A stretch of DNA of 64,000 nt from Oleispira antarctica RB-8. Its GTDB lineage: Bacteria; Pseudomonadota; Gammaproteobacteria; Pseudomonadales; Oceanobacteraceae. A model generated the notes under the pieces. It made no database searches. It worked only from the letters and a program-made list of their open reading frames with translations, and had not been told where the DNA came from. Position numbers and translations under genes: made by a program. Shown here one piece after another: positions 1-64,000 of the stretch. How positions within the stretch are numbered: the stretch's first letter is position 1; each line of letters opens with the position of its first letter. The DNA is taken from positions 3,123,350-3,187,349 of the forward strand of contig FO203512.1 of assembly GCA_000967895.1 (NCBI GenBank). Reading direction: 5' to 3'.

Positions 1-58
1 AAATTAAAACATCAAATGCATCACACCTTCTAAAGCTTCTACGTGCGTATTCTACCAT
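1..58 (-). CDS. possible 5' end of a leftward gene cut by the window edge
   Basis: An ATG on the minus strand at 58 opens a frame (starting MVEYARRSFRR) with no stop before base 1, about 19 codons. A G-rich stretch lies upstream but no clean Shine-Dalgarno. Too short to recognise; it may be the start of a gene divergent from the 181 gene, or chance. Confidence 0.25.
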   Translation of the reverse strand, partial: MVEYARRSFRRCDAFDVLI

Positions 59-180
59 GGACAATCCCAGCCCCAAGTGACAGTTATACTCAATACATTC
101 TGTTGTAATCATGACATAGTCTATGTTAAATCTTAGTATCGAAGTAACACTAAAATGCACTATTAATAAGGTGAAAGACG

Positions 181-330
181 ATGGACACTAAAAAACCCAA
201 GCATATTAAAGCCAATGCATGGAAGCAACACTTGAAATGGATGGACGTCGGCGGTATTGAATCCAAAGCGAATCAGCTCAAGCGTGAGAAAGCACCACGC
301 AAAGATGGAAGGCTTGTTAACTATTACTAA
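181..330 (+). CDS. small basic protein, 49 aa, upstream of and overlapping the NnrS gene
   Basis: A short frame starts at ATG 181 and is preceded by AAGGTGA (168-174), a good ribosome binding site. The product is Lys/Arg-rich (begins MDTKKPKHIKANAWK, ends DGRLVNYY) with no signal peptide or membrane segment. It ends inside the NnrS gene, overlapping it by 26 bases in another frame, which suggests translational coupling. I do not recognise the family. The strong binding site and overlap argue for a real gene; no function is assigned. Confidence 0.55.
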   Translation: MDTKKPKHIKANAWKQHLKWMDVGGIESKANQLKREKAPRKDGRLVNYY

Positions 331-1471
331 CAACTCCCCTTCCAAACCCCCTTTCGCCAATATTTATTGGTTTCCACTTGCGGCTTTATACGCCGCCCTG
401 GCTTTACCCTTATCGGTGGGCGGACAACTCCGTTGGTTTTCTGCACCTGCTGGCTTGCAGCATGCTTGGGGGCATGGCCATGAAATGATTTTTGGTTTTG
501 TCTTGGCGGTGATAGCGGGTTACATCGCAGGCCCTCAACCCAAACGACAAGCCTTTAAAATGATAGGTTTATGGTTGGTAGCCAGAATGAGTTTTTGGCT
601 TGCGCCGACCAGTATATTCACCGCTCTACTTAATATTACCTTTGCGGGCATTTTGGCATGGAAACTTGCGCCTATTTTTCTACGCAGAGCAACAAAATGG
701 CGTAATAAATCAGTAGGGCTTGTTCTAATTGGCTTGGCTATTGCCGCAATTGGTTTTCATAGCATTTTGCAAAATTTTGGGCCTGCCATATTAAGCCTAA
801 AATTCTTAACCGCCGCTGTATTATTGCTGAGCACGCTAATGTTTTTCATGGGCGGACGAATTATTGCACCCGCATTAGCGGGGCACTTTAAACAGCATAA
901 TAGATTCTTAAAAGATCGGGTACAGCCAAGAATTGAAGGCAGTATTTTAGCGTTACTTTGTTTAATATTAACGCTGAATTTTATACCCTTTTCTTGGGCA
1001 GCTAAATTGATGGCTGGGCTGTTATTTTTTACGGCGTTACTGTGTTGTATTCGTATGCTGCGTTGGCGACCTTGGTGGTGCTATAACCGCATGGATTTAT
1101 TGTCTATGTTATTGGGTTATAGTTGGATAATAGTGGGCTGGGTTTATATGGGTTTAAGTTTAATACAGCCCAATATTTCGATTACCCATGCTTTACATGC
1201 CATAACAGTAGGCGCTATCGGTACGCTTACGTTAACAGTAATGGCACGCTCTCGTTCACATCGAGTATTACGAACCCCTAACGCCAAACCTTTCATTTAC
1301 ACCTTATCGTTATTGATAAGCATTGCGACATTGCTCAGATTAAACCTTGTATCATTAGGTTATTCACACAGTCTAGTATTAGCAGCAGCTTGTTGGAGCA
1401 CGGCCTTTATTGGCCTATTTATTTGGTTGTTATGGCTGGCCAAAGTAGAGAATAGAAAGCTTCGTGGTTAA
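305..1471 (+). CDS. nnrS: NnrS family membrane protein
   Basis: Polytopic inner-membrane protein, about 388 residues with roughly 12 hydrophobic segments. The N-terminal part has the NnrS pattern: FFPLAALYAAL-like first helix, then the HAWGHGHEMIFGFVLAVIAGY region whose histidines are implicated in heme/copper binding in the family. Family members help cells withstand nitric oxide and are often expressed with denitrification or NO-stress genes. The frame is open further upstream, but I chose ATG 305 because homologues begin just before the first helix; this overlaps the 49-aa gene. No denitrification genes are visible here. Convergent with the ABC ATPase gene at 1501. Confidence 0.85.
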   Translation: MEGLLTITNNSPSKPPFANIYWFPLAALYAALALPLSVGGQLRWFSAPAGLQHAWGHGHEMIFGFVLAVIAGYIAGPQPKRQAFKMIGLWLVARMSFWLAPTSIFTALLNITFAGILAWKLAPIFLRRATKWRNKSVGLVLIGLAIAAIGFHSILQNFGPAILSLKFLTAAVLLLSTLMFFMGGRIIAPALAGHFKQHNRFLKDRVQPRIEGSILALLCLILTLNFIPFSWAAKLMAGLLFFTALLCCIRMLRWRPWWCYNRMDLLSMLLGYSWIIVGWVYMGLSLIQPNISITHALHAITVGAIGTLTLTVMARSRSHRVLRTPNAKPFIYTLSLLISIATLLRLNLVSLGYSHSLVLAAACWSTAFIGLFIWLLWLAKVENRKLRG

Positions 1472-1486
1472 TGATACGCACGAAGC
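1460..1486. terminator. inverted repeat between convergent genes
   Basis: GCTTCGTG (1460-1467) and CACGAAGC (1479-1486) form an 8-bp perfect stem with an 11-base loop, spanning the end of the NnrS gene and the gap before the convergent ATPase gene. There is no T-run, so it is at best a weak terminator. Confidence 0.25.
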
Positions 1487-1500
1487 AATAGCGGTCATTG

Positions 1501-2220
1501 TCAATCGTATCCTCGGCCTTCACCCGCTTCTTCATAAGTCACACCATCGCGAATATGATAAATACGTTTAAACGTCGGGATGATTTTTTCATCATGCGTT
1601 ACAACAATAATGGCGGTTTCAAATTTTTTCGCCATGTCGTTCAAAATACACATAACCGCCATCGCGCGTTCACTGTCGAGGGGAGCAGTCGGTTCGTCGG
1701 CTAAAATTACTGGGGGTCGGTTAACCAATCCACGAGCAATCGCCACACGCTGTTGTTCTCCGCCAGACAATTGAGACGGCATCGCTTTGGCTCTGTGCTG
1801 CACATCGAGCGCAGTGAGTAAATTCAAGGCACGTTGGCGCGATTCAGCATTCGGAATACCCGCTAACATGGGTAACAAGGCGACATTGTCGGTCACATCG
1901 AGAAACGGTATTAAATAGGGTGCCTGAAACACAAAGCCAATTTTATCGCGCCGCAGTGCGCGCAAGTCTTTTACTTTCCAGCCATTATCGTAAATAACAT
2001 CATCGCCCAACGTCATGCGTCCAGCTGTGGGGCTAATCACCGCGCCTAGACTTTTTAGCAAGGTACTTTTACCTGAACCAGAAGGACCAATTAAGCCGAC
2101 CACTTCCCCTGGCGCAACCACCATATTGACGTCTTTTAAAGCATACACAGCGGTATCGCCTTTCCCATAACACTTACTCAAGCCTTCTATATGAATACCG
2201 CGCTTTGGAGCATTCGACAT
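1501..2220 (-). CDS. ABC exporter ATP-binding protein (DevA/LolD/MacB type)
   Basis: Cytoplasmic ATPase of 239 residues that powers the permease encoded just upstream. Motifs in order: Walker A GPSGSGKST, Q-loop VFQAPYL, signature LSGGEQQRVAIARG, Walker B VILADEPTAPLDSE, H-loop VVTHD. The frame is open 30 codons further, but ATG 2220 is preceded by GGAGG at proper spacing and sits one base after the permease stop. Last gene of the leftward operon tetR-like, MFP, permease, ATPase. Family knowledge: DevBCA/MacAB-like systems export lipids, peptides or toxic compounds through a TolC-type outer-membrane partner, which is not encoded here. Confidence 0.9.
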   Translation of the reverse strand: MSNAPKRGIHIEGLSKCYGKGDTAVYALKDVNMVVAPGEVVGLIGPSGSGKSTLLKSLGAVISPTAGRMTLGDDVIYDNGWKVKDLRALRRDKIGFVFQAPYLIPFLDVTDNVALLPMLAGIPNAESRQRALNLLTALDVQHRAKAMPSQLSGGEQQRVAIARGLVNRPPVILADEPTAPLDSERAMAVMCILNDMAKKFETAIIVVTHDEKIIPTFKRIYHIRDGVTYEEAGEGRGYD

Positions 2221-2221
2221 A

Positions 2222-3427
2222 TTAACCTCCGATGGCTTCTGCAGGATCAATTTTGAGCGCCATTCGAATCGCGACCAAACTTGCCAAAATACAAATAATA
2301 ATGACGACAAAGAAACCGATAATGGAGTCTGTCGGCATCAAAAGGATATGTTTGGGAAAATAAGGCGCCGAAAAAGTAGCCGTGATTTTACCCACAATAA
2401 AACCGATAGCACCCAAGGCAAGCGCTTGCTGCATGATCATGCCCGCGATGGTTCGATTACGGGTTCCAATCAGTTTCAGTACGGCAATTTCTCTAATCTT
2501 ATCCATTGTCAGTGAATAAATAATAAAGGCGACAATGGCCGCACTCACCAAGGCCAGAATGACCAAGAACATGCCAATTTGTTTTGACGAGGTGGCGATC
2601 AGTTTACCCACCAGAATGCCTTCCATCTGCGCCCGTGTGTATACGGTTAAACGCTTCCAACGCTGAATAGAAGTCGCGACTTCATCGGCATTATGGCCTT
2701 GCTTCAACGTCACCAATACCGCGTTCACCGAAGTATTATTTGCCTGCGAGGCAATAACCGCATCCAACAAGCCGGGAACATTTGGGCGATTAAAAGCAGG
2801 GTTAGCTTCCGTGCGGCGTCTGCTCTGCCAAATAGCATCATTATTTTTTAAAAACTGTGCTTCTTGGGCATCTTTAAGCGGAACAAAAACCATAGGATCT
2901 CCACCCGAAGACACCATGCGTCGGGTTAAACCCACCACGGTAAAATTATTCCTGCGAATAGAAATGCGGTCACCCAATTTAAAACCCGTAGCGATGTCAG
3001 CAACCGCCTCATAATGCCCACGAGTAATGTGTCGCCCTGCTATTAAATACGGTGGCCAACCAGGTTTTACTCCATATATACCTGGGGCGATGCCCACAAT
3101 CATGCTGCGCACATCACGCTCACCCTTGCGTACTTGCATGGTGAGATACGTAACATTGGCCGCCTGATCAACCCCCGGCATGGCGAGAATACTGCGATAT
3201 ATATCATCGCTCAAACTCGACGATTCCGCGTAAGGCCCCAAAGTATCTTTTTGCACGACCCAAAGATCCGCGCCACTATTTTCAAGCAAGGCTTTGCCAT
3301 CATCAACCATGCCTCGATAAACGCCTGCCATCACCAGGGTGACACCAATTAACAGGCCCAAACCAATGCCCGTAAAAACGAACTTTCCCCACGAATGAAG
3401 AATGTCACGCCCCGCTAAGCTAATCAT
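2222..3427 (-). CDS. ABC exporter permease, FtsX-like (DevC/MacB type)
   Basis: Inner-membrane permease of 401 residues. It has an N-terminal helix (about residues 18-38), a large periplasmic domain (about 40-270) and three C-terminal helices (about 275-300, 325-350 and 370-390), the usual FtsX/MacB topology. The start overlaps the preceding membrane-fusion gene by 4 bases (ATGA) and the stop lies one base before the ATPase gene. This tight packing indicates one transcript and one complex. The substrate cannot be read from sequence. Confidence 0.88.
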   Translation of the reverse strand: MISLAGRDILHSWGKFVFTGIGLGLLIGVTLVMAGVYRGMVDDGKALLENSGADLWVVQKDTLGPYAESSSLSDDIYRSILAMPGVDQAANVTYLTMQVRKGERDVRSMIVGIAPGIYGVKPGWPPYLIAGRHITRGHYEAVADIATGFKLGDRISIRRNNFTVVGLTRRMVSSGGDPMVFVPLKDAQEAQFLKNNDAIWQSRRRTEANPAFNRPNVPGLLDAVIASQANNTSVNAVLVTLKQGHNADEVATSIQRWKRLTVYTRAQMEGILVGKLIATSSKQIGMFLVILALVSAAIVAFIIYSLTMDKIREIAVLKLIGTRNRTIAGMIMQQALALGAIGFIVGKITATFSAPYFPKHILLMPTDSIIGFFVVIIICILASLVAIRMALKIDPAEAIGG

Positions 3428-4575
3428 CGAGACGTTCCTTTTATCCGTTCAACAATATGAATGCGACTATGAGATGTCAGCGTTTTCTCGCTGTAATTCA
3501 CAATATCATCACCTGAAGACAGACCTTCCAATACCTGCACATTACCCTCAAGATCGAACGCACCCAATGTCACCACAGCAAACTGCAATTCACCGTCAAC
3601 AATTTTCCAGACACCCATGTTATTGCCTTCATCCTTTATCGAAGCATTGGGAATGATAAGTGAAACAGGTAGCGGGGATAAATTAACAGTGACTTCTGCC
3701 AACTCACCCAAAGGAGGCAGTGGCTGAGGAATCGTATTAAATACGACCTTCGCGAGCATTTCTTCGGTAATGCTATCGGCTTTGGGTTCGGTACGAAGTA
3801 CTTTTCCCGCGAGTGCAAGACCCGCTCTTGAACGCAAAACAATCTGTGCAGGCAGCCCAGCACTCAGGCCAGTCGCACTGATCTGATCAAAACGCACATT
3901 GACCCACAAGCTTGCAGGATCAATCACTTCAATCACCGATTGCCCAGCAACAATCGTTGTGCCTGGGTCGGCTAAGCGTTCAACAACAATGCCATCAACG
4001 GGTGCAATTAAGCGTAAATTATTTTTTTGAGCCATTAAAACTTCACTGTCTGAACGCACTCTACTGAGTTCATCTCGCGCACCTGCGAGTACGGCATTGG
4101 CAATTTGTAATTCTTGCTGTTTCGCCGCCACACTTTCTTCACTGACCGAACTGACTTTTAGCAGCTGCTCATAACGCTGAGCCTGACTCTGCGCAAAAAC
4201 CTGCCGAGCTTGTGCTTCTTTTAACGTCGATTCAGTGCGTTTAAACGTCGCCTCTTGTGAACGAATACGATCATCAATATCAACAGGTTCCATTTCACCC
4301 AGCAATTGCCCTGCGCTGACAAAATCGTTTACCTGAACATTGAGGGATTTAATTCGTCCCGCGAAAGTAGGGCCGATTTTGTAAGTATAACGAGCGGCAA
4401 CCGTGCCAATACCAAACAAGCTGGGAGTAATTTGACCCGACTCAACCTTTACTACCGCAACCGCTATCGGTGCTAAAGGACCAGATCGAAGACCGACATA
4501 AATAAATACCGCAAGCAAAGGAATAATGACAGCCAGTAAACCTAGCGTACGAGTGTTAAGCGCTTGTAATTTCAT
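3424..4575 (-). CDS. HlyD/DevB-like membrane fusion protein
   Basis: Periplasmic adaptor of 383 residues with one N-terminal membrane anchor (about 13-30). It has a split biotinyl-lipoyl domain around a coiled-coil hairpin rich in Glu/Gln/Ala (about 105-190), then a beta-barrel region, as in RND/MacA/DevB adaptors. It should bridge the FtsX-like permease to an outer-membrane channel. The start overlaps the TetR stop by 4 bases (ATGA), and the end overlaps the permease start by 4 bases. Confidence 0.88.
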   Translation of the reverse strand: MKLQALNTRTLGLLAVIIPLLAVFIYVGLRSGPLAPIAVAVVKVESGQITPSLFGIGTVAARYTYKIGPTFAGRIKSLNVQVNDFVSAGQLLGEMEPVDIDDRIRSQEATFKRTESTLKEAQARQVFAQSQAQRYEQLLKVSSVSEESVAAKQQELQIANAVLAGARDELSRVRSDSEVLMAQKNNLRLIAPVDGIVVERLADPGTTIVAGQSVIEVIDPASLWVNVRFDQISATGLSAGLPAQIVLRSRAGLALAGKVLRTEPKADSITEEMLAKVVFNTIPQPLPPLGELAEVTVNLSPLPVSLIIPNASIKDEGNNMGVWKIVDGELQFAVVTLGAFDLEGNVQVLEGLSSGDDIVNYSEKTLTSHSRIHIVERIKGTSR

Positions 4576-5177
4576 AAGGTGCTCCCGATACCGCGTTTAT
4601 AAATAGCAAATACCCTTGGGGCATCACGACGTATACGCGTGACATCACCCGCTAATAACGATTGCATGACCAAGCCTTGCACCGTGCCGATAAACAAGGT
4701 GGCCGCGGCTTCGTTATCCAACGTTGGAGAAAGTTCTCCGTCTTGCTTACCTTTCTCGATAAGCACATGCAGCCTTTCGCCATAACGTTTGAGTAAAGTC
4801 TGCACCATAGATTTAGCCGCAGTTGGCTCTGCTCGCTGTAGTTCACCAAACATCATTCGGGGCACACCGGGATGCTCTGCAATAAACTCAATATGGCTCA
4901 TAAACATCGCCTCCATCGCCGCCACAGGTGAACGAATACCTTCGGCAGAACGATCGACTCTTTTTAATAAGCGCTCAGAGACCCAAACCATAACCGCTTC
5001 CCATATTGCATCTTTACTTGCGAAGTGGCGGAACAGGGAACCCTGAGTAACTTGCATGTGTTTAGCAATGGCGGCGGTAGTAATTGAACTTGGATTTTGC
5101 TCGGCGGCCAGCTCAATCACCGTTTCAACGGTTGCGGCCCGTCGTTTTTCAGCAGGAAGACTCTTGGGACGATCCAT
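4572..5177 (-). CDS. TetR family repressor of the efflux operon
   Basis: Regulator of 201 residues. The N-terminal helix-turn-helix (about residues 30-55, including ITTAAIAKHMQVTQGSLFRHF) is a typical TetR domain; the C-terminal two thirds is a helical ligand-binding and dimerisation part. It is the first gene of the leftward operon, so it most likely autoregulates it and is released by a transported compound. This is inference from position. The 74-base gap to the reductase gene at 5252 carries the likely promoter. Confidence 0.88.
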   Translation of the reverse strand: MDRPKSLPAEKRRAATVETVIELAAEQNPSSITTAAIAKHMQVTQGSLFRHFASKDAIWEAVMVWVSERLLKRVDRSAEGIRSPVAAMEAMFMSHIEFIAEHPGVPRMMFGELQRAEPTAAKSMVQTLLKRYGERLHVLIEKGKQDGELSPTLDNEAAATLFIGTVQGLVMQSLLAGDVTRIRRDAPRVFAIYKRGIGSTL

Positions 5178-5251
5178 TATAAAACCCCTAAAAAGATAGC
5201 AACTGATTACTACCTTATAGAGAGGTTATATTTTATGCAACAACATTCAGC

Positions 5252-7453
5252 TTAAGAATACACATCTTCACGGTAGCGCCCTTGGGCCTTGAGTGTTTGC
5301 ACGTCCATTCCTAAGGGTTCAATGACGTCGTCCAGCGCAGCCATCACGCTGTCTGCCATATTTCGCCCACCGCAGATCAATACTTGTGCGCCCTGCTCGA
5401 TTAATCCGCGCAGTTCCTCGCTATCCACTGCGATTTTATCTTGTACATAAGCGCGCTCATCAATGCGAGAGAACACGGCGTTCAGCTCTGTCAGGCGCTT
5501 ATCTTTAAGATACGTATTAAGCTCATCTTCGTAGAGGAAATCTGACTGCGGACAACGACCACCCCAATACAGATGGATCGGATGATGCGCGGTATTGTGG
5601 CGAATAAAACCGACCAGCGGGCCAATACCCGTGCCCGCGCCAATCAGCACAATAGGCGCTTTGCCAGAAGCCGGACGGAAGCTCGGGTTGAGCTGAATAA
5701 AAGCCTCAATACTATCGCCCACAGCAAGCCCACAAAGAAAACTCGAACACAGACCATCCGGATGATGACGCACGCAAATCTCTAAAACACCATCCTTTGA
5801 AGCAGACGCAAGAGAATAAAACCGAGGCGTTTTACTGCCGGGCGCGAGAATGCCCACCAAGTCTCCCGCCTCGAAATGTTCCAGGTCGCGACCGTTGGCT
5901 GGTTTGAAACGCAATACCGCCGTTGGTGCATTCACCTCAGCGCCGTAATCTACCCGTTCAACGAGCGCCAGTGTGGTGCAGCGAGGTTGAGTGGGCGTAT
6001 GAACCAGAGACAACTCAATATCAAGCGCCTTCCCCACAGCATTGCCCCAACGCGAAAACTCCTGCGACGACTGGCGGTTAATGGTCTCCAGTGGTAATAA
6101 TTGTGACCAACTTTTGGCGGTCAATGCCGCTTCCACATCTTTTGCGTACTGACAAAACTCAGGAAATTGCTGATCGCCAAAACCCAATACTGCCACCGGA
6201 AATGTAGGTATCTCTGTCATTGCCTCAAGCTGTGTTAAAAATTGGCTAGCCGAAGCCGGAGCATCGCCATCACCATAAGTCGCTGTCAGAATAAATAACC
6301 GCTGGGTATTGGCACAGCTGTTCGTAAGGTTGCTCGTAAAGCTGTTCATGGATGTCGTATGAACAAGATAGCCCGCAGTATTAAGCGCATCATGAAACGC
6401 TTTAGCAAAACCCCAAGTACTATTACTTTCGCTGCCAACCAATATCACCGTATCGGCATTTTTCGCAGTACTATTGTTATCAATCGTGATGCTTGAGCGC
6501 TTACGACGCCACCAAATTTGAATGCCCGTCCACGACATCAGCGGCACCGCGAGAGCACTCAACCCTAGCAATAATCCAAGCCACCACAACCCTTCACCCG
6601 AGTGCAGCATATAAATAAACTCATAGACTTTTTGCTTATTGCCGTAAGCTTGATAAGACAACAACTCACCCGTTGCCTGATCAACAAACCCACGTCCTTG
6701 ATTTGTGGTAATAGAATAAAAATCATATTGATCGCCAGGGTATGGATACACCAACTCCCTAAGTTCCGTCAGCGGAATGTCTTTTAACGCTGCAAGCGAA
6801 TCAATAGAGCTAGGTACACCACCCTTTACCTGTTCTGGAAAAGCAGGCTCAGCGGATTGATATTCCGGTATTAACTCAAAAGTCGCCGCCGACATATATA
6901 AACCCGTAGAGGCCGACAAAATTAAACCCAGCACAGCCAAACGCCCTACTTGAGAATGCAGACGCTGTTTTAAAGACCCCTGAATGGGCCGTAAAATATG
7001 CCCCCAGCCGCCCAGTTGTTTTGCCAGCATGAATGCGCCTGTAAACGTTAATAGCAACATCATAAAAGCCGCGATGCCCACCGCGATTCGCCCAGGTATA
7101 TCAAGCAAAAATGACCGATGTAAGTTTTTAAACCACATCGTAATAGGCGATGCGGAGTAAGCCGCAATCGTTGCCCCCGTCACCGGATTAATCAGATCAG
7201 CCCCCGTTTGATTATTATCACTGAAATAAACAATGATGCTGCCTGATGCCGTGCGCTGTATTTGCTGCGCGCCAGGGTGACTAACGGCCAACTTGCCCGC
7301 TAACTCAGCAATACTGACCGAAGATGCACCCATTGCCTGAGTTTGTATGCGTTCTAAAAACGGATTAACCGACAGTACTGCGCCGGTAATGGCGAGAATC
7401 ACCACCAGCAGCGTAGCCATCAAACCAAAACAAGAGTGAAATTTACGCAACAT
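5252..7453 (-). CDS. PepSY-transmembrane/diflavin reductase fusion
   Basis: Inner-membrane flavoprotein of 733 residues. The N-terminal third is a PepSY-associated domain with four membrane segments (near residues 8-30, 125-147, 168-190, 285-310). A flavodoxin domain follows (about 335-480, with the TATYGDGDAP loop for FMN), then a ferredoxin-NADP reductase domain (FAD motif RFYSLAS about 552, NADP motif GAGTGIGPL about 608) ending in the aromatic-containing tail DVYS. This architecture moves electrons from NADPH through FAD and FMN across the membrane, and related proteins act as periplasmic iron or siderophore reductases. It leads into the DUF2271 and PepSY neighbours, which supports a joint role in ferric reduction. 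The exact acceptor is unknown. Confidence 0.85.
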   Translation of the reverse strand: MLRKFHSCFGLMATLLVVILAITGAVLSVNPFLERIQTQAMGASSVSIAELAGKLAVSHPGAQQIQRTASGSIIVYFSDNNQTGADLINPVTGATIAAYSASPITMWFKNLHRSFLLDIPGRIAVGIAAFMMLLLTFTGAFMLAKQLGGWGHILRPIQGSLKQRLHSQVGRLAVLGLILSASTGLYMSAATFELIPEYQSAEPAFPEQVKGGVPSSIDSLAALKDIPLTELRELVYPYPGDQYDFYSITTNQGRGFVDQATGELLSYQAYGNKQKVYEFIYMLHSGEGLWWLGLLLGLSALAVPLMSWTGIQIWWRRKRSSITIDNNSTAKNADTVILVGSESNSTWGFAKAFHDALNTAGYLVHTTSMNSFTSNLTNSCANTQRLFILTATYGDGDAPASASQFLTQLEAMTEIPTFPVAVLGFGDQQFPEFCQYAKDVEAALTAKSWSQLLPLETINRQSSQEFSRWGNAVGKALDIELSLVHTPTQPRCTTLALVERVDYGAEVNAPTAVLRFKPANGRDLEHFEAGDLVGILAPGSKTPRFYSLASASKDGVLEICVRHHPDGLCSSFLCGLAVGDSIEAFIQLNPSFRPASGKAPIVLIGAGTGIGPLVGFIRHNTAHHPIHLYWGGRCPQSDFLYEDELNTYLKDKRLTELNAVFSRIDERAYVQDKIAVDSEELRGLIEQGAQVLICGGRNMADSVMAALDDVIEPLGMDVQTLKAQGRYREDVYS

Positions 7454-7475
7454 AGTAGAGCTCCCAATAAGTCAC

Positions 7476-7946
7476 TTAAAGCGAGTAACTAAAGACTTTG
7501 ATGTAACCGCTGCCTACAACAGGTTTACCCGCGCCTTCACTGGTTAATGGCACAACCACATCATTGCGATTATCACGCATATCTTCGACTGACGAATCCA
7601 CTCGCAACTGAAAACCCGAATCAATATAGCGATCAGCCAACTCAAGAGTGACCGTTAGCGTCTTACCACTGGTAATACTAGCTCCCGTTATTCCGTCATA
7701 TTCACTGCTACGTAATCGACTGGCGCGCGCCCAACCTACTAAGTGTTTATAGTACTTTGACTTTTGCCCAGCAACCCACAAGGTCTCTTGATACTGACCT
7801 TCTGCATCCGTTAAGTAGATCGCCAAATAGGCACCATCACCGCCATAACTTTTCAGCTCGGTAGTTAATACCACTTCACGCGCAAAAGCCTGAGTTGACA
7901 ATACTGCGGCACTGATCAAACATAACAACATGGTTAATTTTTTCAT
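7476..7946 (-). CDS. DUF2271 periplasmic protein
   Basis: Secreted protein of 156 residues with a clear signal peptide ending near AFA. The mature part contains the DGITGAS motif characteristic of DUF2271 and a C-terminal beta-rich region. The frame is open 23 codons further, but ATG 7946 follows GGGAAGG and starts the signal peptide. It lies 22 bases upstream of the PepSY-diflavin reductase gene. Family knowledge: DUF2271 genes repeatedly neighbour PepSY membrane reductases; a role as soluble partner or heme/flavin carrier is inference. Confidence 0.8.
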   Translation of the reverse strand: MKKLTMLLCLISAAVLSTQAFAREVVLTTELKSYGGDGAYLAIYLTDAEGQYQETLWVAGQKSKYYKHLVGWARASRLRSSEYDGITGASITSGKTLTVTLELADRYIDSGFQLRVDSSVEDMRDNRNDVVVPLTSEGAGKPVVGSGYIKVFSYSL

Positions 7947-8055
7947 CGCTCTACCTTCCCAACGTATGTAATCGTGACTTAAATAACGATTCATTTGATA
8001 ACAATCATAAAACACGTAGGTCAGACTTCAGTCCGACACCCGCTCCAAAAAAACC

Positions 8056-8448
8056 TTATTCAATACTCACCCGAGGCTTACTTTTTGCTGCCCCATTATC
8101 AGATGCTTTATTTTTTAACCCTTTACCGTTTGAACCAGAACCCCCTAAATCCAAATAATCAGCCCCACCAGCCCCCTCAAATTTAATCTCCAACTCAATC
8201 AACTCCAACGAAGCAGGAGAAAACTTAGCCTCAACCCGATGACCATTACGATCTCGACCCTTAACCTCATAACAACCATCGTCGACTTTTATGCGTTTTA
8301 TATCCCATCCTTTGTCGACCATCTTCTGACGAAGTTGCTCCTTAGGCTGCCAGTCTGTCAGCGAGCCTGCGCAATCATCATCATCGGCCAAGGCCGCACT
8401 GCTCAGTAAACATGCAGCAATAAAAGTAGTAATACGTTTATATTTCAT
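8056..8448 (-). CDS. small secreted PepSY-domain protein
   Basis: 130-residue protein with a signal peptide (cleavage after SSAALA, followed by DDDD). The body is a PepSY-like module containing WDIKRIKVDDGCYEVKGRDRNG, then a Gly/Ser/Lys-rich tail. Two cysteines (near residues 26 and 59) may form a disulfide. Such small PepSY proteins often accompany cytochrome b or reductase genes under QseBC-like systems. Part of the leftward redox cluster. Confidence 0.8.
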   Translation of the reverse strand: MKYKRITTFIAACLLSSAALADDDDCAGSLTDWQPKEQLRQKMVDKGWDIKRIKVDDGCYEVKGRDRNGHRVEAKFSPASLELIELEIKFEGAGGADYLDLGGSGSNGKGLKNKASDNGAAKSKPRVSIE

Positions 8449-8593
8449 AATTTTTCCTTTTATTTCTTCTGTGCTTTTTAAATATTTTTTAGGGAAACTC
8501 TAAAAAGAGCCTCCCCTTACTTTATAATTCAGTATAAACCGCGTTCCTGACATGAAGCTGAACGCAATATCATAATCACTTGAGTCCTCAGTT

Positions 8594-9976
8594 TTATCGC
8601 AACTCAAAGGCTTCTTTATGAAAAACCAATGATCCTGATGATTTTTCTCGCAACTCATGTTCCAAGACTTTTGCCCACCCCGTAGGCCCACAAAACCAGA
8701 CTTCCAGCGCTGCTTTTTTTGAAACTTGAGTTAGCAGCTGCTCTGCCGTCAGCTTTTCACCTTCCTGGCTGTCATGCACATGCAGTTGAATTTCTGGCAA
8801 GCTGAGGCAAGCATCTTGTAAACGCTTAACGAAAGGATCACTTGCGCTATCGCTGGTGGAATAATGCATCTGAGTCTTAGTATTAGCTTGCTCAGAAGAA
8901 GCCTGCATCGCCGTATCTTGCAACTCTTCAAGCTTCGCTAAAAAAGGCGTTACACCAATACCGCCAGCAATCCACACCTGCACAGCATTAGGCTTTTTAG
9001 GCTTAAAGTTAAACCGACCATAAGGGCCTTCAACGGTAACCGATTGACCCATACTGAGTTTGTGGTCCAAACGCTTGGTATAATCGCCTAACGCTTTAAT
9101 CTGAAAAGTAACAAGGCCATTACCACGATCCAAACTGGCAATCGTAAAAGGATGCGCCCCTTCAATGCGATCAAAAGTAACAAATACAAACTGCCCAGCA
9201 CGATGCCCCTTCCACTTATTCTCCAGCTGACATTCAACTTCAATAATATCGTTTGTCGGCTCTATCTTTGACCGAGCTGAAATTGACTGAGGTGATATTG
9301 AACAAATCGTCCCCTGCACTTTTCGTGACTGCCCTATTTTCCCTTTTAAAGAAACCATACTGGCAATACTTCCCCCCACCAGCAACAGCGCCATCAACAA
9401 ACCTACAGGTTGCTGCCACCAAACCAGAGGCGCCAAAAAGACAGCATGAAATACCAGTAATAAATACAGTATCGGCATCGCACGGTGCACATAGCGCCAG
9501 ATGTTGTAAGGAAAGCGCTTCCAAAGAGTCAGCAAGAGCATGGCAAAAATCAGATAGACCGTCCATTCACCAACGTCTTCAGCCGCATCTCTCATCATCT
9601 CGATAAAGCCTGAAAAGTCTTCTTTTGGTAAACGACCATCACGGCCAAATAACGATTTAATAACATCATCACCCATTTCTATCAGCCAATGAAACGCTGC
9701 AAATACCACCGCCAAAATCCCCGTCCATTTATGAAGACGATACACCTTATCAAGACCATTAAAAGGGGTTTCTAACCAAGCCGGACGAATAGCCAGCATC
9801 ATGGTAATTGACATCAAAGCAATCGATAACAAGCCACTCAGATAAAGGCCATTATTATAAATTTCCCACGGCAACGAAGCCGTTGCGGTGGTATTCATCG
9901 CATAGCTCCAGGCCCAAACAGTAAAAATACAAACGGTTATTAACACCAGCGTTATACTTAGTTTGTGCTGCTTCAT
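8594..9976 (-). CDS. ferric-reductase-like flavocytochrome
   Basis: Membrane flavocytochrome of about 460 residues. Six N-terminal helices (about residues 5-220) carry paired histidines for two b hemes (HKWTGILAVVFAAFHWL and YVHRAMPILYLLLVFH). The C-terminal half binds FAD (HPFTIASL, about 285) and NAD(P)H (GGIGVTPFLAKL, about 345). It should transfer electrons from cytosolic NAD(P)H across the membrane to ferric iron, oxygen or another acceptor. ATG 9976 is chosen over 9997 because it directly precedes the first helix; neither has a strong binding site. It heads the redox cluster and is divergent from the two-component system. Confidence 0.82.
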   Translation of the reverse strand: MKQHKLSITLVLITVCIFTVWAWSYAMNTTATASLPWEIYNNGLYLSGLLSIALMSITMMLAIRPAWLETPFNGLDKVYRLHKWTGILAVVFAAFHWLIEMGDDVIKSLFGRDGRLPKEDFSGFIEMMRDAAEDVGEWTVYLIFAMLLLTLWKRFPYNIWRYVHRAMPILYLLLVFHAVFLAPLVWWQQPVGLLMALLLVGGSIASMVSLKGKIGQSRKVQGTICSISPQSISARSKIEPTNDIIEVECQLENKWKGHRAGQFVFVTFDRIEGAHPFTIASLDRGNGLVTFQIKALGDYTKRLDHKLSMGQSVTVEGPYGRFNFKPKKPNAVQVWIAGGIGVTPFLAKLEELQDTAMQASSEQANTKTQMHYSTSDSASDPFVKRLQDACLSLPEIQLHVHDSQEGEKLTAEQLLTQVSKKAALEVWFCGPTGWAKVLEHELREKSSGSLVFHKEAFELR

Positions 9977-10194
9977 CTTAACCACCCACTGATACATTGA
10001 ATGTTCACTGTAACGAGGTTTTCTGACAACAGCCTTAAAATGAAAAATAAGGTTTAAACCAGCAGTGCATTAATATTAACGACTTAAATATTAATTATAT
10101 TCTTTCAGTTTATTGTCAGTAACTTGGGTTATGATCACCTTGTTGCGACGTATTAAGGTAACCGATATTAGGGTAAACAATATTAAGGTAAACA
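9977..10194. promoter_or_regulatory. divergent promoter region of the redox cluster and the two-component operon
   Basis: 218-base A+T-rich spacer between divergently transcribed units. It holds an imperfect palindrome of the type ATTAATATTAA...TTAAATATTAAT near 10069-10098, the kind of site a response regulator could use. It ends in three tandem 15-base repeats (listed separately). Control of both flanking units by the neighbouring response regulator is inference. Confidence 0.5.
10151..10194 (+). repeat. three tandem 15-bp repeats carrying the ribosome binding site
   Basis: The unit TATTAAGGTAAACAA is present three times head to tail with one to three mismatches, directly before the response-regulator start. 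The last copy supplies AAGGT as ribosome binding site; the two earlier copies duplicate it (one reads AGGGT). Placement is accurate to about one base. Confidence 0.75.
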
Positions 10195-10854
10195 ATGCGA
10201 ATATTATTGTTAGAAGATGCCGAAGGTTTAGGCGAAGTAATACACGATCAAATTACCGATGAAGGTCATGCGGTTGATTGGGTACAAAGTATTTCTCATG
10301 CACAGGCCAGCCTTCGCACAACCCGTTATGATTTAATTCTTCTTGATTTAATACTGCCCGATGGCAGTGGAATCGACTTATTAAAAAAAATACGGCACGC
10401 AGGCGAAACAGTTCCCGTTATTATTTTAACCGCCAAAGATCAAATTTCTGATCGTATAAATGGCTTAAATGCTGGCGCTGACGACTACCTTGTAAAACCC
10501 TTTGATCTGTCAGAACTCTCTGCTCGAATCGCCGCCGTTTCCCGGCGCTATGCAGGTAATCCAAATCCAATAATTAACATCGGCACATTAGAAGTTGATT
10601 TAACAAAACACATTATTTCTCGTGAGGGCGCGGCGATCAATCTAACCGCCAGAGAATGGGCATTACTTGAAGCCTTCATCCAACGACCTGGCACCCTACT
10701 GTCAAAATCACAACTAGAAGATCACCTCTATGCTTTTGGGGCAGAAATCGAAAGCAATACCATTGAAGTGTATATCAGCCGCCTGCGTAAAAAATTAGGT
10801 AAAGATCAGCTAGAGACCGTTCGTGGCTTAGGCTATCGTATGGGGAATGTATGA
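10195..10854 (+). CDS. OmpR/QseB-like response regulator
   Basis: 219-residue regulator. The receiver domain (1-115) has acidic residues LLLEDAE, phosphoacceptor Asp in LILLDLILPDGSG (near 51) and Lys in YLVKPF. The C-terminal winged helix (about 125-218) contains the ISRLRKKLG recognition helix. QseB/PmrA-type members sense metals or envelope signals with their cognate kinase. The last four bases overlap the kinase start (ATGA). Probably controls the divergent redox cluster. Confidence 0.9.
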   Translation: MRILLLEDAEGLGEVIHDQITDEGHAVDWVQSISHAQASLRTTRYDLILLDLILPDGSGIDLLKKIRHAGETVPVIILTAKDQISDRINGLNAGADDYLVKPFDLSELSARIAAVSRRYAGNPNPIINIGTLEVDLTKHIISREGAAINLTAREWALLEAFIQRPGTLLSKSQLEDHLYAFGAEIESNTIEVYISRLRKKLGKDQLETVRGLGYRMGNV

Positions 10855-12260
10855 ACTCACAGAAAATAATTTCAACGCAAAAAAAATCGCCAAAAAGCCT
10901 ACAGAAAACGCTAGGCATTGGCTTAACAATTGGCATGACGTTACTGTGGATGTTTGCACTGGCAGGCGCGGTGTATGTTTCGCAAAACAAACTGAATGAA
11001 CTGTTTGATAGTGCGCTGGCAGAAACCGCTCAACGCATAATGCCACTCGCCGTGGTTGAAATAATCAACAGAGAAGACCTCACACAAGCGCAACAAGTAA
11101 TGGCATTCAAAGCCCATAACGAACCCCTTGTATATATTGTGCGCAATAATCTTGGGCAAATTTTATTGCAATCTCATAACGCTGATCCAGCTATTTTTAA
11201 TCAAACGCTACTCAAAGGATTTAATTCATCAGCAACCCACCGATTTTATGGCGTCTCGGCGGTACAAGATACACTCCACATAGAAGTAGCCGAACCGCTT
11301 ACTCAAAGACGAGACGCCATCATCGAAATGGCCGTCACATTATTATGGCCATTAGTCTTTCTTATCCCTTTTTGCTTTATCGGTAGCTGGGCATTTGTCC
11401 ATTACAGCTTGCGTCACGTTCTAGCCTACCGTGATGAAATTGAATCCCGCGGCAGCAGCGACCTTTCTTTAATTAAAACCGAAAGTTTGCCCGCTGAAAT
11501 TTTCACTATTTCAGAATCTGTTAATCGTTTATTAGATCGCTTACGACGAGCATTGGAATCAGAAAGGTCGTTCACCGCGAACAGTGCCCATGAATTACGC
11601 ACCCCCATAGCAACCGCCTTGGCCCAGATTCAGCGTTTGCAGCAAGAAGTCTCAGCGGGACCCACGCAAGACAGAATGATCAAACTCGAAAGCACCATTC
11701 GAGGTTTATCGAACTTATCAGAAAAACTGATGCAACTGGCTAAAGCCGAAGGTGGAGGACTTTTATCGAATGAACCCTGCGACCTTATTAGCCTACTAAA
11801 ACTCATTATCAACGACGCACAACGTTCACACCCAGAAAAAGTAATCATACTTGCACTGCCGCAAAACAAAGAATATAGGTCTGCTATCGATCCAGACGCC
11901 TTTGCTATATTAATTCGAAACTTGCTCGACAACGCGATTAAACACGGAGCTATTCAAAACAGAGCTATTCAAAACAGAGTCATCAAACACACAGAAAAAG
12001 ACCAACCGATTGAAATCAGTTTTTCAGCCAACGGCCTATTGACCATCGTCAATGACGCAAGTGTTATTCCTGCCGAAATCCTCACGCAGTTACGCCAGCG
12101 GTTTGTTCGATCCAATGTGTCAGCGCAAGGTATGGGGCTTGGGTTGGCGATTGCCGATGCCATAGTCTCAGGCACAGGTGCAACCATGACGTTTAATTCT
12201 CCCGCAGCTGGGCGAGTAGATGGGTTTGAAGTGAGTGTGGATTTTTCGACGATTAACTGA
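10851..12260 (+). CDS. QseC-like sensor histidine kinase
   Basis: 469-residue membrane kinase. Helices near residues 20-42 and 160-182 bound a periplasmic sensor of about 115 residues. The dimerisation/phosphoacceptor motif is SAHELRTPIA (His near 245), the N-box NLLDNAIKHG is near 365 and the G-box GMGLGLAIAD near 430. A duplicated AIQNRAIQNRVI stretch sits next to the N-box, a small in-frame repeat. Translationally coupled to the response regulator. The signal is unknown; the neighbouring genes suggest iron or redox state. Confidence 0.88.
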   Translation: MNSQKIISTQKKSPKSLQKTLGIGLTIGMTLLWMFALAGAVYVSQNKLNELFDSALAETAQRIMPLAVVEIINREDLTQAQQVMAFKAHNEPLVYIVRNNLGQILLQSHNADPAIFNQTLLKGFNSSATHRFYGVSAVQDTLHIEVAEPLTQRRDAIIEMAVTLLWPLVFLIPFCFIGSWAFVHYSLRHVLAYRDEIESRGSSDLSLIKTESLPAEIFTISESVNRLLDRLRRALESERSFTANSAHELRTPIATALAQIQRLQQEVSAGPTQDRMIKLESTIRGLSNLSEKLMQLAKAEGGGLLSNEPCDLISLLKLIINDAQRSHPEKVIILALPQNKEYRSAIDPDAFAILIRNLLDNAIKHGAIQNRAIQNRVIKHTEKDQPIEISFSANGLLTIVNDASVIPAEILTQLRQRFVRSNVSAQGMGLGLAIADAIVSGTGATMTFNSPAAGRVDGFEVSVDFSTIN

Positions 12261-12355
12261 CTACGTTTTAGAATAGCCAATAGCAAAAGCAGCTTGAAAA
12301 ATGTAAAATTATCAACCGTTTATAGTTACACCCCCCCTTATAAAAGCAGATAAAA

Positions 12356-12484
12356 ATGCCCGACACGTCCAATGAAAGTTGCGGACCTAAGCCCAGTGTA
12401 AAAACCCAGCCAATGCGTCTGCCTGCCTGGTTGCTTGAGCAATATCCATTGATATTTAACGAAGGCTCATACAGCAATGACTAA
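12356..12484 (+). CDS. possible 42-aa protein overlapping the ABC exporter start
   Basis: Short frame from ATG 12356 (MPDTSNESCGPKPS...) ending 8 bases inside the ABC gene at 12477. Overlap at this point is typical of translational coupling, but the upstream binding site is weak. It has no signal peptide or membrane segment, one cysteine, and a LPAWLLEQYP segment. I do not recognise it; it may be a leader peptide. Confidence 0.4.
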   Translation: MPDTSNESCGPKPSVKTQPMRLPAWLLEQYPLIFNEGSYSND

Positions 12485-14282
12485 ATCAAAATTTATAATT
12501 CACTACTTGCTGTTAAACAAATATTCTTATTTATGTGCAATTGTCTGTATTTTTGTCGTGAACTACCTGCAAGTAGAAATTCCACGCTTCATTCAACTTG
12601 CCGTCGATTTGCTCAACGAATCAACAACTGAGTCGAAAGCAGGATTACTTGAAAACGTGCAGTGGGTCATTGCCCTATCGGTCATTATGATCGTGGTGCG
12701 CATTCTGTCTCGAATGTACTCGCTAAACCCAGGGCGCATTACCGAAGCCACATTGAAAAATGATGTATTTCATCGTTTAAATCGCCTGCCCTCGACCTTT
12801 CATGAACGCTATGCGTCCGGCAAACTAATATCCATTATCAATAACGACCTCACCGGTATTCGCCTATTTTATGGCATTGGTTTTTTACAGCTGTTTAATA
12901 TTTTATTTGCCCTGTCATTGACGCCAATTTGGATGTGGAGAATTTCTCCAGAACTTACCCTGTACTGCGTCATTCCCATTGTTGTTGCGTCTATTATTTT
13001 TTGGTTGGGTTATAGAAAGTTACGAGCCTTACATTCAGAAAGATTAATACGATTACAAAATTTATCTGAACAGTTGATGAACTACTTATCGGGCATCGAC
13101 TTAATTAAAAATCAACAGATGGGTGATTGGGTAACCAGCGAAGTCAACAAGGTCAATCGCCATCTCTTTGATTGCACGATGAAAATAGCCAAAATTCAAA
13201 CCTTCTTTATGCCTATTTTGGATTACGCCAACCACTTTATGAAAGTGCTCATTTTAGGACTGGGCGGTTATTATCTTTTGCAGGCAGAGCTGACGATTGG
13301 TGAAATCACCGCCTTTTTATCTTACTCCGTATTACTTGCACTGCCATTAATGCACCTAGGACGAATTGCTACGGTTTATCAAATGGGCATGATCAGTATT
13401 GATAGCGTGCAGAACATTCTTAATAGCGAAGTGCCAAGCACGGATCTGTTGAGAATGGACGACGATGAAAAATCTTCCCTACGTGGATCAGCCCTATTCG
13501 TAAAAAACCTCAGTTACCGTTACCCAAACACGGAAGATGATCACAATGATGTGATTTTAAAGGACATCAGTTTCTCGATTGAAGCGGGTGAAAAAGTAGG
13601 CGTTTTAGGCAGTATTGGTTCAGGTAAAAGTACCTTGGTTAATTGTTTGAATCATCACCTGTCACTTGAATCAGGACACGTTTTTTGGGGTAAAAAAGAC
13701 ATCACGCATATGTCTCGTCATGATTGGCGTAGCTATGTGCGTACCATCACCCAAGACCCCTTTTTGTTTTCCGATACTATTTCTGAAAACATTAAATTTG
13801 GTGCCAAACAGCAATACGACGAGCACCATAAACAACAGCAGCACCCAGCCACAAATGATCTCGACGTAGAGCAAGTACTCGAACTCAGCCAACTAAAAGA
13901 AGACGTACAACGCTTTGGCGCTGGCGACCAAACCTTGGTCGGTGAAAAAGGCATCATGCTGTCGGGCGGCCAAAAACAACGCCTCAGTATTGCCCGCGCC
14001 CTTCTCACACCCAGTGACCTTATTATTATGGACAATGTTTTATCCGCAGTCGATTACGAAACTGAACGAACCATTTTAAAAGGCGTATTCAATCGCATTC
14101 AAGGGCAAAGTTTGTTGGTGGTTTCTCATCGAGTCAGTGCATTGGAATACATGGATAAAATTTTAGTGTTAGAAAAAGGGGAAATCATCGCCCGTGGTAC
14201 TCATACCGAATTACTAAAAAACTCTCGTTATTACCGTGAGACTTGGGAATTACAGCAGCATGAATCGGAGGCCAACTCATGA
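12477..14282 (+). CDS. heterodimeric ABC exporter half, MdlA-like, degenerate catalytic site
   Basis: 601-residue half-transporter with six N-terminal membrane helices (about 10-310) and a C-terminal ATPase domain. Motifs: Walker A GSIGSGKST, signature LSGGQKQRLSIARAL, Walker B LIIMDNVLSAVD, H-loop VVSHR. The residue after the Walker B Asp, normally the catalytic Glu, is Asn. This is the pattern of heterodimeric exporters in which one of two ATP sites is inactive. It overlaps the next ABC gene by 4 bases. MdlAB-type exporters move hydrophobic drugs, lipids or peptides; the substrate is not known here. Confidence 0.88.
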   Translation: MTKSKFIIHYLLLNKYSYLCAIVCIFVVNYLQVEIPRFIQLAVDLLNESTTESKAGLLENVQWVIALSVIMIVVRILSRMYSLNPGRITEATLKNDVFHRLNRLPSTFHERYASGKLISIINNDLTGIRLFYGIGFLQLFNILFALSLTPIWMWRISPELTLYCVIPIVVASIIFWLGYRKLRALHSERLIRLQNLSEQLMNYLSGIDLIKNQQMGDWVTSEVNKVNRHLFDCTMKIAKIQTFFMPILDYANHFMKVLILGLGGYYLLQAELTIGEITAFLSYSVLLALPLMHLGRIATVYQMGMISIDSVQNILNSEVPSTDLLRMDDDEKSSLRGSALFVKNLSYRYPNTEDDHNDVILKDISFSIEAGEKVGVLGSIGSGKSTLVNCLNHHLSLESGHVFWGKKDITHMSRHDWRSYVRTITQDPFLFSDTISENIKFGAKQQYDEHHKQQQHPATNDLDVEQVLELSQLKEDVQRFGAGDQTLVGEKGIMLSGGQKQRLSIARALLTPSDLIIMDNVLSAVDYETERTILKGVFNRIQGQSLLVVSHRVSALEYMDKILVLEKGEIIARGTHTELLKNSRYYRETWELQQHESEANS

Positions 14283-16057
14283 TTAAATCTCCTGACCTGC
14301 TGCACCTTAAGCATTTTTATCAGTACGCTGTACGCTACAAAAGCACAGCTATTATTGGCTTGCTTATGATGCCTATATCAGTGGCTGCCAACCTGTTGTT
14401 TCCTTGGCTCATTATTCAAGTGATTGATGAACACCTCACACCCGGATTGTACGATGGCATGATATTGCTGATTGTCTTTATGTTGGTGGTATTGGTGGTT
14501 AATTACGTTGCCGATGCAATTTACACTTATTGCTTGCGCAAGACGGGACAGAAAGCTGTTTTCGATATTCGCATGGCCTTGTTTCAACGCATTTTAAAAC
14601 TGCCCAGAACCTATTATGACAAAACGCCAACAGGGGTTACGTTATCGCGATTAACCAGCGACCTTGAAGTGATCGGTGAATCGTTTGTATTGGGCGTACT
14701 GAACTTAGTAAAAGATTCCATCAATACCCTTGCCGTACTGATCTTTATGTTTTTCATTAACTGGCAATTGGCCTTATTGGTTTTGCTGGTCTTTCCGCCG
14801 GTATTGATGCTGACCCAATATGTGCGCAATCGTTTACGCGAAATGTATACCATCACACGCTCATCACTGGCCAAAGGCGCAGGCTTTTTGCAAGAGTGTT
14901 TGTTTGGCGTAAAAACCGTTCAATTATACGGCGCAGAAAAAGAAGTCGAATCGAAGTATCACGTTTACACCGAAGATTTTTTGCGCGCGCAATTAAAAAC
15001 CAATAAATACGATGCTACTTTATTTTCAATTATAACGGGCATCACCTCCATCACGATTGGACTGATTATTTGGTTTGGCTCGGGAAAAGTACTCGCGGGT
15101 GTCGTCAGCCTTGGCGTATTGATCGCCTTCATTAATACCTTAGAAAAAGTATTTGTACCGCTGCGCGATTTTACCTCGCAGATCGCGTCCATACAGCGTT
15201 CTTTTGCTGCCTTTGAACACATAGAAGAGCTTTTTGAAGAAGACCTAGAAGAACAAGGACAAACGTTTTTATCCGAAGAAACACTAAAAAATAAACTGAC
15301 CAACTTTGAAACGCTTGAGTTTAAGAATGTGCGTTTTCGTTATGGCGACGCCGGTCCTTACGTTTTAGATGATGTCTCGTTCACTCTCAAAAAGGGTGAG
15401 CAATTAGCCTTGGTCGGTACAACAGGCTCAGGTAAGTCGACGATTATTCGTATCATGAGTAAGACCTATATGGACTACGAAGGCAGCATTCTATTAAACG
15501 GTATTGAACTGTCGAGTATTCCTAAAGACTCAGTATTGCATTTGTTTTCTCTGATGCAGCAAGACGTATTTTTGTTTGAGCAGAATATCCATTTTAACAT
15601 TTCCCTTGGCACCGACGATATCAGTGACGACGCCGTTGTTGACGCCGCAGAATATGTATACGCCCACGACTTTATTTTAGGGCTACCAAGCCAATACCAA
15701 TTTGAGCTGAAAAATAATGGCAGTAATTTGTCGGCAGGCCAAGCTCAACTAATCTCTTTTGCACGCTCAGTCGCCCAAGGTGGACAGGTGATGATGTTGG
15801 ATGAAGCCACCAGCTCAGTAGACTCCATTACCGAGAATTTAATTCAGAAAGCCATTGGGCGTTTGTTTGAGGAAAAAACCGTGATCGCAATTGCTCACCG
15901 CCTAAGCACCATTCGTCACTCTGACCAAATTTTAGTGCTGAACCAAGGTAAAATTGTAGAGCAAGGTAACCACCAAGACTTGCTCGCAATGGGCGGAGTG
16001 TATTCTAGCTTGCTAACGGATGATGCTAATATTGAAGATGACGAAGGCTTACTATGA
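14279..16057 (+). CDS. heterodimeric ABC exporter half, MdlB-like, catalytically complete
   Basis: 592-residue partner of the preceding gene. Six helices (about 20-315) precede an ATPase domain with Walker A GTTGSGKST, signature LSAGQAQLISFARS (divergent second Gly), Walker B VMMLDEATSSVDS with the catalytic Glu, and H-loop IAHR. In the dimer, the good site would combine this Walker pair with the LSGGQ of the first subunit, and the degenerate site the reverse. The ATGA overlap supports equal expression. An Asp/Glu-rich stretch links the membrane and ATPase domains near residue 320. Confidence 0.88.
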   Translation: MIKSPDLLHLKHFYQYAVRYKSTAIIGLLMMPISVAANLLFPWLIIQVIDEHLTPGLYDGMILLIVFMLVVLVVNYVADAIYTYCLRKTGQKAVFDIRMALFQRILKLPRTYYDKTPTGVTLSRLTSDLEVIGESFVLGVLNLVKDSINTLAVLIFMFFINWQLALLVLLVFPPVLMLTQYVRNRLREMYTITRSSLAKGAGFLQECLFGVKTVQLYGAEKEVESKYHVYTEDFLRAQLKTNKYDATLFSIITGITSITIGLIIWFGSGKVLAGVVSLGVLIAFINTLEKVFVPLRDFTSQIASIQRSFAAFEHIEELFEEDLEEQGQTFLSEETLKNKLTNFETLEFKNVRFRYGDAGPYVLDDVSFTLKKGEQLALVGTTGSGKSTIIRIMSKTYMDYEGSILLNGIELSSIPKDSVLHLFSLMQQDVFLFEQNIHFNISLGTDDISDDAVVDAAEYVYAHDFILGLPSQYQFELKNNGSNLSAGQAQLISFARSVAQGGQVMMLDEATSSVDSITENLIQKAIGRLFEEKTVIAIAHRLSTIRHSDQILVLNQGKIVEQGNHQDLLAMGGVYSSLLTDDANIEDDEGLL

Positions 16058-16117
16058 GTAAGCCTAAAGATGAATCACATAGGCGCTGGTAGTCGATGAT
16101 AGTCGCGGATTTCTTAC

Positions 16118-16972
16118 TTAAGACTTGGGACTTACATCATCAATCAGCTGAATGAGATCGTTGATTTCGCCTTTTAAATACATCACTTGATTTTCGCTTA
16201 AGCTCGTTGTGATTTGTTGCAGCATACTCAATAACAACTGGCGATTATGTGGATAAGCATCTAACAAGGTATCAGACTTAAATTGATCAGGGTTATCCAT
16301 TATTTTAAACAACTGAATGAATAGTTCTTCTGTTAGCTCTGTATTAGTGCTGGATACAAACGCTTTTTTCATCGCCGCTTGCAGTTTAACATTACTATCA
16401 AACCATTCTTGTTCTGTTATTTTTGCCTGCTCAACAAAGATAGCGGCATAGATTTTCTGCTGCTTGTTTACCGAGCCTAGATAATTTTCTAACGTTTCCA
16501 GTAATCCTTCAAGCCTGTCTTCTCGGTATTGTTCGATCGTTTTTTCGTTAAAATCCTCTAGCCTTTCCTCGTTTCTCTCTTCCAGTTTTGAAAATAAATA
16601 ATTCACCTGGTATTGATCTAACTGGGGTGCAAGCATCGCGGCTCGAGTACTCAATTCACGTCGTAATCGCTGCCAATGATCCGTTATTTGATTAAAGTGT
16701 TTTAGCCAAACTTGTTCAGAAATAGGAAGATGATCAAGATCGTTTGATAACGCCACCAATTGCTGCCGGTACTGCAATAATTGCGTTTCTCGGTGCCACT
16801 TTAATACTGACTTTAACTCTATATCAAGATTACGATTTTGATCTCTCGACAAATCTACATAATCATCAATGTACCACTGGGCCAGCCAATCGGCATTATT
16901 GTAAGCCATCTTAGACGTGCACCCTTGTAAGAATGCACCTATTAACAATAAAACGATCAGCCTATATTTCAT
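16118..16972 (-). CDS. DUF6279 lipoprotein
   Basis: 284-residue lipoprotein with lipobox LQGC near residue 18 after a short hydrophobic signal. The mature part is largely helical and charged, with the NNADWLAQWYIDDYVDL start seen in DUF6279 proteins. Probably anchored to the outer membrane and facing the periplasm. The start is preceded by AGGG at good spacing, and 20 bases further upstream lies a 66-base ATT tract that separates it from hflX. Function unknown for the family. Confidence 0.8.
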   Translation of the reverse strand: MKYRLIVLLLIGAFLQGCTSKMAYNNADWLAQWYIDDYVDLSRDQNRNLDIELKSVLKWHRETQLLQYRQQLVALSNDLDHLPISEQVWLKHFNQITDHWQRLRRELSTRAAMLAPQLDQYQVNYLFSKLEERNEERLEDFNEKTIEQYREDRLEGLLETLENYLGSVNKQQKIYAAIFVEQAKITEQEWFDSNVKLQAAMKKAFVSSTNTELTEELFIQLFKIMDNPDQFKSDTLLDAYPHNRQLLLSMLQQITTSLSENQVMYLKGEINDLIQLIDDVSPKS

Positions 16973-16991
16973 TATTGACCCTAATCCACTA

Positions 16992-17058
<67 letters not shown>

Positions 17059-17065
17059 GTTATTG

Positions 17066-18412
17066 TTATTTATCATCAGCAAGTTTACTCAACCGAGCAA
17101 CCACATCTGCTGAAGCGCGAAAGCGAAACAAAGCCCCTTCTTCATCAGCGCGCTCTTCAAGCACTTCGCAAGAGGTAAAAATCTCGCCACGCAACGCCTG
17201 AGCCGACCAAGGTAAAAAAATCTCGGACTCAATTAGATCCTTTTGGAAAACCTGCACAATCGATTGATGCAAATTCGCTATATCGTCCTCACGGCGCGCG
17301 CTAAGAACAATACACCCTGGATATTTAGCTTCTAGCTCTGCAGTACGCTCTTCTTCTGAGGCCGCATCGGGCAGATAGTCAATTTTATTGAATACCCGAA
17401 TGCGCGGCACAACATCGGCACCAATCTCGGCCAATACTTTATCGGTTACTGCAAGCTGCGCTTCAAACCCTGGGTCGCCTGCATCAATAACGTGCAGCAA
17501 CAACGATGCGCTAAGCGCTTCGTCTAACGTTGACTTAAACGAGGCTACAAGCCCGTGGGGGAGATTTTTAATAAAACCAACCGTATCGCTCACCAATACC
17601 TTCGGCACACTGGGCGGTATCAAAGTACGCACCTTAGTATCCAACGTGGCAAACAATTTATTAGCCACTAAAATTTCTTTGCCGGTCAATGCGCGCATCA
17701 AGGTAGATTTACCCGCATTGGTATAACCGACTAACGCCACCTGTGATACACCCGACTGTTGCAGACGCAATGCACGCTGGGTATCGCGCGCCGCCTCCAT
17801 GGCATCAATTTCTTTTTGTAATTCAGCAATACGATCACGAACCTTTTGACTATCTGTCTGGGCGCGTGACTGCCCAGTACCCCGTCCGCCAGTACCGCTA
17901 CGCTGTCTTCCTGAAGGCCCCTCGCGCTTGGCTGCTTCACGCAAACGCGGTGCCATATAGGTTAGACGTGCTATCTCAACTTGTACCTTAGCGGCATGAG
18001 AACTGGCATTTCGATGAAAAATCTCGAGAATCACCACCGTGCGGTCCATTACCTCGCAATCAACTTCATTTTCGAGATTGAGTGACTGCGACGGCGAGAT
18101 TTCATGATCGACTAAAATAAATTCTATTGGGTTATTAGCCGCCTGCGGATCAGTACGCGCCAACCTAGCCGAATCAGCCTTGTCGCTCTCTAAGAATTGT
18201 CGTATTTCCTCACGTTTACCCACACCCATATACGCTGTGGAATCGAAAGCCGAGCGCTTTTGAGTAAATTGACCCACCACCTCTAGCCCTAACGTTTTTG
18301 CCAGATCAGCCAATTCAGCCAACGACGACTCGAATTCAACATCGCTAACATTGTCTAATTGCACGGCGACGATCAGCGCACGCGGAATATGTTGTTTTTC
18401 GGGATTTGACAT
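17066..18412 (-). CDS. hflX: HflX-type ribosome-associated GTPase
   Basis: About 448 residues. The N-terminal HflX domain (to about 175) leads into a linker helix pair and a Gly/Arg-rich insert (GPSGRQRSGTGGRGTG). The G domain has P-loop GYTNAGKST, G3 DTVGFIKNLPH and G4 NKID. HflX splits stalled or hibernating ribosomes. The long insert and location away from hfq suggest a variant or second copy. Start is uncertain: the frame is open to 18514, but MSNPEKQ at 18412 best fits the N-terminus; none of the starts has a strong binding site. Confidence 0.85.
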   Translation of the reverse strand: MSNPEKQHIPRALIVAVQLDNVSDVEFESSLAELADLAKTLGLEVVGQFTQKRSAFDSTAYMGVGKREEIRQFLESDKADSARLARTDPQAANNPIEFILVDHEISPSQSLNLENEVDCEVMDRTVVILEIFHRNASSHAAKVQVEIARLTYMAPRLREAAKREGPSGRQRSGTGGRGTGQSRAQTDSQKVRDRIAELQKEIDAMEAARDTQRALRLQQSGVSQVALVGYTNAGKSTLMRALTGKEILVANKLFATLDTKVRTLIPPSVPKVLVSDTVGFIKNLPHGLVASFKSTLDEALSASLLLHVIDAGDPGFEAQLAVTDKVLAEIGADVVPRIRVFNKIDYLPDAASEEERTAELEAKYPGCIVLSARREDDIANLHQSIVQVFQKDLIESEIFLPWSAQALRGEIFTSCEVLEERADEEGALFRFRASADVVARLSKLADDK

Positions 18413-18771
18413 AGGGTGACTTCTCATGGGGTAAGGGCGCAGACTTTTAAAAATAGCGTCATACATAGTGCAGTGTACACCGCATCTTAGGCGAGCACCT
18501 AAATGTAGACGCAATCGCCCTTTTTAAGGACTATCTAAAATAAGTACGCAGCACGAAAACTCAAGTTAAAAGTGAATGTCCGACATTTTTATTTATACGA
18601 AATGTCAGCAAGTTCAACCTGCTGACAGATTATTTAAATACACAGTGCTATCTACTGGATGCTAATCGTGTAGATAACGAGGCGGTAGGAAAACCACATT
18701 AAAGTCAGCCATCCCTTACGCCTTCTTTCTAAATTTATTTACACACTAACGGAGTTTTTCAAGGTAGTTGT
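18413..18771. other. gene-less junction between hflX and the integron array end
   Basis: 359 bases with no convincing gene. It includes the hflX promoter side and a hairpin (18603-18627). It marks the distal end of the cassette array; a CTAACGG motif at 18746-18752 could be a relic of an attC end. Confidence 0.5.
18603..18627. terminator. 8-bp hairpin near the end of the cassette array
   Basis: TGTCAGCA (18603-18610) and TGCTGACA (18620-18627) form a perfect stem with a 9-base loop. No T-run follows on either strand, so terminator function is uncertain; it could close the leftward array transcript. Confidence 0.35.
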
Positions 18772-18825
18772 CGTGCTTAAAGCATGAGCGCAGTTTTTTC
18801 GCGTCCAATGCCTTTACTTGTTAAG
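18772..18825 (-). repeat. attC site J (distal, degenerate)
   Basis: Nearly identical to attC D (26037-26090): both carry CTTAAAGCATG-GCGCAG...CGCGTCCAATGCCTTTACTTGTTA. In this copy the terminal TAACGCT core is decayed to CGTGCT, so it is probably the fixed end of the array. It follows the 110-aa cassette gene. Confidence 0.8.
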
Positions 18826-18837
18826 TTTTTCCAATGC

Positions 18838-19170
18838 TCAAACAACATCGGGGTTATTTCCTGTTTGAATCATGACACTTGGATATTCTCGGGCTCTAAA
18901 TTCAAATACCACCATTCCACCTGAAGCGATCCAATCATCAGATGCTCTATCAGCTGGTATTTTAGAAACCGTATACTCAAGCCCATATTTATTTATTGCT
19001 TCAATCGCATTGGGGCTAAGTCCTTCACAATCATTCGAGTCAATTAAGAATGGATCGTCAAATTTCGAGTCGAACAATAGTCTTCGCCAAGAAGATACCT
19101 GACTTAAATCTATTATCTCCATCTCAAGCCAATAGCGATGAAGCTTCTTATTGATTCTACGTTTTCTCAT
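18838..19170 (-). CDS. cassette protein of unknown function, 110 aa
   Basis: Soluble protein with a basic start (MRKRRINKKLHRYWLEMEI) followed by an acidic, mixed alpha/beta body (FDDPFLIDSNDCEG). No signal peptide or membrane segment. The basic N-terminus faintly recalls YggL-type ribosome-binding proteins, but the match is too weak to call. Last gene of the integron, flanked by attC I upstream and attC J downstream. Confidence 0.65.
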   Translation of the reverse strand: MRKRRINKKLHRYWLEMEIIDLSQVSSWRRLLFDSKFDDPFLIDSNDCEGLSPNAIEAINKYGLEYTVSKIPADRASDDWIASGGMVVFEFRAREYPSVMIQTGNNPDVV

Positions 19171-19195
19171 ATGAATTTATAAACTTAACGCTAAG

Positions 19196-19271
19196 CTAAG
19201 CGAGAAAATACAGTTAGGCTAAACTGCGCGGAGCGCGAGCCAACTGTAATTTTTCCGTTTAAGCGCCTTGT
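19196..19271 (-). repeat. attC site I, split by the group IIC intron
   Basis: TAACGCT at 19196-19202. The stem arms GAAAATACAGTTAGGCT and AGCCAACTGTAATTTTTC face each other with single extrahelical bases, as in real attC sites. The site reads to CTTGT at 19271, where the intron begins; its last bases (TATG) lie at 21247-21250. Belongs to the HEPN-like cassette. Confidence 0.88.
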
Positions 19272-21246
19272 GTACGCCCAGCATGGGCATGAACTAATGA
19301 GGTGAAAGTCCTCTGTAGGAAGGTCACCATCCTTAGCGATTTTAATACCGCTATTAGATGTTAACTACTAGCGAATGGCAAGGGCTTAACTGCGAAGTTG
19401 GGTCTGGAGGGCGTAGCGCCGTGAATACCTACAACGGCTGGGATGGCGCTAGCAAAACTGCGAGCTGATGAACAAAAACATCATATGAGGCGTAGGCTGG
19501 AGGCGAGTTGGCACAAGACGACGAAGCCATGTGATCTAACGGCCACCGTAAATGATGCAGTTGCGCAGGGAAAGTTCATGTCCTTATCTGGGGAGATCTG
19601 CTTAACACGCGATCGGAAACTTAAACAGTTCTAAGCTACTGATTTAAACAGGCTTGGCAAACAGAATTCATCAAACTGTTTGAGCAAATACGATGAAACC
19701 GATAGCGCTGATATGGGTAACTATATCGGTGATTAAGCAGAAGTCAGCAGACGGCATAGTAGCCAAATGCACAGCGTAATGGCTGGGACACGGTGAAGGC
19801 CTGAACATTTAGAATAAAGGAGGAGCCTTGTCAGATTTGAACACACGAATACCGTCCGGTAATGACGTGACTCAGCATTTTAGCTTGCAGCCATCCTTTA
19901 GCGAAAATCTATTCGAACGCACTTTGCAGCGAGAAAATATTCAAGCTGCTTGGAAACGTGTTCGAGCTAACAAAGGAGCCGCTGGCCTCGATGGAATGAC
20001 CATCGAAGAGTTTCCTGACTGGGTAAAATCTGGTCAATGGGAACGAGTGACGCAAGAACTTAGATCAGGTATTTATAAACCTGATCCTGTTCGTCGCGTA
20101 GAAATTGAAAAGCCTGACGGTGGTATTCGTCAGCTTGGCATTCCTACGATTAAAGACCGCGTCATTCAGCAAGCGATTGCTCAAATACTCACGCCGATTT
20201 TTGATCCTACATTTTCCAATAATAGTTTTGGATTCAGACCGAACAGAAATGGGCAGCAAGCCGCTAAACAAGTACAAAGTATCATCAAGGAAGGCCGACG
20301 CTTTGCGGTTGATGTTGATCTGTCAAAGTTCTTTGATCGGGTTAATCATGATTTATTAATGACGCACCTAAGCTATAAAGTGAAGGACAAAGAGTTATTA
20401 AAATTGATTGCTAAATATTTGCGTGCAGGAGTTCTTTTAAATAGAAAGGGAGATAAGAATCACTTTGTAGAAAGCCGAGAAGGTGTTCCACAAGGTGGCC
20501 CACTATCACCTCTGCTCGCGAATATTATGCTCGATCCACTCGATAAAGAATTAGAAAGACGAGGTCATAAGTTTGCTCGCTATGCTGACGACTTTACCAT
20601 TTTGGTGAAAAGTAAGCGTGCTGGCGAACGTATCCTTAACAGCATTTCAAACTACTTAGAGCGTCGATTAAAATTAATCGTTAACAGTGATAAAAGTCGA
20701 GTAGTTAAAACTTCAGAAAGTAAATTTCTTGGTTTCACTTTTCGATCAGGACGAATTCAAATTCATCCGAAAACACTGCACCGATTTAAGGAACAAGTAC
20801 GACGTTTAACCAATCGTAATTGGGGCGTGTCGATGCGCTATCAGCTCTTTAAAACCAGTCAATATTTACGAGGCTGGATTAATTATTTTGGTATCGCTAA
20901 TTGCTATCAACTCTGCATGGATCTAGATCATTGGATTCGACGTAGGGTGCGAATGGCTTATTGGCGACAGTGGCGAAAGCCGCGTACTAAAGTAAGAAAT
21001 TTAATGAGACTAGGCGTTCGCGTTCAGGTTGCCGTTGGGTGTGGCATTACAAGTAAAGGCCCATGGCGTAGCTCTAAAACTCCGGGGATTAATCAGGCAT
21101 TATCAAATGCTTATTTAAAAACTGAAGGATTATATTCGTTGCGCGATGGATGGATTAAGCTTCACCATTCTAAGTGAAACGCCCTGTGCGGATCCGCATG
21201 CAGGGTGTTGTGGGGGCTGGAGGTTAGATACCTCCGGCTACCCGAT
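19272..21246 (+). mobile_element. group IIC-attC intron
   Basis: About 1975 bases inserted in an attC core. The 5' end GTACGCCCAGCATGGGC and the GAGGTGAAAGTCCTC hairpin are typical of bacterial class C introns. The 3' end carries domain V (near 21178-21209, CGCCCTGTGCGGATCC...) and a domain VI stem (GGCTGGAGG...CCTCCGGCT) ending CCCGAT. Excising 19272-21246 joins CTTGT to TATG, restoring the CTTGTTATG core seen in other attC sites of the array. It lies on the strand opposite the cassette genes, i.e. in the attC bottom strand, as known for this intron class. Boundaries come from this exon match. Confidence 0.9.
19828..21177 (+). CDS. ltrA: group II intron reverse transcriptase/maturase
   Basis: 449 residues. 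Reverse-transcriptase blocks are present: RVRANKGAAGLDGMTIEEF, GIPTIKDRVIQQAI, the catalytic YADDF (near 252), then the maturase domain X with LRGWINYFGIANCY. There is no C-terminal HNH endonuclease, which fits class IIC. Starts at TTG 19828 behind AAAGGAGGA at ideal spacing. The stop overlaps the edge of intron domain V. The frame is intact, so the intron may be active. Confidence 0.93.
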   Translation: MSDLNTRIPSGNDVTQHFSLQPSFSENLFERTLQRENIQAAWKRVRANKGAAGLDGMTIEEFPDWVKSGQWERVTQELRSGIYKPDPVRRVEIEKPDGGIRQLGIPTIKDRVIQQAIAQILTPIFDPTFSNNSFGFRPNRNGQQAAKQVQSIIKEGRRFAVDVDLSKFFDRVNHDLLMTHLSYKVKDKELLKLIAKYLRAGVLLNRKGDKNHFVESREGVPQGGPLSPLLANIMLDPLDKELERRGHKFARYADDFTILVKSKRAGERILNSISNYLERRLKLIVNSDKSRVVKTSESKFLGFTFRSGRIQIHPKTLHRFKEQVRRLTNRNWGVSMRYQLFKTSQYLRGWINYFGIANCYQLCMDLDHWIRRRVRMAYWRQWRKPRTKVRNLMRLGVRVQVAVGCGITSKGPWRSSKTPGINQALSNAYLKTEGLYSLRDGWIKLHHSK

Positions 21247-21923
21247 TATGAATACTTTTTAAGCACGGTATCTTTGCAGTTTTTAAAAAGTTCTTTAGCT
21301 AATTCAGGTACTGCTATAGAAGGATTAAATGTAGAATCTAATGTACCCAGAGGGTTTTGCATGTGACCAACCACAAAGTCCATTTCCATACTTAATAAGT
21401 ATAAGGCTTTCAGTGAGCTATGAAAATCTAATTCAAACTCCTCAGATCTTTTATCTTGTTTTTTAATAACTGCATACGGATCAGAACCGTTAAGTTCTTC
21501 AGATTTATTATGGACAAGCTTGTTTCTTGCGGAGACTAAAATTTTGAGAGCGTTGTATGCTGCACCTGATTTATCGAGACTCCTTTCACAAACTAATCTT
21601 GGTATTATGATCCATTTAGAAACTAAATCTAAACTAGCCAAATGTTGTTGGTAATATTTATCTCCAAGATGCTTACCAGCATAATTATTTATGGCTGATT
21701 CAATAGACATAGCAGCAAAAACAATAGCTTTGAGTGCAAAAGCCTTTGCTTTATTTTCTAGTTCATATATTTCGTTATCATCAAGAGAAAATTGATCAAT
21801 AGCTAGAACTTCTAAGCAGCTACAAAATTCTGTTTCAGCGATTTTAAAATAGGTTCCATACAAAACATTAGTTCTTGCAGAGGATTCTCTAGGATGAGGT
21901 ATATGGTTATGCTGACCGTTCAC
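21246..21923 (-). CDS. cassette protein with HEPN-like RNKLVH motif, 225 aa
   Basis: Mostly helical soluble protein. The segment ILVSARNKLVHNKSEEL (near 150) carries R-x4-H, the catalytic signature of HEPN ribonucleases, and an upstream helix contains MSIESAINNY, as in many HEPN-like proteins. HEPN domains are frequent in toxins and anti-phage proteins, but no antitoxin partner is next to it. Start is GTG 21923 behind GGGAAG. The stop TAA falls exactly on the intron junction: its first base (21248 on +) is exonic while the last T pairs with the intron edge, and intron excision still gives TAA. Confidence 0.7.
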   Translation of the reverse strand: MNGQHNHIPHPRESSARTNVLYGTYFKIAETEFCSCLEVLAIDQFSLDDNEIYELENKAKAFALKAIVFAAMSIESAINNYAGKHLGDKYYQQHLASLDLVSKWIIIPRLVCERSLDKSGAAYNALKILVSARNKLVHNKSEELNGSDPYAVIKKQDKRSEEFELDFHSSLKALYLLSMEMDFVVGHMQNPLGTLDSTFNPSIAVPELAKELFKNCKDTVLKKYS

Positions 21924-21950
21924 AAGACTTCCCTGTATTCATAACGAGGG

Positions 21951-23763
21951 TGTAGAAAAATACGATATTTAGACATGCTTCCCTACTCCTCAAAAATTCC
22001 GTTTAATTTGCTCTGTTTTATTGAGCTTTATAATATATAAAGTGATATTCGAGCATATCGCTCATATTGTCAAACATGAGTTCAGACAGCTCTAGAATCG
22101 ACTGCTCAGAGCCCCTGATAACACTTACTAGGCCCAACTCTCTACTTCACTATTCTTCCAAAGCTTCTCTATATTGTGCACCATGCAGTACATTAGCCAC
22201 TGCGCGGTCGCTTTAGCTTCACCACGTAAGCCTATTCGGTTCAAACCTTTGTTACTTGTAATGTTTCCGAAGACAGGCTCAATCGTCCACATTCTTCGGC
22301 TGTACATACGACGACCTTCAGGACTATCAATTTTCTGTTTCATTAGATCCAGGCACGTTATTTTCTCCTGCCCATCATTTAAAAATGATACTTGCCTTCC
22401 TTTTTCTTTGACTGGATTTCTCATGCACTTCGATTGCATGCTGCAATTTCGACAATCTTCTAGCTCTCCACGAAAGCGAGTATAAAATCCTTTTACGCCT
22501 TCATAATCATCACCTAAAAACTTCAACTCTTTTCCCGCTGGACATATACAGGTGTTACTAGAAAAGCTAACTTTAAATTCTGAGCTATGCATAGCCATAT
22601 TAGTTTTTGCTTTATCTTTCCGGGTTTTTTTCCTTAACTCTTTGTGCTTCTTATAAAAGTCAGAATCAGAGAACACAGGATTACGTTTTCTAAACTGATT
22701 ATCAGGGACCACAGCATTAATCTTTTCATCAAACAAATACTGCATCGTAGCTTCACTTGAAAAACCAGTATCAGCAGTGAGAACTAAAGACGGCTTGAAA
22801 ATACCATCACCAAAGTTCTTCTTAATACCTTCAACCATGGGTTTTAATGTAGCCTGCTCTTGCCCCATACCAAAAGCTTGTGCATGAACAATGACCTGAT
22901 GCTTTTCATCTGCAGCAGTTACGCAAGCCATTCCCTGAATCGTTCCTTTACTCGTTGTCATTTTTGCAGATTGATTATCCGTAATATTGCTTTGTACTTC
23001 TTGCTTGCGCCTTCCTTGTCCCATACGAGGTTCATTCGTTGATAAGAAATCATCTATTTTCTTTGCGTTTTTCATCAAAGTGTCGATAGTCTGTTGTTGA
23101 TCAGCTGCGATATTATTGCCACCTCTTTTATCTGAATCATTCGACAAGTGTTTATCGATAATCTTTTGGGCAGCCTCTTTCAGTTTATCTGATTTTTTGC
23201 GGAGTTCTTTGTGTGTGCCGCTCCATTGCTTTGAAGCATTCGTCGGTAACTTACAACCATCAATCGCAAAATGCTCTTTACCGATTAATCCACTCTGGTC
23301 ACAAATAAGAAGTACCTTATGAAATAAACGACTCATTGCTTCACAATTTGAGCTCACGAAGTTAGCAATCGTTGTGAAGTGTGGCTGTCGGCCAGCGGCT
23401 AAAGCAATGAACTTTAAATCTGTTTTACATAAGCGTTCAATAACGCGACTCGAAGTATGCCCTCGATAGTAAGCATAAAATATTACCCGCAATAACAACG
23501 CAGGAGGGTAGGCTTTACGGCCGACGTTTTTGTTTTTGTAGCGAGCATAGAAGTCAGAAACGATCTCATCATTTTCGAGCAAGTGATAAAGGCAGTACTC
23601 GAAGGTATTGCTGCCTAGAACTTCTAAATAATTAATATCAAAGAAAACGCTTTGATTGAGATTGTCATCGAGGAAATTGGACATGAAATTATCAGGTAAA
23701 CGGCAAAGCGCTATTTTACCTGATTTATTGAGCTAGATTGAGGGGTTTTTCTATTTTTCTACA
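21951..23763 (-). mobile_element. IS1182-family insertion sequence
   Basis: 1813-bp element defined by terminal inverted repeats: TGTAGAAAAATA at 21951-21962 and its reverse complement at 23752-23763 (12 of 12 bases match, then diverge). It contains one transposase gene and about 177 bases of non-coding left end. Flanks are ATAACGAGGG on the left and GCCTGAACGCC on the right, i.e. attC-edge sequence; no clear target duplication is visible. Confidence 0.85.
22128..23684 (-). CDS. IS1182 family transposase
   Basis: 518 residues, full length. N-terminal DUF772-type region (YPPALLLRVIFYAYYRGHTSSRVIERL, about 60-90) and DDE domain (FAIDGCKLP about 138; LVLTADTGFSSEATMQYL about 300; a late EPVFGNITSNKGLNRIGLRG about 478). 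The cysteine cluster with CICPAGKEL and CRNCSMQSKCMRNP is usual for this family. The intact frame and matching end repeats suggest recent activity. Confidence 0.93.
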   Translation of the reverse strand: MSNFLDDNLNQSVFFDINYLEVLGSNTFEYCLYHLLENDEIVSDFYARYKNKNVGRKAYPPALLLRVIFYAYYRGHTSSRVIERLCKTDLKFIALAAGRQPHFTTIANFVSSNCEAMSRLFHKVLLICDQSGLIGKEHFAIDGCKLPTNASKQWSGTHKELRKKSDKLKEAAQKIIDKHLSNDSDKRGGNNIAADQQQTIDTLMKNAKKIDDFLSTNEPRMGQGRRKQEVQSNITDNQSAKMTTSKGTIQGMACVTAADEKHQVIVHAQAFGMGQEQATLKPMVEGIKKNFGDGIFKPSLVLTADTGFSSEATMQYLFDEKINAVVPDNQFRKRNPVFSDSDFYKKHKELRKKTRKDKAKTNMAMHSSEFKVSFSSNTCICPAGKELKFLGDDYEGVKGFYTRFRGELEDCRNCSMQSKCMRNPVKEKGRQVSFLNDGQEKITCLDLMKQKIDSPEGRRMYSRRMWTIEPVFGNITSNKGLNRIGLRGEAKATAQWLMYCMVHNIEKLWKNSEVESWA

Positions 23764-23766
23764 GCC

Positions 23767-23861
23767 TGAACGCCTCACTAAGAGGCAAAAAATAGTTGGT
23801 TAAAATAAGCGACGCAGGAGCAAAAACCAACTGTTTTTTGTCCTTTTGAGTGACTTGTTAT
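23767..23861 (-). repeat. attC site G
   Basis: Starts TGAACGCC and ends CTTGTTATG. Arms AAAAAATAGTTGGTT and AACCAACTGTTTTTT pair around a terminal loop. It follows the 258-aa cassette gene; the IS1182 end lies three bases from its GCGTTA-type edge. Confidence 0.85.
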
Positions 23862-23867
23862 GTGCAT

Positions 23868-24644
23868 TTATACGCTTTCCAATTTACTATTTTCAATAGG
23901 GATATTTATAACTTTTTCTGGTGTATTTAATTCGGGAAATGTCTTAGCAGTATAATCAGCAATCTGTAACGCACCTGCTACTGTTGATACTACTAGTGCA
24001 GTTTTTGCCATAAACGTCCAGAACTTCTTCATGTCTGTATTAGTGTCTTTTCCATCAATTAAGTCTTTAGATAATACCGCCTTACCGAAGGTAGCTTCGA
24101 CGATACTTACAACTTCAGAAGAGCCTGTTATCTTATACTCTTCAATTGAAATTATTATTTTCCGAAGTTGTTCGGCAAAATATTGTCTAATATTACTCGG
24201 CAAATCAGAATTAATGATCTCATCAAGAAGTTCTTTCGCGCCACTATAAATTTCGCTTAACTCTGATTGAGGTAAAACAGGTTGAGGTCTATTTGTAGAA
24301 AGCATACCTGCTGTCATGTGAAGATAATCAAAAACAGGTTCATTAACGTGCTTCATAAATTCATTCCATGCAGAACCTAAATTACAATTAGAAAAAGCAT
24401 TATCTAAATATCTCGTCCAAGACATATATCTTGATACATCAACACCTTCAAGTTGGCTTAACTCGATTGAAATATCTTCAACTAATGAAAATACTTTGCC
24501 TATTCTTCCTACTAAAATCAGTGAATCACTTTCTTCAACATCAAGAATTCTACACCATACTTTTTTACAGTTTTCCGTTGGATTAGCTTTTTTTCCTTCA
24601 GATAGGATATTTAGCAATCTACCAGCCGCATTATTTACATCCAT
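23868..24644 (-). CDS. cassette protein of unknown function with C-terminal membrane segment, 258 aa
   Basis: Helical soluble body (1-205) with no recognised domain, then one hydrophobic segment (FWTFMAKTALVVSTVAGALQIADY, about 207-230) and a short polar tail. No signal peptide. Start ATG 24644 follows AAGGTG. Cytosolic sensor plus C-terminal membrane anchor is an arrangement seen in some toxins and abortive-infection effectors, but there is no motif to support that here. Confidence 0.65.
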   Translation of the reverse strand: MDVNNAAGRLLNILSEGKKANPTENCKKVWCRILDVEESDSLILVGRIGKVFSLVEDISIELSQLEGVDVSRYMSWTRYLDNAFSNCNLGSAWNEFMKHVNEPVFDYLHMTAGMLSTNRPQPVLPQSELSEIYSGAKELLDEIINSDLPSNIRQYFAEQLRKIIISIEEYKITGSSEVVSIVEATFGKAVLSKDLIDGKDTNTDMKKFWTFMAKTALVVSTVAGALQIADYTAKTFPELNTPEKVINIPIENSKLESV

Positions 24645-24680
24645 CTACACACCTTGTTTATTTGAAGTTTTGATCATTAA

Positions 24681-24716
24681 TTAACGCCAATGACTGATTA
24701 TGCACATAACGCCAAT
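24681..24716 (-). repeat. duplicated attC edge TAACGCCAAT
   Basis: TAACGCCAAT occurs at 24682-24691 and again at 24707-24716, 25 bases apart, at the edge of attC F. The outer copy has no stem of its own and may be a relic of an earlier cassette. Confidence 0.5.
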
Positions 24717-24782
24717 ATAATGGGCGCGCGGCTTTTTGCGCGTCCAGCCAGATTTGCTGGCGGTCATTGATATTTTTGTTAC
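24706..24782 (-). repeat. attC site F
   Basis: ATAACGCC at one end and TTTTTGTTACG at the other, with an internal GCGCGCGGCTTTTTGCGCGTCC hairpin part and a CCAGCCAGATTTGCTGG stem. Resembles attC B. Follows the 134-aa membrane protein cassette. Confidence 0.85.
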
Positions 24783-24786
24783 GTTT

Positions 24787-25191
24787 CTATTCAAAGTCAG
24801 ATTTTCGATTATTAGAAACTTTCCAGCCATATGTGCAGGCGACTATCATTCCTAAGCCCCCTAAGGCTGTTGAAATTGAGCCATAGGTCAATCCAAATAT
24901 AATCAGTACAGTGGAACTTATACTAAAAAAAACACACCAGAATTTAAGGCCCCAATTTGAAAACAAACCACCATTCTTATTTTTTTTATTTAAAACTAAC
25001 CTATAAGAGAGCTGGCCAAACCAAAAGCTACACAAAGCAAGAATAAAACTACCAATTACAGCTTCCTGAGATAGAGACGCTTCAGAGATTACTAAAAAAA
25101 CAAGCCCTAAGAATACCAAGGAAATGAAAGCAATCACTAGTCCTACAAGAACTTCCATCCATCGACCCGCTGACTCTTCGTACAAGCTCAT
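24787..25191 (-). CDS. cassette-encoded small membrane protein, 134 aa
   Basis: Four hydrophobic segments (about 13-33, 37-60, 80-100, 105-122), with short charged loops (LNKKNKNGG between helices two and three). The frame extends into the upstream attC, but ATG 25191 (MSLYEESAGRW) is preceded by AGGAA and is the likely start. No recognised family. Integron cassettes are often enriched for such small membrane proteins. Confidence 0.65.
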   Translation of the reverse strand: MSLYEESAGRWMEVLVGLVIAFISLVFLGLVFLVISEASLSQEAVIGSFILALCSFWFGQLSYRLVLNKKNKNGGLFSNWGLKFWCVFFSISSTVLIIFGLTYGSISTALGGLGMIVACTYGWKVSNNRKSDFE

Positions 25192-25209
25192 ATATTTCCT
25201 AAGCAAACG

Positions 25210-25308
25210 TAACGCTCGGCTCACCGAGCAAATTTTTGTTGGCGGCTTTTGTGCGTATTTTGCACAAACGGTGACAGCGGAAATTTGTCCGGTGTAGTCG
25301 TTTGTTAG
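25210..25308 (-). repeat. attC site E
   Basis: GTAACGCT to TTTGTTAGC, 99 bases, with arms CACCGAGCAAATTT and AAATTTGTCCGGTG that pair apart from extrahelical bases. Follows the Sel1-repeat cassette. Confidence 0.87.
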
Positions 25309-25311
25309 CTC

Positions 25312-26013
25312 TTATTTCGCAGAATTTTCGGCTATTTTCGCGTTCACAGCTGCAGCCCTAGACATTGCTTTCTTTAGCTTCCCTTGATTCTCAAGAATTT
25401 CTACCAGCTGGGCTAAGTTCTTTACTGCTGATGGATCTCCCCGCTCAGCAGCGTATTGCATCCAAGCATACGATTCGACGAAATCGTTTGAAACCCCTTG
25501 GCCTTGCGCAAACATCAACGCGTACTCGTTCACACTGGATACGTGACCATATTCAGCACCGAAACGATAATATGAAGCTGCTTTCTCATATGATAGAGCA
25601 ACATCATGCCACCCTTTTCGGAATATTTGACCGAGATTAAACGAAGATTGAAAGTCTCCAGTCTTTGCAGCTTCGCTATAGTGGAACAGCGCCTTTTCTG
25701 AATTTAGCTCTACCCCGTCGCCTGAATGATACATGAGACCAAGATTGGCATGGGATGGCGCGTACCCCTCGCTTGCGGCTCGCTCGAATAACTCTACAGC
25801 TTTTGAAATGTTTTTTTCTACACCTTGGCCTTGGTAGTACAGACTCGCTAGCAGATGGTGCCCAAAGGGGTCCCCAGATTGAGAGGCATTTTCAAATTCA
25901 GTATAAGCTACTAAATAATTGCTGTTATTGTATGCCTCAATTCCAGAATTTATATCGGCCATAGTAATTCCACTAAAAAATAAAATTGTTATATTCCAAA
26001 AAAACTTAGCCAT
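25312..26013 (-). CDS. secreted Sel1-repeat protein (cassette)
   Basis: 233 residues with an N-terminal signal-like segment (FFWNITILFFSGITMA). Five or so Sel1/TPR-like repeats follow, with the pattern A-x2-G-x6-L-G-x-M/L-Y-x2-G-x-G (for example HLLASLYYQGQGVEKN, ANLGLMYHSGDGVELN). These helix-turn-helix repeats bind partner proteins, usually in the periplasm or cytosol. The partner is unknown. Flanked by attC D upstream and attC E downstream. Confidence 0.85.
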   Translation of the reverse strand: MAKFFWNITILFFSGITMADINSGIEAYNNSNYLVAYTEFENASQSGDPFGHHLLASLYYQGQGVEKNISKAVELFERAASEGYAPSHANLGLMYHSGDGVELNSEKALFHYSEAAKTGDFQSSFNLGQIFRKGWHDVALSYEKAASYYRFGAEYGHVSSVNEYALMFAQGQGVSNDFVESYAWMQYAAERGDPSAVKNLAQLVEILENQGKLKKAMSRAAAVNAKIAENSAK

Positions 26014-26036
26014 ATGTTGATATTCCCTCAGAGAGC

Positions 26037-26090
26037 TAACGCTTAAAGCATGGGCGCAGCTTTTTCGCGTCCAATGCCTTTACTTGTTAT
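26037..26090 (-). repeat. attC site D
   Basis: CTAACGCTT to TACTTGTTAT. Arms AAAGCATGGGCGC and GCGTCCAATGCCTTT pair with extrahelical bases. Twin of attC J at the array end, indicating a duplicated or shared cassette family. Confidence 0.9.
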
Positions 26091-26334
26091 GTGATTTTCG
26101 CCAGTAAAAATAGCTGAAAATCACAATTGATTGGATAAACAAGGAAAATACTATCGATACATCATACCATCGATTATAAATGCCTTCAGGGTTGGTCCCC
26201 ATAACTCCAGTAAGCTCCACTAAAGCCAAAGGCCAAACAACCAAATTGAGAGCAATCATCCCTAAGCCTGAAAAAGTCAGCACCAATAAAATTAATACTG
26301 GCAAGATAATCGATAAACCTAAAAATTTAATCAT
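26080..26334 (-). CDS. cassette-encoded membrane protein, 84 aa
   Basis: Two or three hydrophobic segments (about 5-40 and 60-77), ending YWRKSHNK. The stop codon lies inside the attC D stem, a common cassette economy. ATG 26334 is 8 bases from attC C. No family recognised. Confidence 0.6.
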   Translation of the reverse strand: MIKFLGLSIILPVLILLVLTFSGLGMIALNLVVWPLALVELTGVMGTNPEGIYNRWYDVSIVFSLFIQSIVIFSYFYWRKSHNK

Positions 26335-26341
26335 TATTCAC

Positions 26342-26394
26342 ATAACGCCAAAAGCAAACGCCGCGTTAGCGGTCGATTTGCCTTGTCTTGTTAT
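26342..26394 (-). repeat. attC site C (short)
   Basis: ATAACGCC to GTCTTGTTATG, 53 bases. Arms AAAGCAAACGCCGC-type and GCGGTCGATTTGCCTT pair imperfectly. Its GTTA core supplies the TAA stop of the upstream cassette gene. Confidence 0.87.
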
Positions 26395-27077
26395 GTTTTT
26401 TTATTGTTGTGATCAATAGCCATTTTTCGAGTTCTCTCATAAATACCACTCTCAGAGTCTGAAAACATGTGCCTGTGTATTGATGACCACACTATTTTTC
26501 CAGACTTTAGCAAAAAGCTAATTTTTGCGCTCTCAATATATAAGTAGAGCGAAATACAAAATATTGTTATTTGAATCCATAAGGAATGATAAAAGCTAAG
26601 CTCCCCTTTAGATGCCTCAAGTAACACTATCGTTGATAATGTAAGAAAGATTACAGCCATTGACATAATCATGATGATTGCTTTTTTTCTAATAGGCTTA
26701 TCATCAATTTCATATTTAGTCATGAATGCTAGTCGTAGAATGGCAATTACGACTAGAGGCAAGCCTGTAGCTGCCAGATCTATTCCTGAATTGCTGTACT
26801 GCACTCCATCAAATGTATATATGAATAACAAAAGCGCATAACCACCAAATATACCTGCCAAATCAAAATGTAGGCCGCTATAAAACTCATTCAAAAGCTT
26901 TTGGTTCTTTCCAAGAGCAGACCATATCAAATCAATAGCGATTGCTACAGGATAAGCCCAAAATGCTGCCCCATATATCGATTTCAATGGGGCCCAAAAC
27001 AGCCCGCCACTTAAGACAAGCCATCCCCAGAAGAAACCTAGTAACGAAAATGGAAGTAATAGAAATTTGGCCTTCAA
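26391..27077 (-). CDS. cassette-encoded polytopic membrane protein, 228 aa
   Basis: Six or so membrane helices, starting FLLLPFSLLGFFWGWLVLSGG, with a polar C-terminal tail (RTRKMAIDHNNKKT). The open frame runs back through the upstream attC, but TTG 27077 lies 8 bases after a strong AGGAG, so I take this as the start. The stop TAA is embedded in attC C. No recognised family. Confidence 0.65.
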   Translation of the reverse strand: MKAKFLLLPFSLLGFFWGWLVLSGGLFWAPLKSIYGAAFWAYPVAIAIDLIWSALGKNQKLLNEFYSGLHFDLAGIFGGYALLLFIYTFDGVQYSNSGIDLAATGLPLVVIAILRLAFMTKYEIDDKPIRKKAIIMIMSMAVIFLTLSTIVLLEASKGELSFYHSLWIQITIFCISLYLYIESAKISFLLKSGKIVWSSIHRHMFSDSESGIYERTRKMAIDHNNKKT

Positions 27078-27095
27078 TTTATACTCCTGAAAACA

Positions 27096-27175
27096 TAACG
27101 CCAAAAATAAAGGGCGCGCGCTTTTTGCGAGTCCAAGCCACGTCTTTTTGTGGCTGCCTTTCATTGTCTTGTTAC
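27096..27175 (-). repeat. attC site B
   Basis: TAACGCC to GTCTTGTTAC with an AGCCACGTCTTTTTGTGGCT hairpin and outer AAAGG/CCTTT pairing. Close relative of attC F. Confidence 0.85.
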
Positions 27176-27392
27176 TTGCTACTCTAATTCGATGTTTCTT
27201 TAATCAAAGATTGGCAAGTTAAATAATGCAGGAAGAGTACTTCGGAGGGTTTCTGTTATTTATAAAGAAACCAATTTGAACAACTTCCATGCTGTTTGTG
27301 GCTGGTAAATTCTCAGCCGAACTAATACCTGCAGTTTACAGGATGATCATTCATATTGCTAAAGGCTTACTTATCAAAAACACTTAAGCCAA
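27176..27392 (-). other. integron cassette without a convincing gene
   Basis: 217 bases between attC B and attC A. The longest minus-strand frame from ATG is 23 codons (MEVVQIGFFINN...), and neither strand shows a supported gene. ORF-less cassettes are known in chromosomal integrons and may carry promoters or small RNAs; none is evident here. Confidence 0.6.
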
Positions 27393-27492
27393 GTAACGCT
27401 GAGCTCACGAGTTGACGAAAGTGGCAGTTCTTTTGCGTTTTTTTGCAAAAGAAGTGACGCTTTTGGCAATCTGAGTGCAGCGACTTGTTAGC
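27393..27492 (-). repeat. attC site A (integrase-proximal)
   Basis: GTAACGCT to GACTTGTTAGC, 100 bases. It contains TTCTTTTGCG...TGCAAAAGAA, a near-perfect inner stem. Its core overlaps the stop codon of the cytochrome b-like gene. Confidence 0.87.
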
Positions 27493-28063
27493 TGTTTTTC
27501 TTAGACTTTGAATGGAGGTAAATATGCAATATTCCCATGCAGCCATGGCCAATAATATATGCCTGAATTAATCCTGTAAGAAACTCGTGTATCTCTTTAA
27601 TATCATGAGACCATGACAAATTAGCGTTCCAAGCTATAAACCAGGTTAACCCAGAAAGAATCACTAGGAATAAAGCTCCTAACCCCAACCCCTGAATTAT
27701 AGCCGCTATGCCATAGGCATTTGGCTCAGGCAACTTAAATTTCAATAGTTGATTTATATCATTTTTTAGTTGTTCAACTTCACCCGAAAGATAAGGGAAA
27801 TAATATTTGAAACCATGCTGCTTCAATTCAATAATTATAAAAACAAAAGCTATTGGGATAATAAAAAGACCGGTTAATATATGAAGCCAAGTACCGTAGA
27901 ACTCAATTGTATTAGGGCTTATATCTCCAGCACTGGTAAACCCCATAAAATTACTAACGATTATTTGACTTATTACTAAAATAATAATTGTTATATGAAG
28001 GTATCTGACCATTGGTAATTGGCGTTCCCGCAGGTACTCCATAATTTTTTTAAAAATATTCAT
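27488..28063 (-). CDS. cytochrome b561-like membrane protein
   Basis: 191 residues with four helices (about 18-38, 57-80, 118-142, 155-185). Histidines at the membrane faces (RYLHITIII, TWLHILTG, IHEFLTG, GHGCMGILHIYLH) match prokaryotic cytochrome b561/hydrogenase cytochrome b proteins, which bind two b hemes and pass electrons across the membrane. Stops inside attC A. No attC separates it from the VIT gene 43 bases upstream, so the two probably travel or are transcribed together. Confidence 0.75.
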   Translation of the reverse strand: MNIFKKIMEYLRERQLPMVRYLHITIIILVISQIIVSNFMGFTSAGDISPNTIEFYGTWLHILTGLFIIPIAFVFIIIELKQHGFKYYFPYLSGEVEQLKNDINQLLKFKLPEPNAYGIAAIIQGLGLGALFLVILSGLTWFIAWNANLSWSHDIKEIHEFLTGLIQAYIIGHGCMGILHIYLHSKSKKNS

Positions 28064-28106
28064 TCAACGCTCCAACAATGTATAATTAATAATTTAAAAG
28101 GTGATA

Positions 28107-28796
28107 TTAAGCAGCTACGCCAAATAATATACCCACTCCAGCCGTAAGTGCCATTGCTAGAGCTCCCCAAAACGTAACTCTCATAGCACCAACTGAAATT
28201 GGTGCGCCACCCGCACGCGCGGCTATACCACCAAGTAGGGCAAGAAATATCAACGAAGATAAAACAACGACAGGAATGAGATAATTTTCTGGAACTAACA
28301 AAGCAAGCATTAAAGGTAGTGCAGCTCCAATCGTAAATGTACCTGCTGATGAAAATGCGGCTTGAACAGGTTTAGCATTACCAGTATCAGAAATACCTAT
28401 TTCATCTCTTGCGTGCGCACCAAGAGCATCATGAGCCATTAATTGACCTGCTACTTGTTGCGCTAATTCAGAATCTACACCTCTAGCTTCATATATTTTT
28501 GCTAGTTCGTTTTTTTCAAATTCGTAATTTTGTTCTAATGAATTTTTCTCAAGCGCCAAATCTGCATTCTCAGTATCTGACTGCGAACTAACTGATACGT
28601 ACTCCCCCGCAGCCATCGACATAGCGCCCGCAACCAGTCCAGCGATACCTGCTAGCATTATCCCTTCGTGTGAAGTGCTAGCTGCGGCCACACCAATAAT
28701 AAGGCTTGCCGTCGAAACGATTCCATCGTTTGCTCCTAGCACCGCAGCGCGCAACCAGCCAACGCGGTGAGATTTATGTATTTCTTGATGACTCAT
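28107..28796 (-). CDS. VIT1/CCC1 family transporter
   Basis: 229 residues. The N-terminal VIT signature GWLRAAVLGANDGIVSTASLI, a cytosolic helical metal-binding region (Glu-rich, LEKNSLEQNYEFEKNELAKIYEARGV, about 80-120) and three C-terminal helices are present. Family members move Fe(II) or Mn(II) out of the cytosol. Start at ATG 28796 behind GAGGAAT. Lies between a small unknown gene and the cytochrome b-like gene without attC sites. Confidence 0.88.
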   Translation of the reverse strand: MSHQEIHKSHRVGWLRAAVLGANDGIVSTASLIIGVAAASTSHEGIMLAGIAGLVAGAMSMAAGEYVSVSSQSDTENADLALEKNSLEQNYEFEKNELAKIYEARGVDSELAQQVAGQLMAHDALGAHARDEIGISDTGNAKPVQAAFSSAGTFTIGAALPLMLALLVPENYLIPVVVLSSLIFLALLGGIAARAGGAPISVGAMRVTFWGALAMALTAGVGILFGVAA

Positions 28797-28818
28797 AATA
28801 TTCCTCAATATTCGATAC

Positions 28819-29061
28819 TTATGCTGAATTTACAGCTAACAGCTTAATCATGCGCATGCGCGTTTGCACGGAAGTGACTTTTAGAGACTTCACGGCAACT
28901 GATTGATTTAACTCGGTAATTTTTAAAGTCCATTTCCAAGCTCCAGGTAAACGCGCATGCGCGTTTTCAAAAATAACGAGGGTCTCGTTATCCCAGTGTA
29001 TTAATTTATAATTCATTGATTTTGCTACATTTTCAAGAACTCCGCCAGTGCAAACGCGCAT
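28819..29061 (-). CDS. possible small protein at the head of the array, 80 aa
   Basis: The open frame runs from 29091; ATG 29061 has GGAGAG about 10 bases upstream. The product (MRVCTGGVLENVAKS...) is mixed beta-rich with no signal peptide. It contains three GCGCATGCGC-type palindromes within its coding sequence, so it could be a real cassette gene or a regulatory stretch with a chance frame. Ends 22 bases before the VIT start. Confidence 0.4.
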   Translation of the reverse strand: MRVCTGGVLENVAKSMNYKLIHWDNETLVIFENAHARLPGAWKWTLKITELNQSVAVKSLKVTSVQTRMRMIKLLAVNSA

Positions 29062-29067
29062 GTTTAC
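28849..29067. repeat. three GCGCATGCGC palindromes
   Basis: A perfect 18-base palindrome AAACGCGCATGCGCGTTT sits at 28949-28966. Shorter versions lie near 28849-28866 (ATGCGCATGCGCGTTTGC) and 29050-29067 (GCAAACGCGCATGTTTAC), about 100 bases apart. They are strikingly G+C-rich in an A+T-rich array. Confidence 0.85.
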
Positions 29068-29115
29068 AAAACTCTCCGTGCAACTGCGCAAAAAACGACC
29101 TATTATTACAATATA

Positions 29116-29135
29116 AGCTGTATATAAAACCAGTG
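29116..29135 (+). promoter_or_regulatory. LexA (SOS) box upstream of intI
   Basis: AGCTGTATATAAAACCAGTG fits CTG-N10-CAG, the gammaproteobacterial LexA operator, 45 bases before the integrase start and among A+T-rich sequence that could provide the -10. SOS control of integron integrases by such boxes is established for other integrons. Confidence 0.82.
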
Positions 29136-29179
29136 TTTTAAATCACAGTTATTAGTGCTTTTAATAAAGGTATTAGTGT

Positions 29180-30145
29180 ATGTCTAAAAGTCCATTTCTC
29201 AATTCTATTCGTCAAAATATACGCATGCGAGGCTATAGTATGCGTACAGAAAAAACGTATCTCTACTGGATTCGTGATTACATTCGATTCCATCGTCTTC
29301 AACATCCAAAAGATCTTACAGGAGAACATGTAGTTGCTTTTCTTTCTTATTTAGCTAATCGACGAGATGTCGCTGTTAATACTCAAAGGACTGCTTTAAA
29401 TGCTTTGGCTTTTTTATATAACCAATTTTTAAACCAACCTCTCGGGGATTTGGGGTTCACTTATGCAAAGCGTCAGCGTCGTCTGCCTATTGTTCTCACG
29501 ATGCAAGAAGTTCAATTAATTCTGGACAATCTATCAGGCAGAGATAAGATAATTTTTTCTATTTTATATGGTTCCGGGCTAAGGATAACTGAGTGTTTGA
29601 GATTAAGAGTTAAAGATATCGATTTTCAACATGGGGGAATTACAGTACATGATGGTAAAGGTGGAAAAGACCGGCAAACAATTTTAAGCCCTTCTTTAAC
29701 TGCACCCATTCAGCAGTTAATTGAAAGTGCGATTAGCTTACAGCAGGAAGATAATAAACAAGGGATCGGCCCTTCTTTGCCCCACATGCTGGGTAAGAAA
29801 TACCCCAACGCTTTTCGCCAGCCAGCCTGGATGTTTATTTTTCCTTCCAGTGGTGTTTGTAAGCACCCGGTAACCGAAAAAACTTGTCGCCATCACCTAC
29901 ATGATTCGGTACCGCGCAAAGCATTACAGAAGGCTGTTCAAGCTTGTGGGTTAAACAGAAAAAAGATTAGCTGCCATACTTTCAGGCATTCGTTTGCAAC
30001 TCAGCTTTTACAAAATGGGCGTGATATTCGCACCGTGCAAGAGCTACTTGGACACACCGATGTGGCTACTACTCAGATTTATACCCACGTAATAGGCCAG
30101 CACTTTGCTGGCACCAGTAGCCCACTCGATAATCTTACGCTATAG
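29180..30145 (+). CDS. intI: integron integrase
   Basis: 321-residue tyrosine recombinase. The N-terminal SAM-like core-binding domain (1-95) contains MRTEKTYLYWIRDYIRFH. The catalytic residues are present: Arg in GSGLRITECLRL, HxxR in SCHTFRHSFATQLL, His/Trp-position in LGHTDVATT and Tyr in QIYTHV. The integron-specific extra domain is present (YPNAFRQPAWMFIFPSSG, about 208-226), which separates IntI from XerC/D. Preceded by AAAGG and, further up, a LexA box. It recombines attI and folded single-stranded attC. Intact, so the array may still exchange cassettes. Confidence 0.97.
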   Translation: MSKSPFLNSIRQNIRMRGYSMRTEKTYLYWIRDYIRFHRLQHPKDLTGEHVVAFLSYLANRRDVAVNTQRTALNALAFLYNQFLNQPLGDLGFTYAKRQRRLPIVLTMQEVQLILDNLSGRDKIIFSILYGSGLRITECLRLRVKDIDFQHGGITVHDGKGGKDRQTILSPSLTAPIQQLIESAISLQQEDNKQGIGPSLPHMLGKKYPNAFRQPAWMFIFPSSGVCKHPVTEKTCRHHLHDSVPRKALQKAVQACGLNRKKISCHTFRHSFATQLLQNGRDIRTVQELLGHTDVATTQIYTHVIGQHFAGTSSPLDNLTL

Positions 30146-30172
30146 ATAATATGAGTGAGCTATAAAACATAT

Positions 30173-30754
30173 TTAGTCACTGGCAATACGACTAAACACA
30201 GCGCCTTTCTGCCCTTTATATTTAGCGTCAACGCGTTTGTTATAAGGGCGAAGTGCTGGGCTAGATAAGGTTTCAAAAGACAACGCACAAATCACCATTT
30301 CTGGGCGCAATGCTAATGGCAGTTTACCGTTATTAAAAAATTCCAGTACGATCTGCCCTTCCCAGCCTGGGTCAATACGGCCAGCGGTTACGTGAACCAT
30401 TAAGCCTAAACGAGCTAATGAACTGCGGCCATCTAACCAGCCCACTAGGTCATCAGGAATCGTTACCGATTCTAACGTTGCGCCGAGTACCAGTTCACCG
30501 GGGTGAATAAAGAAAGGCTCGTCGTCTTCTACGATAATTTCTTTACTCATAATACGCACCATGTCGCGCGTTAGTTGTTCGCGTTCGCCCGACAGATCCA
30601 AATGCGTTACGGTATTATTACTGAATACGCGAAAGCTATTGGCTAGGCGTAAATCAACACTGATTCCGGCAATCGATAACGGTGCGGGCGCAGGTTCAAT
30701 TTTTATTGAACCTTGCTCAATTCTTTTTTCAATATCACCATCACTTAAGCGCAT
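30173..30754 (-). CDS. dcd: dCTP deaminase
   Basis: 193 residues, full length. It deaminates dCTP to dUTP for thymidylate synthesis. The trimeric dUTPase-like fold is shown by [32 protein letters not shown] (about 110-145) with the catalytic Glu in that last segment. It lies 46 bases after apbC and likely shares its transcript. It ends 28 bases from the convergent integrase gene, marking the integron's right border with the core genome. Confidence 0.95.
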
Positions 30755-30799
30755 GGGATTTTTCCTTTCTAGCGGTAACGTGCAAAGCTTTAACGAGTA

Positions 30800-31900
30800 T
30801 TAATCGTCAGAGATGCTGATGTTTGGAATTTGTTGGTCGTTTGCAGTGCGTTTGGCTAATGCCACGGCAACGGTACGGGCAAGGTTGCGATACATTAAAG
30901 CAACATCACTATTTTCTTGTTCAACCACAACAGGTACACCAGCATCACTTTGTTCACGAATAAATTTCGATAACGGTAATGAACCTAACAATTGGGTATC
31001 GTATTGGTCGGCAATTTTTTGACCACCGTTTTCACCAAAGATGTGCTCTGCATGGCCGCAGTTTGAGCAAATGTGTATGCTCATGTTTTCAACAATACCT
31101 AATACGGGGATGTTCACTTTACGGAACATTTCGATGCCTTTTTTCGCATCTAATAACGCTATATCTTGTGGCGTTGTAACAATAACGGAACCTGCTACTG
31201 GAAATTTTTGCGACAGCGTTAATTGAATATCACCAGTGCCCGGTGGCATATCAATAATCAAATAATCCAGTTCGCCCCAAGCGGTTTGAGTCAAGATTTG
31301 CATTAATGCGCCAGACACCATTGGTCCGCGCCATACCATGGGTGTATCGTCGGTGGTTAGGTACGCCATCGACATGGTTTTTACGCCGTGGGCTTCAATC
31401 GGGACGAACCATTTATTATCAATGGTTGCTGGGCGAGTGCCTTGTGCAATGCCCATTAATAAGCCTTGGCTTGGGCCATAAATATCAGCGTCTAATAAAC
31501 CGACTTTGGCGCCGTCTTTGGCTAATGAAATGGCTAAGTTGACCGAGGTGGTCGATTTGCCAACGCCGCCTTTACCCGAGGCAACGGCAATAATATTTTT
31601 TACCTTGCTGATCGCTTCAACGGTATTTTGTGATTTGTGCGCGCTCACTTCCCAGCTAATGTTGATGTCGACGTTTTCTACGCCTTCTACATTACCGACC
31701 ATGACTTTAAGGATTTCTTCGGTGCCGCCTTTTAGAAAATCAGACGGGTATGGCAGGTGAATATCGATGGTCACCTTAGCGCCTTGTATGTCTATTTTTT
31801 GCACAGCACCGTAACTAACAAGATCAGTATTTAAGTAAGGATCTTGATAAGACGATAATGCCGCTTCGATAGTTGCCTGAGTTAAAAGAGTATTAGTCAT
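30800..31900 (-). CDS. apbC: Mrp/ApbC iron-sulfur cluster carrier ATPase
   Basis: 366 residues. N-terminal MIP18-like domain (1-90, with DLVSYGAVQKI), then a P-loop ATPase: deviant Walker A GKGGVGKST (about 110), DADIYGPSQG, MPPGTGDIQL, and the cluster-binding CSNCGH (about 275). It carries and transfers 4Fe-4S clusters to apo-proteins. Clusters such as those in the adjacent Rsx complex are possible clients. Upstream of dcd; divergent from rsxA across a 281-base spacer. Confidence 0.93.
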   Translation of the reverse strand: MTNTLLTQATIEAALSSYQDPYLNTDLVSYGAVQKIDIQGAKVTIDIHLPYPSDFLKGGTEEILKVMVGNVEGVENVDINISWEVSAHKSQNTVEAISKVKNIIAVASGKGGVGKSTTSVNLAISLAKDGAKVGLLDADIYGPSQGLLMGIAQGTRPATIDNKWFVPIEAHGVKTMSMAYLTTDDTPMVWRGPMVSGALMQILTQTAWGELDYLIIDMPPGTGDIQLTLSQKFPVAGSVIVTTPQDIALLDAKKGIEMFRKVNIPVLGIVENMSIHICSNCGHAEHIFGENGGQKIADQYDTQLLGSLPLSKFIREQSDAGVPVVVEQENSDVALMYRNLARTVAVALAKRTANDQQIPNISISDD

Positions 31901-32181
31901 AGATTACCTACATGCCGAGGGTGCAAAAGGCGTCATTGTATACCAGTTTTTGAAGGGAATCTGCTATCGCCAATGAGTCGATAAAGTGGGATTTAAAAGA
32001 AGTAAGCTAACCAGCGCTATACATATAACAAAATGAGCTTAAAATACCCAAAAACATGCTTGAAAGAAATAACGCCTATTTGGGATAATGAGGCGCCGAA
32101 TTTCCAGCTGTGTTTATTTTTTATACAGATCGCAGCCAAAACGATTAGTTTCACCTATTTGATGAGAGTGAGCACCCTATT
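31901..32181. promoter_or_regulatory. divergent promoter region apbC / rsxA
   Basis: 281 bases without a gene between apbC (leftward) and rsxA (rightward). rsxA is preceded by GATGAGAGTGAGCACC, a weak binding site. No specific operator recognised. Confidence 0.4.
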
Positions 32182-32763
32182 ATGACCGATTATTTATTGA
32201 TTTTGGTCAGTACAATTTTAGTGAACAACTTTGTACTGGTTCAGTTTTTAGGTTTATGCCCTTTTATGGGGGTTTCGAATAAGTTAGAAACCGCGATAGG
32301 CATGTCCGCAGCCACGACCTTCGTTCTTACGTTGGCGTCGGTGTGCAGTTATTTGGTTTACACCTATTTATTGGTGCCACTTGATTTGGAATATTTGCGT
32401 ACCATCAGTTTTATTATGGTGATCGCGGTGGTGGTTGGCTTTACTGAAATGGCCATTCGTAAGACCAGCCCATTATTGTATCGCGTGCTGGGTATTTTCT
32501 TACCGCTAATTACGACCAACTGTGCGGTATTAGGTGTCGCGTTATTGAACATTAAGCGTGATAACAGTTTTGTAGAATCTATTTTATACGGCTTTGGTGC
32601 GGCGGTTGGTTTCTCGCTGGTCATGGTTCTTTTTGCGGCAATGCGTGAGCGCATTACGGTTGCCGATGTGCCTAAACCGTTTCAGGGTTCTGCAATTTCT
32701 ATGATTACTGCTGGCTTAATGTCGTTAGCCTTTTTAGGTTTTACTGGCTTGGTGAGCATTTAA
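32182..32763 (+). CDS. rsxA: Rnf/Rsx complex subunit A
   Basis: 193-residue inner-membrane protein with six helices, beginning [32 protein letters not shown], the RnfA/NqrE-type signature with a conserved Cys thought to coordinate an intramembrane 2Fe-2S center together with RsxE. Part of the ion-pumping ferredoxin:NAD+ oxidoreductase, which in gammaproteobacteria also helps reset SoxR. First gene of rsxABCDGE; two bases separate it from rsxB. Confidence 0.96.
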
Positions 32764-32765
32764 TA

Positions 32766-33338
32766 ATGAGTTCTATTTTAATTGCTATTGCGCTATTGGC
32801 GACGCTTGCCATTATTTTTGGTGCCATTTTAGGTTTTGCGGCGGTTCGCTTTAAAGTGGAAGGTAATCCGCTTGTTGACCAAATTGATAACCTGTTGCCG
32901 CAAACACAGTGTGGCCAGTGCTCTTACCCTGGCTGTAAGCCTTATGCTGAAGCCATTGCTGCTGGTGAAAAAATCAATAAATGCCCTCCCGGTGGCGAAA
33001 GCACGATTATTGCGCTGGCCGATTTATTAGGGGTTGAACCTGAGCCTTTGGATGCTGAACACGGCGCTGAAAAAGAGGTGCCCATGGTGGCTCTTATTCG
33101 TGAAGACGAATGCATTGGCTGTACTAAGTGCATTCAAGCCTGCCCGATCGATGCGATTATGGGTGCGGCTAAACAGATGCATACGGTAATTGCTGATGAG
33201 TGTACGGGTTGTGATTTATGCGTAGAACCTTGTCCTGTGGATTGTATTGATATGGTGCCAATGGAAACAACGTTGCAAAGCTGGCACTGGGATAAACCCG
33301 AAAACCTGATAATTTCAACAAAGAAGGAGGCAATCTAA
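32766..33338 (+). CDS. rsxB: Rnf/Rsx complex iron-sulfur subunit B
   Basis: 190 residues. An N-terminal membrane anchor (1-25) is followed by a 4Fe-4S motif of the [16 protein letters not shown] type (about 49-60, with a later Cys at about 75) and two ferredoxin motifs ([12 protein letters not shown] and [12 protein letters not shown]). It takes electrons from ferredoxin to RsxC. The last base of its stop is the first base of rsxC. Confidence 0.96.
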
Positions 33339-35401
33339 TGCAAACAATTACTTTGCACTCTTTTAATGGTGGTATTCACCCACAAGAAAACAAGTTTCAG
33401 TCGACTCAAACACCGATTGCACAATTGCCTTTACCGACACAGTTAGTTGTTCCTGTTGGCCAGCACATTGGCGCCCCTGCTGAAGTGATCGTTGCAGTTG
33501 GCGATCGAGTATTAAAAGGTCAATTAATTGCTCAACCGAAGGGCTTTGTAAGCGCGGCAATTCATGCGCCAACGTCTGGAAAAGTTGTGGCGATTGAACA
33601 GCGTGAATTACCTCATAGCTCTGGCCTTGAAGGCATCTGTATTATTATTGATAGCGATGGTGAAGATACATGGCTAGAAGATATTGCGAATGGCTCACAA
33701 GCTATTGCCAATTATTTAGAAGCGGATAACGATGTTTTAGTAAATCGCATTCGTGACTACGGCATCACCGGATTGGGTGGCGCAGGCTTCCCCACTGCGG
33801 TAAAGATGGCGGTTAAAGGCAAGCATATTGAAACGCTCATCATCAATGCCGCCGAGTGCGAACCGTATATCACTGCAGATGACATGCTGATGCGCGAGCG
33901 TGCATTAGAAGCCATGCGCGGTATTCAAATTTTAATGAAGCTAACCGCGGCCAAAAACTGCCTAATAGGCATTGAAGATAATAAGCCTGAAGCAATTAAG
34001 GCGATGAAAGATGCGCTGCACCAAGTTCACGGTGAGCATTATATTGCGGTTGTCACAATTCCGACGAAATACCCTTCCGGTGGTGAAAAGCAGTTAATTG
34101 AAATTCTTACGGGCAAAGAAGTACCCAGTGGCGGCATTCCTGCAGAAATTGGTATTGTCTGCCAGAACGTCGGCACCTGCGAGGCGGTTTATCGCGCAGT
34201 GGCTGAGGGTAAGCCGTTAATTTCTCGCATCACTACCATCACTGGCGAGTCGGTTGAGCAGCCACAAAATGTTGAAGCATTAATCGGTACTCCGGTTAAG
34301 CATTTATTAGCGTTTGCAGGCTTTAAACAAGAGAAAAGTTTATTTCAAAAGTTCTTAGGGTCTTTAAGTTCTAAAGCTGAAAGTTCAGAAAGCAAGCCGC
34401 GCATTATTATGGGCGGCCCTATGATGGGCTTTACGTTAAGCAGTGATGAATTACCGATATTAAAATCCAGCAACTGTATTTTAGCCCCAAGCCAAAAAGA
34501 GTTACCGGCTAACGATATCGCGTCGGCCTGTATTCGTTGTGGTTTATGCACCGAAGCCTGCCCAGCAGAATTATTACCGCAGCAACTTTATTGGTTTAGT
34601 AAATCTGGCGAATTAGAAAAAGCCGAGCAACATAATATTGCTGATTGCATTGAGTGTGGCGCATGTTCTTATGTGTGCCCAAGTCAGATTCCCTTAGTGC
34701 AATATTATCGTTATACCAAAGGCGCAATAAAAGAAGAGCATGCCGCGCAGCAAAAGTCTGATCGTTCAAGAGTGCGTTTTGAAGCTCGCCAAGATCGCTT
34801 AGATCGTGAAACCGCTGAAAAAGAAGCGAAACGCCAAGCACGTACTGCGGCGGCAGAAAAAGCACAAGCTGCGAAAAAGGCCGCTGCTGCTAAAGCCGCT
34901 GAAGAAGATGCGGCTAAAAATACAGGGGCTGATCAATCAAGTGCAGGTCAAACAAACCCAGAAGCCACTAAGCCTGAAGCTGTCGATTTAGAAAAACTGC
35001 AAACTCAACTTGATGCGGCCCAAGCGGGTTTGAAAAAGTCGATGGATAAAGTCGCTGAAATTAAAGCAGGTGCAGCCGATAGTGACACAGAAGCGGACAA
35101 TTTAGAGGTGTTCGAAAAAGCAGTAGCAACGCGCCGCGATAAGGTGAAGCTATTAGCACTGCAACTTGCAGAAGCAAAAAAATCAGCACCGCCGGTGAAA
35201 AAAGAAATTTCTCGCGACGATATTGAAAAGAAATTACGCGCTCAGCAAGATCGTATTGATAAAACCAAGCAACGATTCGAGCTAGCTCAAGAGCAAGGTT
35301 CAGAAACCCTGCCCGCATTACAAAAAGGCTTAGACAAACAGATGCAAAAGTTAAAAGAGCTGGAAGCAGATTTAGCTCAGTTTGATAAGGCAGGTGTATA
35401 A
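33338..35401 (+). CDS. rsxC: Rnf/Rsx complex subunit C
   Basis: 687 residues. NADH/FMN-binding core related to Nqo1 ([17 protein letters not shown] about 143; [12 protein letters not shown] about 168), then two 4Fe-4S motifs ([12 protein letters not shown] and [12 protein letters not shown], about 390-450). The last 230 residues are an Ala/Lys/Glu-rich coiled coil typical of gammaproteobacterial RsxC and variable in length. Peripheral NADH-oxidising or NAD-reducing module of the complex. Confidence 0.95.
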
Positions 35402-35402
35402 A

Positions 35403-36515
35403 ATGGCTTTCGCTAATATTACCTCCCCTCATGCTCACGGCGGCAATACAACCAGCCGAATTATGCTGCTGGTTATTCTGGCGACTGTGCCTGGCATTAT
35501 TGCCTTGACTTACTTTTTTGGCTGGGGCAACTTAATCAATATTGTTTTAGCGAGCATTACTGCGCTGACGTGTGAAGCGATTATTTTAAAAATTCGCAAA
35601 CGCTCAATTAGTTTTTTCTTAAAAGATAACAGTGCGTTATTAACCGCCGTATTATTGGGCATTGCTTTACCGCCTTTTGCTCCTTGGTGGGTGACGGTAG
35701 TTGCAGTGAGTTTTTCAATGGTATTTGCTAAACACTTATACGGCGGCTTAGGGAATAATCCTTTTAATCCGGCTATGGTGGGCTATGCCTTAGTGCTGAT
35801 TTCTTTTCCGGTGCAAATGACGACTAACTGGGCGAGTCCTTTTTTCTTAAGTGCAGAGCAGACCCTTTCTTTTACGGATACATTAAGTGTTATTTTTGCA
35901 GGCACTCCGGGGTTAACTGATGGTTTCTCTGGCGCGACGCCGCTCGATTCGTATAAACATTTAGCCAGTAATGAAACGGCGATAGAAATTCTTCAGGGGC
36001 CTTTGTTTGCCGATGCAACGTCGGGTGGTTCAGCCAGTAACTGGTTTGCGGGTGGCTGGGAATTCGTCAACATTGCTTTCTTAATCGGGGGTTTGGCTTT
36101 ATTAGCATTGCGCATATTTACGTGGCACATTCCGTTTAGCGTACTAGCCGCGCTGGGCACTTGCTCTATGATATTTGGTTGGGATGCCGATTTGTATGTA
36201 CCTTGGTCGCTGCATATTTTTACTGGTGCGACTATGTTGGGGGCTTTTTTTATCGCCACCGATCCGGTTACGGCGTCGACCACGCCGCTGGGTAAAATTA
36301 TTTACGGTGCGGGCATTGGTATTTTAATTTTTGTTATTCGTACCTGGGGTGCTTATCCTGATGCGGTTGCGTTTGCAGTATTATTGATGAACTTTGCCGC
36401 TCCGCTGATCGATACTTATACCCAGCCAAGAACGTATGGCCACAAGAAAGCTAATCGTGGTATGCCTGCAAAACCTGATGCTTCTGCTGCTGACACTTCA
36501 AGTAAGGAGAGCTAA
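35403..36515 (+). CDS. rsxD: Rnf/Rsx complex subunit D
   Basis: 370-residue membrane subunit with about ten helices. The [12 protein letters not shown] motif (about 180) holds the Thr that carries covalent FMN in RnfD/NqrB proteins. Start at ATG 35403, one base after the rsxC stop, with AAGGCAGG upstream; the frame also opens 21 bases earlier. Confidence 0.95.
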
Positions 36516-36517
36516 TA

Positions 36518-37273
36518 ATGAATAAGTCTCTTAAAAAAGATATCTGGTTATCCATTCGTAAAAATGCCATTGGCCTTGGCTTGTTTGCCATTGTCACGGC
36601 GGGCTCTATTGGTATTGCACAAGTCACCACCAAAGAAAGCATCGACAAAAATATTAAGATAGCTCAAGCCAAAGCGTTGCACGAGATTGTGCCTCAAAGT
36701 GAATACGATAATGATTTATTAAACGATGCAATTCCGCTAGCGTACGACGGTGTGCACAGTGAGTTTAATGTTCGCTTATTGGGGCCTATCGCCGACGATG
36801 CAGTGGCTTATGTCGCGCGCAAGAATGGCAAAGCCCATACGATTATTTTACCGGTAACGGCTCCCGACGGTTATACCGCTAATATCGATATGATTGTGGG
36901 TATTAAATTAGATGGCAGTTTAGCGGGTGTACGTGTCGTTAATCATAAAGAGACTCCAGGATTAGGTGATAAGATTGAAGCCAAGAAACATCCTTGGATT
37001 CTGCAATTTCTGGGGCTTTCTTTGCTGAACCCAAAAGAAGATTCTTGGGCGGTGAAAAAAGACGGCGGCGAATTCGACCAGTTTACCGGAGCCACTATTA
37101 CTCCCAGAGCGGTTGTGCGCGCTGTTCGTTTAGCACTGACTTTTTTCCAAAAGCACGGCAAAGAATTAGCGGCCGAGAAAGACTACTTACCTGAATCCGC
37201 TTCTTCCATAGAGCAACCTCAAGCAGAGCAGTCCAATAATATGCAGCAAGAGGGCATTGAACATGGCGAATAA
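36518..37273 (+). CDS. rsxG: Rnf/Rsx complex subunit G
   Basis: 251 residues: one N-terminal membrane helix and a periplasmic FMN-binding domain with [14 protein letters not shown] (about 188), where the second Thr carries covalent FMN. Passes electrons between the B/C side and D/E. The tail is Gln/Glu-rich and variable. It overlaps rsxE by 11 bases. Confidence 0.95.
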
Positions 37274-37976
37274 ATCCTTACCAGAGATCGCTTTAGACGG
37301 CCTCTGGAAAAATAACCCTGCCCTTGTTCAACTGCTGGGCCTTTGCCCACTGCTTGCTGTGACAGGTACGGTGGTGAACGCAATCGGTTTAGGCTTGGCG
37401 ACTATTTTAGTCTTAGTCGGCTCTAATATTGCCGTCTCTCTTATCCGTAATCATGTTCCTGATGCCGTACGCCTGCCCGCGTTCGTTATGATTATTGCTT
37501 CGTTCGTGACCGTGACTGAATTGGTTATGCAGGCATTAACGTATGAGCTGTATCAGATTCTAGGCATTTTCATTCCACTCATCGTAACCAATTGCGCTAT
37601 TTTGGGCCGAGCAGATGCTTTTGCCAGTAAAAATGGTGTCATCCCTTCTGCGGTTGATGGCTTAACTATGGGTCTTGGTTTTACAGTGGTATTAATTTTA
37701 TTAGGTGTGATTCGTGAAGTCATTGGTCAGGGAACGTTGTTCACCAATATGGATTTAATCTTTGGTGAAATGGCGGTGAACTGGCAAATTGTTATTTTTA
37801 ATGATTATCCTGATTTCTTATTCGCAATTCTGCCGCCGGGTGCGTTTGTGGCGATGGGCTTGATTATTGCGGTTAAAAATCTGGTGGACACTTATCTCGA
37901 AGAGAAAGCGGCCGCAAATAAAGAAGCCGTTGAAGTGGGCTCTAAGCGAGCTCGTGTGACGGGCAAGATTAGCTAG
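37263..37976 (+). CDS. rsxE: Rnf/Rsx complex subunit E
   Basis: 237-residue membrane protein with six helices, paralogous to RsxA ([19 protein letters not shown] start). ATG 37263 is chosen with AGAGGG upstream; an in-frame TTG lies 6 bases earlier. Closes the operon. The nth gene that often follows rsxE is not present here. Confidence 0.95.
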
Positions 37977-38080
37977 TGCTTAACTCGTACTTACCTTTGC
38001 TCACCAAGCCACACATTATGTAACTGGTATATTTATCAAAATCTTCGATACTGAATATTCAAGGGGTGAAAATTCAGTAT

Positions 38081-39364
38081 ATGCAGGCAACTTTATCTTT
38101 TTTATCGACCTTCTATCAACTAGGTCATTCTTTTTGGAGCGCAAGTCGCCCTTGGCTCATTGCCGTCTGCTTATTAGTCACGGCTGTATTATTACTACCC
38201 GCCACTGGGCAATTAGAAAATAGCCATCAAGTACTCTTAAAATATCTACCCTACGGCTTATCTATTATAGTTATTTTATTAGGTCAGCAGTTTGTACAAG
38301 GCCGAATTGCAATGGCAGCGGTTAATCTTTTAATCGGCTACAGCATTATTCAACTTCACTTACAGGCTCCGCTAAACCAAGATAATACCCGCGCGTATTT
38401 TACGCTATTGAGTTTTTATTGGCCGCTAAATTTCTTTATTATTTATTGGCTACCGGAACGCAAGTTAATATCTCCTCTAGGCTGCTTGCTTGCGGCGGTG
38501 ATCAGTCTTCAAATAGCGAGCACTTACATATTCGTTCATTATGTCCCTGATTACGCACAAACTTTAAATCAATATTTAGCACTGTATCCCTTTGGCCAAG
38601 ACCCTGAAGACTTCATGGGAAACTGGCACCTCCCGCTAGCATCTACTCTTACTTTACTGATTATTAGCCTTGTTTTGCTAACTCATACCTTAATTAAGCG
38701 TGACCGTAGTCACTGCGTCTTATTCGCCAGCATGATTGCTTGTACATTAATCTGTGCTTCGTTTGATTCCAATAGTATATCCAGCTTGTTCAGCAGCCTG
38801 ATCGCCTGTGCATTGTTAGTAACGCTTTTATTCAACAGTCATGACCTCGCATTTCTTGATGAATTAACGGGCCTACCGGGGCGTCGCGCATTAATGAACG
38901 AGTTAAAACATTGCGGTAAGCATTACTGCATTGTGATGGCGGACATCGATTTCTTTAAAAAATTCAATGACACACATGGCCATGATACCGGTGATGATGT
39001 CTTGCGCGTTGTGGCTCAAGAGTTAGCAAAAGTTCGAGGCGGCGGCACAGCCTTTCGCTATGGTGGCGAAGAGTTCACCCTATTATTTAAGCGTAAACAC
39101 GCAGAAGAAGCTGAGCCTTTTATTGAGCGCATTCGACAGGATATTGCTGATTATCCTTTAATCATTAGAGATCAGGAAAATCGCCCTAAAATAAAAAATA
39201 AGAGAAGCCTTAAGTCCAAAGCGTCCACGACCCAAGTACAAGTCACCGTCAGTTTTGGCATTGCACAACGGCAAGCCGAGCAAAGGCCAGAAGACGTAAT
39301 GAAAAGTGCTGACCAAGCGCTCTATCGAGCAAAAGAACAGGGTCGTAATTGCATCGCTGTGTAA
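38081..39364 (+). CDS. membrane-bound GGDEF diguanylate cyclase
   Basis: About 427 residues. Six to seven N-terminal helices (about 20-260) without a known sensor signature are followed by a GGDEF domain: DELTGLPGRRALMNEL, MADIDFFKKFNDTHGH, and the active-site GGEEF in FRYGGEEFTLLF. It should make cyclic di-GMP. The usual RxxD inhibitory site five residues before is absent. A short insert of Lys/Arg (KIKNKRSLKSK) sits late in the domain. Start uncertain between GTG 38066 and ATG 38081; the latter has GGGGTGA at wider spacing. Confidence 0.88.
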   Translation: MQATLSFLSTFYQLGHSFWSASRPWLIAVCLLVTAVLLLPATGQLENSHQVLLKYLPYGLSIIVILLGQQFVQGRIAMAAVNLLIGYSIIQLHLQAPLNQDNTRAYFTLLSFYWPLNFFIIYWLPERKLISPLGCLLAAVISLQIASTYIFVHYVPDYAQTLNQYLALYPFGQDPEDFMGNWHLPLASTLTLLIISLVLLTHTLIKRDRSHCVLFASMIACTLICASFDSNSISSLFSSLIACALLVTLLFNSHDLAFLDELTGLPGRRALMNELKHCGKHYCIVMADIDFFKKFNDTHGHDTGDDVLRVVAQELAKVRGGGTAFRYGGEEFTLLFKRKHAEEAEPFIERIRQDIADYPLIIRDQENRPKIKNKRSLKSKASTTQVQVTVSFGIAQRQAEQRPEDVMKSADQALYRAKEQGRNCIAV

Positions 39365-39397
39365 GGCTTCGAAGTTATACAGATAATTAGAAGACAC

Positions 39398-39438
39398 AAA
39401 AAAACCGGCTCTCGTATTACTACGAGGCCGGTTTTTTT
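39398..39438. terminator. strong bidirectional terminator
   Basis: AACCGGC-T-CTCGTA, loop TTAC, TACGAG-GCCGGTT with A-run before and T-run after. Serves both the cyclase gene (+) and oadGAB (-), which converge here. Confidence 0.92.
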
Positions 39439-39465
39439 ATTGGCACGATTACTCAGTTCACAAGA

Positions 39466-40638
39466 TTAACTTAAGAAACTGATCATCACACCCGCAGCTA
39501 CTGCAGAACCAATAACACCCGCAACGTTTGGACCCATTGCATGCATTAATAAGAAGTTCTGACCGTTAGCTTCAAGGCCAACTTTATTCGATACACGTGC
39601 TGCCATAGGTACAGCAGAAACACCTGCTGAACCGATCAAAGGATTCACTTTATCTTTAACGATTAAGTTCATGCCTTTAGCCATCAATACACCTGCTGCA
39701 GTACCTACACAGAATGCGCTCAAACCTAGAATCAAGATACTTAGCGTATCGAAGTTTAGGAAAGAGTCAGCACTCATCTTAGAACCAACACCTAGGCCCA
39801 AGAAGATAGTGACGACGTTGATCAAAGCATTCTGTACAGTATCGCTTAAACGATCTACCACACCTGATTCTTTCATCAGGTTACCAAAGCAGAACATGCC
39901 TAATAGTGGCGCCGCTGAAGGTAAACATAATGCTACCAATACCAGTACTACGATTGGAAACATGATCTTTTCAGCTTGGCTCACTTCACGAGCCTGAACC
40001 ATAACGATCTTACGTTCAGCTTCACTGGTAAACAATTTCATAATTGGCGGCTGGATCATCGGAACCAAAGCCATGTATGAATAAGCCGCTACCGCAATAG
40101 CACCTAATAGTTCAGGGGCTAGCTTAGAAGCAATAAAGATAGACGTTGGGCCATCAGCACCACCGATAATACCAATCGCCGCTGCTTGCTGAATCGTGAA
40201 ATCCATCAAACCTGCGTCGGTTGCTAACACCGCGCCCGCTACCGTACCAAAGATACCGAACTGAGCCGCTGCACCTAATAATAAGGTTTTAGGGTTTGCT
40301 AATAACGGACCAAAATCCGTCATTGCGCCTACACCCATAAAGATAATCAAAGGGAATAAACCCGTTTCAATACCCGCATGGTAAATGTAGTACAGCAAAC
40401 CTGCTGGGCTATCTAAATGACCGTCTTCTGCATAAACAGCCGCCGCATAAAAATCAGCGCCTGGAATGTTTACAAAGATAGTACCGATTGCGATTGGCAA
40501 TAAAAGCAAAGGCTCAAATTGAAACTTCGGGTGTATTGCTAAAAATAGCAATAAACAACCGATGGATATCATCGCAAATTGGCCGATCGTTAACTGGTAA
40601 AAACCAGTATCCTGCCAAAGATTAATTAAGCTTTCCAT
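39466..40638 (-). CDS. oadB: oxaloacetate decarboxylase beta subunit (Na+ pump)
   Basis: 390-residue membrane protein with about ten helices. The [19 protein letters not shown] segment (about 160) contains the conserved Asp implicated in Na+ passage, and [23 protein letters not shown] lies near the end. It decarboxylates the carboxybiotin on OadA and couples this to Na+ export. Last gene of oadGAB, 11 bases after oadA. Confidence 0.95.
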
Positions 40639-40649
40639 TCGTCGGTTCC

Positions 40650-42419
40650 TTAAGCGATGGTATACAAAGTATCGCCAACTTTAACAGAAGCGCCTTCACT
40701 AGTAGTTACACTACCAATGGTGCCTGCTTTAGGTGCACGAATCTCAGTTTCCATTTTCATTGCTTCAAGGATGATAACAACATCACCTTCGGCAACTACT
40801 TGGCCAGGCTGAACAAGAACTTTCCAGATATTGCCGGCAAGAGGCGCTTTCTGTGGCTCACCACCACCAACAGGACCAGCAGAAGCTGCTACAGGAGCTG
40901 CACCGCCACCCATGTGTAATGGCGCGCCATTAACTGGAGCTAATTCTGTAACGTCACCGTCGTTGTCAACTTTAACAACGTATTCGTTGCCATCAACAGT
41001 CACAGTGAACGTATCTTCTTCGTCTTTAGGCGCAGGTTCGAATGCGTCAGGGTTTCCACGATTTTCCAAGAACTTTGGAGCAACCTGTGGGAACAATGCA
41101 TACGTCAATGCGTCATCAATCTTGTCTGCAGCAAGCTTAAAGCCTTTTTCAGCAGCAAGTTTGTCAACGTCAGCAATGATTTGATCCATTTCATTTTCGA
41201 TCAAATCCGCTGGGCGACAAGTAATAACTTCAGCGCCATCTAATACACGGGCTTGCAATTCAGCATTCATAGCGGAAGGTGCTGCGCCGTATTCGCCTTT
41301 CAAGATACCTTGGGTTTCTTTCGAGATTGATTTGTAACGTTCGCCCGTCAATACGTTCAATACTGCTTGAGTACCTACGATTTGAGAAGTCGGTGTTACT
41401 AGAGGAATGTAACCTAGATCCTTACGTACACGGGGGATCTCTGCTAAAACTTCATCAAACTTGTCAGAAGCGCCTTGCTCTTTCAACTGGTTTTCCATGT
41501 TAGTCAACATGCCACCAGGAACTTGAGCAACTAGGATACGAGAATCTGTACCGCGCAGTGCGCCTTCAAATTTAGCGTATTTCTTACGGACAACGCGGAA
41601 GTAAGCAGCAATTTCTTCTAACAACAACAAGTCGATATTAGTATCACGACCGGTGCCTTTCAACGCCGCTACAACAGATTCTGTTGCAGTATGACCATAA
41701 GTCATCGACATAGAAGAGATAGCTGTATCCACGCGGTCAACACCGGCTTCAACGGCTTTCAAGATTGTCATATCAGACAAGCCAGAAGTCGCGTGAGCGT
41801 GTAGTTGAATTTCGAGATCAGTTTGCGCTTTCAACTTAGTAATAAGTTCAAATGCATCATACGGAGTTAACACACCCGCCATATCTTTAATGGCGATTGA
41901 GTCTGCACCCATATCTTCAATTTTCTTAGCAAGATCGACCCAAGAATCTAGTGTGTGCACTGGACTCGTAGTATAAGACAATGTGCCTTGCGCGTGCTTA
42001 CCTTGTTTTTTAACGGCTTTTAAAGCTGTTTCAAGGTTACGCGGATCGTTCATCGCATCAAATACGCGGAACACATCAACGCCATTTACGGCAGCGCGTT
42101 CAACGAATTTCTCAACAACATCATCTGCGTAGTGGCGGTAACCCAAAAGGTTTTGTCCACGAAGAAGCATCTGATGCGGAGTCTTAGGCATCGCTTTCTT
42201 GAATTCGCGTATACGATCCCAAGGGTCTTCGCCCAAGAAGCGTATGCAAGAATCAAATGTGGCACCGCCCCAAGATTCAAGTGACCAATAGCCAACCTGA
42301 TCTAGTTTTTCGGCGATAGGAAGCATGTCGTCAATGCGCATGCGTGTAGCCAGTATAGACTGGTGTGCGTCGCGTAATACGACGTCTGTGATACCAAGAG
42401 GTTTCTTAGAATCGGTCAT
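40650..42419 (-). CDS. oadA: oxaloacetate decarboxylase alpha subunit
   Basis: 589 residues. The N-terminal carboxyltransferase TIM barrel ([12 protein letters not shown] with the metal Asp, about 9-20; conserved IAIKDMAG about 175) is followed by a conserved PYC-type domain. An Ala/Pro/Gly-rich linker and a C-terminal biotinyl domain with EAMKMETE (biotin Lys near 554) complete it. Transfers CO2 from oxaloacetate to biotin. The membrane subunits B and G flank it. Confidence 0.95.
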
Positions 42420-42477
42420 GGATGATGGCCTTTTCTTCCGTTAACGTTGTTGACGTAAGGTGATCCGAATTCGTGCG

Positions 42478-42717
42478 CTACTTTTGGCGCGCACGATGCT
42501 CTTTTACTGCGGCTGCTAAAACTTTTAGCAACTGCGGGTCTGCGCCCTGAGTTGGTGCTGTTACCACTGCTTGCGGTACAACGACTGGCTCGGGGACAAA
42601 CTTATTTACTATTTTGGACATCAGGCTGGTAGCGAAAATCAGCAATACCAAAAAGGTAAATACTGTTCCCATACCAAACGCCATCAGTTCCAAACCACTC
42701 GAAACTAGCTCAGACAT
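42478..42717 (-). CDS. oadG: oxaloacetate decarboxylase gamma subunit
   Basis: 79 residues, one N-terminal membrane helix (about 12-35) and a Pro/Ala-rich hinge with a basic C-terminus (HRARQK). OadG assembles the A and B subunits and can bind Zn2+ through its C-terminus. First gene of oadGAB. Confidence 0.9.
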   Translation of the reverse strand: MSELVSSGLELMAFGMGTVFTFLVLLIFATSLMSKIVNKFVPEPVVVPQAVVTAPTQGADPQLLKVLAAAVKEHRARQK

Positions 42718-43116
42718 GCCGGCTGATCCTCATTTAATAATCTACTTATCTATTTTTTAAGCGCGCAACGCTCGCCTAAAAAGACTAAAAGGCAGCTCAA
42801 TGTACTGAAAAACGTCCTTTTTGACAAGTTTAATGACACTTTTTGGCATATTAACTGCTCATTTCCCTTAGCAAAACGTCTATTTCAATTCCATATTAAA
42901 CCTAAATTAAACCTATATTAAACAAAGGTTTATAAAAGCTGTACAGGGAGCACATAAAATAGGTGCACAGAAAAATAGAAACTGAGGGATAGTAAGCAGA
43001 GTTGACTTTAAAGGTAATAAATAAATAAAAATTAATAAAACAGAATGCGTAAATAAACTGAAAAGGGGTTCAACTTATCTTATATAGTAGGAATGTATTG
43101 TTTGAGGGGGAGAAAA
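42718..43116. other. gene-less spacer between oadG and the tRNA genes
   Basis: 399 bases with no convincing gene. Holds the oadG promoter side and the PhoP-like repeats at 42897-42924, plus the 3' trailer of the tRNA-Arg transcript. No other element is evident. Confidence 0.6.
42897..42924 (-). promoter_or_regulatory. three PhoP-box-like half-sites phased at 11 bp
   Basis: On the minus strand: TGTTTA-N5-GGTTTA-N5-GGTTTA. The half-sites are at 42919-42924, 42908-42913 and 42897-42902, exactly 11 bases apart. (T/G)GTTTA-N5-(T/G)GTTTA is the PhoP operator form in enterobacteria; other OmpR-family regulators also use direct repeats phased at about one helical turn. About 180 bases upstream of oadG. 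Function is inferred. Confidence 0.5.
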
Positions 43117-43193
43117 TGGTGCGCTTGGTAGGAGTCGAACCTACGACCACCTGGTTCGTAGCCAGGTACTCTATCCAGCTGAGCTACAAGCGC
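43117..43193 (-). tRNA. tRNA-Arg(ACG), copy 3 in transcription order
   Basis: 77 bases including encoded CCA. Acceptor GCGCTTG/CAAGCGC, anticodon loop CTACGAA with anticodon ACG (A34 normally edited to inosine), T-arm GGTTCGACTCC. Identical to the two copies upstream. Confidence 0.97.
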
Positions 43194-43253
43194 ACTTCAA
43201 AACTTTTACTTTTTACTTCACGACAGGATTATTTATTACGAAGAATAAATAAA

Positions 43254-43330
43254 TGGTGCGCTTGGTAGGAGTCGAACCTACGACCACCTGGTTCGTAGCC
43301 AGGTACTCTATCCAGCTGAGCTACAAGCGC
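43254..43330 (-). tRNA. tRNA-Arg(ACG), copy 2
   Basis: 77 bases, identical to the flanking copies, CCA encoded. The spacers on both sides are near-identical (about 60 bases), so the unit repeats with a period of about 138 bases. Confidence 0.97.
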
Positions 43331-43391
43331 ACTTCAAAACTTTTACTTTTTACTTTTACGACAGAATTATTTATTACGAAGAATAAATAAA

Positions 43392-43468
43392 TGGTGCGCT
43401 TGGTAGGAGTCGAACCTACGACCACCTGGTTCGTAGCCAGGTACTCTATCCAGCTGAGCTACAAGCGC
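43392..43468 (-). tRNA. tRNA-Arg(ACG), copy 1
   Basis: 77 bases, identical sequence, CCA encoded. First of the three arginine genes, 41 bases downstream of tRNA-Ser. Confidence 0.97.
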
Positions 43469-43509
43469 ACACTGTGTTAACAACCATTTAATGCTTTACA
43501 ACATTAAAG

Positions 43510-43599
43510 TGGCGGAGAGGGAGGGATTCGAACCCTCGATAAGATTTCTCCTATACACCCTTAGCAGGGGCGCGCTTTCAGCCACTCAGCCACCTCTCC
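43510..43599 (-). tRNA. tRNA-Ser(GCT)
   Basis: 90 bases including CCA. Acceptor GGAGAGG/CCTCTCC, anticodon loop CTGCTAA with anticodon GCT, a long variable arm (GTGTATAGGAGAAATCTTATC) typical of serine tRNAs, T-loop GGTTCGAATCC. Reads AGC/AGT codons. Confidence 0.97.
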
Positions 43600-43687
43600 T
43601 CAACACGGCGCAAATAATACCATATTATTTGCTCTTGCATAGTCCTATTTATAAAAAAGTTGGATTTTTTTCATAAATATTAATACG

Positions 43688-43885
43688 TTAGAAGTTTCCG
43701 CTCGGTTCGCCTTCACCATTTTTCTCACGCTGAATGCGCTGATAAATTTCTTCACGGTGTACCGCGACTTCTTTTGGTGCATTAACGCCGATGCGAACTT
43801 GATTACCTTTAACCCCTAAAACGGTTACGGTAACTTCATCACCAATCATTAATGTTTCGCCAACACGGCGAGTCAAAATTAGCAT
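43688..43885 (-). CDS. csrA: carbon storage regulator CsrA
   Basis: 65-residue dimeric RNA-binding protein that blocks or stabilises mRNAs at GGA motifs. Starts [18 protein letters not shown], with the RNA-contacting [11 protein letters not shown] near the end (about 43-53). Sits between lysC and tRNA-Ser as in many gammaproteobacteria. A GGGAGA binding site precedes the start. Confidence 0.97.
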
Positions 43886-44136
43886 TAGATTCTCCCAATC
43901 TTTCCTTATGTACCTTCATAGTACATTTTATACTTTGCGAACTGCTTTGTTTCTAGGGTGTTTGTCTATCTATATTTTCTATATATCTAGACGAGTATCT
44001 TCCCTACCATTCTATTCAGTATTGCCTACCTTTGACAAAATGAAAGAAAAAGAAGGGAATGATCCAGAACTTTTAGTGCAGTATGGGCACTCCGGCCCAC
44101 ACTGAAGTAATATCAGACTAAAGCCTGACATCACTC

Positions 44137-45360
44137 CTAATCCTTAGCATCAAGGTCAAACGCGGTGTGCAAAGCGCGCACTGCAAGTTCTAAATATTTT
44201 TCTGCAATAACCACAGAGATTTTAATCTCAGACGTGGTAATTGCTTGAATATTGATGGACTCATCCGCCAATACTTTAAACATCTTGCTAGCAACACCTG
44301 CATGAGAACGCATTCCCACACCAACCATAGACACCTTACAGATGTCATCAGTTCCCGAAACATTTCGAGCACCGAGTTCAGCGGCGGTATTTTTCAAAAT
44401 TTCTAACGCTTTCGCGTAATCATTTCTATCTACTGTAAACGTAAAGTCGGTCGTCCCGTCTTCTGCTACGTTTTGTACAATCATATCTACTTCAACATTT
44501 GCATCACTAATGGGACACAAAATTTTAGAAGCCACACCTGGAATATCAGGTACACCTGTAACGGTAACTTTGGCTTCATCGCGATTAAACGCGATACCGG
44601 AAATAACTGGATTTTCCACGGAGCTATCCTCCTCCATCGTGATGAGTGTACCAGGGCCATCATCAAAACTAGAAAGCACACGTAACGGTACTTTATATTT
44701 ACCCGCAAATTCGACTGCTCGAATTTGTAAAATTTTCGAACCTAAGCTTGCCATTTCTAGCATCTCTTCGAACGTCACTTTTTCCATACGACGCGCATTA
44801 GGCACGACACGAGGGTCTGTAGTATATACGCCATCTACGTCAGTATAGATCTGTGCTTCATCAGCACCCAGCGCAGCAGCAAGTGCAACACCGGTTGTAT
44901 CAGAACCACCACGGCCCAGTGTCGTAATATTGTTTTCACCATCAACACCCTGAAAGCCTGCAACAATACAAACATTGCCTGCATCTAATTGCTTTCTAAT
45001 GGCAACCGTGTCGATATCTTCGATGCGCGCTTTCATATGTGCGCTATCCGTTTTAATCGCCACCTGCCAACCGGTAAATGATTTAGCACCCACGCCACGC
45101 TTCTGCAATGCAATTGCCAATAAAGCAATCGTTACTTGTTCGCCTGTTGAGACTAATACATCCATTTCTCGGGGAGTTGGATTACTTGAAATACTATTTG
45201 CCAGACCGATAAGACGATTTGTCTCACCGCTCATTGCAGATACAGCGATCACCATTTGATGACCCGCATCGTGGAAGGACTTTACTTTATCAGCGACATG
45301 CTCGATGCGCTCGACGGTGCCTACCGAAGTACCGCCGTACTTTTGTACGTATAACGCCAT
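44137..45360 (-). CDS. lysC: aspartate kinase
   Basis: 407 residues, monofunctional. Kinase domain with KYGGTSVG at the start, SAMSGETNRL, GRGGSDTTGVALAAAL (about 160) and two C-terminal ACT domains (about 265-400, with GVPDIPGVASKI and VGMRSHAGVASKMF) that bind lysine/threonine for feedback control. Phosphorylates aspartate at the head of the Lys/Thr/Met pathway. No lysine riboswitch is visible in the 197-base upstream spacer. Confidence 0.96.
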   Translation of the reverse strand: MALYVQKYGGTSVGTVERIEHVADKVKSFHDAGHQMVIAVSAMSGETNRLIGLANSISSNPTPREMDVLVSTGEQVTIALLAIALQKRGVGAKSFTGWQVAIKTDSAHMKARIEDIDTVAIRKQLDAGNVCIVAGFQGVDGENNITTLGRGGSDTTGVALAAALGADEAQIYTDVDGVYTTDPRVVPNARRMEKVTFEEMLEMASLGSKILQIRAVEFAGKYKVPLRVLSSFDDGPGTLITMEEDSSVENPVISGIAFNRDEAKVTVTGVPDIPGVASKILCPISDANVEVDMIVQNVAEDGTTDFTFTVDRNDYAKALEILKNTAAELGARNVSGTDDICKVSMVGVGMRSHAGVASKMFKVLADESINIQAITTSEIKISVVIAEKYLELAVRALHTAFDLDAKD

Positions 45361-45442
45361 GATTCTAACTAGCTAAAGAAAAAGGGGCCTAATTAAACAC
45401 TAAATTTGTTTATTATTAAATCAAAAACTAGAAAGCCAAATC

Positions 45443-45480
45443 AAAAAAAGGCGATTGATTCAATTATCAATCGCCTTTCT
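45443..45480 (-). terminator. terminator between alaS and lysC
   Basis: AAAGGCGATTGAT, loop TCAATT-type, ATCAATCGCCTTT form a 13-bp perfect stem. On the minus strand it is followed by a T-run (A-run at 45443-45449 on +), so it ends the alaS transcript. Confidence 0.93.
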
Positions 45481-45557
45481 CTCTATTCTCTACAATAAAG
45501 GTAATATCTTTACATTCATTAAGCTATTGTAATAAATCCTTTAGTTTGAATGCTCGA

Positions 45558-48206
45558 TTATAATTTTTCAACCAACGACTTAAAGGCTGCCAATGCTTGC
45601 GGAATACCTTCGGCATTTTTACCTCCAGCCTGAGCCATTTCTGGCTTACCACCACCACGACCATCAACATACGGCGCACATTCTTTTACGATATCACCGG
45701 CCTTTACTTTGCCAATAAGATCTTTAGTGACACCCGCTAATAACGTGACCTTACCTTCAGTTTCGGCCGCTAGCATAATCACCGCTGAACCTAACTTGTC
45801 TTTTAACTGGTCTAGCGTGGTTTTCATAGTCGGTACATCAGTGCCGTCGATTCGCGCCGATAATATTTTAAAGCCGTTTCCTTCAACAGCTTCAGCTGCC
45901 AAGTCAGAACCTGCTGAGCTGGCTAGCTTGGCCTTTAATGCTTCTAATTCTTTTTCTAGTTGACGATTTTTAGCAATCACCAATTCAACTTTTTCACCGA
46001 CATTATCACTACTGCCTTTTACCGAGCGCGCAATCGTATTTAACGTCGCCTCTTGAGCAGAAATAAAATCTAACGCGGCTTGACCGGCAACGGCTTCAAT
46101 ACGACGAACACCTGCTGCTGCGCTGGCTTCAGATATTATTTTGAAAACACCTAAGTCGCCTGTACGCTTGGCGTGAGTTCCACCGCATAATTCAATTGAG
46201 AATTGATCAGCGCCTTCGCCTGTCCCCATCGCCAATACACGCACTTCGTCGTCGTACTTTTCACCAAACAAGGCCATCGCGCCACTGTTTTTTGCGTCGT
46301 CGATATTCATTAAACGTGTGCTAATCTCGCTGTTATCACGAATTTCTGCATTAACGCGCTGTTCGATGGTCGCCACTTCTTCTGCGGTCATCGCTTCTAA
46401 ATGAGAGAAATCAAAACGCAATTTATCATACGTTACCAAAGACCCTTTCTGTGCAACGTGCTCGCCCAATAGATTACGCAAAGCCGCATGCAATATGTGA
46501 GTCGCTGAGTGATGCAAAGTAATGGCAGCACGCTTATCAGCATCAACTTCTGCGATCAACTTATCACCCGGCTTTACCGAACCTTCTACCAAAATACCCT
46601 GATGAATATGGTTGCCGCTTTCTTTCACCGTATTCTTAACTTGGAAAACCACACCATCGGCTTTTAAGAAACCCGAGTCTCCAGATTGACCACCTGATTC
46701 GCCATAGAATGCAGTTGCATCCAATACGATTAAGGCTTCGATACTCGCATCTGCACTTGAAGAAATACTTTCAACTTTTTTACCATCAACAAACAAAGCC
46801 TGCACAGAACCTTGGCTCGCCAATTTATCGTAACCTAAGAATTCAGTTTCACCGTCAATATCTAATGCTACACCACCCTTCATACTGAAGTTGCCAGCGG
46901 CTCTTGCGGTAGCACGCTGATGCTCCATTGCGGTTTCAAAACCCGCCTCATCAATTTTTAAATGCTTTTCGCGCGCTACATCAGCGGTTAAATCCATTGG
47001 AAAGCCGTAGGTATCGTAAAGCTTAAATACGGTTTCACCAGGAATGGTATCGCCTTTTAAAGTACCAATGGCATCATTTAAAATGCCCATGCCTTTATCA
47101 AGGGTTTTAGCAAACTGCTCTTCTTCCAAGCGTAATACTTTTTCAATTTGAGGTTGAAGCTTAACAAGCTCAGGATAGGCATCGCCCATCTGCTCAACTA
47201 ACGCGGTAACCAGCTTATGAAAGAAGCCAATTTTGGCACCCAACATGTGGCCGTGGCGAACCGCACGACGAATGATGCGACGTAATACATAACCACGCCC
47301 TTCGTTCGATGGGTAAACACTGTCAACAATTAAAAAGCTGGTCGAGCGAATATGATCGGCAATAACGCGAAGTGATTTATTTTCTAGATCGGTGCAGCCC
47401 GTAACGTCTGCCGCTGCTTTCAATAGCGCTTGGAATAAATCGATTTCGTAGTTGCTGTGTACGCCCTGCATAATTGCTGCAATACGCTCAAGACCCATGC
47501 CGGTATCAACCGATGGCTTAGGCAGGGGATGCATCACACCGTCTTCAGTACGGTTAAACTGCATAAATACAACATTCCAAATCTCGATGAAACGGTCGCC
47601 ATCTTCTTCTGGCGTACCAGGCTTACCGCCCCAAATATGTTCGCCGTGATCGTAGAAAATTTCAGTACACGGACCACAAGGGCCGGTATCACCCATCGAC
47701 CAGAAGTTGTCCGATGCGTATTTCGCGCCTTTGTTATCGCCGATGCGAATGATCTTATCTTCGCTGAGGCCCATATCTTTATGCCAGAAATCATACGTTT
47801 CATCATCATCAGCATACACAGTGACTAGCAACTTATCCGCGGGCAAGTTCATCCACTCTTTTGAAGTTAAGAACTCCCAAGCAAACTTAATGGCATCTTG
47901 TTTAAAATAATCGCCAAAACTGAAATTACCCAGCATTTCGAAAAACGTATGATGACGGGCCGTATAACCCACGTTTTCTAAATCGTTATGCTTACCACCC
48001 GCGCGAACACAGCGCTGTGAAGAAGTCGCGCGGGTATAACTGCGATCATCAAGTCCTAAAAACACGTCTTTAAATTGAACCATGCCCGCATTGGTAAACA
48101 ATAAGGTTGGATCATTGCCCGGAATCAAAGGGCTAGAGGCAACAATTTCATGGCCTTTAGAATTAAAGTAATTCAAAAATGCTTGGCGAATATCAGAGCT
48201 TTTCAT
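45558..48206 (-). CDS. alaS: alanyl-tRNA synthetase
   Basis: 882 residues. Class II aminoacylation core ([40 protein letters not shown]), editing domain with the zinc motif [12 protein letters not shown] (about 565) and [13 protein letters not shown] (about 666), then the C-Ala domain (from about 755, ending [18 protein letters not shown]). ATG 48206 is the usual start; an in-frame GTG lies 9 bases earlier. Confidence 0.97.
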
Positions 48207-48414
48207 AGTTAACACGGTCCATTACATACTGGATTAAATATTGAGATCACAGCGGGGTAAAATATTTGGGCGCAATTATAGCTTGCCTCGCTCTGAATAA
48301 GAAGAAAGCAATAAAACGAACGGCATGTATATATGCAACATGAATTGCAAAAGTAAGTTGACGAATCAATATAACTATATCAGAATAAAGCGATATTAAA
48401 CATTGGAGCATCCC

Positions 48415-48618
48415 ATGAACATTGATCGCCTCGTATTTGCACTAGCAGGCACCTTTATTCTTATTAGCGTATCTCTTTCTCAACTGCACTCTATTTACTG
48501 GTTAGGTTTCACAGCATTTATTGGTTTAAATATGCTGCAAGCCGCTTTCACAGGCTTTTGTCCGCTAGCAAAAATACTAAAAGCAATCGGTCGACCAGTC
48601 GGCTCTGCTTTTAAGTAA
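48415..48618 (+). CDS. DUF2892 (YgaP-like) small membrane protein
   Basis: 67 residues, two hydrophobic segments and the signature [15 protein letters not shown] seen at the end of DUF2892 domains, as in the membrane part of the rhodanese YgaP. Starts at ATG 48415 after TTGGAG. There is no rhodanese domain here; role unknown. Confidence 0.85.
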
Positions 48619-48664
48619 ATCAGTTTAGATGGACGCTTTTTTGATTAAGTGAACCAAAAAGAAG

Positions 48665-48690
48665 ACTGTCTGGAGGTAGACAGTTTTTTT
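48665..48690 (+). terminator. rho-independent terminator
   Basis: CTGTCT (48666-48671), loop GGAGGT, AGACAG (48678-48683), then seven Ts. Ends the DUF2892 transcript. Confidence 0.88.
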
Positions 48691-48764
48691 GGCTGAATAA
48701 AACCCCACTTCTAATGCTTATTTTCTCTTATAATGCGCAAATATTTTATTATAGGAAATAAGCC

Positions 48765-49784
48765 ATGAGCTTACGTTTCATTCTTTTTTTTGTTCTTTTT
48801 TCTTTTATTCCTTTTACATCTTCAGTACTTGCCGGTGCGCCAACAACAAAAATAGAAGAAGAAATAAACACTTGGGTAACCTACCCTCAAACACTGCCTC
48901 AGTTTAATTACTCAGGTGATTTACTCCAAAAAAACTGGCCATTACTCGCGGCAGGCATTCAGTTGCATTGGCCTGACAGTGTTTTTGTAGAGGACATGAT
49001 GAGCCAATTTCCTCAAATGTCTAAACAACTGATAGAACTCGCAAGCAATCCCAATAGCCACCCTGCCTTAGCACCTATTTTACAGCAAAATTACCAACCA
49101 CTGGCTGAAGCGGTACAACAAGTTTGGCGTCTTCATTATCAAGGCGAATATCAGCAGGCCTATGAACTCGGCATGAAGTTAGGCCCTGCTGGATTATTGC
49201 CAGCATTGTACGCAAAGCTGATTCATACAACTTTTTTAGTAAGTGACGATAATAAGGAAGAGAAATTTCTAGAAGTCGACGCGATTATGAAACCATTGCT
49301 TCCATTGCTTAAGAACTTTGATTTTTTAACGTTTGGTGACGCTTATCAAAAAGCACGCCGTTTGGAATTATTATCGACAACCGCTGCGACCGCCTCTGGA
49401 CTTCTTGGCCCGACTCAAGACGCCTTAAATGCCTTACACAACGAAGCACCTCACCACCCATTATACAGCGCAATGCTTGCAGGTATTGATGCTGGCGTCA
49501 TCGAACGCGTCGGTGGATTTCTAGGCGGTATGACTTATGGTGCAGATGAAGATCAAGTAATTAAATTATTTGATGATGCGCTCATACAAGAAAAGCGACT
49601 TGCAGTACTTTATAATGAATACTCTCAAGCACTAGTACGCTTGGACGATTCAGACTACGAAGCAAAACTTAACCAGCTCCTACAAACCTGCATAAACCTA
49701 CAAGTTTATAGCGCCGAAGAAGCACTTAACCAACAAGCATGCTTATTACTGGTAGAAAAAAGAAACGATTCTAACGATTCATAA
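48765..49784 (+). CDS. secreted TPR-like protein of unknown function
   Basis: 339 residues with a signal peptide (MSLRFILFFVLFSFIPFTSSVLA). The mature part is helical with TPR-like stretches (VWRLHYQGEYQQAYELGMKLGPAGLLPALYA, about 115-145; and a later EAPHHPLYSAMLAGI). Preceded by TATAAT at 48729-48734 and an AGGAAAT binding site. I recognise no specific family. No operon partner; followed by tandem repeats and a hairpin. Confidence 0.75.
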   Translation: MSLRFILFFVLFSFIPFTSSVLAGAPTTKIEEEINTWVTYPQTLPQFNYSGDLLQKNWPLLAAGIQLHWPDSVFVEDMMSQFPQMSKQLIELASNPNSHPALAPILQQNYQPLAEAVQQVWRLHYQGEYQQAYELGMKLGPAGLLPALYAKLIHTTFLVSDDNKEEKFLEVDAIMKPLLPLLKNFDFLTFGDAYQKARRLELLSTTAATASGLLGPTQDALNALHNEAPHHPLYSAMLAGIDAGVIERVGGFLGGMTYGADEDQVIKLFDDALIQEKRLAVLYNEYSQALVRLDDSDYEAKLNQLLQTCINLQVYSAEEALNQQACLLLVEKRNDSNDS

Positions 49785-49820
49785 GCCCTAATATTTCATA
49801 AGCTCTAACATTTCATAGTC
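49781..49820. repeat. 17-bp tandem repeat after the TPR-like gene
   Basis: CATAAGCCCTAATATTT is followed by CATAAGCTCTAACATTT and a partial third unit CATAGTCGCTAAC. Starts at the stop codon of the upstream gene, so it is 3' untranslated sequence. Confidence 0.6.
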
Positions 49821-49839
49821 GCTAACAGCTTATTCGCGA

Positions 49840-49867
49840 ACCAATGTGCTTTAAAAGCACATTGGTC
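49840..49867. terminator. 13-bp inverted repeat between convergent genes
   Basis: ACCAATGTGCTTT and AAGCACATTGGT pair almost completely (49840-49866). No T-run on either strand, so it is an atypical terminator; it lies between the TPR-like gene and proX, which converge. Confidence 0.45.
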
Positions 49868-49927
49868 AGTGGCTGCATAGAATACATACCCTATCTTTAA
49901 TAAAATTTAATCGCGAAATACATTTTG

Positions 49928-50914
49928 TTATTGAGCGGCGCGAGCTGCTTCAAGCCATCCGTTAAACGTTACCTGATTGGTTTTTATCCAATTCAAAGCA
50001 TGCTGGCGAATTTGGCTTTGAGAATCTTCACCATTAGCGATTAGCATATTTTCAGCACTCACATCATTGATCGGCAATTTAGCCACTTCAAACAATTTCG
50101 CTGCCGATGGGTTTTTCTTGGCAAATACTTTGTTAGCAACAATACGCTGGCTATTGATCTCAAAGCCATAGTTTTTACCATTTGGTAAAGCCGTATCAGT
50201 ATTATTTGGATTAGCAGAGCGTGGAACTTCTAACCAAACAACATCTTTACCCGGAATTAATTTTCCTGATACCCAGTAAGGCGTCCAAGTGTAATAGAAA
50301 ATAGATTGGCCTTCGTTATAACGAACAATCGTATCGGCAATAATCGCAGCATACTGTCCTTGCTTATGGGTAATGCGATCACGCAGCTTGAACGCATCTA
50401 GCTGATGCTCAATAACCCCCTCGCAACCCCAACCTGCCTGACAACCGGTTAAGTCTGCTTTACCATCGTTATCGGTATCAAACAATTTAGCAATTTTTGC
50501 ATCCTGCAGTTGCTCAATATTCTTAATATTATACTTGTCAGCGGTTTTCTTATCGATCAAGTAACCCTGCAAAGCACCCTTGATATAATGTCCTTGTCGA
50601 TAAAAGACTTCGTCACCGCCCGCATTGGCATACATGGAGTTATGCAAAGGGAACCAGTTGACGGCTAAGTAAGTCGCATCGCCATTAGCAATGGCCGTGT
50701 AAGCGGCGCTGTAATCGACTTCTTTAGTATCTTCGACCTCATAGCCAAGATGAGTTAGGGCTTCGTTGAGTACCATCGTTTGGAATGCTTCTTCCGATAT
50801 GGGGCTGTGCAATGCTTGCACTTTAACCCCCTTACCGGGCTTCTCATTGGCATAACCTAGGTTAGCCGTCATAAGTAATGACGTTGCGATAAATGTGCTT
50901 AGTAGTTTTTTCAT
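49928..50914 (-). CDS. proX: glycine betaine/proline ABC transporter substrate-binding protein
   Basis: 328 residues with a signal peptide (ending NLGYA). OpuAC-type domain; NWFPLHNSMYANAGG (about 80) and FYYTWTPYWVSGKLIPGKDVVWLEVP (about 212) supply aromatic box residues for the trimethylammonium group. Delivers betaine to ProWV. Last gene of proVWX, 88 bases after proW. Confidence 0.92.
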   Translation of the reverse strand: MKKLLSTFIATSLLMTANLGYANEKPGKGVKVQALHSPISEEAFQTMVLNEALTHLGYEVEDTKEVDYSAAYTAIANGDATYLAVNWFPLHNSMYANAGGDEVFYRQGHYIKGALQGYLIDKKTADKYNIKNIEQLQDAKIAKLFDTDNDGKADLTGCQAGWGCEGVIEHQLDAFKLRDRITHKQGQYAAIIADTIVRYNEGQSIFYYTWTPYWVSGKLIPGKDVVWLEVPRSANPNNTDTALPNGKNYGFEINSQRIVANKVFAKKNPSAAKLFEVAKLPINDVSAENMLIANGEDSQSQIRQHALNWIKTNQVTFNGWLEAARAAQ

Positions 50915-51002
50915 ACATCCCTCTTTTATGATTTATTATTCGTTGTTCTCAATGAACCTGCTTGCTTCACCTTGGAATATCTTAATAAAATAGTTTGATC
51001 TT

Positions 51003-52064
51003 TTAGCCCGTCAATTTGGCTTTCAATTTCATAACAAGCCCAGCAGGCCCTTTCGAATACCAAGCACCAACCCCTCTGTCTCGATTAGATCGACCTAATG
51101 ACTGAGTCATTCGATCTAAAATAATTGCCAGAATAACGATACCAATACCACCCACTGTTGCGAGCCCAATATCTAATCGACCAATACCTCGCAGCACCAT
51201 CAATCCTAAACCGCCCACGGAAATCATCGAAGCAATAACAACCATCGATAAGCTCAACATCAAGGTTTGATTAACACCCGCCATAATCGTTGGCATAGCA
51301 AGTGGTAGCTGAACTTTGAAGAGCATCTGACGCTCACTGGCACCAAAGGATTGGCTGGCTTCAATTAAGTCTGCGGGGACTTGTCGAATACCTAAATTGG
51401 TTAATCGAATCACTGGCGCAACCGCAAAGATAATAGTCACGATCACACCGGGAACATTACCAATACCAAACAACATCACAATAGGTACTAGGTACACAAA
51501 CGCCGGAGTAGTTTGCATGGTATCCAGTAAAGGTCTCATAAAACGCTGGCTACGATCACTTCTCGCCATAAGAATGCCTGTTGGTATGCCGATCAACATG
51601 CAAAAAATCACTGATGTTAAGACCAGTGAAAGTGTTGTCATCGATTCTTCCCAAGCGCCTATCGCGCCGACAAACAACAAGCCAAGCGCGGCCATTACGC
51701 CTAAACGCTTACCCACAAGCTGCCACGCCAAAAGCCCAAAGAGCAAAACCATTATTAACGGCGATACGCTTTGAAGCATCGCTTCAATGGTTTGCAGAGT
51801 CGTATCAATGGGAGTTTTAATCGCAGAAAAAAACGGCCTAAAATGCAATACTAACCAAGAGACAAAGGTTTCTACCCAATCTTGAAGGGGGATCCAGTCA
51901 TGTGCAAAGGGATCAGCAAAGGAAAGAGGCTCTTGCACTTCAACCCCCGCAGACAAACTGGACGTAAGCTCGGCATTGGTAGATTCCATCGAACCCCAAG
52001 GATTACTCGTAGCATCTTCAACCGGGGCAGTCGCTGCCCAAGGATCACTCACCTGCTCACTCAT
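51003..52064 (-). CDS. proW: glycine betaine/proline ABC transporter permease
   Basis: 353 residues. The N-terminal soluble tail (1-60) is longer than in minimal permeases but typical of ProW. About six to seven helices follow, with the coupling motif [26 protein letters not shown] (about 247). Overlaps proV by 8 bases. Confidence 0.93.
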
Positions 52065-53253
52065 CCTTACTCTCCCGGTCTAAAGTTTCCAACAGCTGAT
52101 TCTGACTAATCACCCCTTGATATTTATTATCTTTATCCACTACCGGTACTGGACAAGGAGAAGCCGCCACTTGCCCTATTACTTCATTTATTTGCGTGGT
52201 ATCGGTAATCGATTCTAGGTCAATAAAGGCATTTTCAAGCTGGCTTTGATTCGATAAATTATTCGCCAGATCTTCCGTGGAAATAACACCGCGCAAGTGA
52301 TCGTTCTCATCAGTGATGTATGCATACTCTGACTCATCGTTATTTAATTGGGTCATCGCTAAAGAAAGGTCGACATCGGCTGCTTGCTTAATCACCTTCA
52401 CATCACCTTGAGTGGCAATATCACCGGCGTTGAAAACATTGCTGACATCGACACCTTTAAAGAAAGATTTCACATAATCGTTTGCTGGATTCTGAAGTAT
52501 CTCATCGGGCTGGCCAACTTGAATAATTTTTCCACCTTGCATGATGGCAATACGATCGCCAATCCGCATGGCTTCGTCTAAATCATGAGATATAAAGATA
52601 ATGGTGCGCCGTTGCGCTTTTTGAAGGTTTACTAGCTCATCTTGCATTTCAGCTCTGATGAGAGGATCCAAAGCCGAAAAAGCTTCGTCCATAAGTAGAA
52701 TGTCTGGGTCATTTGCAAGCGCCCTAGCAAGACCAACACGCTGCTGCATACCACCAGACAATTCATCAGGATAACTGAGTGCATAAGCCTCAAGCCCCAC
52801 CTGATTAAGCGCATTCATGGCTTTTTCATAACGCACATCTTTGGGTTCGCCACTCAATTCCAAACCAAAGGCCGCATTATCTAAAACCGTTAAATGAGGC
52901 AGTAAGGCAAAAGATTGAAACACCATACTGACTTTATTGCGTCGCACAGCCCGTAAACTTTTTTTATCAAGACGAGTAATGTCTTCGCCATCGATCAGCA
53001 CTTGCCCTAGCGTGGGTTCAATTAATCGATTTAGCAATCTTACTAAGGTTGACTTGCCTGAGCCCGATAAGCCCATGATGACAAAAATCTCACCTTCTTT
53101 TATTTGCAAAGAAGCATTTTGCACCCCCACTGTCATGCCAGTCTGACTAAAGATAGTATCTTTTGTGGCTCCAGACTCAAGCATTTGAATGGCTTTCTTA
53201 GGCTTATTGCCAAACACTTTATACAGGTTTTTGACTTCTAATTTATAGCTCAT
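52057..53253 (-). CDS. proV: glycine betaine/proline ABC transporter ATPase
   Basis: 398 residues. Walker [10 protein letters not shown], signature [15 protein letters not shown], Walker [14 protein letters not shown], then a pair of CBS domains (about 280-398) that in this family sense ionic strength. The frame is open 33 codons further; ATG 53253 ([15 protein letters not shown]) is preceded by AAGGCGACG. First gene of proVWX; osmotic induction is likely. Confidence 0.94.
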
Positions 53254-53441
53254 CGTCGCCTTGTTATTTAGTGTTCTAAACAATAAATATATATTCATGC
53301 CCCCGATAAAGCAAATACCGCATTCAGCCCCAAGATCTTCCCCAGAAAACAAGCCTGTCTGAAATAATCAACTATTGTGACGCACATTGACCTTTTTGTC
53401 GGATATAATGCCGCAACTCCCACTTTTCATAGGATTTAATC

Positions 53442-54728
53442 GTGCAGAAAATAGTTATAGTTGGTGGCGGCGCAGGCGGTTTAGAACTCGCAACACAGCT
53501 GGGTCACAAATGGGGTAAAAAAGGCAAAGCTGAAATTCACCTCGTGGACGCCAACCATACTCATTTGTGGAAACCACTACTGCACGAAGTTGCAACAGGC
53601 GCTCTAGACTCAGGAATTGATGAGCTAAATTATCAAGCCCATGGTAAAAAACATGGTTTTCACTTCCATATTGGTAAGATGAAAGACCTTAATCGTGAGA
53701 AAAAAACGATCGAATTAGCCGCTATTTTTGATGAAGACGAAGAAATCCTACCACAGCGTGAACTTGAATATGGCCAACTGGTAATCGCTCTAGGCAGTGT
53801 CACCAACGATTTCGGTACGAAAGGCGCGGCTGAGCATTGCTACTTTTTAGATGCTCGCCAGCAAGCTGAGACCTTCCATCAAAAGCTACTAAATCAATTC
53901 ATTAAAGCCAATGGCAGCAATAATCCAGAAGAACTCAGCATTGCGATTGTCGGAGCAGGTGCAACAGGCGTTGAACTATCTGCTGAGTTATACAATACGA
54001 CAGAAACTTTAGCGAGCTACGATATGAGTCAGTTTAATACTGACAAACTTAAAGTTTCATTAATAGAAGCAGGGCCGCAAATTTTGCCCGCATTACCAAA
54101 ACGAATTTCGAACGCTGCTAAGCGCGAACTCGAAAAACTGGGTGTTAATGTTTTAACAGAAACCATGATTACAGAGATTACAGAAGAAGGTTTTATTACC
54201 AAGAACGGTGATGTAATTAAGGCCAAATTAAAAGTTTGGGCGGCTGGGGTTAAAGCACCTGACTTCTTGGCGAATATTGCAGGCCTTGAAACTAATAGAG
54301 TGAATCAATTGGCAGTAAAAGCTAGCTTACAAACCACACTCGACGACGATATTTTCGCTATTGGCGATTGCGCATTTCTACTGCAAGCCAATGGAAAATC
54401 TGTTCCGCCTAGGGCTCAAGCCGCTCATCAGCAAGCCAGTCATTTATTGAAAGTATTAGCAGCATTGCATGCAGGCAAACCAGCGCCAGATTTCATCTAT
54501 CGCGACAAAGGTTCACTCGTCTCATTAAGTCGTTATAGTACCGTAGGAAGCTTGATGGGAAATTTGAGTAAGGGCTCAATGATGATTGAAGGGCGCTTAG
54601 CACGCATCGTTTATGTGTCGCTTTATCGCATGCATCAAATTGCTTTGCATGGTTATAAACATACGCTACTGCTTTCTCTGGTAGGACACATTAATAAAGT
54701 CATTCGTCCCCGCTTAAAACTGCATTAA
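53442..54728 (+). CDS. ndh: type II NADH dehydrogenase
   Basis: 428 residues. FAD site [15 protein letters not shown] at the N-terminus, NADH site [15 protein letters not shown] (about 168), and [12 protein letters not shown] near 305. The C-terminal amphipathic region ([21 protein letters not shown]) attaches it to the membrane. It oxidises NADH with quinone without pumping. Starts at GTG behind AGGA; a TATAAT lies at 53404-53409. Confidence 0.93.
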
Positions 54729-54740
54729 TACTATAAAATA

Positions 54741-55784
54741 TTAAACGGCAGCAGAGCCATCAACTTCTGATTGATCGCTCTGCTGCATCACGTCTTGGCG
54801 GTAGTCCCCAGGACGCTTTCCAGTCCAGCGACGAAAGGCTTTATAAAAAGCACTGGGCTCGGTGAATCCGACAAGGAAAGAAATCTCATACAAGGGTATG
54901 TCCAAGTCTTTTATTAAATGTAATGCCAACGCCTCTCGACTATCATCTAAAATAGCTTGATACGTTATCCCCACTTCTTTTAATCTACGCTGCAAATTTC
55001 GGATTGTTAAATTTAATTGCTGCGCCACATTTTCTTGAGTAGCACTCCGCTGCAATAAACAACGTTTAATTGCCGCTCTTACCTCTATATATAAATCCAA
55101 TCTTTGCATTCGTTTTGCAATAATCTTATCCGTTTCAATTATATTTTTATTAAATAATAACTTATCCGCATAAGGGTTATTTCTCACAAGTAAACACTTG
55201 GATATTTCTATATAAGTATCATCCGCCTTACCAATAGAACAACCTAATAATTTTTCATGCTCAATTCCGCTCACACTATTTGCATCAAAAAAATATTTAA
55301 GGTGTTGATTAGCATCAGGGAACACACTAAGAAACCAATGTTGAATCGCGGAAAAAATCATATCTTTTTGATAGCTGCTAAAAACAATCCCTTCGCCTTG
55401 GGTAAAAGACAAACGCATAGTATCGACATCAACATCCGTTAACTCAAAATATCCAGATTCAGTAATCACTTTAGAGCGAGTAATGAGTACTTCAATACCG
55501 GTAGCCAGTGTTTCAGACTTCATCAACATATCGGCAATGCTCACACCAGACTTTGCAATATACTGCCCTAAGCGAATTCCCATCGCAGGGTCCTTGATAT
55601 GCTCCACCGCGACCTGATGCAACCTAGCCATTTTATGGCTAGATATACCAAATTTATCCCTACTCTCTATTGAAATATCAATACCTAAAATATCATCAAG
55701 TACTTGCTTAGAAACATCATAATCTAACCAAAACTGATACAGCAAGCGAACAAATGGCAAGGCCACTTGTGGCAAAATAGGCAT
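54741..55784 (-). CDS. AraC family transcriptional regulator
   Basis: 347 residues. The N-terminal Arabinose_bd-type domain (about 10-200) is followed by a C-terminal AraC HTH (ATQENVAQQLNLTIRNLQRRLKEVG and DIPLYEISFLVGFTEPSAFYKAFRRWTGKRPGDYR). Similar to OruR/ArgR-like regulators that control amino acid or fatty acid use. ATG 55784 follows GAGGGA; an upstream in-frame TTG overlaps that site. Convergent with ndh; target unknown. Confidence 0.85.
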   Translation of the reverse strand: MPILPQVALPFVRLLYQFWLDYDVSKQVLDDILGIDISIESRDKFGISSHKMARLHQVAVEHIKDPAMGIRLGQYIAKSGVSIADMLMKSETLATGIEVLITRSKVITESGYFELTDVDVDTMRLSFTQGEGIVFSSYQKDMIFSAIQHWFLSVFPDANQHLKYFFDANSVSGIEHEKLLGCSIGKADDTYIEISKCLLVRNNPYADKLLFNKNIIETDKIIAKRMQRLDLYIEVRAAIKRCLLQRSATQENVAQQLNLTIRNLQRRLKEVGITYQAILDDSREALALHLIKDLDIPLYEISFLVGFTEPSAFYKAFRRWTGKRPGDYRQDVMQQSDQSEVDGSAAV

Positions 55785-56020
55785 AATTTCCCTCAATAGA
55801 CGGTATAACGGTTAGGCATAATTATTAAATTAAACACAACGGCTATAGACACGTTGCGCCAGAACTCTGATCAATCGTTCTTTTATGTTTTTATTAGCAA
55901 GGATATTCGTTATAAGTTACTAATCTGTCAATGGACTCTGACGACAGCATATGAGGTATTGCGGATATGGAGGACATTCTCAGTTAATATTCTAAAAATG
56001 ATGTTTTATATAACTACTTT

Positions 56021-56515
56021 TTATGCTTTTTGTAATTCTAAGTAATGCTCTATAGCAAAATGTATCTGATCCATGGAGAACCCCCGATACGCTAAATAAC
56101 GAAATGCTTTCTGTCTTTCCTTATAATCGTTAAGGTCCAAAGAGCGAAATTTTCTCAAGCCACAGTCATAGGCTAATTCAAACCAATCAATTTCATCCTG
56201 AAAAACCTGCTCAATAAGATCTCGATCGATTCCTTTTTCTTTTAGCTCACGCTCTATACGCATTTGACCTAAACCACGGTTAATTCGTGAACGTAAAAAA
56301 GATTCAGTAAATCGCTGATCGCTTTGATAGCCTGATTGTATTAGTTGATCAAGTAATTGTAATAAATAGGTCTCGCTAGAGGTGCGAGCAATAAGCTTTT
56401 GATAAAGCTCATGACGGGAGTATTCACGACGTGACAGCAAACCAATTGCTGCCACGCGTAATTCACTTTCAGAGAGTTCTGTTGGTTTAGAAAACCCTGA
56501 AGTTTTTTTATACAC
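56021..56515 (-). CDS. recX: RecX, regulator of RecA
   Basis: 164 residues, three three-helix RecX repeats (LRVAAIGLLSRREYSRHELYQKL; LIQSGYQSDQRFTESFLRSRINRGLG; FRYLAYRGFSMDQIHFAIEHYL). Caps RecA filaments. Starts at GTG 56515 with its binding site AGGG formed by the end of recA, so it is translationally coupled; 8 bases apart. Confidence 0.92.
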   Translation of the reverse strand: MYKKTSGFSKPTELSESELRVAAIGLLSRREYSRHELYQKLIARTSSETYLLQLLDQLIQSGYQSDQRFTESFLRSRINRGLGQMRIERELKEKGIDRDLIEQVFQDEIDWFELAYDCGLRKFRSLDLNDYKERQKAFRYLAYRGFSMDQIHFAIEHYLELQKA

Positions 56516-56523
56516 TGATAACC

Positions 56524-57603
56524 CTACGACTCAGCTTTATCTTTAGAATCTTTAACTTTTTCAGCTTTTTCTGGTTTGTCTGCTTTCTCAGCCTTTTCAG
56601 CATCTTCTGGTAATTGGCTAGTCATTAATTGCGAACGAATTTCTTTTTCTATCTCTTCAGCAATCGCTGGATTATCTGATAAGAATTTTGCTGCGTTAGC
56701 TTTACCTTGACCTATTTTATCGCCCTTATACGCATACCAAGCACCTGATTTATCAATCAAGTCGCACTTAACACCCAAGTCAACGACCTCACCCATGTGG
56801 TAAATACCTTCACCATATAGGATTTGGAATTCAGCCTGTCTGAAAGGAGGCGCTACTTTATTTTTAACAACTTTAACGCGAGTTTCGTTACCTGTTACTT
56901 CATCGCCCTGCTTCACCGCACCTGTACGACGAATGTCCAAGCGTACTGAAGAATAAAACTTCAGAGCATTACCACCGGTTGTGGTTTCAGGATTACCAAA
57001 CATCACACCAATTTTCATACGAATTTGGTTGATGAAAATCACCAAGCAATTAGCATTTTTAACGTTGGCCGTCATTTTTCGTAATGCTTGAGACATTAAA
57101 CGAGCCTGTAGACCAACATGGTGATCACCCATATCGCCTTCAATTTCAGCCTTAGGTGTTAACGCTGCAACCGAGTCAATCACGATCACATCAACCGCGC
57201 CTGAACGAACTAAGCTATCGGTAATTTCCAAACCTTGCTCACCCGTATCAGGTTGAGACACTAACAAAGTATCGAGATTTACACCCAATTTTTCAGCATA
57301 TAAAGGATCAAGTGCGTGCTCAGCATCAACAATAGCAACGGTCTTACCTTGCTTTTGTGCTTGAGCCATAACAGACAAACAAAGTGTTGTTTTACCCGAG
57401 CTTTCTGGACCATAAATTTCAACGATACGGCCATAAGGTAAACCGCCTATGCCTAACGCAACATCCAGAGTTAAAGAACCGGTAGATACCGACGGAATTG
57501 CTTCACGCGGCTGGTCACCCATTTTCATAATGGAGCCTTTACCGAATTGACGCTCAATCTGGCTTAGTGCAGCATCGAGTGCTTTTTGCTTATTTGCATC
57601 CAT
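56524..57603 (-). CDS. recA: recombinase RecA
   Basis: 359 residues. Walker A GPESSGKT, catalytic [20 protein letters not shown], and a C-terminal tail of Glu/Lys/Ala/Asp repeats ([17 protein letters not shown]) that modulates DNA access. Homologous recombination and LexA cleavage. Controlled by the LexA box at 57686-57705. Confidence 0.98.
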
Positions 57604-57685
57604 TGTGACGTTCCTTATATTAAGTCTGGATGATCAGATCTTTCTGCTCATCTATCTTTTGTTGTTTGCGTATCACTACTTGCTT

Positions 57686-57705
57686 TACTGTAGATTTAAC
57701 CAGTA
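57686..57705 (-). promoter_or_regulatory. LexA (SOS) box and promoter of recA
   Basis: TACTGTAGATTTAACCAGTA fits CTG-N10-CAG with TA flanks. On the minus strand a -35 (TTGGTC, 57728-57733) and -10 (TAAATA, 57704-57709) lie 18 bases apart, so LexA overlaps the -10. This is the usual recA arrangement. Confidence 0.9.
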
Positions 57706-57709
57706 TTTA

Positions 57710-58025
57710 AGCATAGCTATTGGGATTGACCAAGTCATATTCTGAATTTTTTACAACAAAAACCATCAACACCTCCACAACCCCCATCGATAATACATCT
57801 CAAGGTCACAAATATTTTTAAATCAGTCTAGATTTTCAGAAGATAAGACAATATATACAGTATTTCATCCAGTACTAATTCCTCATTAATACAGTGCTTT
57901 TTAGTATTAAAGCTGTCATTTGTAATAACTTTACCGATTAACATTACGCAGATGCTTTGTTCAATTACCTCACAATCACTTACAATGCTGTTTTTAATGT
58001 TTAGATTTAGGGTTTCAGCGCAGAT
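57710..58025. other. spacer between recA and mutS
   Basis: About 315 A+T-rich bases upstream of recA and mutS, which diverge. Apart from the recA promoter, no gene, RNA or clear operator is seen. The mutS binding site is weak (GCAGATATG). Confidence 0.5.
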
Positions 58026-60665
58026 ATGAGCAAAGCAGCAGCGACACATACACCTATGATGCAGCAATATTTTCGCCTCAAGGCTGAAATTCCTGAAATT
58101 ATGCTGTTTTATCGCATGGGAGATTTCTATGAGCTGTTTTACGATGACGCCCGTACGGCTTCCCGCTTATTAGACATTACTCTCACGGCGCGTGGCCATA
58201 GCGGCGGTGAACCCATACCTATGGCGGGAATTCCTTATCACGCTGCTGAAGGTTATATCGGTAAATTAGTACGCTTAGGTGTTTCTGTAGGCATCGCTGA
58301 ACAGATCGGTGATCCTGCGACGTCAAAAGGCCCTGTTGAGCGTAAAGTTGTTCGGGTGATTACCCCAGGGACATTAACAGATGAAGCCTTTCTCGATGAA
58401 CGCCGTGATAATTTATTAGTAGCGGTTAATAAACAAAAGCAGAATAAAGAAAACCTTTACGGCATCGCCATGCTGGATATTAGCTCTGGCCGTTTTGTGG
58501 TAATGGAGGTGTCCAATGAAGATTCTTTATTAGCCGAGTTAGAGCGCATTAAACCTGCTGAGCTTTTATATAATGAAGATCAGGCATTTCCCGACGCCCT
58601 GACTAACCGCCCTGGCGCGAAATCCCAAGCCCCCTGGCACTTTGAATCGGACACGGCGTTTCGATTATTAACCACTCAGTTAAAAACAAAAGATTTACGG
58701 GGCTTTGGTTGTGAGCATTTGATCGTTGCCATTCAAGCTGCTGGGGCTCTTCTGCAATATGCCCAAGATACTCAACGATCAGGCTTGCCGCATATTAGAA
58801 CGCTCTTAATCGAGCAACCTGATGATGCCATTATCATCGACCCCGCCAGTCGAAAGAATCTTGAGATTGATATTAACCAACAAGGTGGCACCGAACATAC
58901 ATTAGCCTGGGTAATGGATAGAACGGCAACGGCGATGGGAAGCCGTTTATTACGCCGCTGGCTAAATCGCCCTATTCGTAATCGCGATACACTAAACCAA
59001 CGCCAGCAACTTATTGCTGAATCCATTGATGATTATCACTGGGAACCCTTGCATCAGCAATTAAAAGGCATTGGTGACATTGAACGTATTCTATCTCGCG
59101 TTGCACTCGGCTCTGCTCGTCCAAGAGATTTAGCACGCCTACGTGATGCTTTGGCTCGCTTACCTGAATTACAAACGTTGTTAACCAGCCTAAACGCCGA
59201 TCGCGCAAAAGAGCTGTCAGCGCTAATAAAACACTACCCCGAATGGGTTGAGAAGTTGCAGAAAGCGATTATTGATAATCCTCCCGTTATCATAAGAGAT
59301 GGTGGTGTCATCGCAACAGGCTATGACGAGGAGCTGGACGAACTTAGAGGTATCAGCAAAAATGCGGGGGATTATCTGCTCGAGATAGAACAGCGCGAAA
59401 AAGAAAAAACTGGAATTTCAACGTTAAAAGTCGGCTATAACCGAGTTCATGGATATTTTATAGAAATCAGTAAAGCGCAATCGGAAGCGGCACCTGTTGA
59501 ATACGTTCGTCGCCAAACGCTCAAGAATGCCGAACGTTTTATTACTCCAGAATTGAAAGAATTTGAAGATAAAGCATTAAGTGCCAAAAGCCGTTCTTTA
59601 TCTCGTGAAAAGCATCTGTATGAACAGTTAGTCGTCGAATTAGCGGAAGATTTATTTAGCTTGCAAGATACCGCAACAGGCTTGGCTGAATTAGATGTTT
59701 TAATCAACCTCGCAGAGCGAGCGAGCACTTTACGCTTCACGCCCCCTAAATTGGTCGCTGAGCGCGGCATCGAGATTACCGCTGGTCGCCATCCAGTGGT
59801 TGAAGAAATTCTCGAAGACCCTTTTGTTGCGAATGGTTTAGAACTTAATTCAATGCAAGACATGCTCATTATCACGGGTCCGAACATGGGTGGTAAATCG
59901 ACCTACATGCGCCAGAATGCATTAATTGTACTGCTTGCCCATATTGGTAGCTATGTCCCTGCCGATAGCGCAGTCATTGGCCCTGTCGATAGAATTTTCA
60001 CTCGTATGGGTTCAGCCGACGATTTAGCGGGCGGGCGCTCTACCTTCATGGTCGAAATGACTGAAACCGCGAACATTCTTCACAATGCAACGCCGAACAG
60101 CTTGGTCTTAATGGATGAAGTTGGCCGTGGTACCAGTACTTTTGATGGGCTATCACTTGCTTGGGCGGCGGCCGTTCACTTGGCCAAAGAAGTTCATGCG
60201 CTAACCTTATTCGCGACACATTATTTTGAGATGACAACCTTACCTGAGCAAATTGGTAGCGTGGTTAATGTTCATCTAACCGCAACCGAACATGACGATC
60301 GCATTATCTTTTTGCACAATGTCGAACCAGGCCCGGCAAGTCAAAGCTATGGTTTACAGGTTGCGCAGCTTGCGGGAGTGCCTAAAGTCGTTATTCAGCA
60401 GGCAAAAGACAAGCTGCATTTACTCGAAAAAGAAAGTTTCCATAATCCGTCTGATACTTTGCCTGTTATATCGCTAGTAGAGTCTCCGGCAAAACAATCA
60501 ATAGAGCCATTAATAGAAGTCACTAGCGGCAGTCCTATGCAGTCAGATATGTTCGCCCAAGGTCCTTCTGACATTGAGATAGCCATCGCTGAACTTGCTG
60601 TTGATGACCTAACGCCCAGGCAGGCACTGGAAGAAATTTATCGACTTAAATCAATGTTAGGTTAA
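58026..60665 (+). CDS. mutS: DNA mismatch repair protein MutS
   Basis: 879 residues. N-terminal mismatch-binding motif [12 protein letters not shown] (Phe-Tyr-Glu near 38), connector, lever and clamp, then ATPase with [13 protein letters not shown] (about 619), Walker [17 protein letters not shown] (about 694) and a C-terminal tetramer helix region (ending [11 protein letters not shown]). Full length and intact, so the strain is not a mutS mutator. Confidence 0.97.
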
Positions 60666-60674
60666 AAAATCACC

Positions 60675-60700
60675 GTTATATGCAAAAAAATGCATATAAC
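60675..60700. terminator. 10-bp hairpin after mutS
   Basis: GTTATATGCA, loop AAAAAA, TGCATATAAC: a perfect stem 10 bases beyond the mutS stop. No T-run follows, so it may be a processing or weak terminator signal. Confidence 0.4.
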
Positions 60701-60816
60701 TATCCATTAATGATATAAGTTTATTCAATTTATAACCTTGCGGTATTTAGGCGTCATCACTAGAATGTCGCCACCGTGATGGGCATAGACCCAATGAGAT
60801 GAGGAGATCGACTGCA

Positions 60817-61146
60817 ATGACTTTTGTAGTAACTGATAACTGTATTAAATGTAAGTACACAGATTGTGTTGAAGTATGCCCAGTAGATTGCTTCTATGAA
60901 GGCCCAAATTTCTTGGTTATTGACCCAGATGAGTGTATTGATTGCGCGTTATGTGAGCCTGAGTGCCCAGCACAAGCGATTTTCTCTGAAGATGAAGTAC
61001 CTGCTGATCAGCAGCAGTTTATCGAATTGAACGTTGAGTTATCCGAGAAGTGGCGCGATAACAATATTACTGAAATGAAAGATAAAGCCGATGATGCTGA
61101 AGAGTGGGATGGTGTACCGGATAAGTTGCAATACTTAGAAAAGTAG
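60817..61146 (+). CDS. fdxA: 7Fe ferredoxin
   Basis: 109 residues. [14 protein letters not shown] binds the 3Fe-4S/4Fe-4S pair together with [12 protein letters not shown], followed by the C-terminal tail typical of FdxA. Start ATG 60817 (MTFVVTDNC) with GAGGAG 10 bases upstream; six extra codons are open before it. A possible electron donor for reactions in this window such as Rsx, but this link is inference. Confidence 0.95.
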
Positions 61147-61210
61147 TTTGATCGCCATATTACTCGATGCCTTTCTTTAACAACGAACCTTGTATTAAAG
61201 CTAGGCGCAT

Positions 61211-61238
61211 AAAAAAGGGCTACTTTCCGTAGCCCCTT
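61211..61238 (-). terminator. rpoS terminator
   Basis: On the minus strand GGGGCTAC, loop GGAAA, GTAGCCC, followed by six Ts. Lies just after rpoS and before the end of fdxA sequence, so it may act for both converging genes. Confidence 0.88.
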
Positions 61239-61259
61239 TAGCACCCCAAACTTAGTGAC

Positions 61260-62246
61260 TTATGCGTCACCAAAAATTGTACTCGCATTCAAACCTTGGC
61301 CTTCCATAATTTCACGTAGACGCTTTAATGCTTCAACCTGAATCTGGCGCACACGTTCACGCGTTAAACCAATCTCACGGCCAACTTCTTCCAAAGTGCT
61401 TGTCTCATAACCGCGAAGCCCAAAACGACGGGACACAACCTCACGTTGCTTCTCAGTTAACTCATCCAACCAATCGGAAAGACTACCGGTAATATCGTTA
61501 TTTTGAAGAGTTGTACAAGGATCTGCGCTGCGGTCATCAGCAACGGTATCCAATAGGCATTTATCGGAGTTTGGTCCAAGAGGCGTATCGACAGAGGTCA
61601 CACGCTCATTTAACGCCAACATACGCTTAACGTCAGCAACTGGGCGATCTAATAGGTCTGCAATTTCTTCTGCTGAAGGTTCATGGTCTAATTTCTGTGC
61701 CAGCTCACGAGCAGCACGCAAATACACATTAAGTTCTTTCACCACGTGAATCGGTAAACGAATGGTGCGGGTTTGGTTCATGATGGCACGTTCAATCGTC
61801 TGACGAATCCACCAAGTAGCGTAGGTAGAAAAACGGAAGCCACGCTCAGGATCAAACTTCTCTACGGCGCGAATCAAGCCTAAGTTGCCTTCTTCAATCA
61901 AATCTAATAGTGATAAACCACGATTGACATAACGACGTGAAATTTTCACTACTAAGCGCAAGTTACTTTCAATCATGCGCTTACGACCTTTCTCGTCGCC
62001 TTTACGGGCTAGACGAGCAAAGTGCACTTCTTCTTCTGGAGACAAAAGTGGCGAGAAGCCAATTTCATTTAAATAAAGTTGCGTTGCATCTAAGGCTTTG
62101 GCGGCACTTGGCTCAGCGATAAATCGCTCTTGTGAAGCCTTGCTTGTTCGCTCGACAGGCGCTGCTGGTTTTTTTGCTTTCGCTTTCGTCGGTGCTTCAA
62201 TTACGTCATCGAAGGTTTCTGCACTGATTTCTTGTTGAGCTGCCAT
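61260..62246 (-). CDS. rpoS: stationary-phase sigma factor RpoS
   Basis: 328 residues. Region 1.2 [22 protein letters not shown], region 2 ([37 protein letters not shown]), region 3 and region 4 HTH ([32 protein letters not shown]). General stress and stationary-phase sigma. Downstream of nlpD, where its main promoter lies in enterobacteria and pseudomonads. Confidence 0.97.
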
Positions 62247-62324
62247 GTCTCGTCCCGCCTTTTTATTTCGTTCTGATTGTTTCCGTTATGATTCAGTTTT
62301 CATACCAGAACGATTGATTAAACT

Positions 62325-63137
62325 TCATCCTCCTCCAGAGTGCCATTTCGGCAAAAACTGAAGGGGGTCTACTGGTCTGCCATTTCGACGAATCTCAAAG
62401 TGGAGTTTCACTCGATTCGTCCCAGTAGATCCTATTTCGGCAATTATCTGCCCCGCTTTAATTTTTTCTTTCTCGCGGACCAAAATGCGGCTTGTATGGG
62501 CGTATGCACTGAGGAATTTTGCATCGTGTTTTATGATCACTAAATTGCCATAACCACGAAGTCCCTTCCCTGCATAAACGACCGTCCCTGCCGCAGCTGC
62601 ATTTACAGATTCCCCCAATTTACCGGCGATATCAATACCCTTGTTTTGTGAATCATTGGCTAAAAAGCGCTCTATAACCTTACCTTTAGCAGGCCATCTC
62701 CACCCCTTTTGGGTACCTAATGACGGTTTAACTGGCGTATTAAGACGGGTTGTTACTGTACGATTAGCAGCCTTTTCCTTCTTAGGTCTCCATTTCGACG
62801 ATTTTCCGGCACTGCTAATAATTGCTGATTTTTTAACCTGTGGGGGACTTACTATGTCAATTTTCTGCCCTGCATAGATGGTGTAAGGTTTAACGATTGA
62901 GTTAGTGTTAGCTAACTCGCGATAATCCCACCCATATGTCCATGCAATGGAGAACAAAGTGTCACCTTTTTCCACTATATGAAAACCCGTCGCCTTTTTA
63001 CTTTTACTGAACTTCTCTTCAGTTGATATGAATTCGCGACTACTTAGACAACCTGTCATAACTACACAAATTGCGATGATTGATACATAAGTTGCAGTCT
63101 GAAACATTTGGTTTCGAAAGTTATTTTTTTGACACAT
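62325..63137 (-). CDS. nlpD: NlpD-like lipoprotein, LysM plus degenerate M23
   Basis: 270 residues (or 260 from ATG 63107). Lipobox MTGC near residue 30, LysM (HIVEKGDTLFSIAWTYGWDYRELA, about 53-98) and a C-terminal LytM/M23 domain (GIDIAGKLGESV...HFEIRRNGRPVDP). The first metal ligand His is replaced (NKGIDIAG), as in E. coli NlpD, which activates the amidase AmiC instead of cutting peptidoglycan. Neither start has a strong binding site. Upstream of rpoS. Confidence 0.92.
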   Translation of the reverse strand: MCQKNNFRNQMFQTATYVSIIAICVVMTGCLSSREFISTEEKFSKSKKATGFHIVEKGDTLFSIAWTYGWDYRELANTNSIVKPYTIYAGQKIDIVSPPQVKKSAIISSAGKSSKWRPKKEKAANRTVTTRLNTPVKPSLGTQKGWRWPAKGKVIERFLANDSQNKGIDIAGKLGESVNAAAAGTVVYAGKGLRGYGNLVIIKHDAKFLSAYAHTSRILVREKEKIKAGQIIAEIGSTGTNRVKLHFEIRRNGRPVDPLQFLPKWHSGGG

Positions 63138-63347
63138 ATAAATGACAGCTTTATGCCTTTTGCAAATGCATGTAATTGTTTTAATGAATGTTATTAAAAC
63201 ACTTCTATATATTCTTTTTTAATCTAAAAACAACATAATAAATCGTTCTAATTTTGTAACTAGCACTAACATTTAGGCGTTTAACGTCTAGAGCAGCGGA
63301 AAAACATTTCCGCTTCTGGCAAGACGCCTACCTATATTAGCCCTTAT
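63138..63347. other. spacer between DUF368 gene and nlpD
   Basis: 210 A+T-rich bases. An inverted repeat GGCGT...ACGCC-like stretch (63276-63330, with GAGCAGCGGAAAAACATTTCCGCTTCTGGC) contains AGCGGAAA/TTTCCGCT, an 8-bp hairpin that may end the DUF368 transcript. Confidence 0.5.
63294..63315 (-). terminator. hairpin after the DUF368 gene
   Basis: AGCGGAAA and TTTCCGCT pair around a short loop (AACA). A+T flanks but only a weak T-run on the minus strand. Confidence 0.45.
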
Positions 63348-64000
63348 TCAGTCATTGCCGGGATGATTAGAGATTTTTTCTAACAAGAAAACACAACCAA
63401 ATCCGATGCAGGCCATTAGACAAGCCCACATTATCTGATCATTATTCACCCATTCAGGCAAGCGATTGAGCTGTTCAAAAGGCACTTCGAGCCCTTTGCT
63501 GTTTAAACGGAAGCTAATAGTTTCTTTCCAGGGCCACACTTTTAACAGAGCCCCCAACATAAACCCAGTCAATAAGCTGAACATCAGATCCTGATAGTGA
63601 TGTAATAACCAGCTTAATAAACGCGAAAACAACATCAATCCAAGCACAGCACCCAAGGCAAAAATCAGCATTATATCCAGCTGTAGGCCTTTTACCGCGG
63701 CTAGCACAGGCGCATACAAGCCCATTAACAAGAGAATGAAGCTGCCGGAGATACCCGGTAATATCATTGCGCAGATGGCAATACTGCCAGCAAAGAAGAT
63801 ATTTAAGTAGCTAGCTTCAATGCCGGACGGGCTGGCAATGCTAATAAAGCCCGCACAGAGAGCCCCTATTAATAGTGCAATATAGGTTTTTCCTTGCCAC
63901 AATTTGATTTGCTTAGCCATGTGCAGGCTTGATGCGAGGATCAAACCAAAGAAAAAAGACCATAATAAAATGGCCTGATGGTCTAATAAATAGTGGATAA
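63348..64000 (-). CDS. DUF368 membrane protein, 5' end beyond the window
   Basis: The frame stays open to base 64000 (upstream residues read HYLLDHQAILLWSFFFGLILASSLHM), so the gene is cut at its N-terminus. Visible part about 217 residues with six or more helices. The motif GSIAICAMILPGISGSFILLLMGLY is the DUF368 signature. Family function is uncertain; some members are discussed as polyprenyl-phosphate flippases. In related genomes it lies in the surE-pcm-DUF368-nlpD-rpoS cluster. Confidence 0.9.
   Translation of the reverse strand, partial: IHYLLDHQAILLWSFFFGLILASSLHMAKQIKLWQGKTYIALLIGALCAGFISIASPSGIEASYLNIFFAGSIAICAMILPGISGSFILLLMGLYAPVLAAVKGLQLDIMLIFALGAVLGLMLFSRLLSWLLHHYQDLMFSLLTGFMLGALLKVWPWKETISFRLNSKGLEVPFEQLNRLPEWVNNDQIMWACLMACIGFGCVFLLEKISNHPGND

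Follow-up and report, generated by a model that had tools for sequence, protein, structure and literature searches.

Locus and integron setting

The window, a 64,000-nucleotide stretch of contig FO203512.1 from Oleispira antarctica RB-8, contains a group II intron inside a cassette recombination site (attC) of an integron. The features of the locus are as follows:

19272..21246, plus strand: group IIC-attC intron (1975 nt, GTACG...CCCGAT; conserved ends and Rfam matches)
19183..19271, minus strand: larger portion of the split attC, from R' to L''; on the plus strand, the hairpin of the intron's 5' exon, with IBS1 = TTGT at 19268-19271
21247..21251, minus strand: remainder of the split R'' core; TATGA on the plus strand, 3' exon with IBS3 = T at 21247
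19513..19516, plus strand: EBS1 (ACAA), placed by aligned intron heads and co-variation with IBS1
19828..21177, plus strand: reverse transcriptase (RT)/maturase of the intron (449 aa, YADD at 20581-20592, RVT_1 and GIIM domains)
21178..21209, plus strand: domain V (Rfam RF00029 and fold)
21211..21244, plus strand: domain VI (fold and sequence)
21246..21923, minus strand: cassette gene beside the intron, with a TAA stop that spans the intron 3' junction
18838..19170, minus strand: next cassette gene past the split attC, with its own attC at about 18770-18825 (degenerate R')
29180..30145, plus strand: integron integrase IntI (TIGR02249, 387 bits, over the cut-off)

The integrase gene is the sole intI above the family cut-off in the whole 4.4 Mb genome and, together with the attC array, forms a chromosomal integron whose cassettes lie on the minus strand, from intI down to 18838. 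The attC sites were called by a strict core pattern and by eye; a scan using folds and loose cores was dropped as insufficiently specific. Eight attCs were identified, after the genes ending at 27488, 26391, 26080, 25312, 24787, 23868, 21246, and 18838. The attC after 21246 is the split one, that after 18838 has a degenerate R', and that after 23868 is followed by an IS1182 element. All eight carry TTGT/T in the bottom strand, and one is occupied.

Apparent insertions of IS1182-family elements at the attC R' core were noted in the window (22128-23771) and at L135/L029, L031, L041, L069, L107, L161, and L174. In eight distinct attCs, GTT is directly followed by (C/G)AGGCTGTAGA, mostly with IS1182-type transposase sequence next. 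Judged from this one element end, IS1182-family elements appear to insert at the R' core, and a literature search for insertion at this position found no paper. The window further contains a long trinucleotide repeat of the ATT/TAA type between two genes (16950-17060) and three tRNA genes with identical Rfam scores and a regular spacing of ~138 bases (43120-43599), with a fourth nearby. Two integrase-less cassette clusters are located elsewhere in this genome, far from the window intI (G000:C1:1768477-1773523 and 1872887-1887731).

Intron boundaries, ribozyme, and reverse transcriptase

The original prediction placed a group IIC intron at 19272-21246, and a complete intron with exactly these boundaries was recovered. 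By direct reading, the 5' junction is ...AAGCGCCTTGT/GTACGCCCAGCATGGG, with 19272 as the first intron base, and the 3' junction is ...GGCTACCCGAT/TATGAATAC, with 21246 as the last; the stretch 19260-21260 accordingly reads ...CCTTGT/GTACGCCCAGCATGGG ... CTACCCGAT/TATGAATAC.... Rfam identifies a group II ribozyme with D1-D4 and D5/D6, through matches to the D1D4 models RF02001/RF01998 (group-II-D1D4-3 at 19386-19582, 113 bits; D1D4-1 at 19706-19801, 64 bits) and to Intron_gpII (RF00029, D5/D6) at 21177-21246 (49 bits), the last of which ends exactly at 21246. Since dozens of relatives align from start to end over intron positions 1-1975, the boundaries are not due to chance. Domains V and VI fold as expected (z = -5.6), a check that had been proposed as a possible refutation. 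The 3' end ACCCGAU agrees with AXX(X)XRAY, with GAU as the RAY. The 5' end is GUACG instead of the textbook GUGYG, which counts against the group IIC-attC assignment; GUACG is common to relatives of the same clade.

The RT frame, which had been described as intact with a YADD motif, is indeed so. It starts with a TTG codon preceded by GGAGGAGCC and scores 409 bits with TIGR04416. Domain searches returned RVT_1 and GIIM only and no endonuclease domain, as in a class C RT/maturase, and the nearest solved structure by sequence is the GsI-IIC RT. The dN/dS ratio between this RT and the second genomic copy is 0.05, and on this sequence comparison the window RT is under purifying selection. A promoter scan of the intron found three outward promoters where 3.9 were expected, i.e., no excess over chance.

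These features bear on whether the element could be a dead remnant whose ribozyme or RT is no longer functional. An IS66 element interrupts the second genomic copy. The window copy keeps every domain matched by Rfam, a D5/D6 that folds, an uninterrupted reading frame with YADD, and the low dN/dS, and we therefore regard loss of function as quite unlikely.

The split attC and the cassette stop codon

The intron splits the cassette attC at TTGT/T. As predicted from the excision of the intron, joining the flanks yields CTTGTTATG, which recurs letter for letter elsewhere in the array, in the three attCs near 23853, 26082, and 26386. The joined flanks also restore the attC hairpin. After joining, the bottom strand folds with -20.7 kcal/mol (z = -3.46), and the hairpin lies directly upstream of IBS1. 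The insertion is in R'' of the attC bottom strand and opposite to the cassette genes, which agrees with the predicted strand and with the orientation described for group IIC-attC introns (PMC7923331). EBS1, a tetranucleotide within GGCACAAGAC, pairs with the exon as had been anticipated: ACAA matches IBS1 TTGT at 4/4 positions, and this pairing co-varies across the family.

The stop codon of the cassette gene at 21246-21923 reads TA/A across the junction both with and without the intron, confirming by direct reading of both versions that the TAA is preserved. The codon is kept because the A that follows TA on the cassette strand derives either from the final U of the intron or from the last U of TTGT. 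As the base is the same either way, any group IIC-attC intron in TTGT/TA retains a TAA. In 18 of the 45 relatives with a usable flank, an ORF of 60 codons or more ends in a TAA that straddles the junction, compared with 0 and 4 in the other two frames. The label "HEPN-like" given earlier to the cassette gene was not borne out, as no Pfam, NCBIfam, or PADLOC match was obtained. In another genus, L174 carries a 51% homologue of the gene; the attC at that locus is free of intron insertion, with the TAA inside R'' in the same register.

Relatives, co-variation, and empty sites

Full-length relatives with 70-91% nucleotide identity were found in many marine Gammaproteobacteria, and those carried by class 1 integrons on clinical plasmids have 70-76%. 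The 5' junction was TTGT in 57 of 63 readable copies, with TGGT (3), TTTG (2), and TTAT (1) in the others, and the 3' exon started with T in all 52 readable cases. Across 86 introns with 12 distinct EBS1/IBS1 combinations, the mean was 3.75 of 4 pairs compared with 2.56 after shuffling, and 0 of 2000 shuffles reached 3.75. The co-varying IBS1/EBS1 pairs are TTGT/ACAA, TGGT/ACCA, GCGT or ACGT/ACGT, ATAC/GTAT, and TTTG/CAAA.

Group IIC introns that target terminators share with the window intron a class C RT, a hairpin, and a short IBS1, and a few relatives with the same RT follow terminator-like hairpins with T runs (L043, L064). An ordinary terminator-targeting intron that struck this attC by chance, simply as a hairpin, is nevertheless highly improbable. 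Of the copies that combine a full RT with TTGT or TGGT (n = 55), 45 are preceded by an attC-type core and a complementary arm (attC score threshold set by us), and the RT clade of the window intron stands apart from most of the sampled terminator-type IIC introns. The latter belong to another clade with another EBS1, whereas the hairpin of the window intron is the attC itself.

Empty sites also bear out the predicted boundaries. A relative on a Providencia plasmid (L179), 75.7% identical over its full length, sits in the attC of catB3 and has the same ends as the window intron. It stops precisely at the stop codon of CatB3, and the window intron does likewise at the stop of its cassette. The joined flanks of the plasmid relative correspond to the uninterrupted catB3 attC, with a 100% match in hundreds of plasmids. 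For the window site itself, the cassette gene that could reveal an empty allele is absent from all five congeners searched.

The absence of the cassette from all five congeners is in line with the possibility that no insertion took place here and that the intron came with its cassette, by integrase recombination or by horizontal transfer of the array. In addition, the second copy in this genome is only 91% identical and about as distant as a Marinomonas copy, so the two genomic copies are not a recent pair. On the other hand, the attC whose R'' core contains the intron belongs to this very cassette, which means that insertion into this attC happened somewhere and that only place and time differ between the two readings. 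The intron may thus have arrived already within its cassette, an origin that we consider plausible but less likely than not.

Taken together, the sequence evidence makes it very probable that the intron in the window is a group IIC-attC intron, complete and probably active, which reached the R'' core of a cassette attC by retro-insertion and so came to lie in a chromosomal integron.

A second lineage and doubly split attCs

Each of the two integrase-less clusters of this genome holds one intron of a second class C lineage, the RT of which is 45% identical to that of the window intron. These introns are co-directional with the cassettes and occupy the top strand of the attC, where they split R' at GGCGT/GTGTGCC...CCCGAT/TA. 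In a quick tree, relatives with at least 55% RT identity to the second lineage fall on one side of a branch (SH-aLRT 96). All those with a readable 5' junction, ~20 insertions (L130 10804-12659; L143-L148, L170, L172, L173, and L182-L191), are in the attC R' top strand; the junction is preceded by NCGT or GTGT, and EBS1 is ACGT. About nine copies occur in one chromosome (G071) and others in two class 1 integron plasmids; for one plasmid copy, the joined flanks match the uninterrupted aadA1 attC. The window intron thus differs from this lineage in strand (bottom versus top strand R') and in EBS1 (ACAA versus ACGT).

In the second of the two clusters, one attC carries both a bottom-strand intron, a 91% sister of the window intron, and a top-strand intron of the second lineage, 47 bases apart:

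L029 9909-9972 (G000:C1, about 1882908-1882971), both strands: doubly split attC of this genome, with the bottom-strand copy broken by IS66

Four further doubly split attCs with differing sequences were found at L075, L087, L148, and L164, giving five in total, one of them in this genome. For L087 and L164, the EBS1 of the top-strand partner is unconfirmed.

The top-strand lineage may already be described in Quiroga and Centron 2009, reportedly a survey of target sites. Similar single cases are a IIC intron in the attC top strand of Enterobacter cloacae (Rodriguez-Martinez 2012, in the account given in PMC7923331) and a same-orientation intron in S. algae KC-Na-R1 (Shewanella; PMC9229058). Likened by description, these two resemble the second lineage (L029, L130) and not the window intron. 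According to the outline of the Leon-Roy model in PMC7923331, PMC8876359, and PMC3053210, cassette formation needs a free attC. Tentatively, and with considerable doubt, we suggest that two IIC lineages could be specialized on mirror halves of the attC: the first would use R'' of the bottom strand (EBS1 ACAA, TTGT/T), the second R' of the top strand (EBS1 ACGT, NCGT/T). Both could share one attC with their 5' ends facing the common hairpin, cutting the attC off from both cassettes and leaving an intron-flanked free attC as in that model. This mirror lineage and the attCs with two occupants are less known than the family of the window intron, and their role is one that we can only infer.

Discussion

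The window intron belongs to a known family, of which it is an ordinary representative. It shares with the group IIC-attC introns (bacterial class C; S.ma.I2 and relatives) the kind of RT, the TTGT/T target in the bottom-strand R'', the orientation opposite to cassette transcription, and the hairpin of the 5' exon (PMC7923331). Compared with the plasmid-borne introns of this group, it is located in the chromosomal integron of a marine Oleispira, and nothing fundamental differs.

A retro-insertion of this kind would begin with binding of the intron RNA and the RT to the attC bottom strand while the latter is single-stranded and folded. The hairpin would be taken as the 5' exon structure, EBS1 (ACAA) would pair with IBS1 (TTGT), and reverse splicing would take place before the T. 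DNA copying would proceed without an endonuclease, probably primed by a replication strand. Splicing is expected from a bottom-strand transcript, the intron being antisense to the cassette transcripts, and the insertion would presumably damage the function of R''.

The window intron offers a chromosomal case, clean and intact, of a family well known from clinical integrons, and the shared base that keeps the stop codon gives a simple account of how the cassette gene escapes damage from such insertions. With the lineage on the opposite strand and the doubly occupied attCs, the choice of strand by EBS1 and hairpin becomes testable, as does the question of whether introns contribute to the transfer of attC sites from one gene to another.

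Follow-up and report, generated by a model that had tools for sequence, protein, structure and literature searches.

A candidate LexA operator before the integron integrase gene of Oleispira antarctica, and related attI platforms elsewhere in the genome

Is the integron integrase gene of Oleispira antarctica RB-8 controlled by the SOS response, and what does its promoter region reveal about the integrons of this lineage? These questions arise from a 64-kb stretch of the genome, here called the window, in which an SOS box at positions 29116-29135 had initially been annotated as the switch of the integrase gene intI. Control of this kind is well documented in other integrons, as the initial annotation had stated and as is evident from the sections consulted of the survey by Cambray et al. 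(2011; PMC3108266). According to these sections, LexA boxes precede 56.6% of 1,103 intI sequences and are "clearly prevalent" in marine species. They also describe the SOS mechanism as attested in V. cholerae, V. parahaemolyticus and class 1 integrons; for V. parahaemolyticus, and likewise on a plasmid, LexA control was demonstrated using gel shifts and RT-PCR. Oleispira is absent from the main text of that survey, and a literature search combining Oleispira with integrons returned only a match concerned with oil degradation. A LexA box before intI is ordinary in kind and a well-described integron trait, so that the idea itself is not new. The repeated attI platforms described below are the more interesting part of our results and worth the attention of specialists.

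The LexA box and the SOS genes of the host

The LexA box, CTGTATATAAAACCAG, occupies window positions 29118-29133 on the forward strand, the annotated span thus extending two bases beyond the true 16-bp box on either side. It is located upstream of intI, as initially noted, but the distance to the ATG at 29180 is 46 bases rather than the 45 given. The bare motif carries no evidential weight, because CTG-N10-CAG occurs in the window at chance level (11 observed versus 9.7 expected, with 38 of 100 shuffles reaching 11). This count would suit a chance match to a common motif at a site that LexA leaves unbound. However, we consider such a match very improbable, because the site tops the entire 64 kb when scored with a matrix made without intI or recA. 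This 16-column matrix was built from the lexA, recN and uvrD boxes of the same genome, with the intI and recA sites excluded. Applied to all positions of the 64 kb, it gave its highest score, 15.2 bits, to the intI site and its second highest, 14.3 bits, to the recA site, with the next position reaching 12.3 bits. The case for the site is therefore much stronger than the bare motif could make it. In simulated sequence, the expected number of scores reaching that of the intI site is 0.09 per 64 kb, or about 1e-4 per 100-bp promoter. A wider matrix of six sites gave 0.02 per 64 kb, but we preferred the three-gene matrix, since the sites of topB and a SWIM-family gene, two of the six, had entered the set on account of their match to the motif.

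In its architecture, the site follows the 16-bp CTGT-N8-ACAG type found near promoters, except that its right half reads CCAG instead of ACAG. In this right half (ACCAG), one base deviates from the consensus ACAG, but the recA and uvrD boxes of the same genome likewise contain AACCAG. The 20-bp E. coli LexA consensus was too strict a criterion and had no match in the window with three mismatches allowed, and CTGT-N9-CAG was discarded as a genome-wide screen, being too loose (329 matches versus 173 in the reversed control). Similarly, a CRP-like site overlapping the box (29132-29147, 8/10) was dropped, as 21 positions in the 64 kb equal it. The hexamer TATAAG (29112-29117, forward strand), directly 5' of the box, may represent the -10 element of the integrase promoter Pint, with no clear -35 element. 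In relatives (best 80 of 193 loci), a conserved AT-rich block lies at the corresponding place, just ahead of the box. A sigma-70 scan of the window yielded no forward-strand promoter at the scan threshold.

As expected for a gammaproteobacterial LexA/SOS regulon, the same genome, a single contig of 4,406,383 bases, encodes a compatible repressor. Its single LexA match lies over the cut-off, is intact and of the E. coli type (TIGR00498, 263 bits), and shows an Ala-Gly pair at the expected place, which we take to be the cleavage site. Matching LexA boxes precede lexA, recA, recN and uvrD, with the identities of the LexA, RecA, RecN and UvrD proteins confirmed by NCBIfam. The second LexA box that had been reported in the same window, before recA, is likewise present: CTGTAGATTTAACCAG (57688-57703, reverse strand) is situated 84 bases upstream of recA (56524-57603, reverse strand; TIGR02012, 557.5 bits). 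The SWIM-family gene of the wider matrix, first called yebG, encodes a PBPRA1643-family protein according to NCBIfam, a further reason for replacing that matrix. As a separate observation, a sequence near-identical to the intI box, CTGTATATAAAATCAG (L086:1501-1516), is found 44 bases upstream of the annotated start of a small uncharacterized, lipoprotein-like protein, a possible further SOS gene.

The integron and the conservation of its LexA box

The gene behind the box (29180-30145, forward strand) encodes an intact integron integrase of 321 amino acids (TIGR02249, 386.9 bits; cut-off 265), which aligns with the solved IntI structure 2a3v over residues 4-318, through the extra domain specific to integron integrases. 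It is followed by dcd (TIGR02274). To its left, the attI core GTTAGCT, with the crossover point G/TTA, is located at 28834-28840 on the reverse strand, where the conservation among relatives stops: the leader left of intI is conserved in six Oleispira-like sequences to near 28840 and not further. The cassettes run leftwards from attI, whose core is exactly complemented by the R'' site of the first attC. Seven attC sites follow on the reverse strand (attC1, 27391-27493; attC2, 27093-27177; attC3, 26340-26396; attC4, 26034-26092; attC5, 25207-25310; attC6, 24704-24784; attC7, 23765-23863), and in all seven cassettes (7/7) the R'' site exactly complements the core that opens the cassette. Cassette 1 (27391-28839) contains a VIT-family gene (28107-28808, reverse strand; PF01988) and, behind it, a cytochrome b561-type gene (27488-28063, reverse strand; PF01292), with no attC found between the two.

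The region from the attI core to the LexA box at its end (28834-29133) constitutes an attI/leader platform of about 300 bp. It includes a perfectly conserved 19-bp palindrome, ATAACGAGGGTCTCGTTAT (28973-28991), which is letter-perfect in five copies within the genome and in five relatives while its surroundings drift; exact matches number five in the genome and zero for the reversed control. A possible cassette promoter Pc (TTGAAA-17-AATTAT; 29008-29036, reverse strand) was recognized by its consensus match only, the scan for this type of promoter yielding 2 sites versus 1.9 expected. Since the palindrome is situated just downstream of this possible Pc, it may act as an operator or, as RNA, fold into a hairpin where the cassette transcript begins. 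The leader further contains repeats of CATGCGCGTTTGCAC in both orientations (28855-28869, 28945-28970, 29048-29062 and 29075-29090), possibly binding sites for the integrase or an accessory protein.

The box is widely shared by related integrons. Our survey covered the 80 best of 193 loci carrying an intI relative, of which 79 offered enough upstream sequence. Within 250 bp of intI, 58 of these 79 relatives have a strict box, defined as CTG..CAG plus 6 or more of 10 inner matches, compared to 7 of 2109 windows of 250 bp taken from elsewhere in these loci. With a laxer threshold (score of at least 17), the numbers rose to 70/79 and 15/2109, respectively, although these contrasts are approximate because the control windows are mostly coding. 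The recurrence of the box at the same place in 70 of these 79 relatives again argues against a chance match. In the nearest relative of this set (86% IntI identity), the box is identical to that of the window. A AAAATATA-like block directly 5' of the box is common in the same set and would be in keeping with a -10 element that touches the operator, an arrangement reported for Vibrio in the consulted sections of Cambray et al. (PMC3108266). The distance between box and ATG is more commonly 15-35 bases in the relatives, compared to the 46 bases in the window. Among the 71 boxes with a score of at least 17, including that of the window, 60 end in CAG and 11 in CAT (L011, L020, L035, L044, L047, L050, L051, L052, L056, L064 and L068); the CAT ending, always combined with a left half CTG, perhaps reflects a compromise with a promoter element. 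No box was detected within 250 bp of intI in nine of the 79 relatives. These comprise L045 and L066, with only 105 and 133 upstream bases, respectively, L072 and L081, and all five relatives from the Idiomarinaceae (L033, L039, L046, L060 and L061).

Judged from sequence, 29118-29133 is thus, with high confidence, the LexA operator of the intI promoter. LexA/SOS control of intI is very likely, given the matrix rank of the site, the single E. coli-type lexA gene and the presence of the box in 70 of 79 relatives. The central proposal of the initial annotation, an SOS box that controls the integrase, agrees with the intact LexA protein, the boxes of the SOS genes, the near-optimal box, the intact intI gene and its boxed relatives. 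Bound at 29118-29133, LexA would cover the start of the intI promoter and keep integrase levels low. RecA filaments formed on single-stranded DNA would induce LexA self-cleavage and allow intI expression, and the integrase would then move cassettes between attC sites and attI. This arrangement resembles the SOS-controlled intIA gene of Vibrio chromosomal integrons, reportedly described by Guerin in 2009, in that an E. coli-type LexA box lies in the promoter of a chromosomal intI gene and both lexA and recA are intact. It differs in that it belongs to an Oleispira-like lineage and serves seven cassettes here rather than a large array. The suggestion that uptake of single-stranded DNA switches on intI is no more than plausible: the genome encodes a ComEC/Rec2 homolog, and in V. 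cholerae, according to the part consulted of one report, conjugation and transformation both induce IntIA through SOS (PMC8191803).

attI platforms with and without an integrase gene

The whole leader, from the attI core to the LexA box, recurs four times elsewhere in the genome (five matches in a similarity search, 77-100% identity). The five leaders are 81-94% alike, with the 19-bp palindrome unchanged (further copies at 1767720, 1872301, 1995556 and 2414037), and no IntI match was found beside the four additional platforms. Three of them head chained cassettes. At platform 1767881, two of two R'' sites chain exactly, with further attC sites there unchained; at 1872463, all five (5/5) do so; and at 2413904, the first R'' site shows one mismatch and the second is exact. 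These three arrays correspond to CALINs (two or more attC sites with no integrase in the vicinity). At platform 1995423, the core has mutated to GCTA and one attC was seen nearby. The LexA box is degenerate in all four platforms (CTGTATGAATAACCCC, CTGCATAAATAACCGT, CTGTATGTATAGGGCC and CTGTATGTATAGGCAT). The pattern TAACAA-N-GCGTTA is unenriched genome-wide (40 matches versus 41 in the control), and only its clustering beside the platforms is informative. Near-identical attC pairs occur across different arrays (98% and 91%), but they are no proof of exchange because the neighboring genes differ at the 98% pair. At the cfa site, none of four relatives with cfa has a platform, and the insertion borders are unreadable because the gene after cfa differs between relatives.

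Two further genes were noted in the array at 2413.9 kb. The first, in the cassette region of this intI-less platform, encodes a class A beta-lactamase (L154:3685-4557, reverse strand) nearest to the CARB/PSE/RTG group, at 419 bits just below the model cut-off of 430; the second encodes a group II intron reverse transcriptase/maturase (L154:5606-6895, reverse strand). In addition, the genome contains a broken second integron integrase gene (G000:C1:585983-586586; L133) that retains residues 53-183 and 247-318 only. The 5 kb around this remnant contain no CTG-N10-CAG, a weak result given the 0.75 matches expected by chance.

CALINs and their mobilization in trans are already known, as stated in the parts consulted of earlier reports (PMC12444791, PMC9024848, PMC8618304). 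Like CALINs, the further arrays hold attC cassettes without intI. However, whereas CALINs are defined by attC sites alone, these arrays retain a 300-bp attI/leader platform that shares homology, and also its spacing, with the platform of the intact integron. They also resemble the Delta-attI gene cassettes of mobile integrons in having attI sequence away from intI, but those attI pieces, as described in the consulted part of the respective report, end cassettes inside one array (PMC12901181), whereas the leaders found here are whole and head arrays of their own at different chromosomal locations. Our searches of the open-licence literature brought up no paper recognizable as a description of intI-less or multiple attI platforms.

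Platforms of this type are not confined to one genome. Six genomes of the genus contain 23 leader copies (5, 3, 2, 5, 4 and 4), six of which have IntI beside them within the fetched 1.5 kb (L156, L165, L167, L169, L172 and L178; IntI is broken in L172), followed, by eye, by dcd in four cases (L156, L167, L169 and L178). In the family, the leader matches 23 of 44 genomes; outside the genus, the match mostly covers a 30-base stretch adjoining attI, up to four times per genome. The distance between palindrome and box is 138-141 bases in all 18 copies in which both were located. These copies allow a natural comparison: the 300-bp region is found both next to intI and apart from it, and the features retained in each setting indicate how much the LexA box matters. 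A full box is present in all six leaders with IntI, but in only four of 14 readable leaders without it (L162, L163, L164 and L168), corresponding to a one-sided Fisher p of 0.005 if related copies are treated as independent. For one of these four, L164, the contig stops just past a start codon resembling that of intI. L161 is one base short of a full box, nine copies have a box that is not full (L157-L160, L166, L171, L173, L174 and L176), and the position is unreadable in three of the 17 IntI-less leaders (L170, L175 and L177). The full boxes of four IntI-less platforms show that box and intI do not always go together.

The attI cores of these platforms were also compared with the cassettes next to them. 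An exact fit between first cassette and attI core was seen in 10 IntI-less copies (L158, L160-L164, L166, L171, L174 and L177) and in three copies with IntI (L156, L167 and L178), with one mismatch in L169. No fitting first cassette was found within about 1.5 kb at L157, L159, L168 and L176. The sequences of L165, L172 and L173 end too soon for this comparison, and L170 and L175 have no readable attI. These data bear on the idea that the box is real but chiefly serves the leftward transcript from Pc rather than intI. The region is divergent, and the Pc-like site is located about 80 bp left of the box. However, the full box has been lost in nine of the 14 readable intI-less platforms, five of which (L158, L160, L166, L171 and L174) nevertheless have an exactly fitting first cassette, making a main role in cassette transcription very unlikely.

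Two pairwise comparisons illustrate how intI was lost. Past its box, L163 contains the last part of an intI gene and then the same flank as L165, which carries a complete intI (776 aligned bases, 69%). Similarly, L166 joins 40 bases past the end of the L172 intI (386 bases, 79%). In the control, 140 shuffled queries produced 0 matches, and the neighbors in the two comparisons are, by eye, murB and parE. According to these alignments, intI was lost by deletion in both cases, so that at least some intI-less platforms are former complete integrons.

In light of these deletions at a shared site, the four further platforms of the genome may well be dead relics, former integrons that are unserved by the remaining integrase. 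Consistent with this idea, one of their four attI cores is mutated to GCTA, and the cassette insertions cannot be dated relative to the loss of intI. On the other hand, the close similarity of the five leaders, with their unchanged palindrome, and the exact match between first cassette and attI core at 10 intI-less platforms of the genus speak against decay. We therefore tentatively consider it possible that a single SOS-switched IntI serves several attI docks in trans. According to this model, complete integrons multiplied within the genus, and all but one lost first intI, through deletion, and then the box, while the survivor, found beside dcd in four genomes, would insert and move cassettes at all platforms during the SOS response, including the four intI-less ones elsewhere in this chromosome.

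Collectively, the LexA box of O. antarctica extends the known link between DNA damage and integron shuffling to a further lineage. The platforms, in turn, offer an opportunity to test the idea of a distributed integron, whose single stress-controlled enzyme could rearrange cassettes at five sites on the chromosome.
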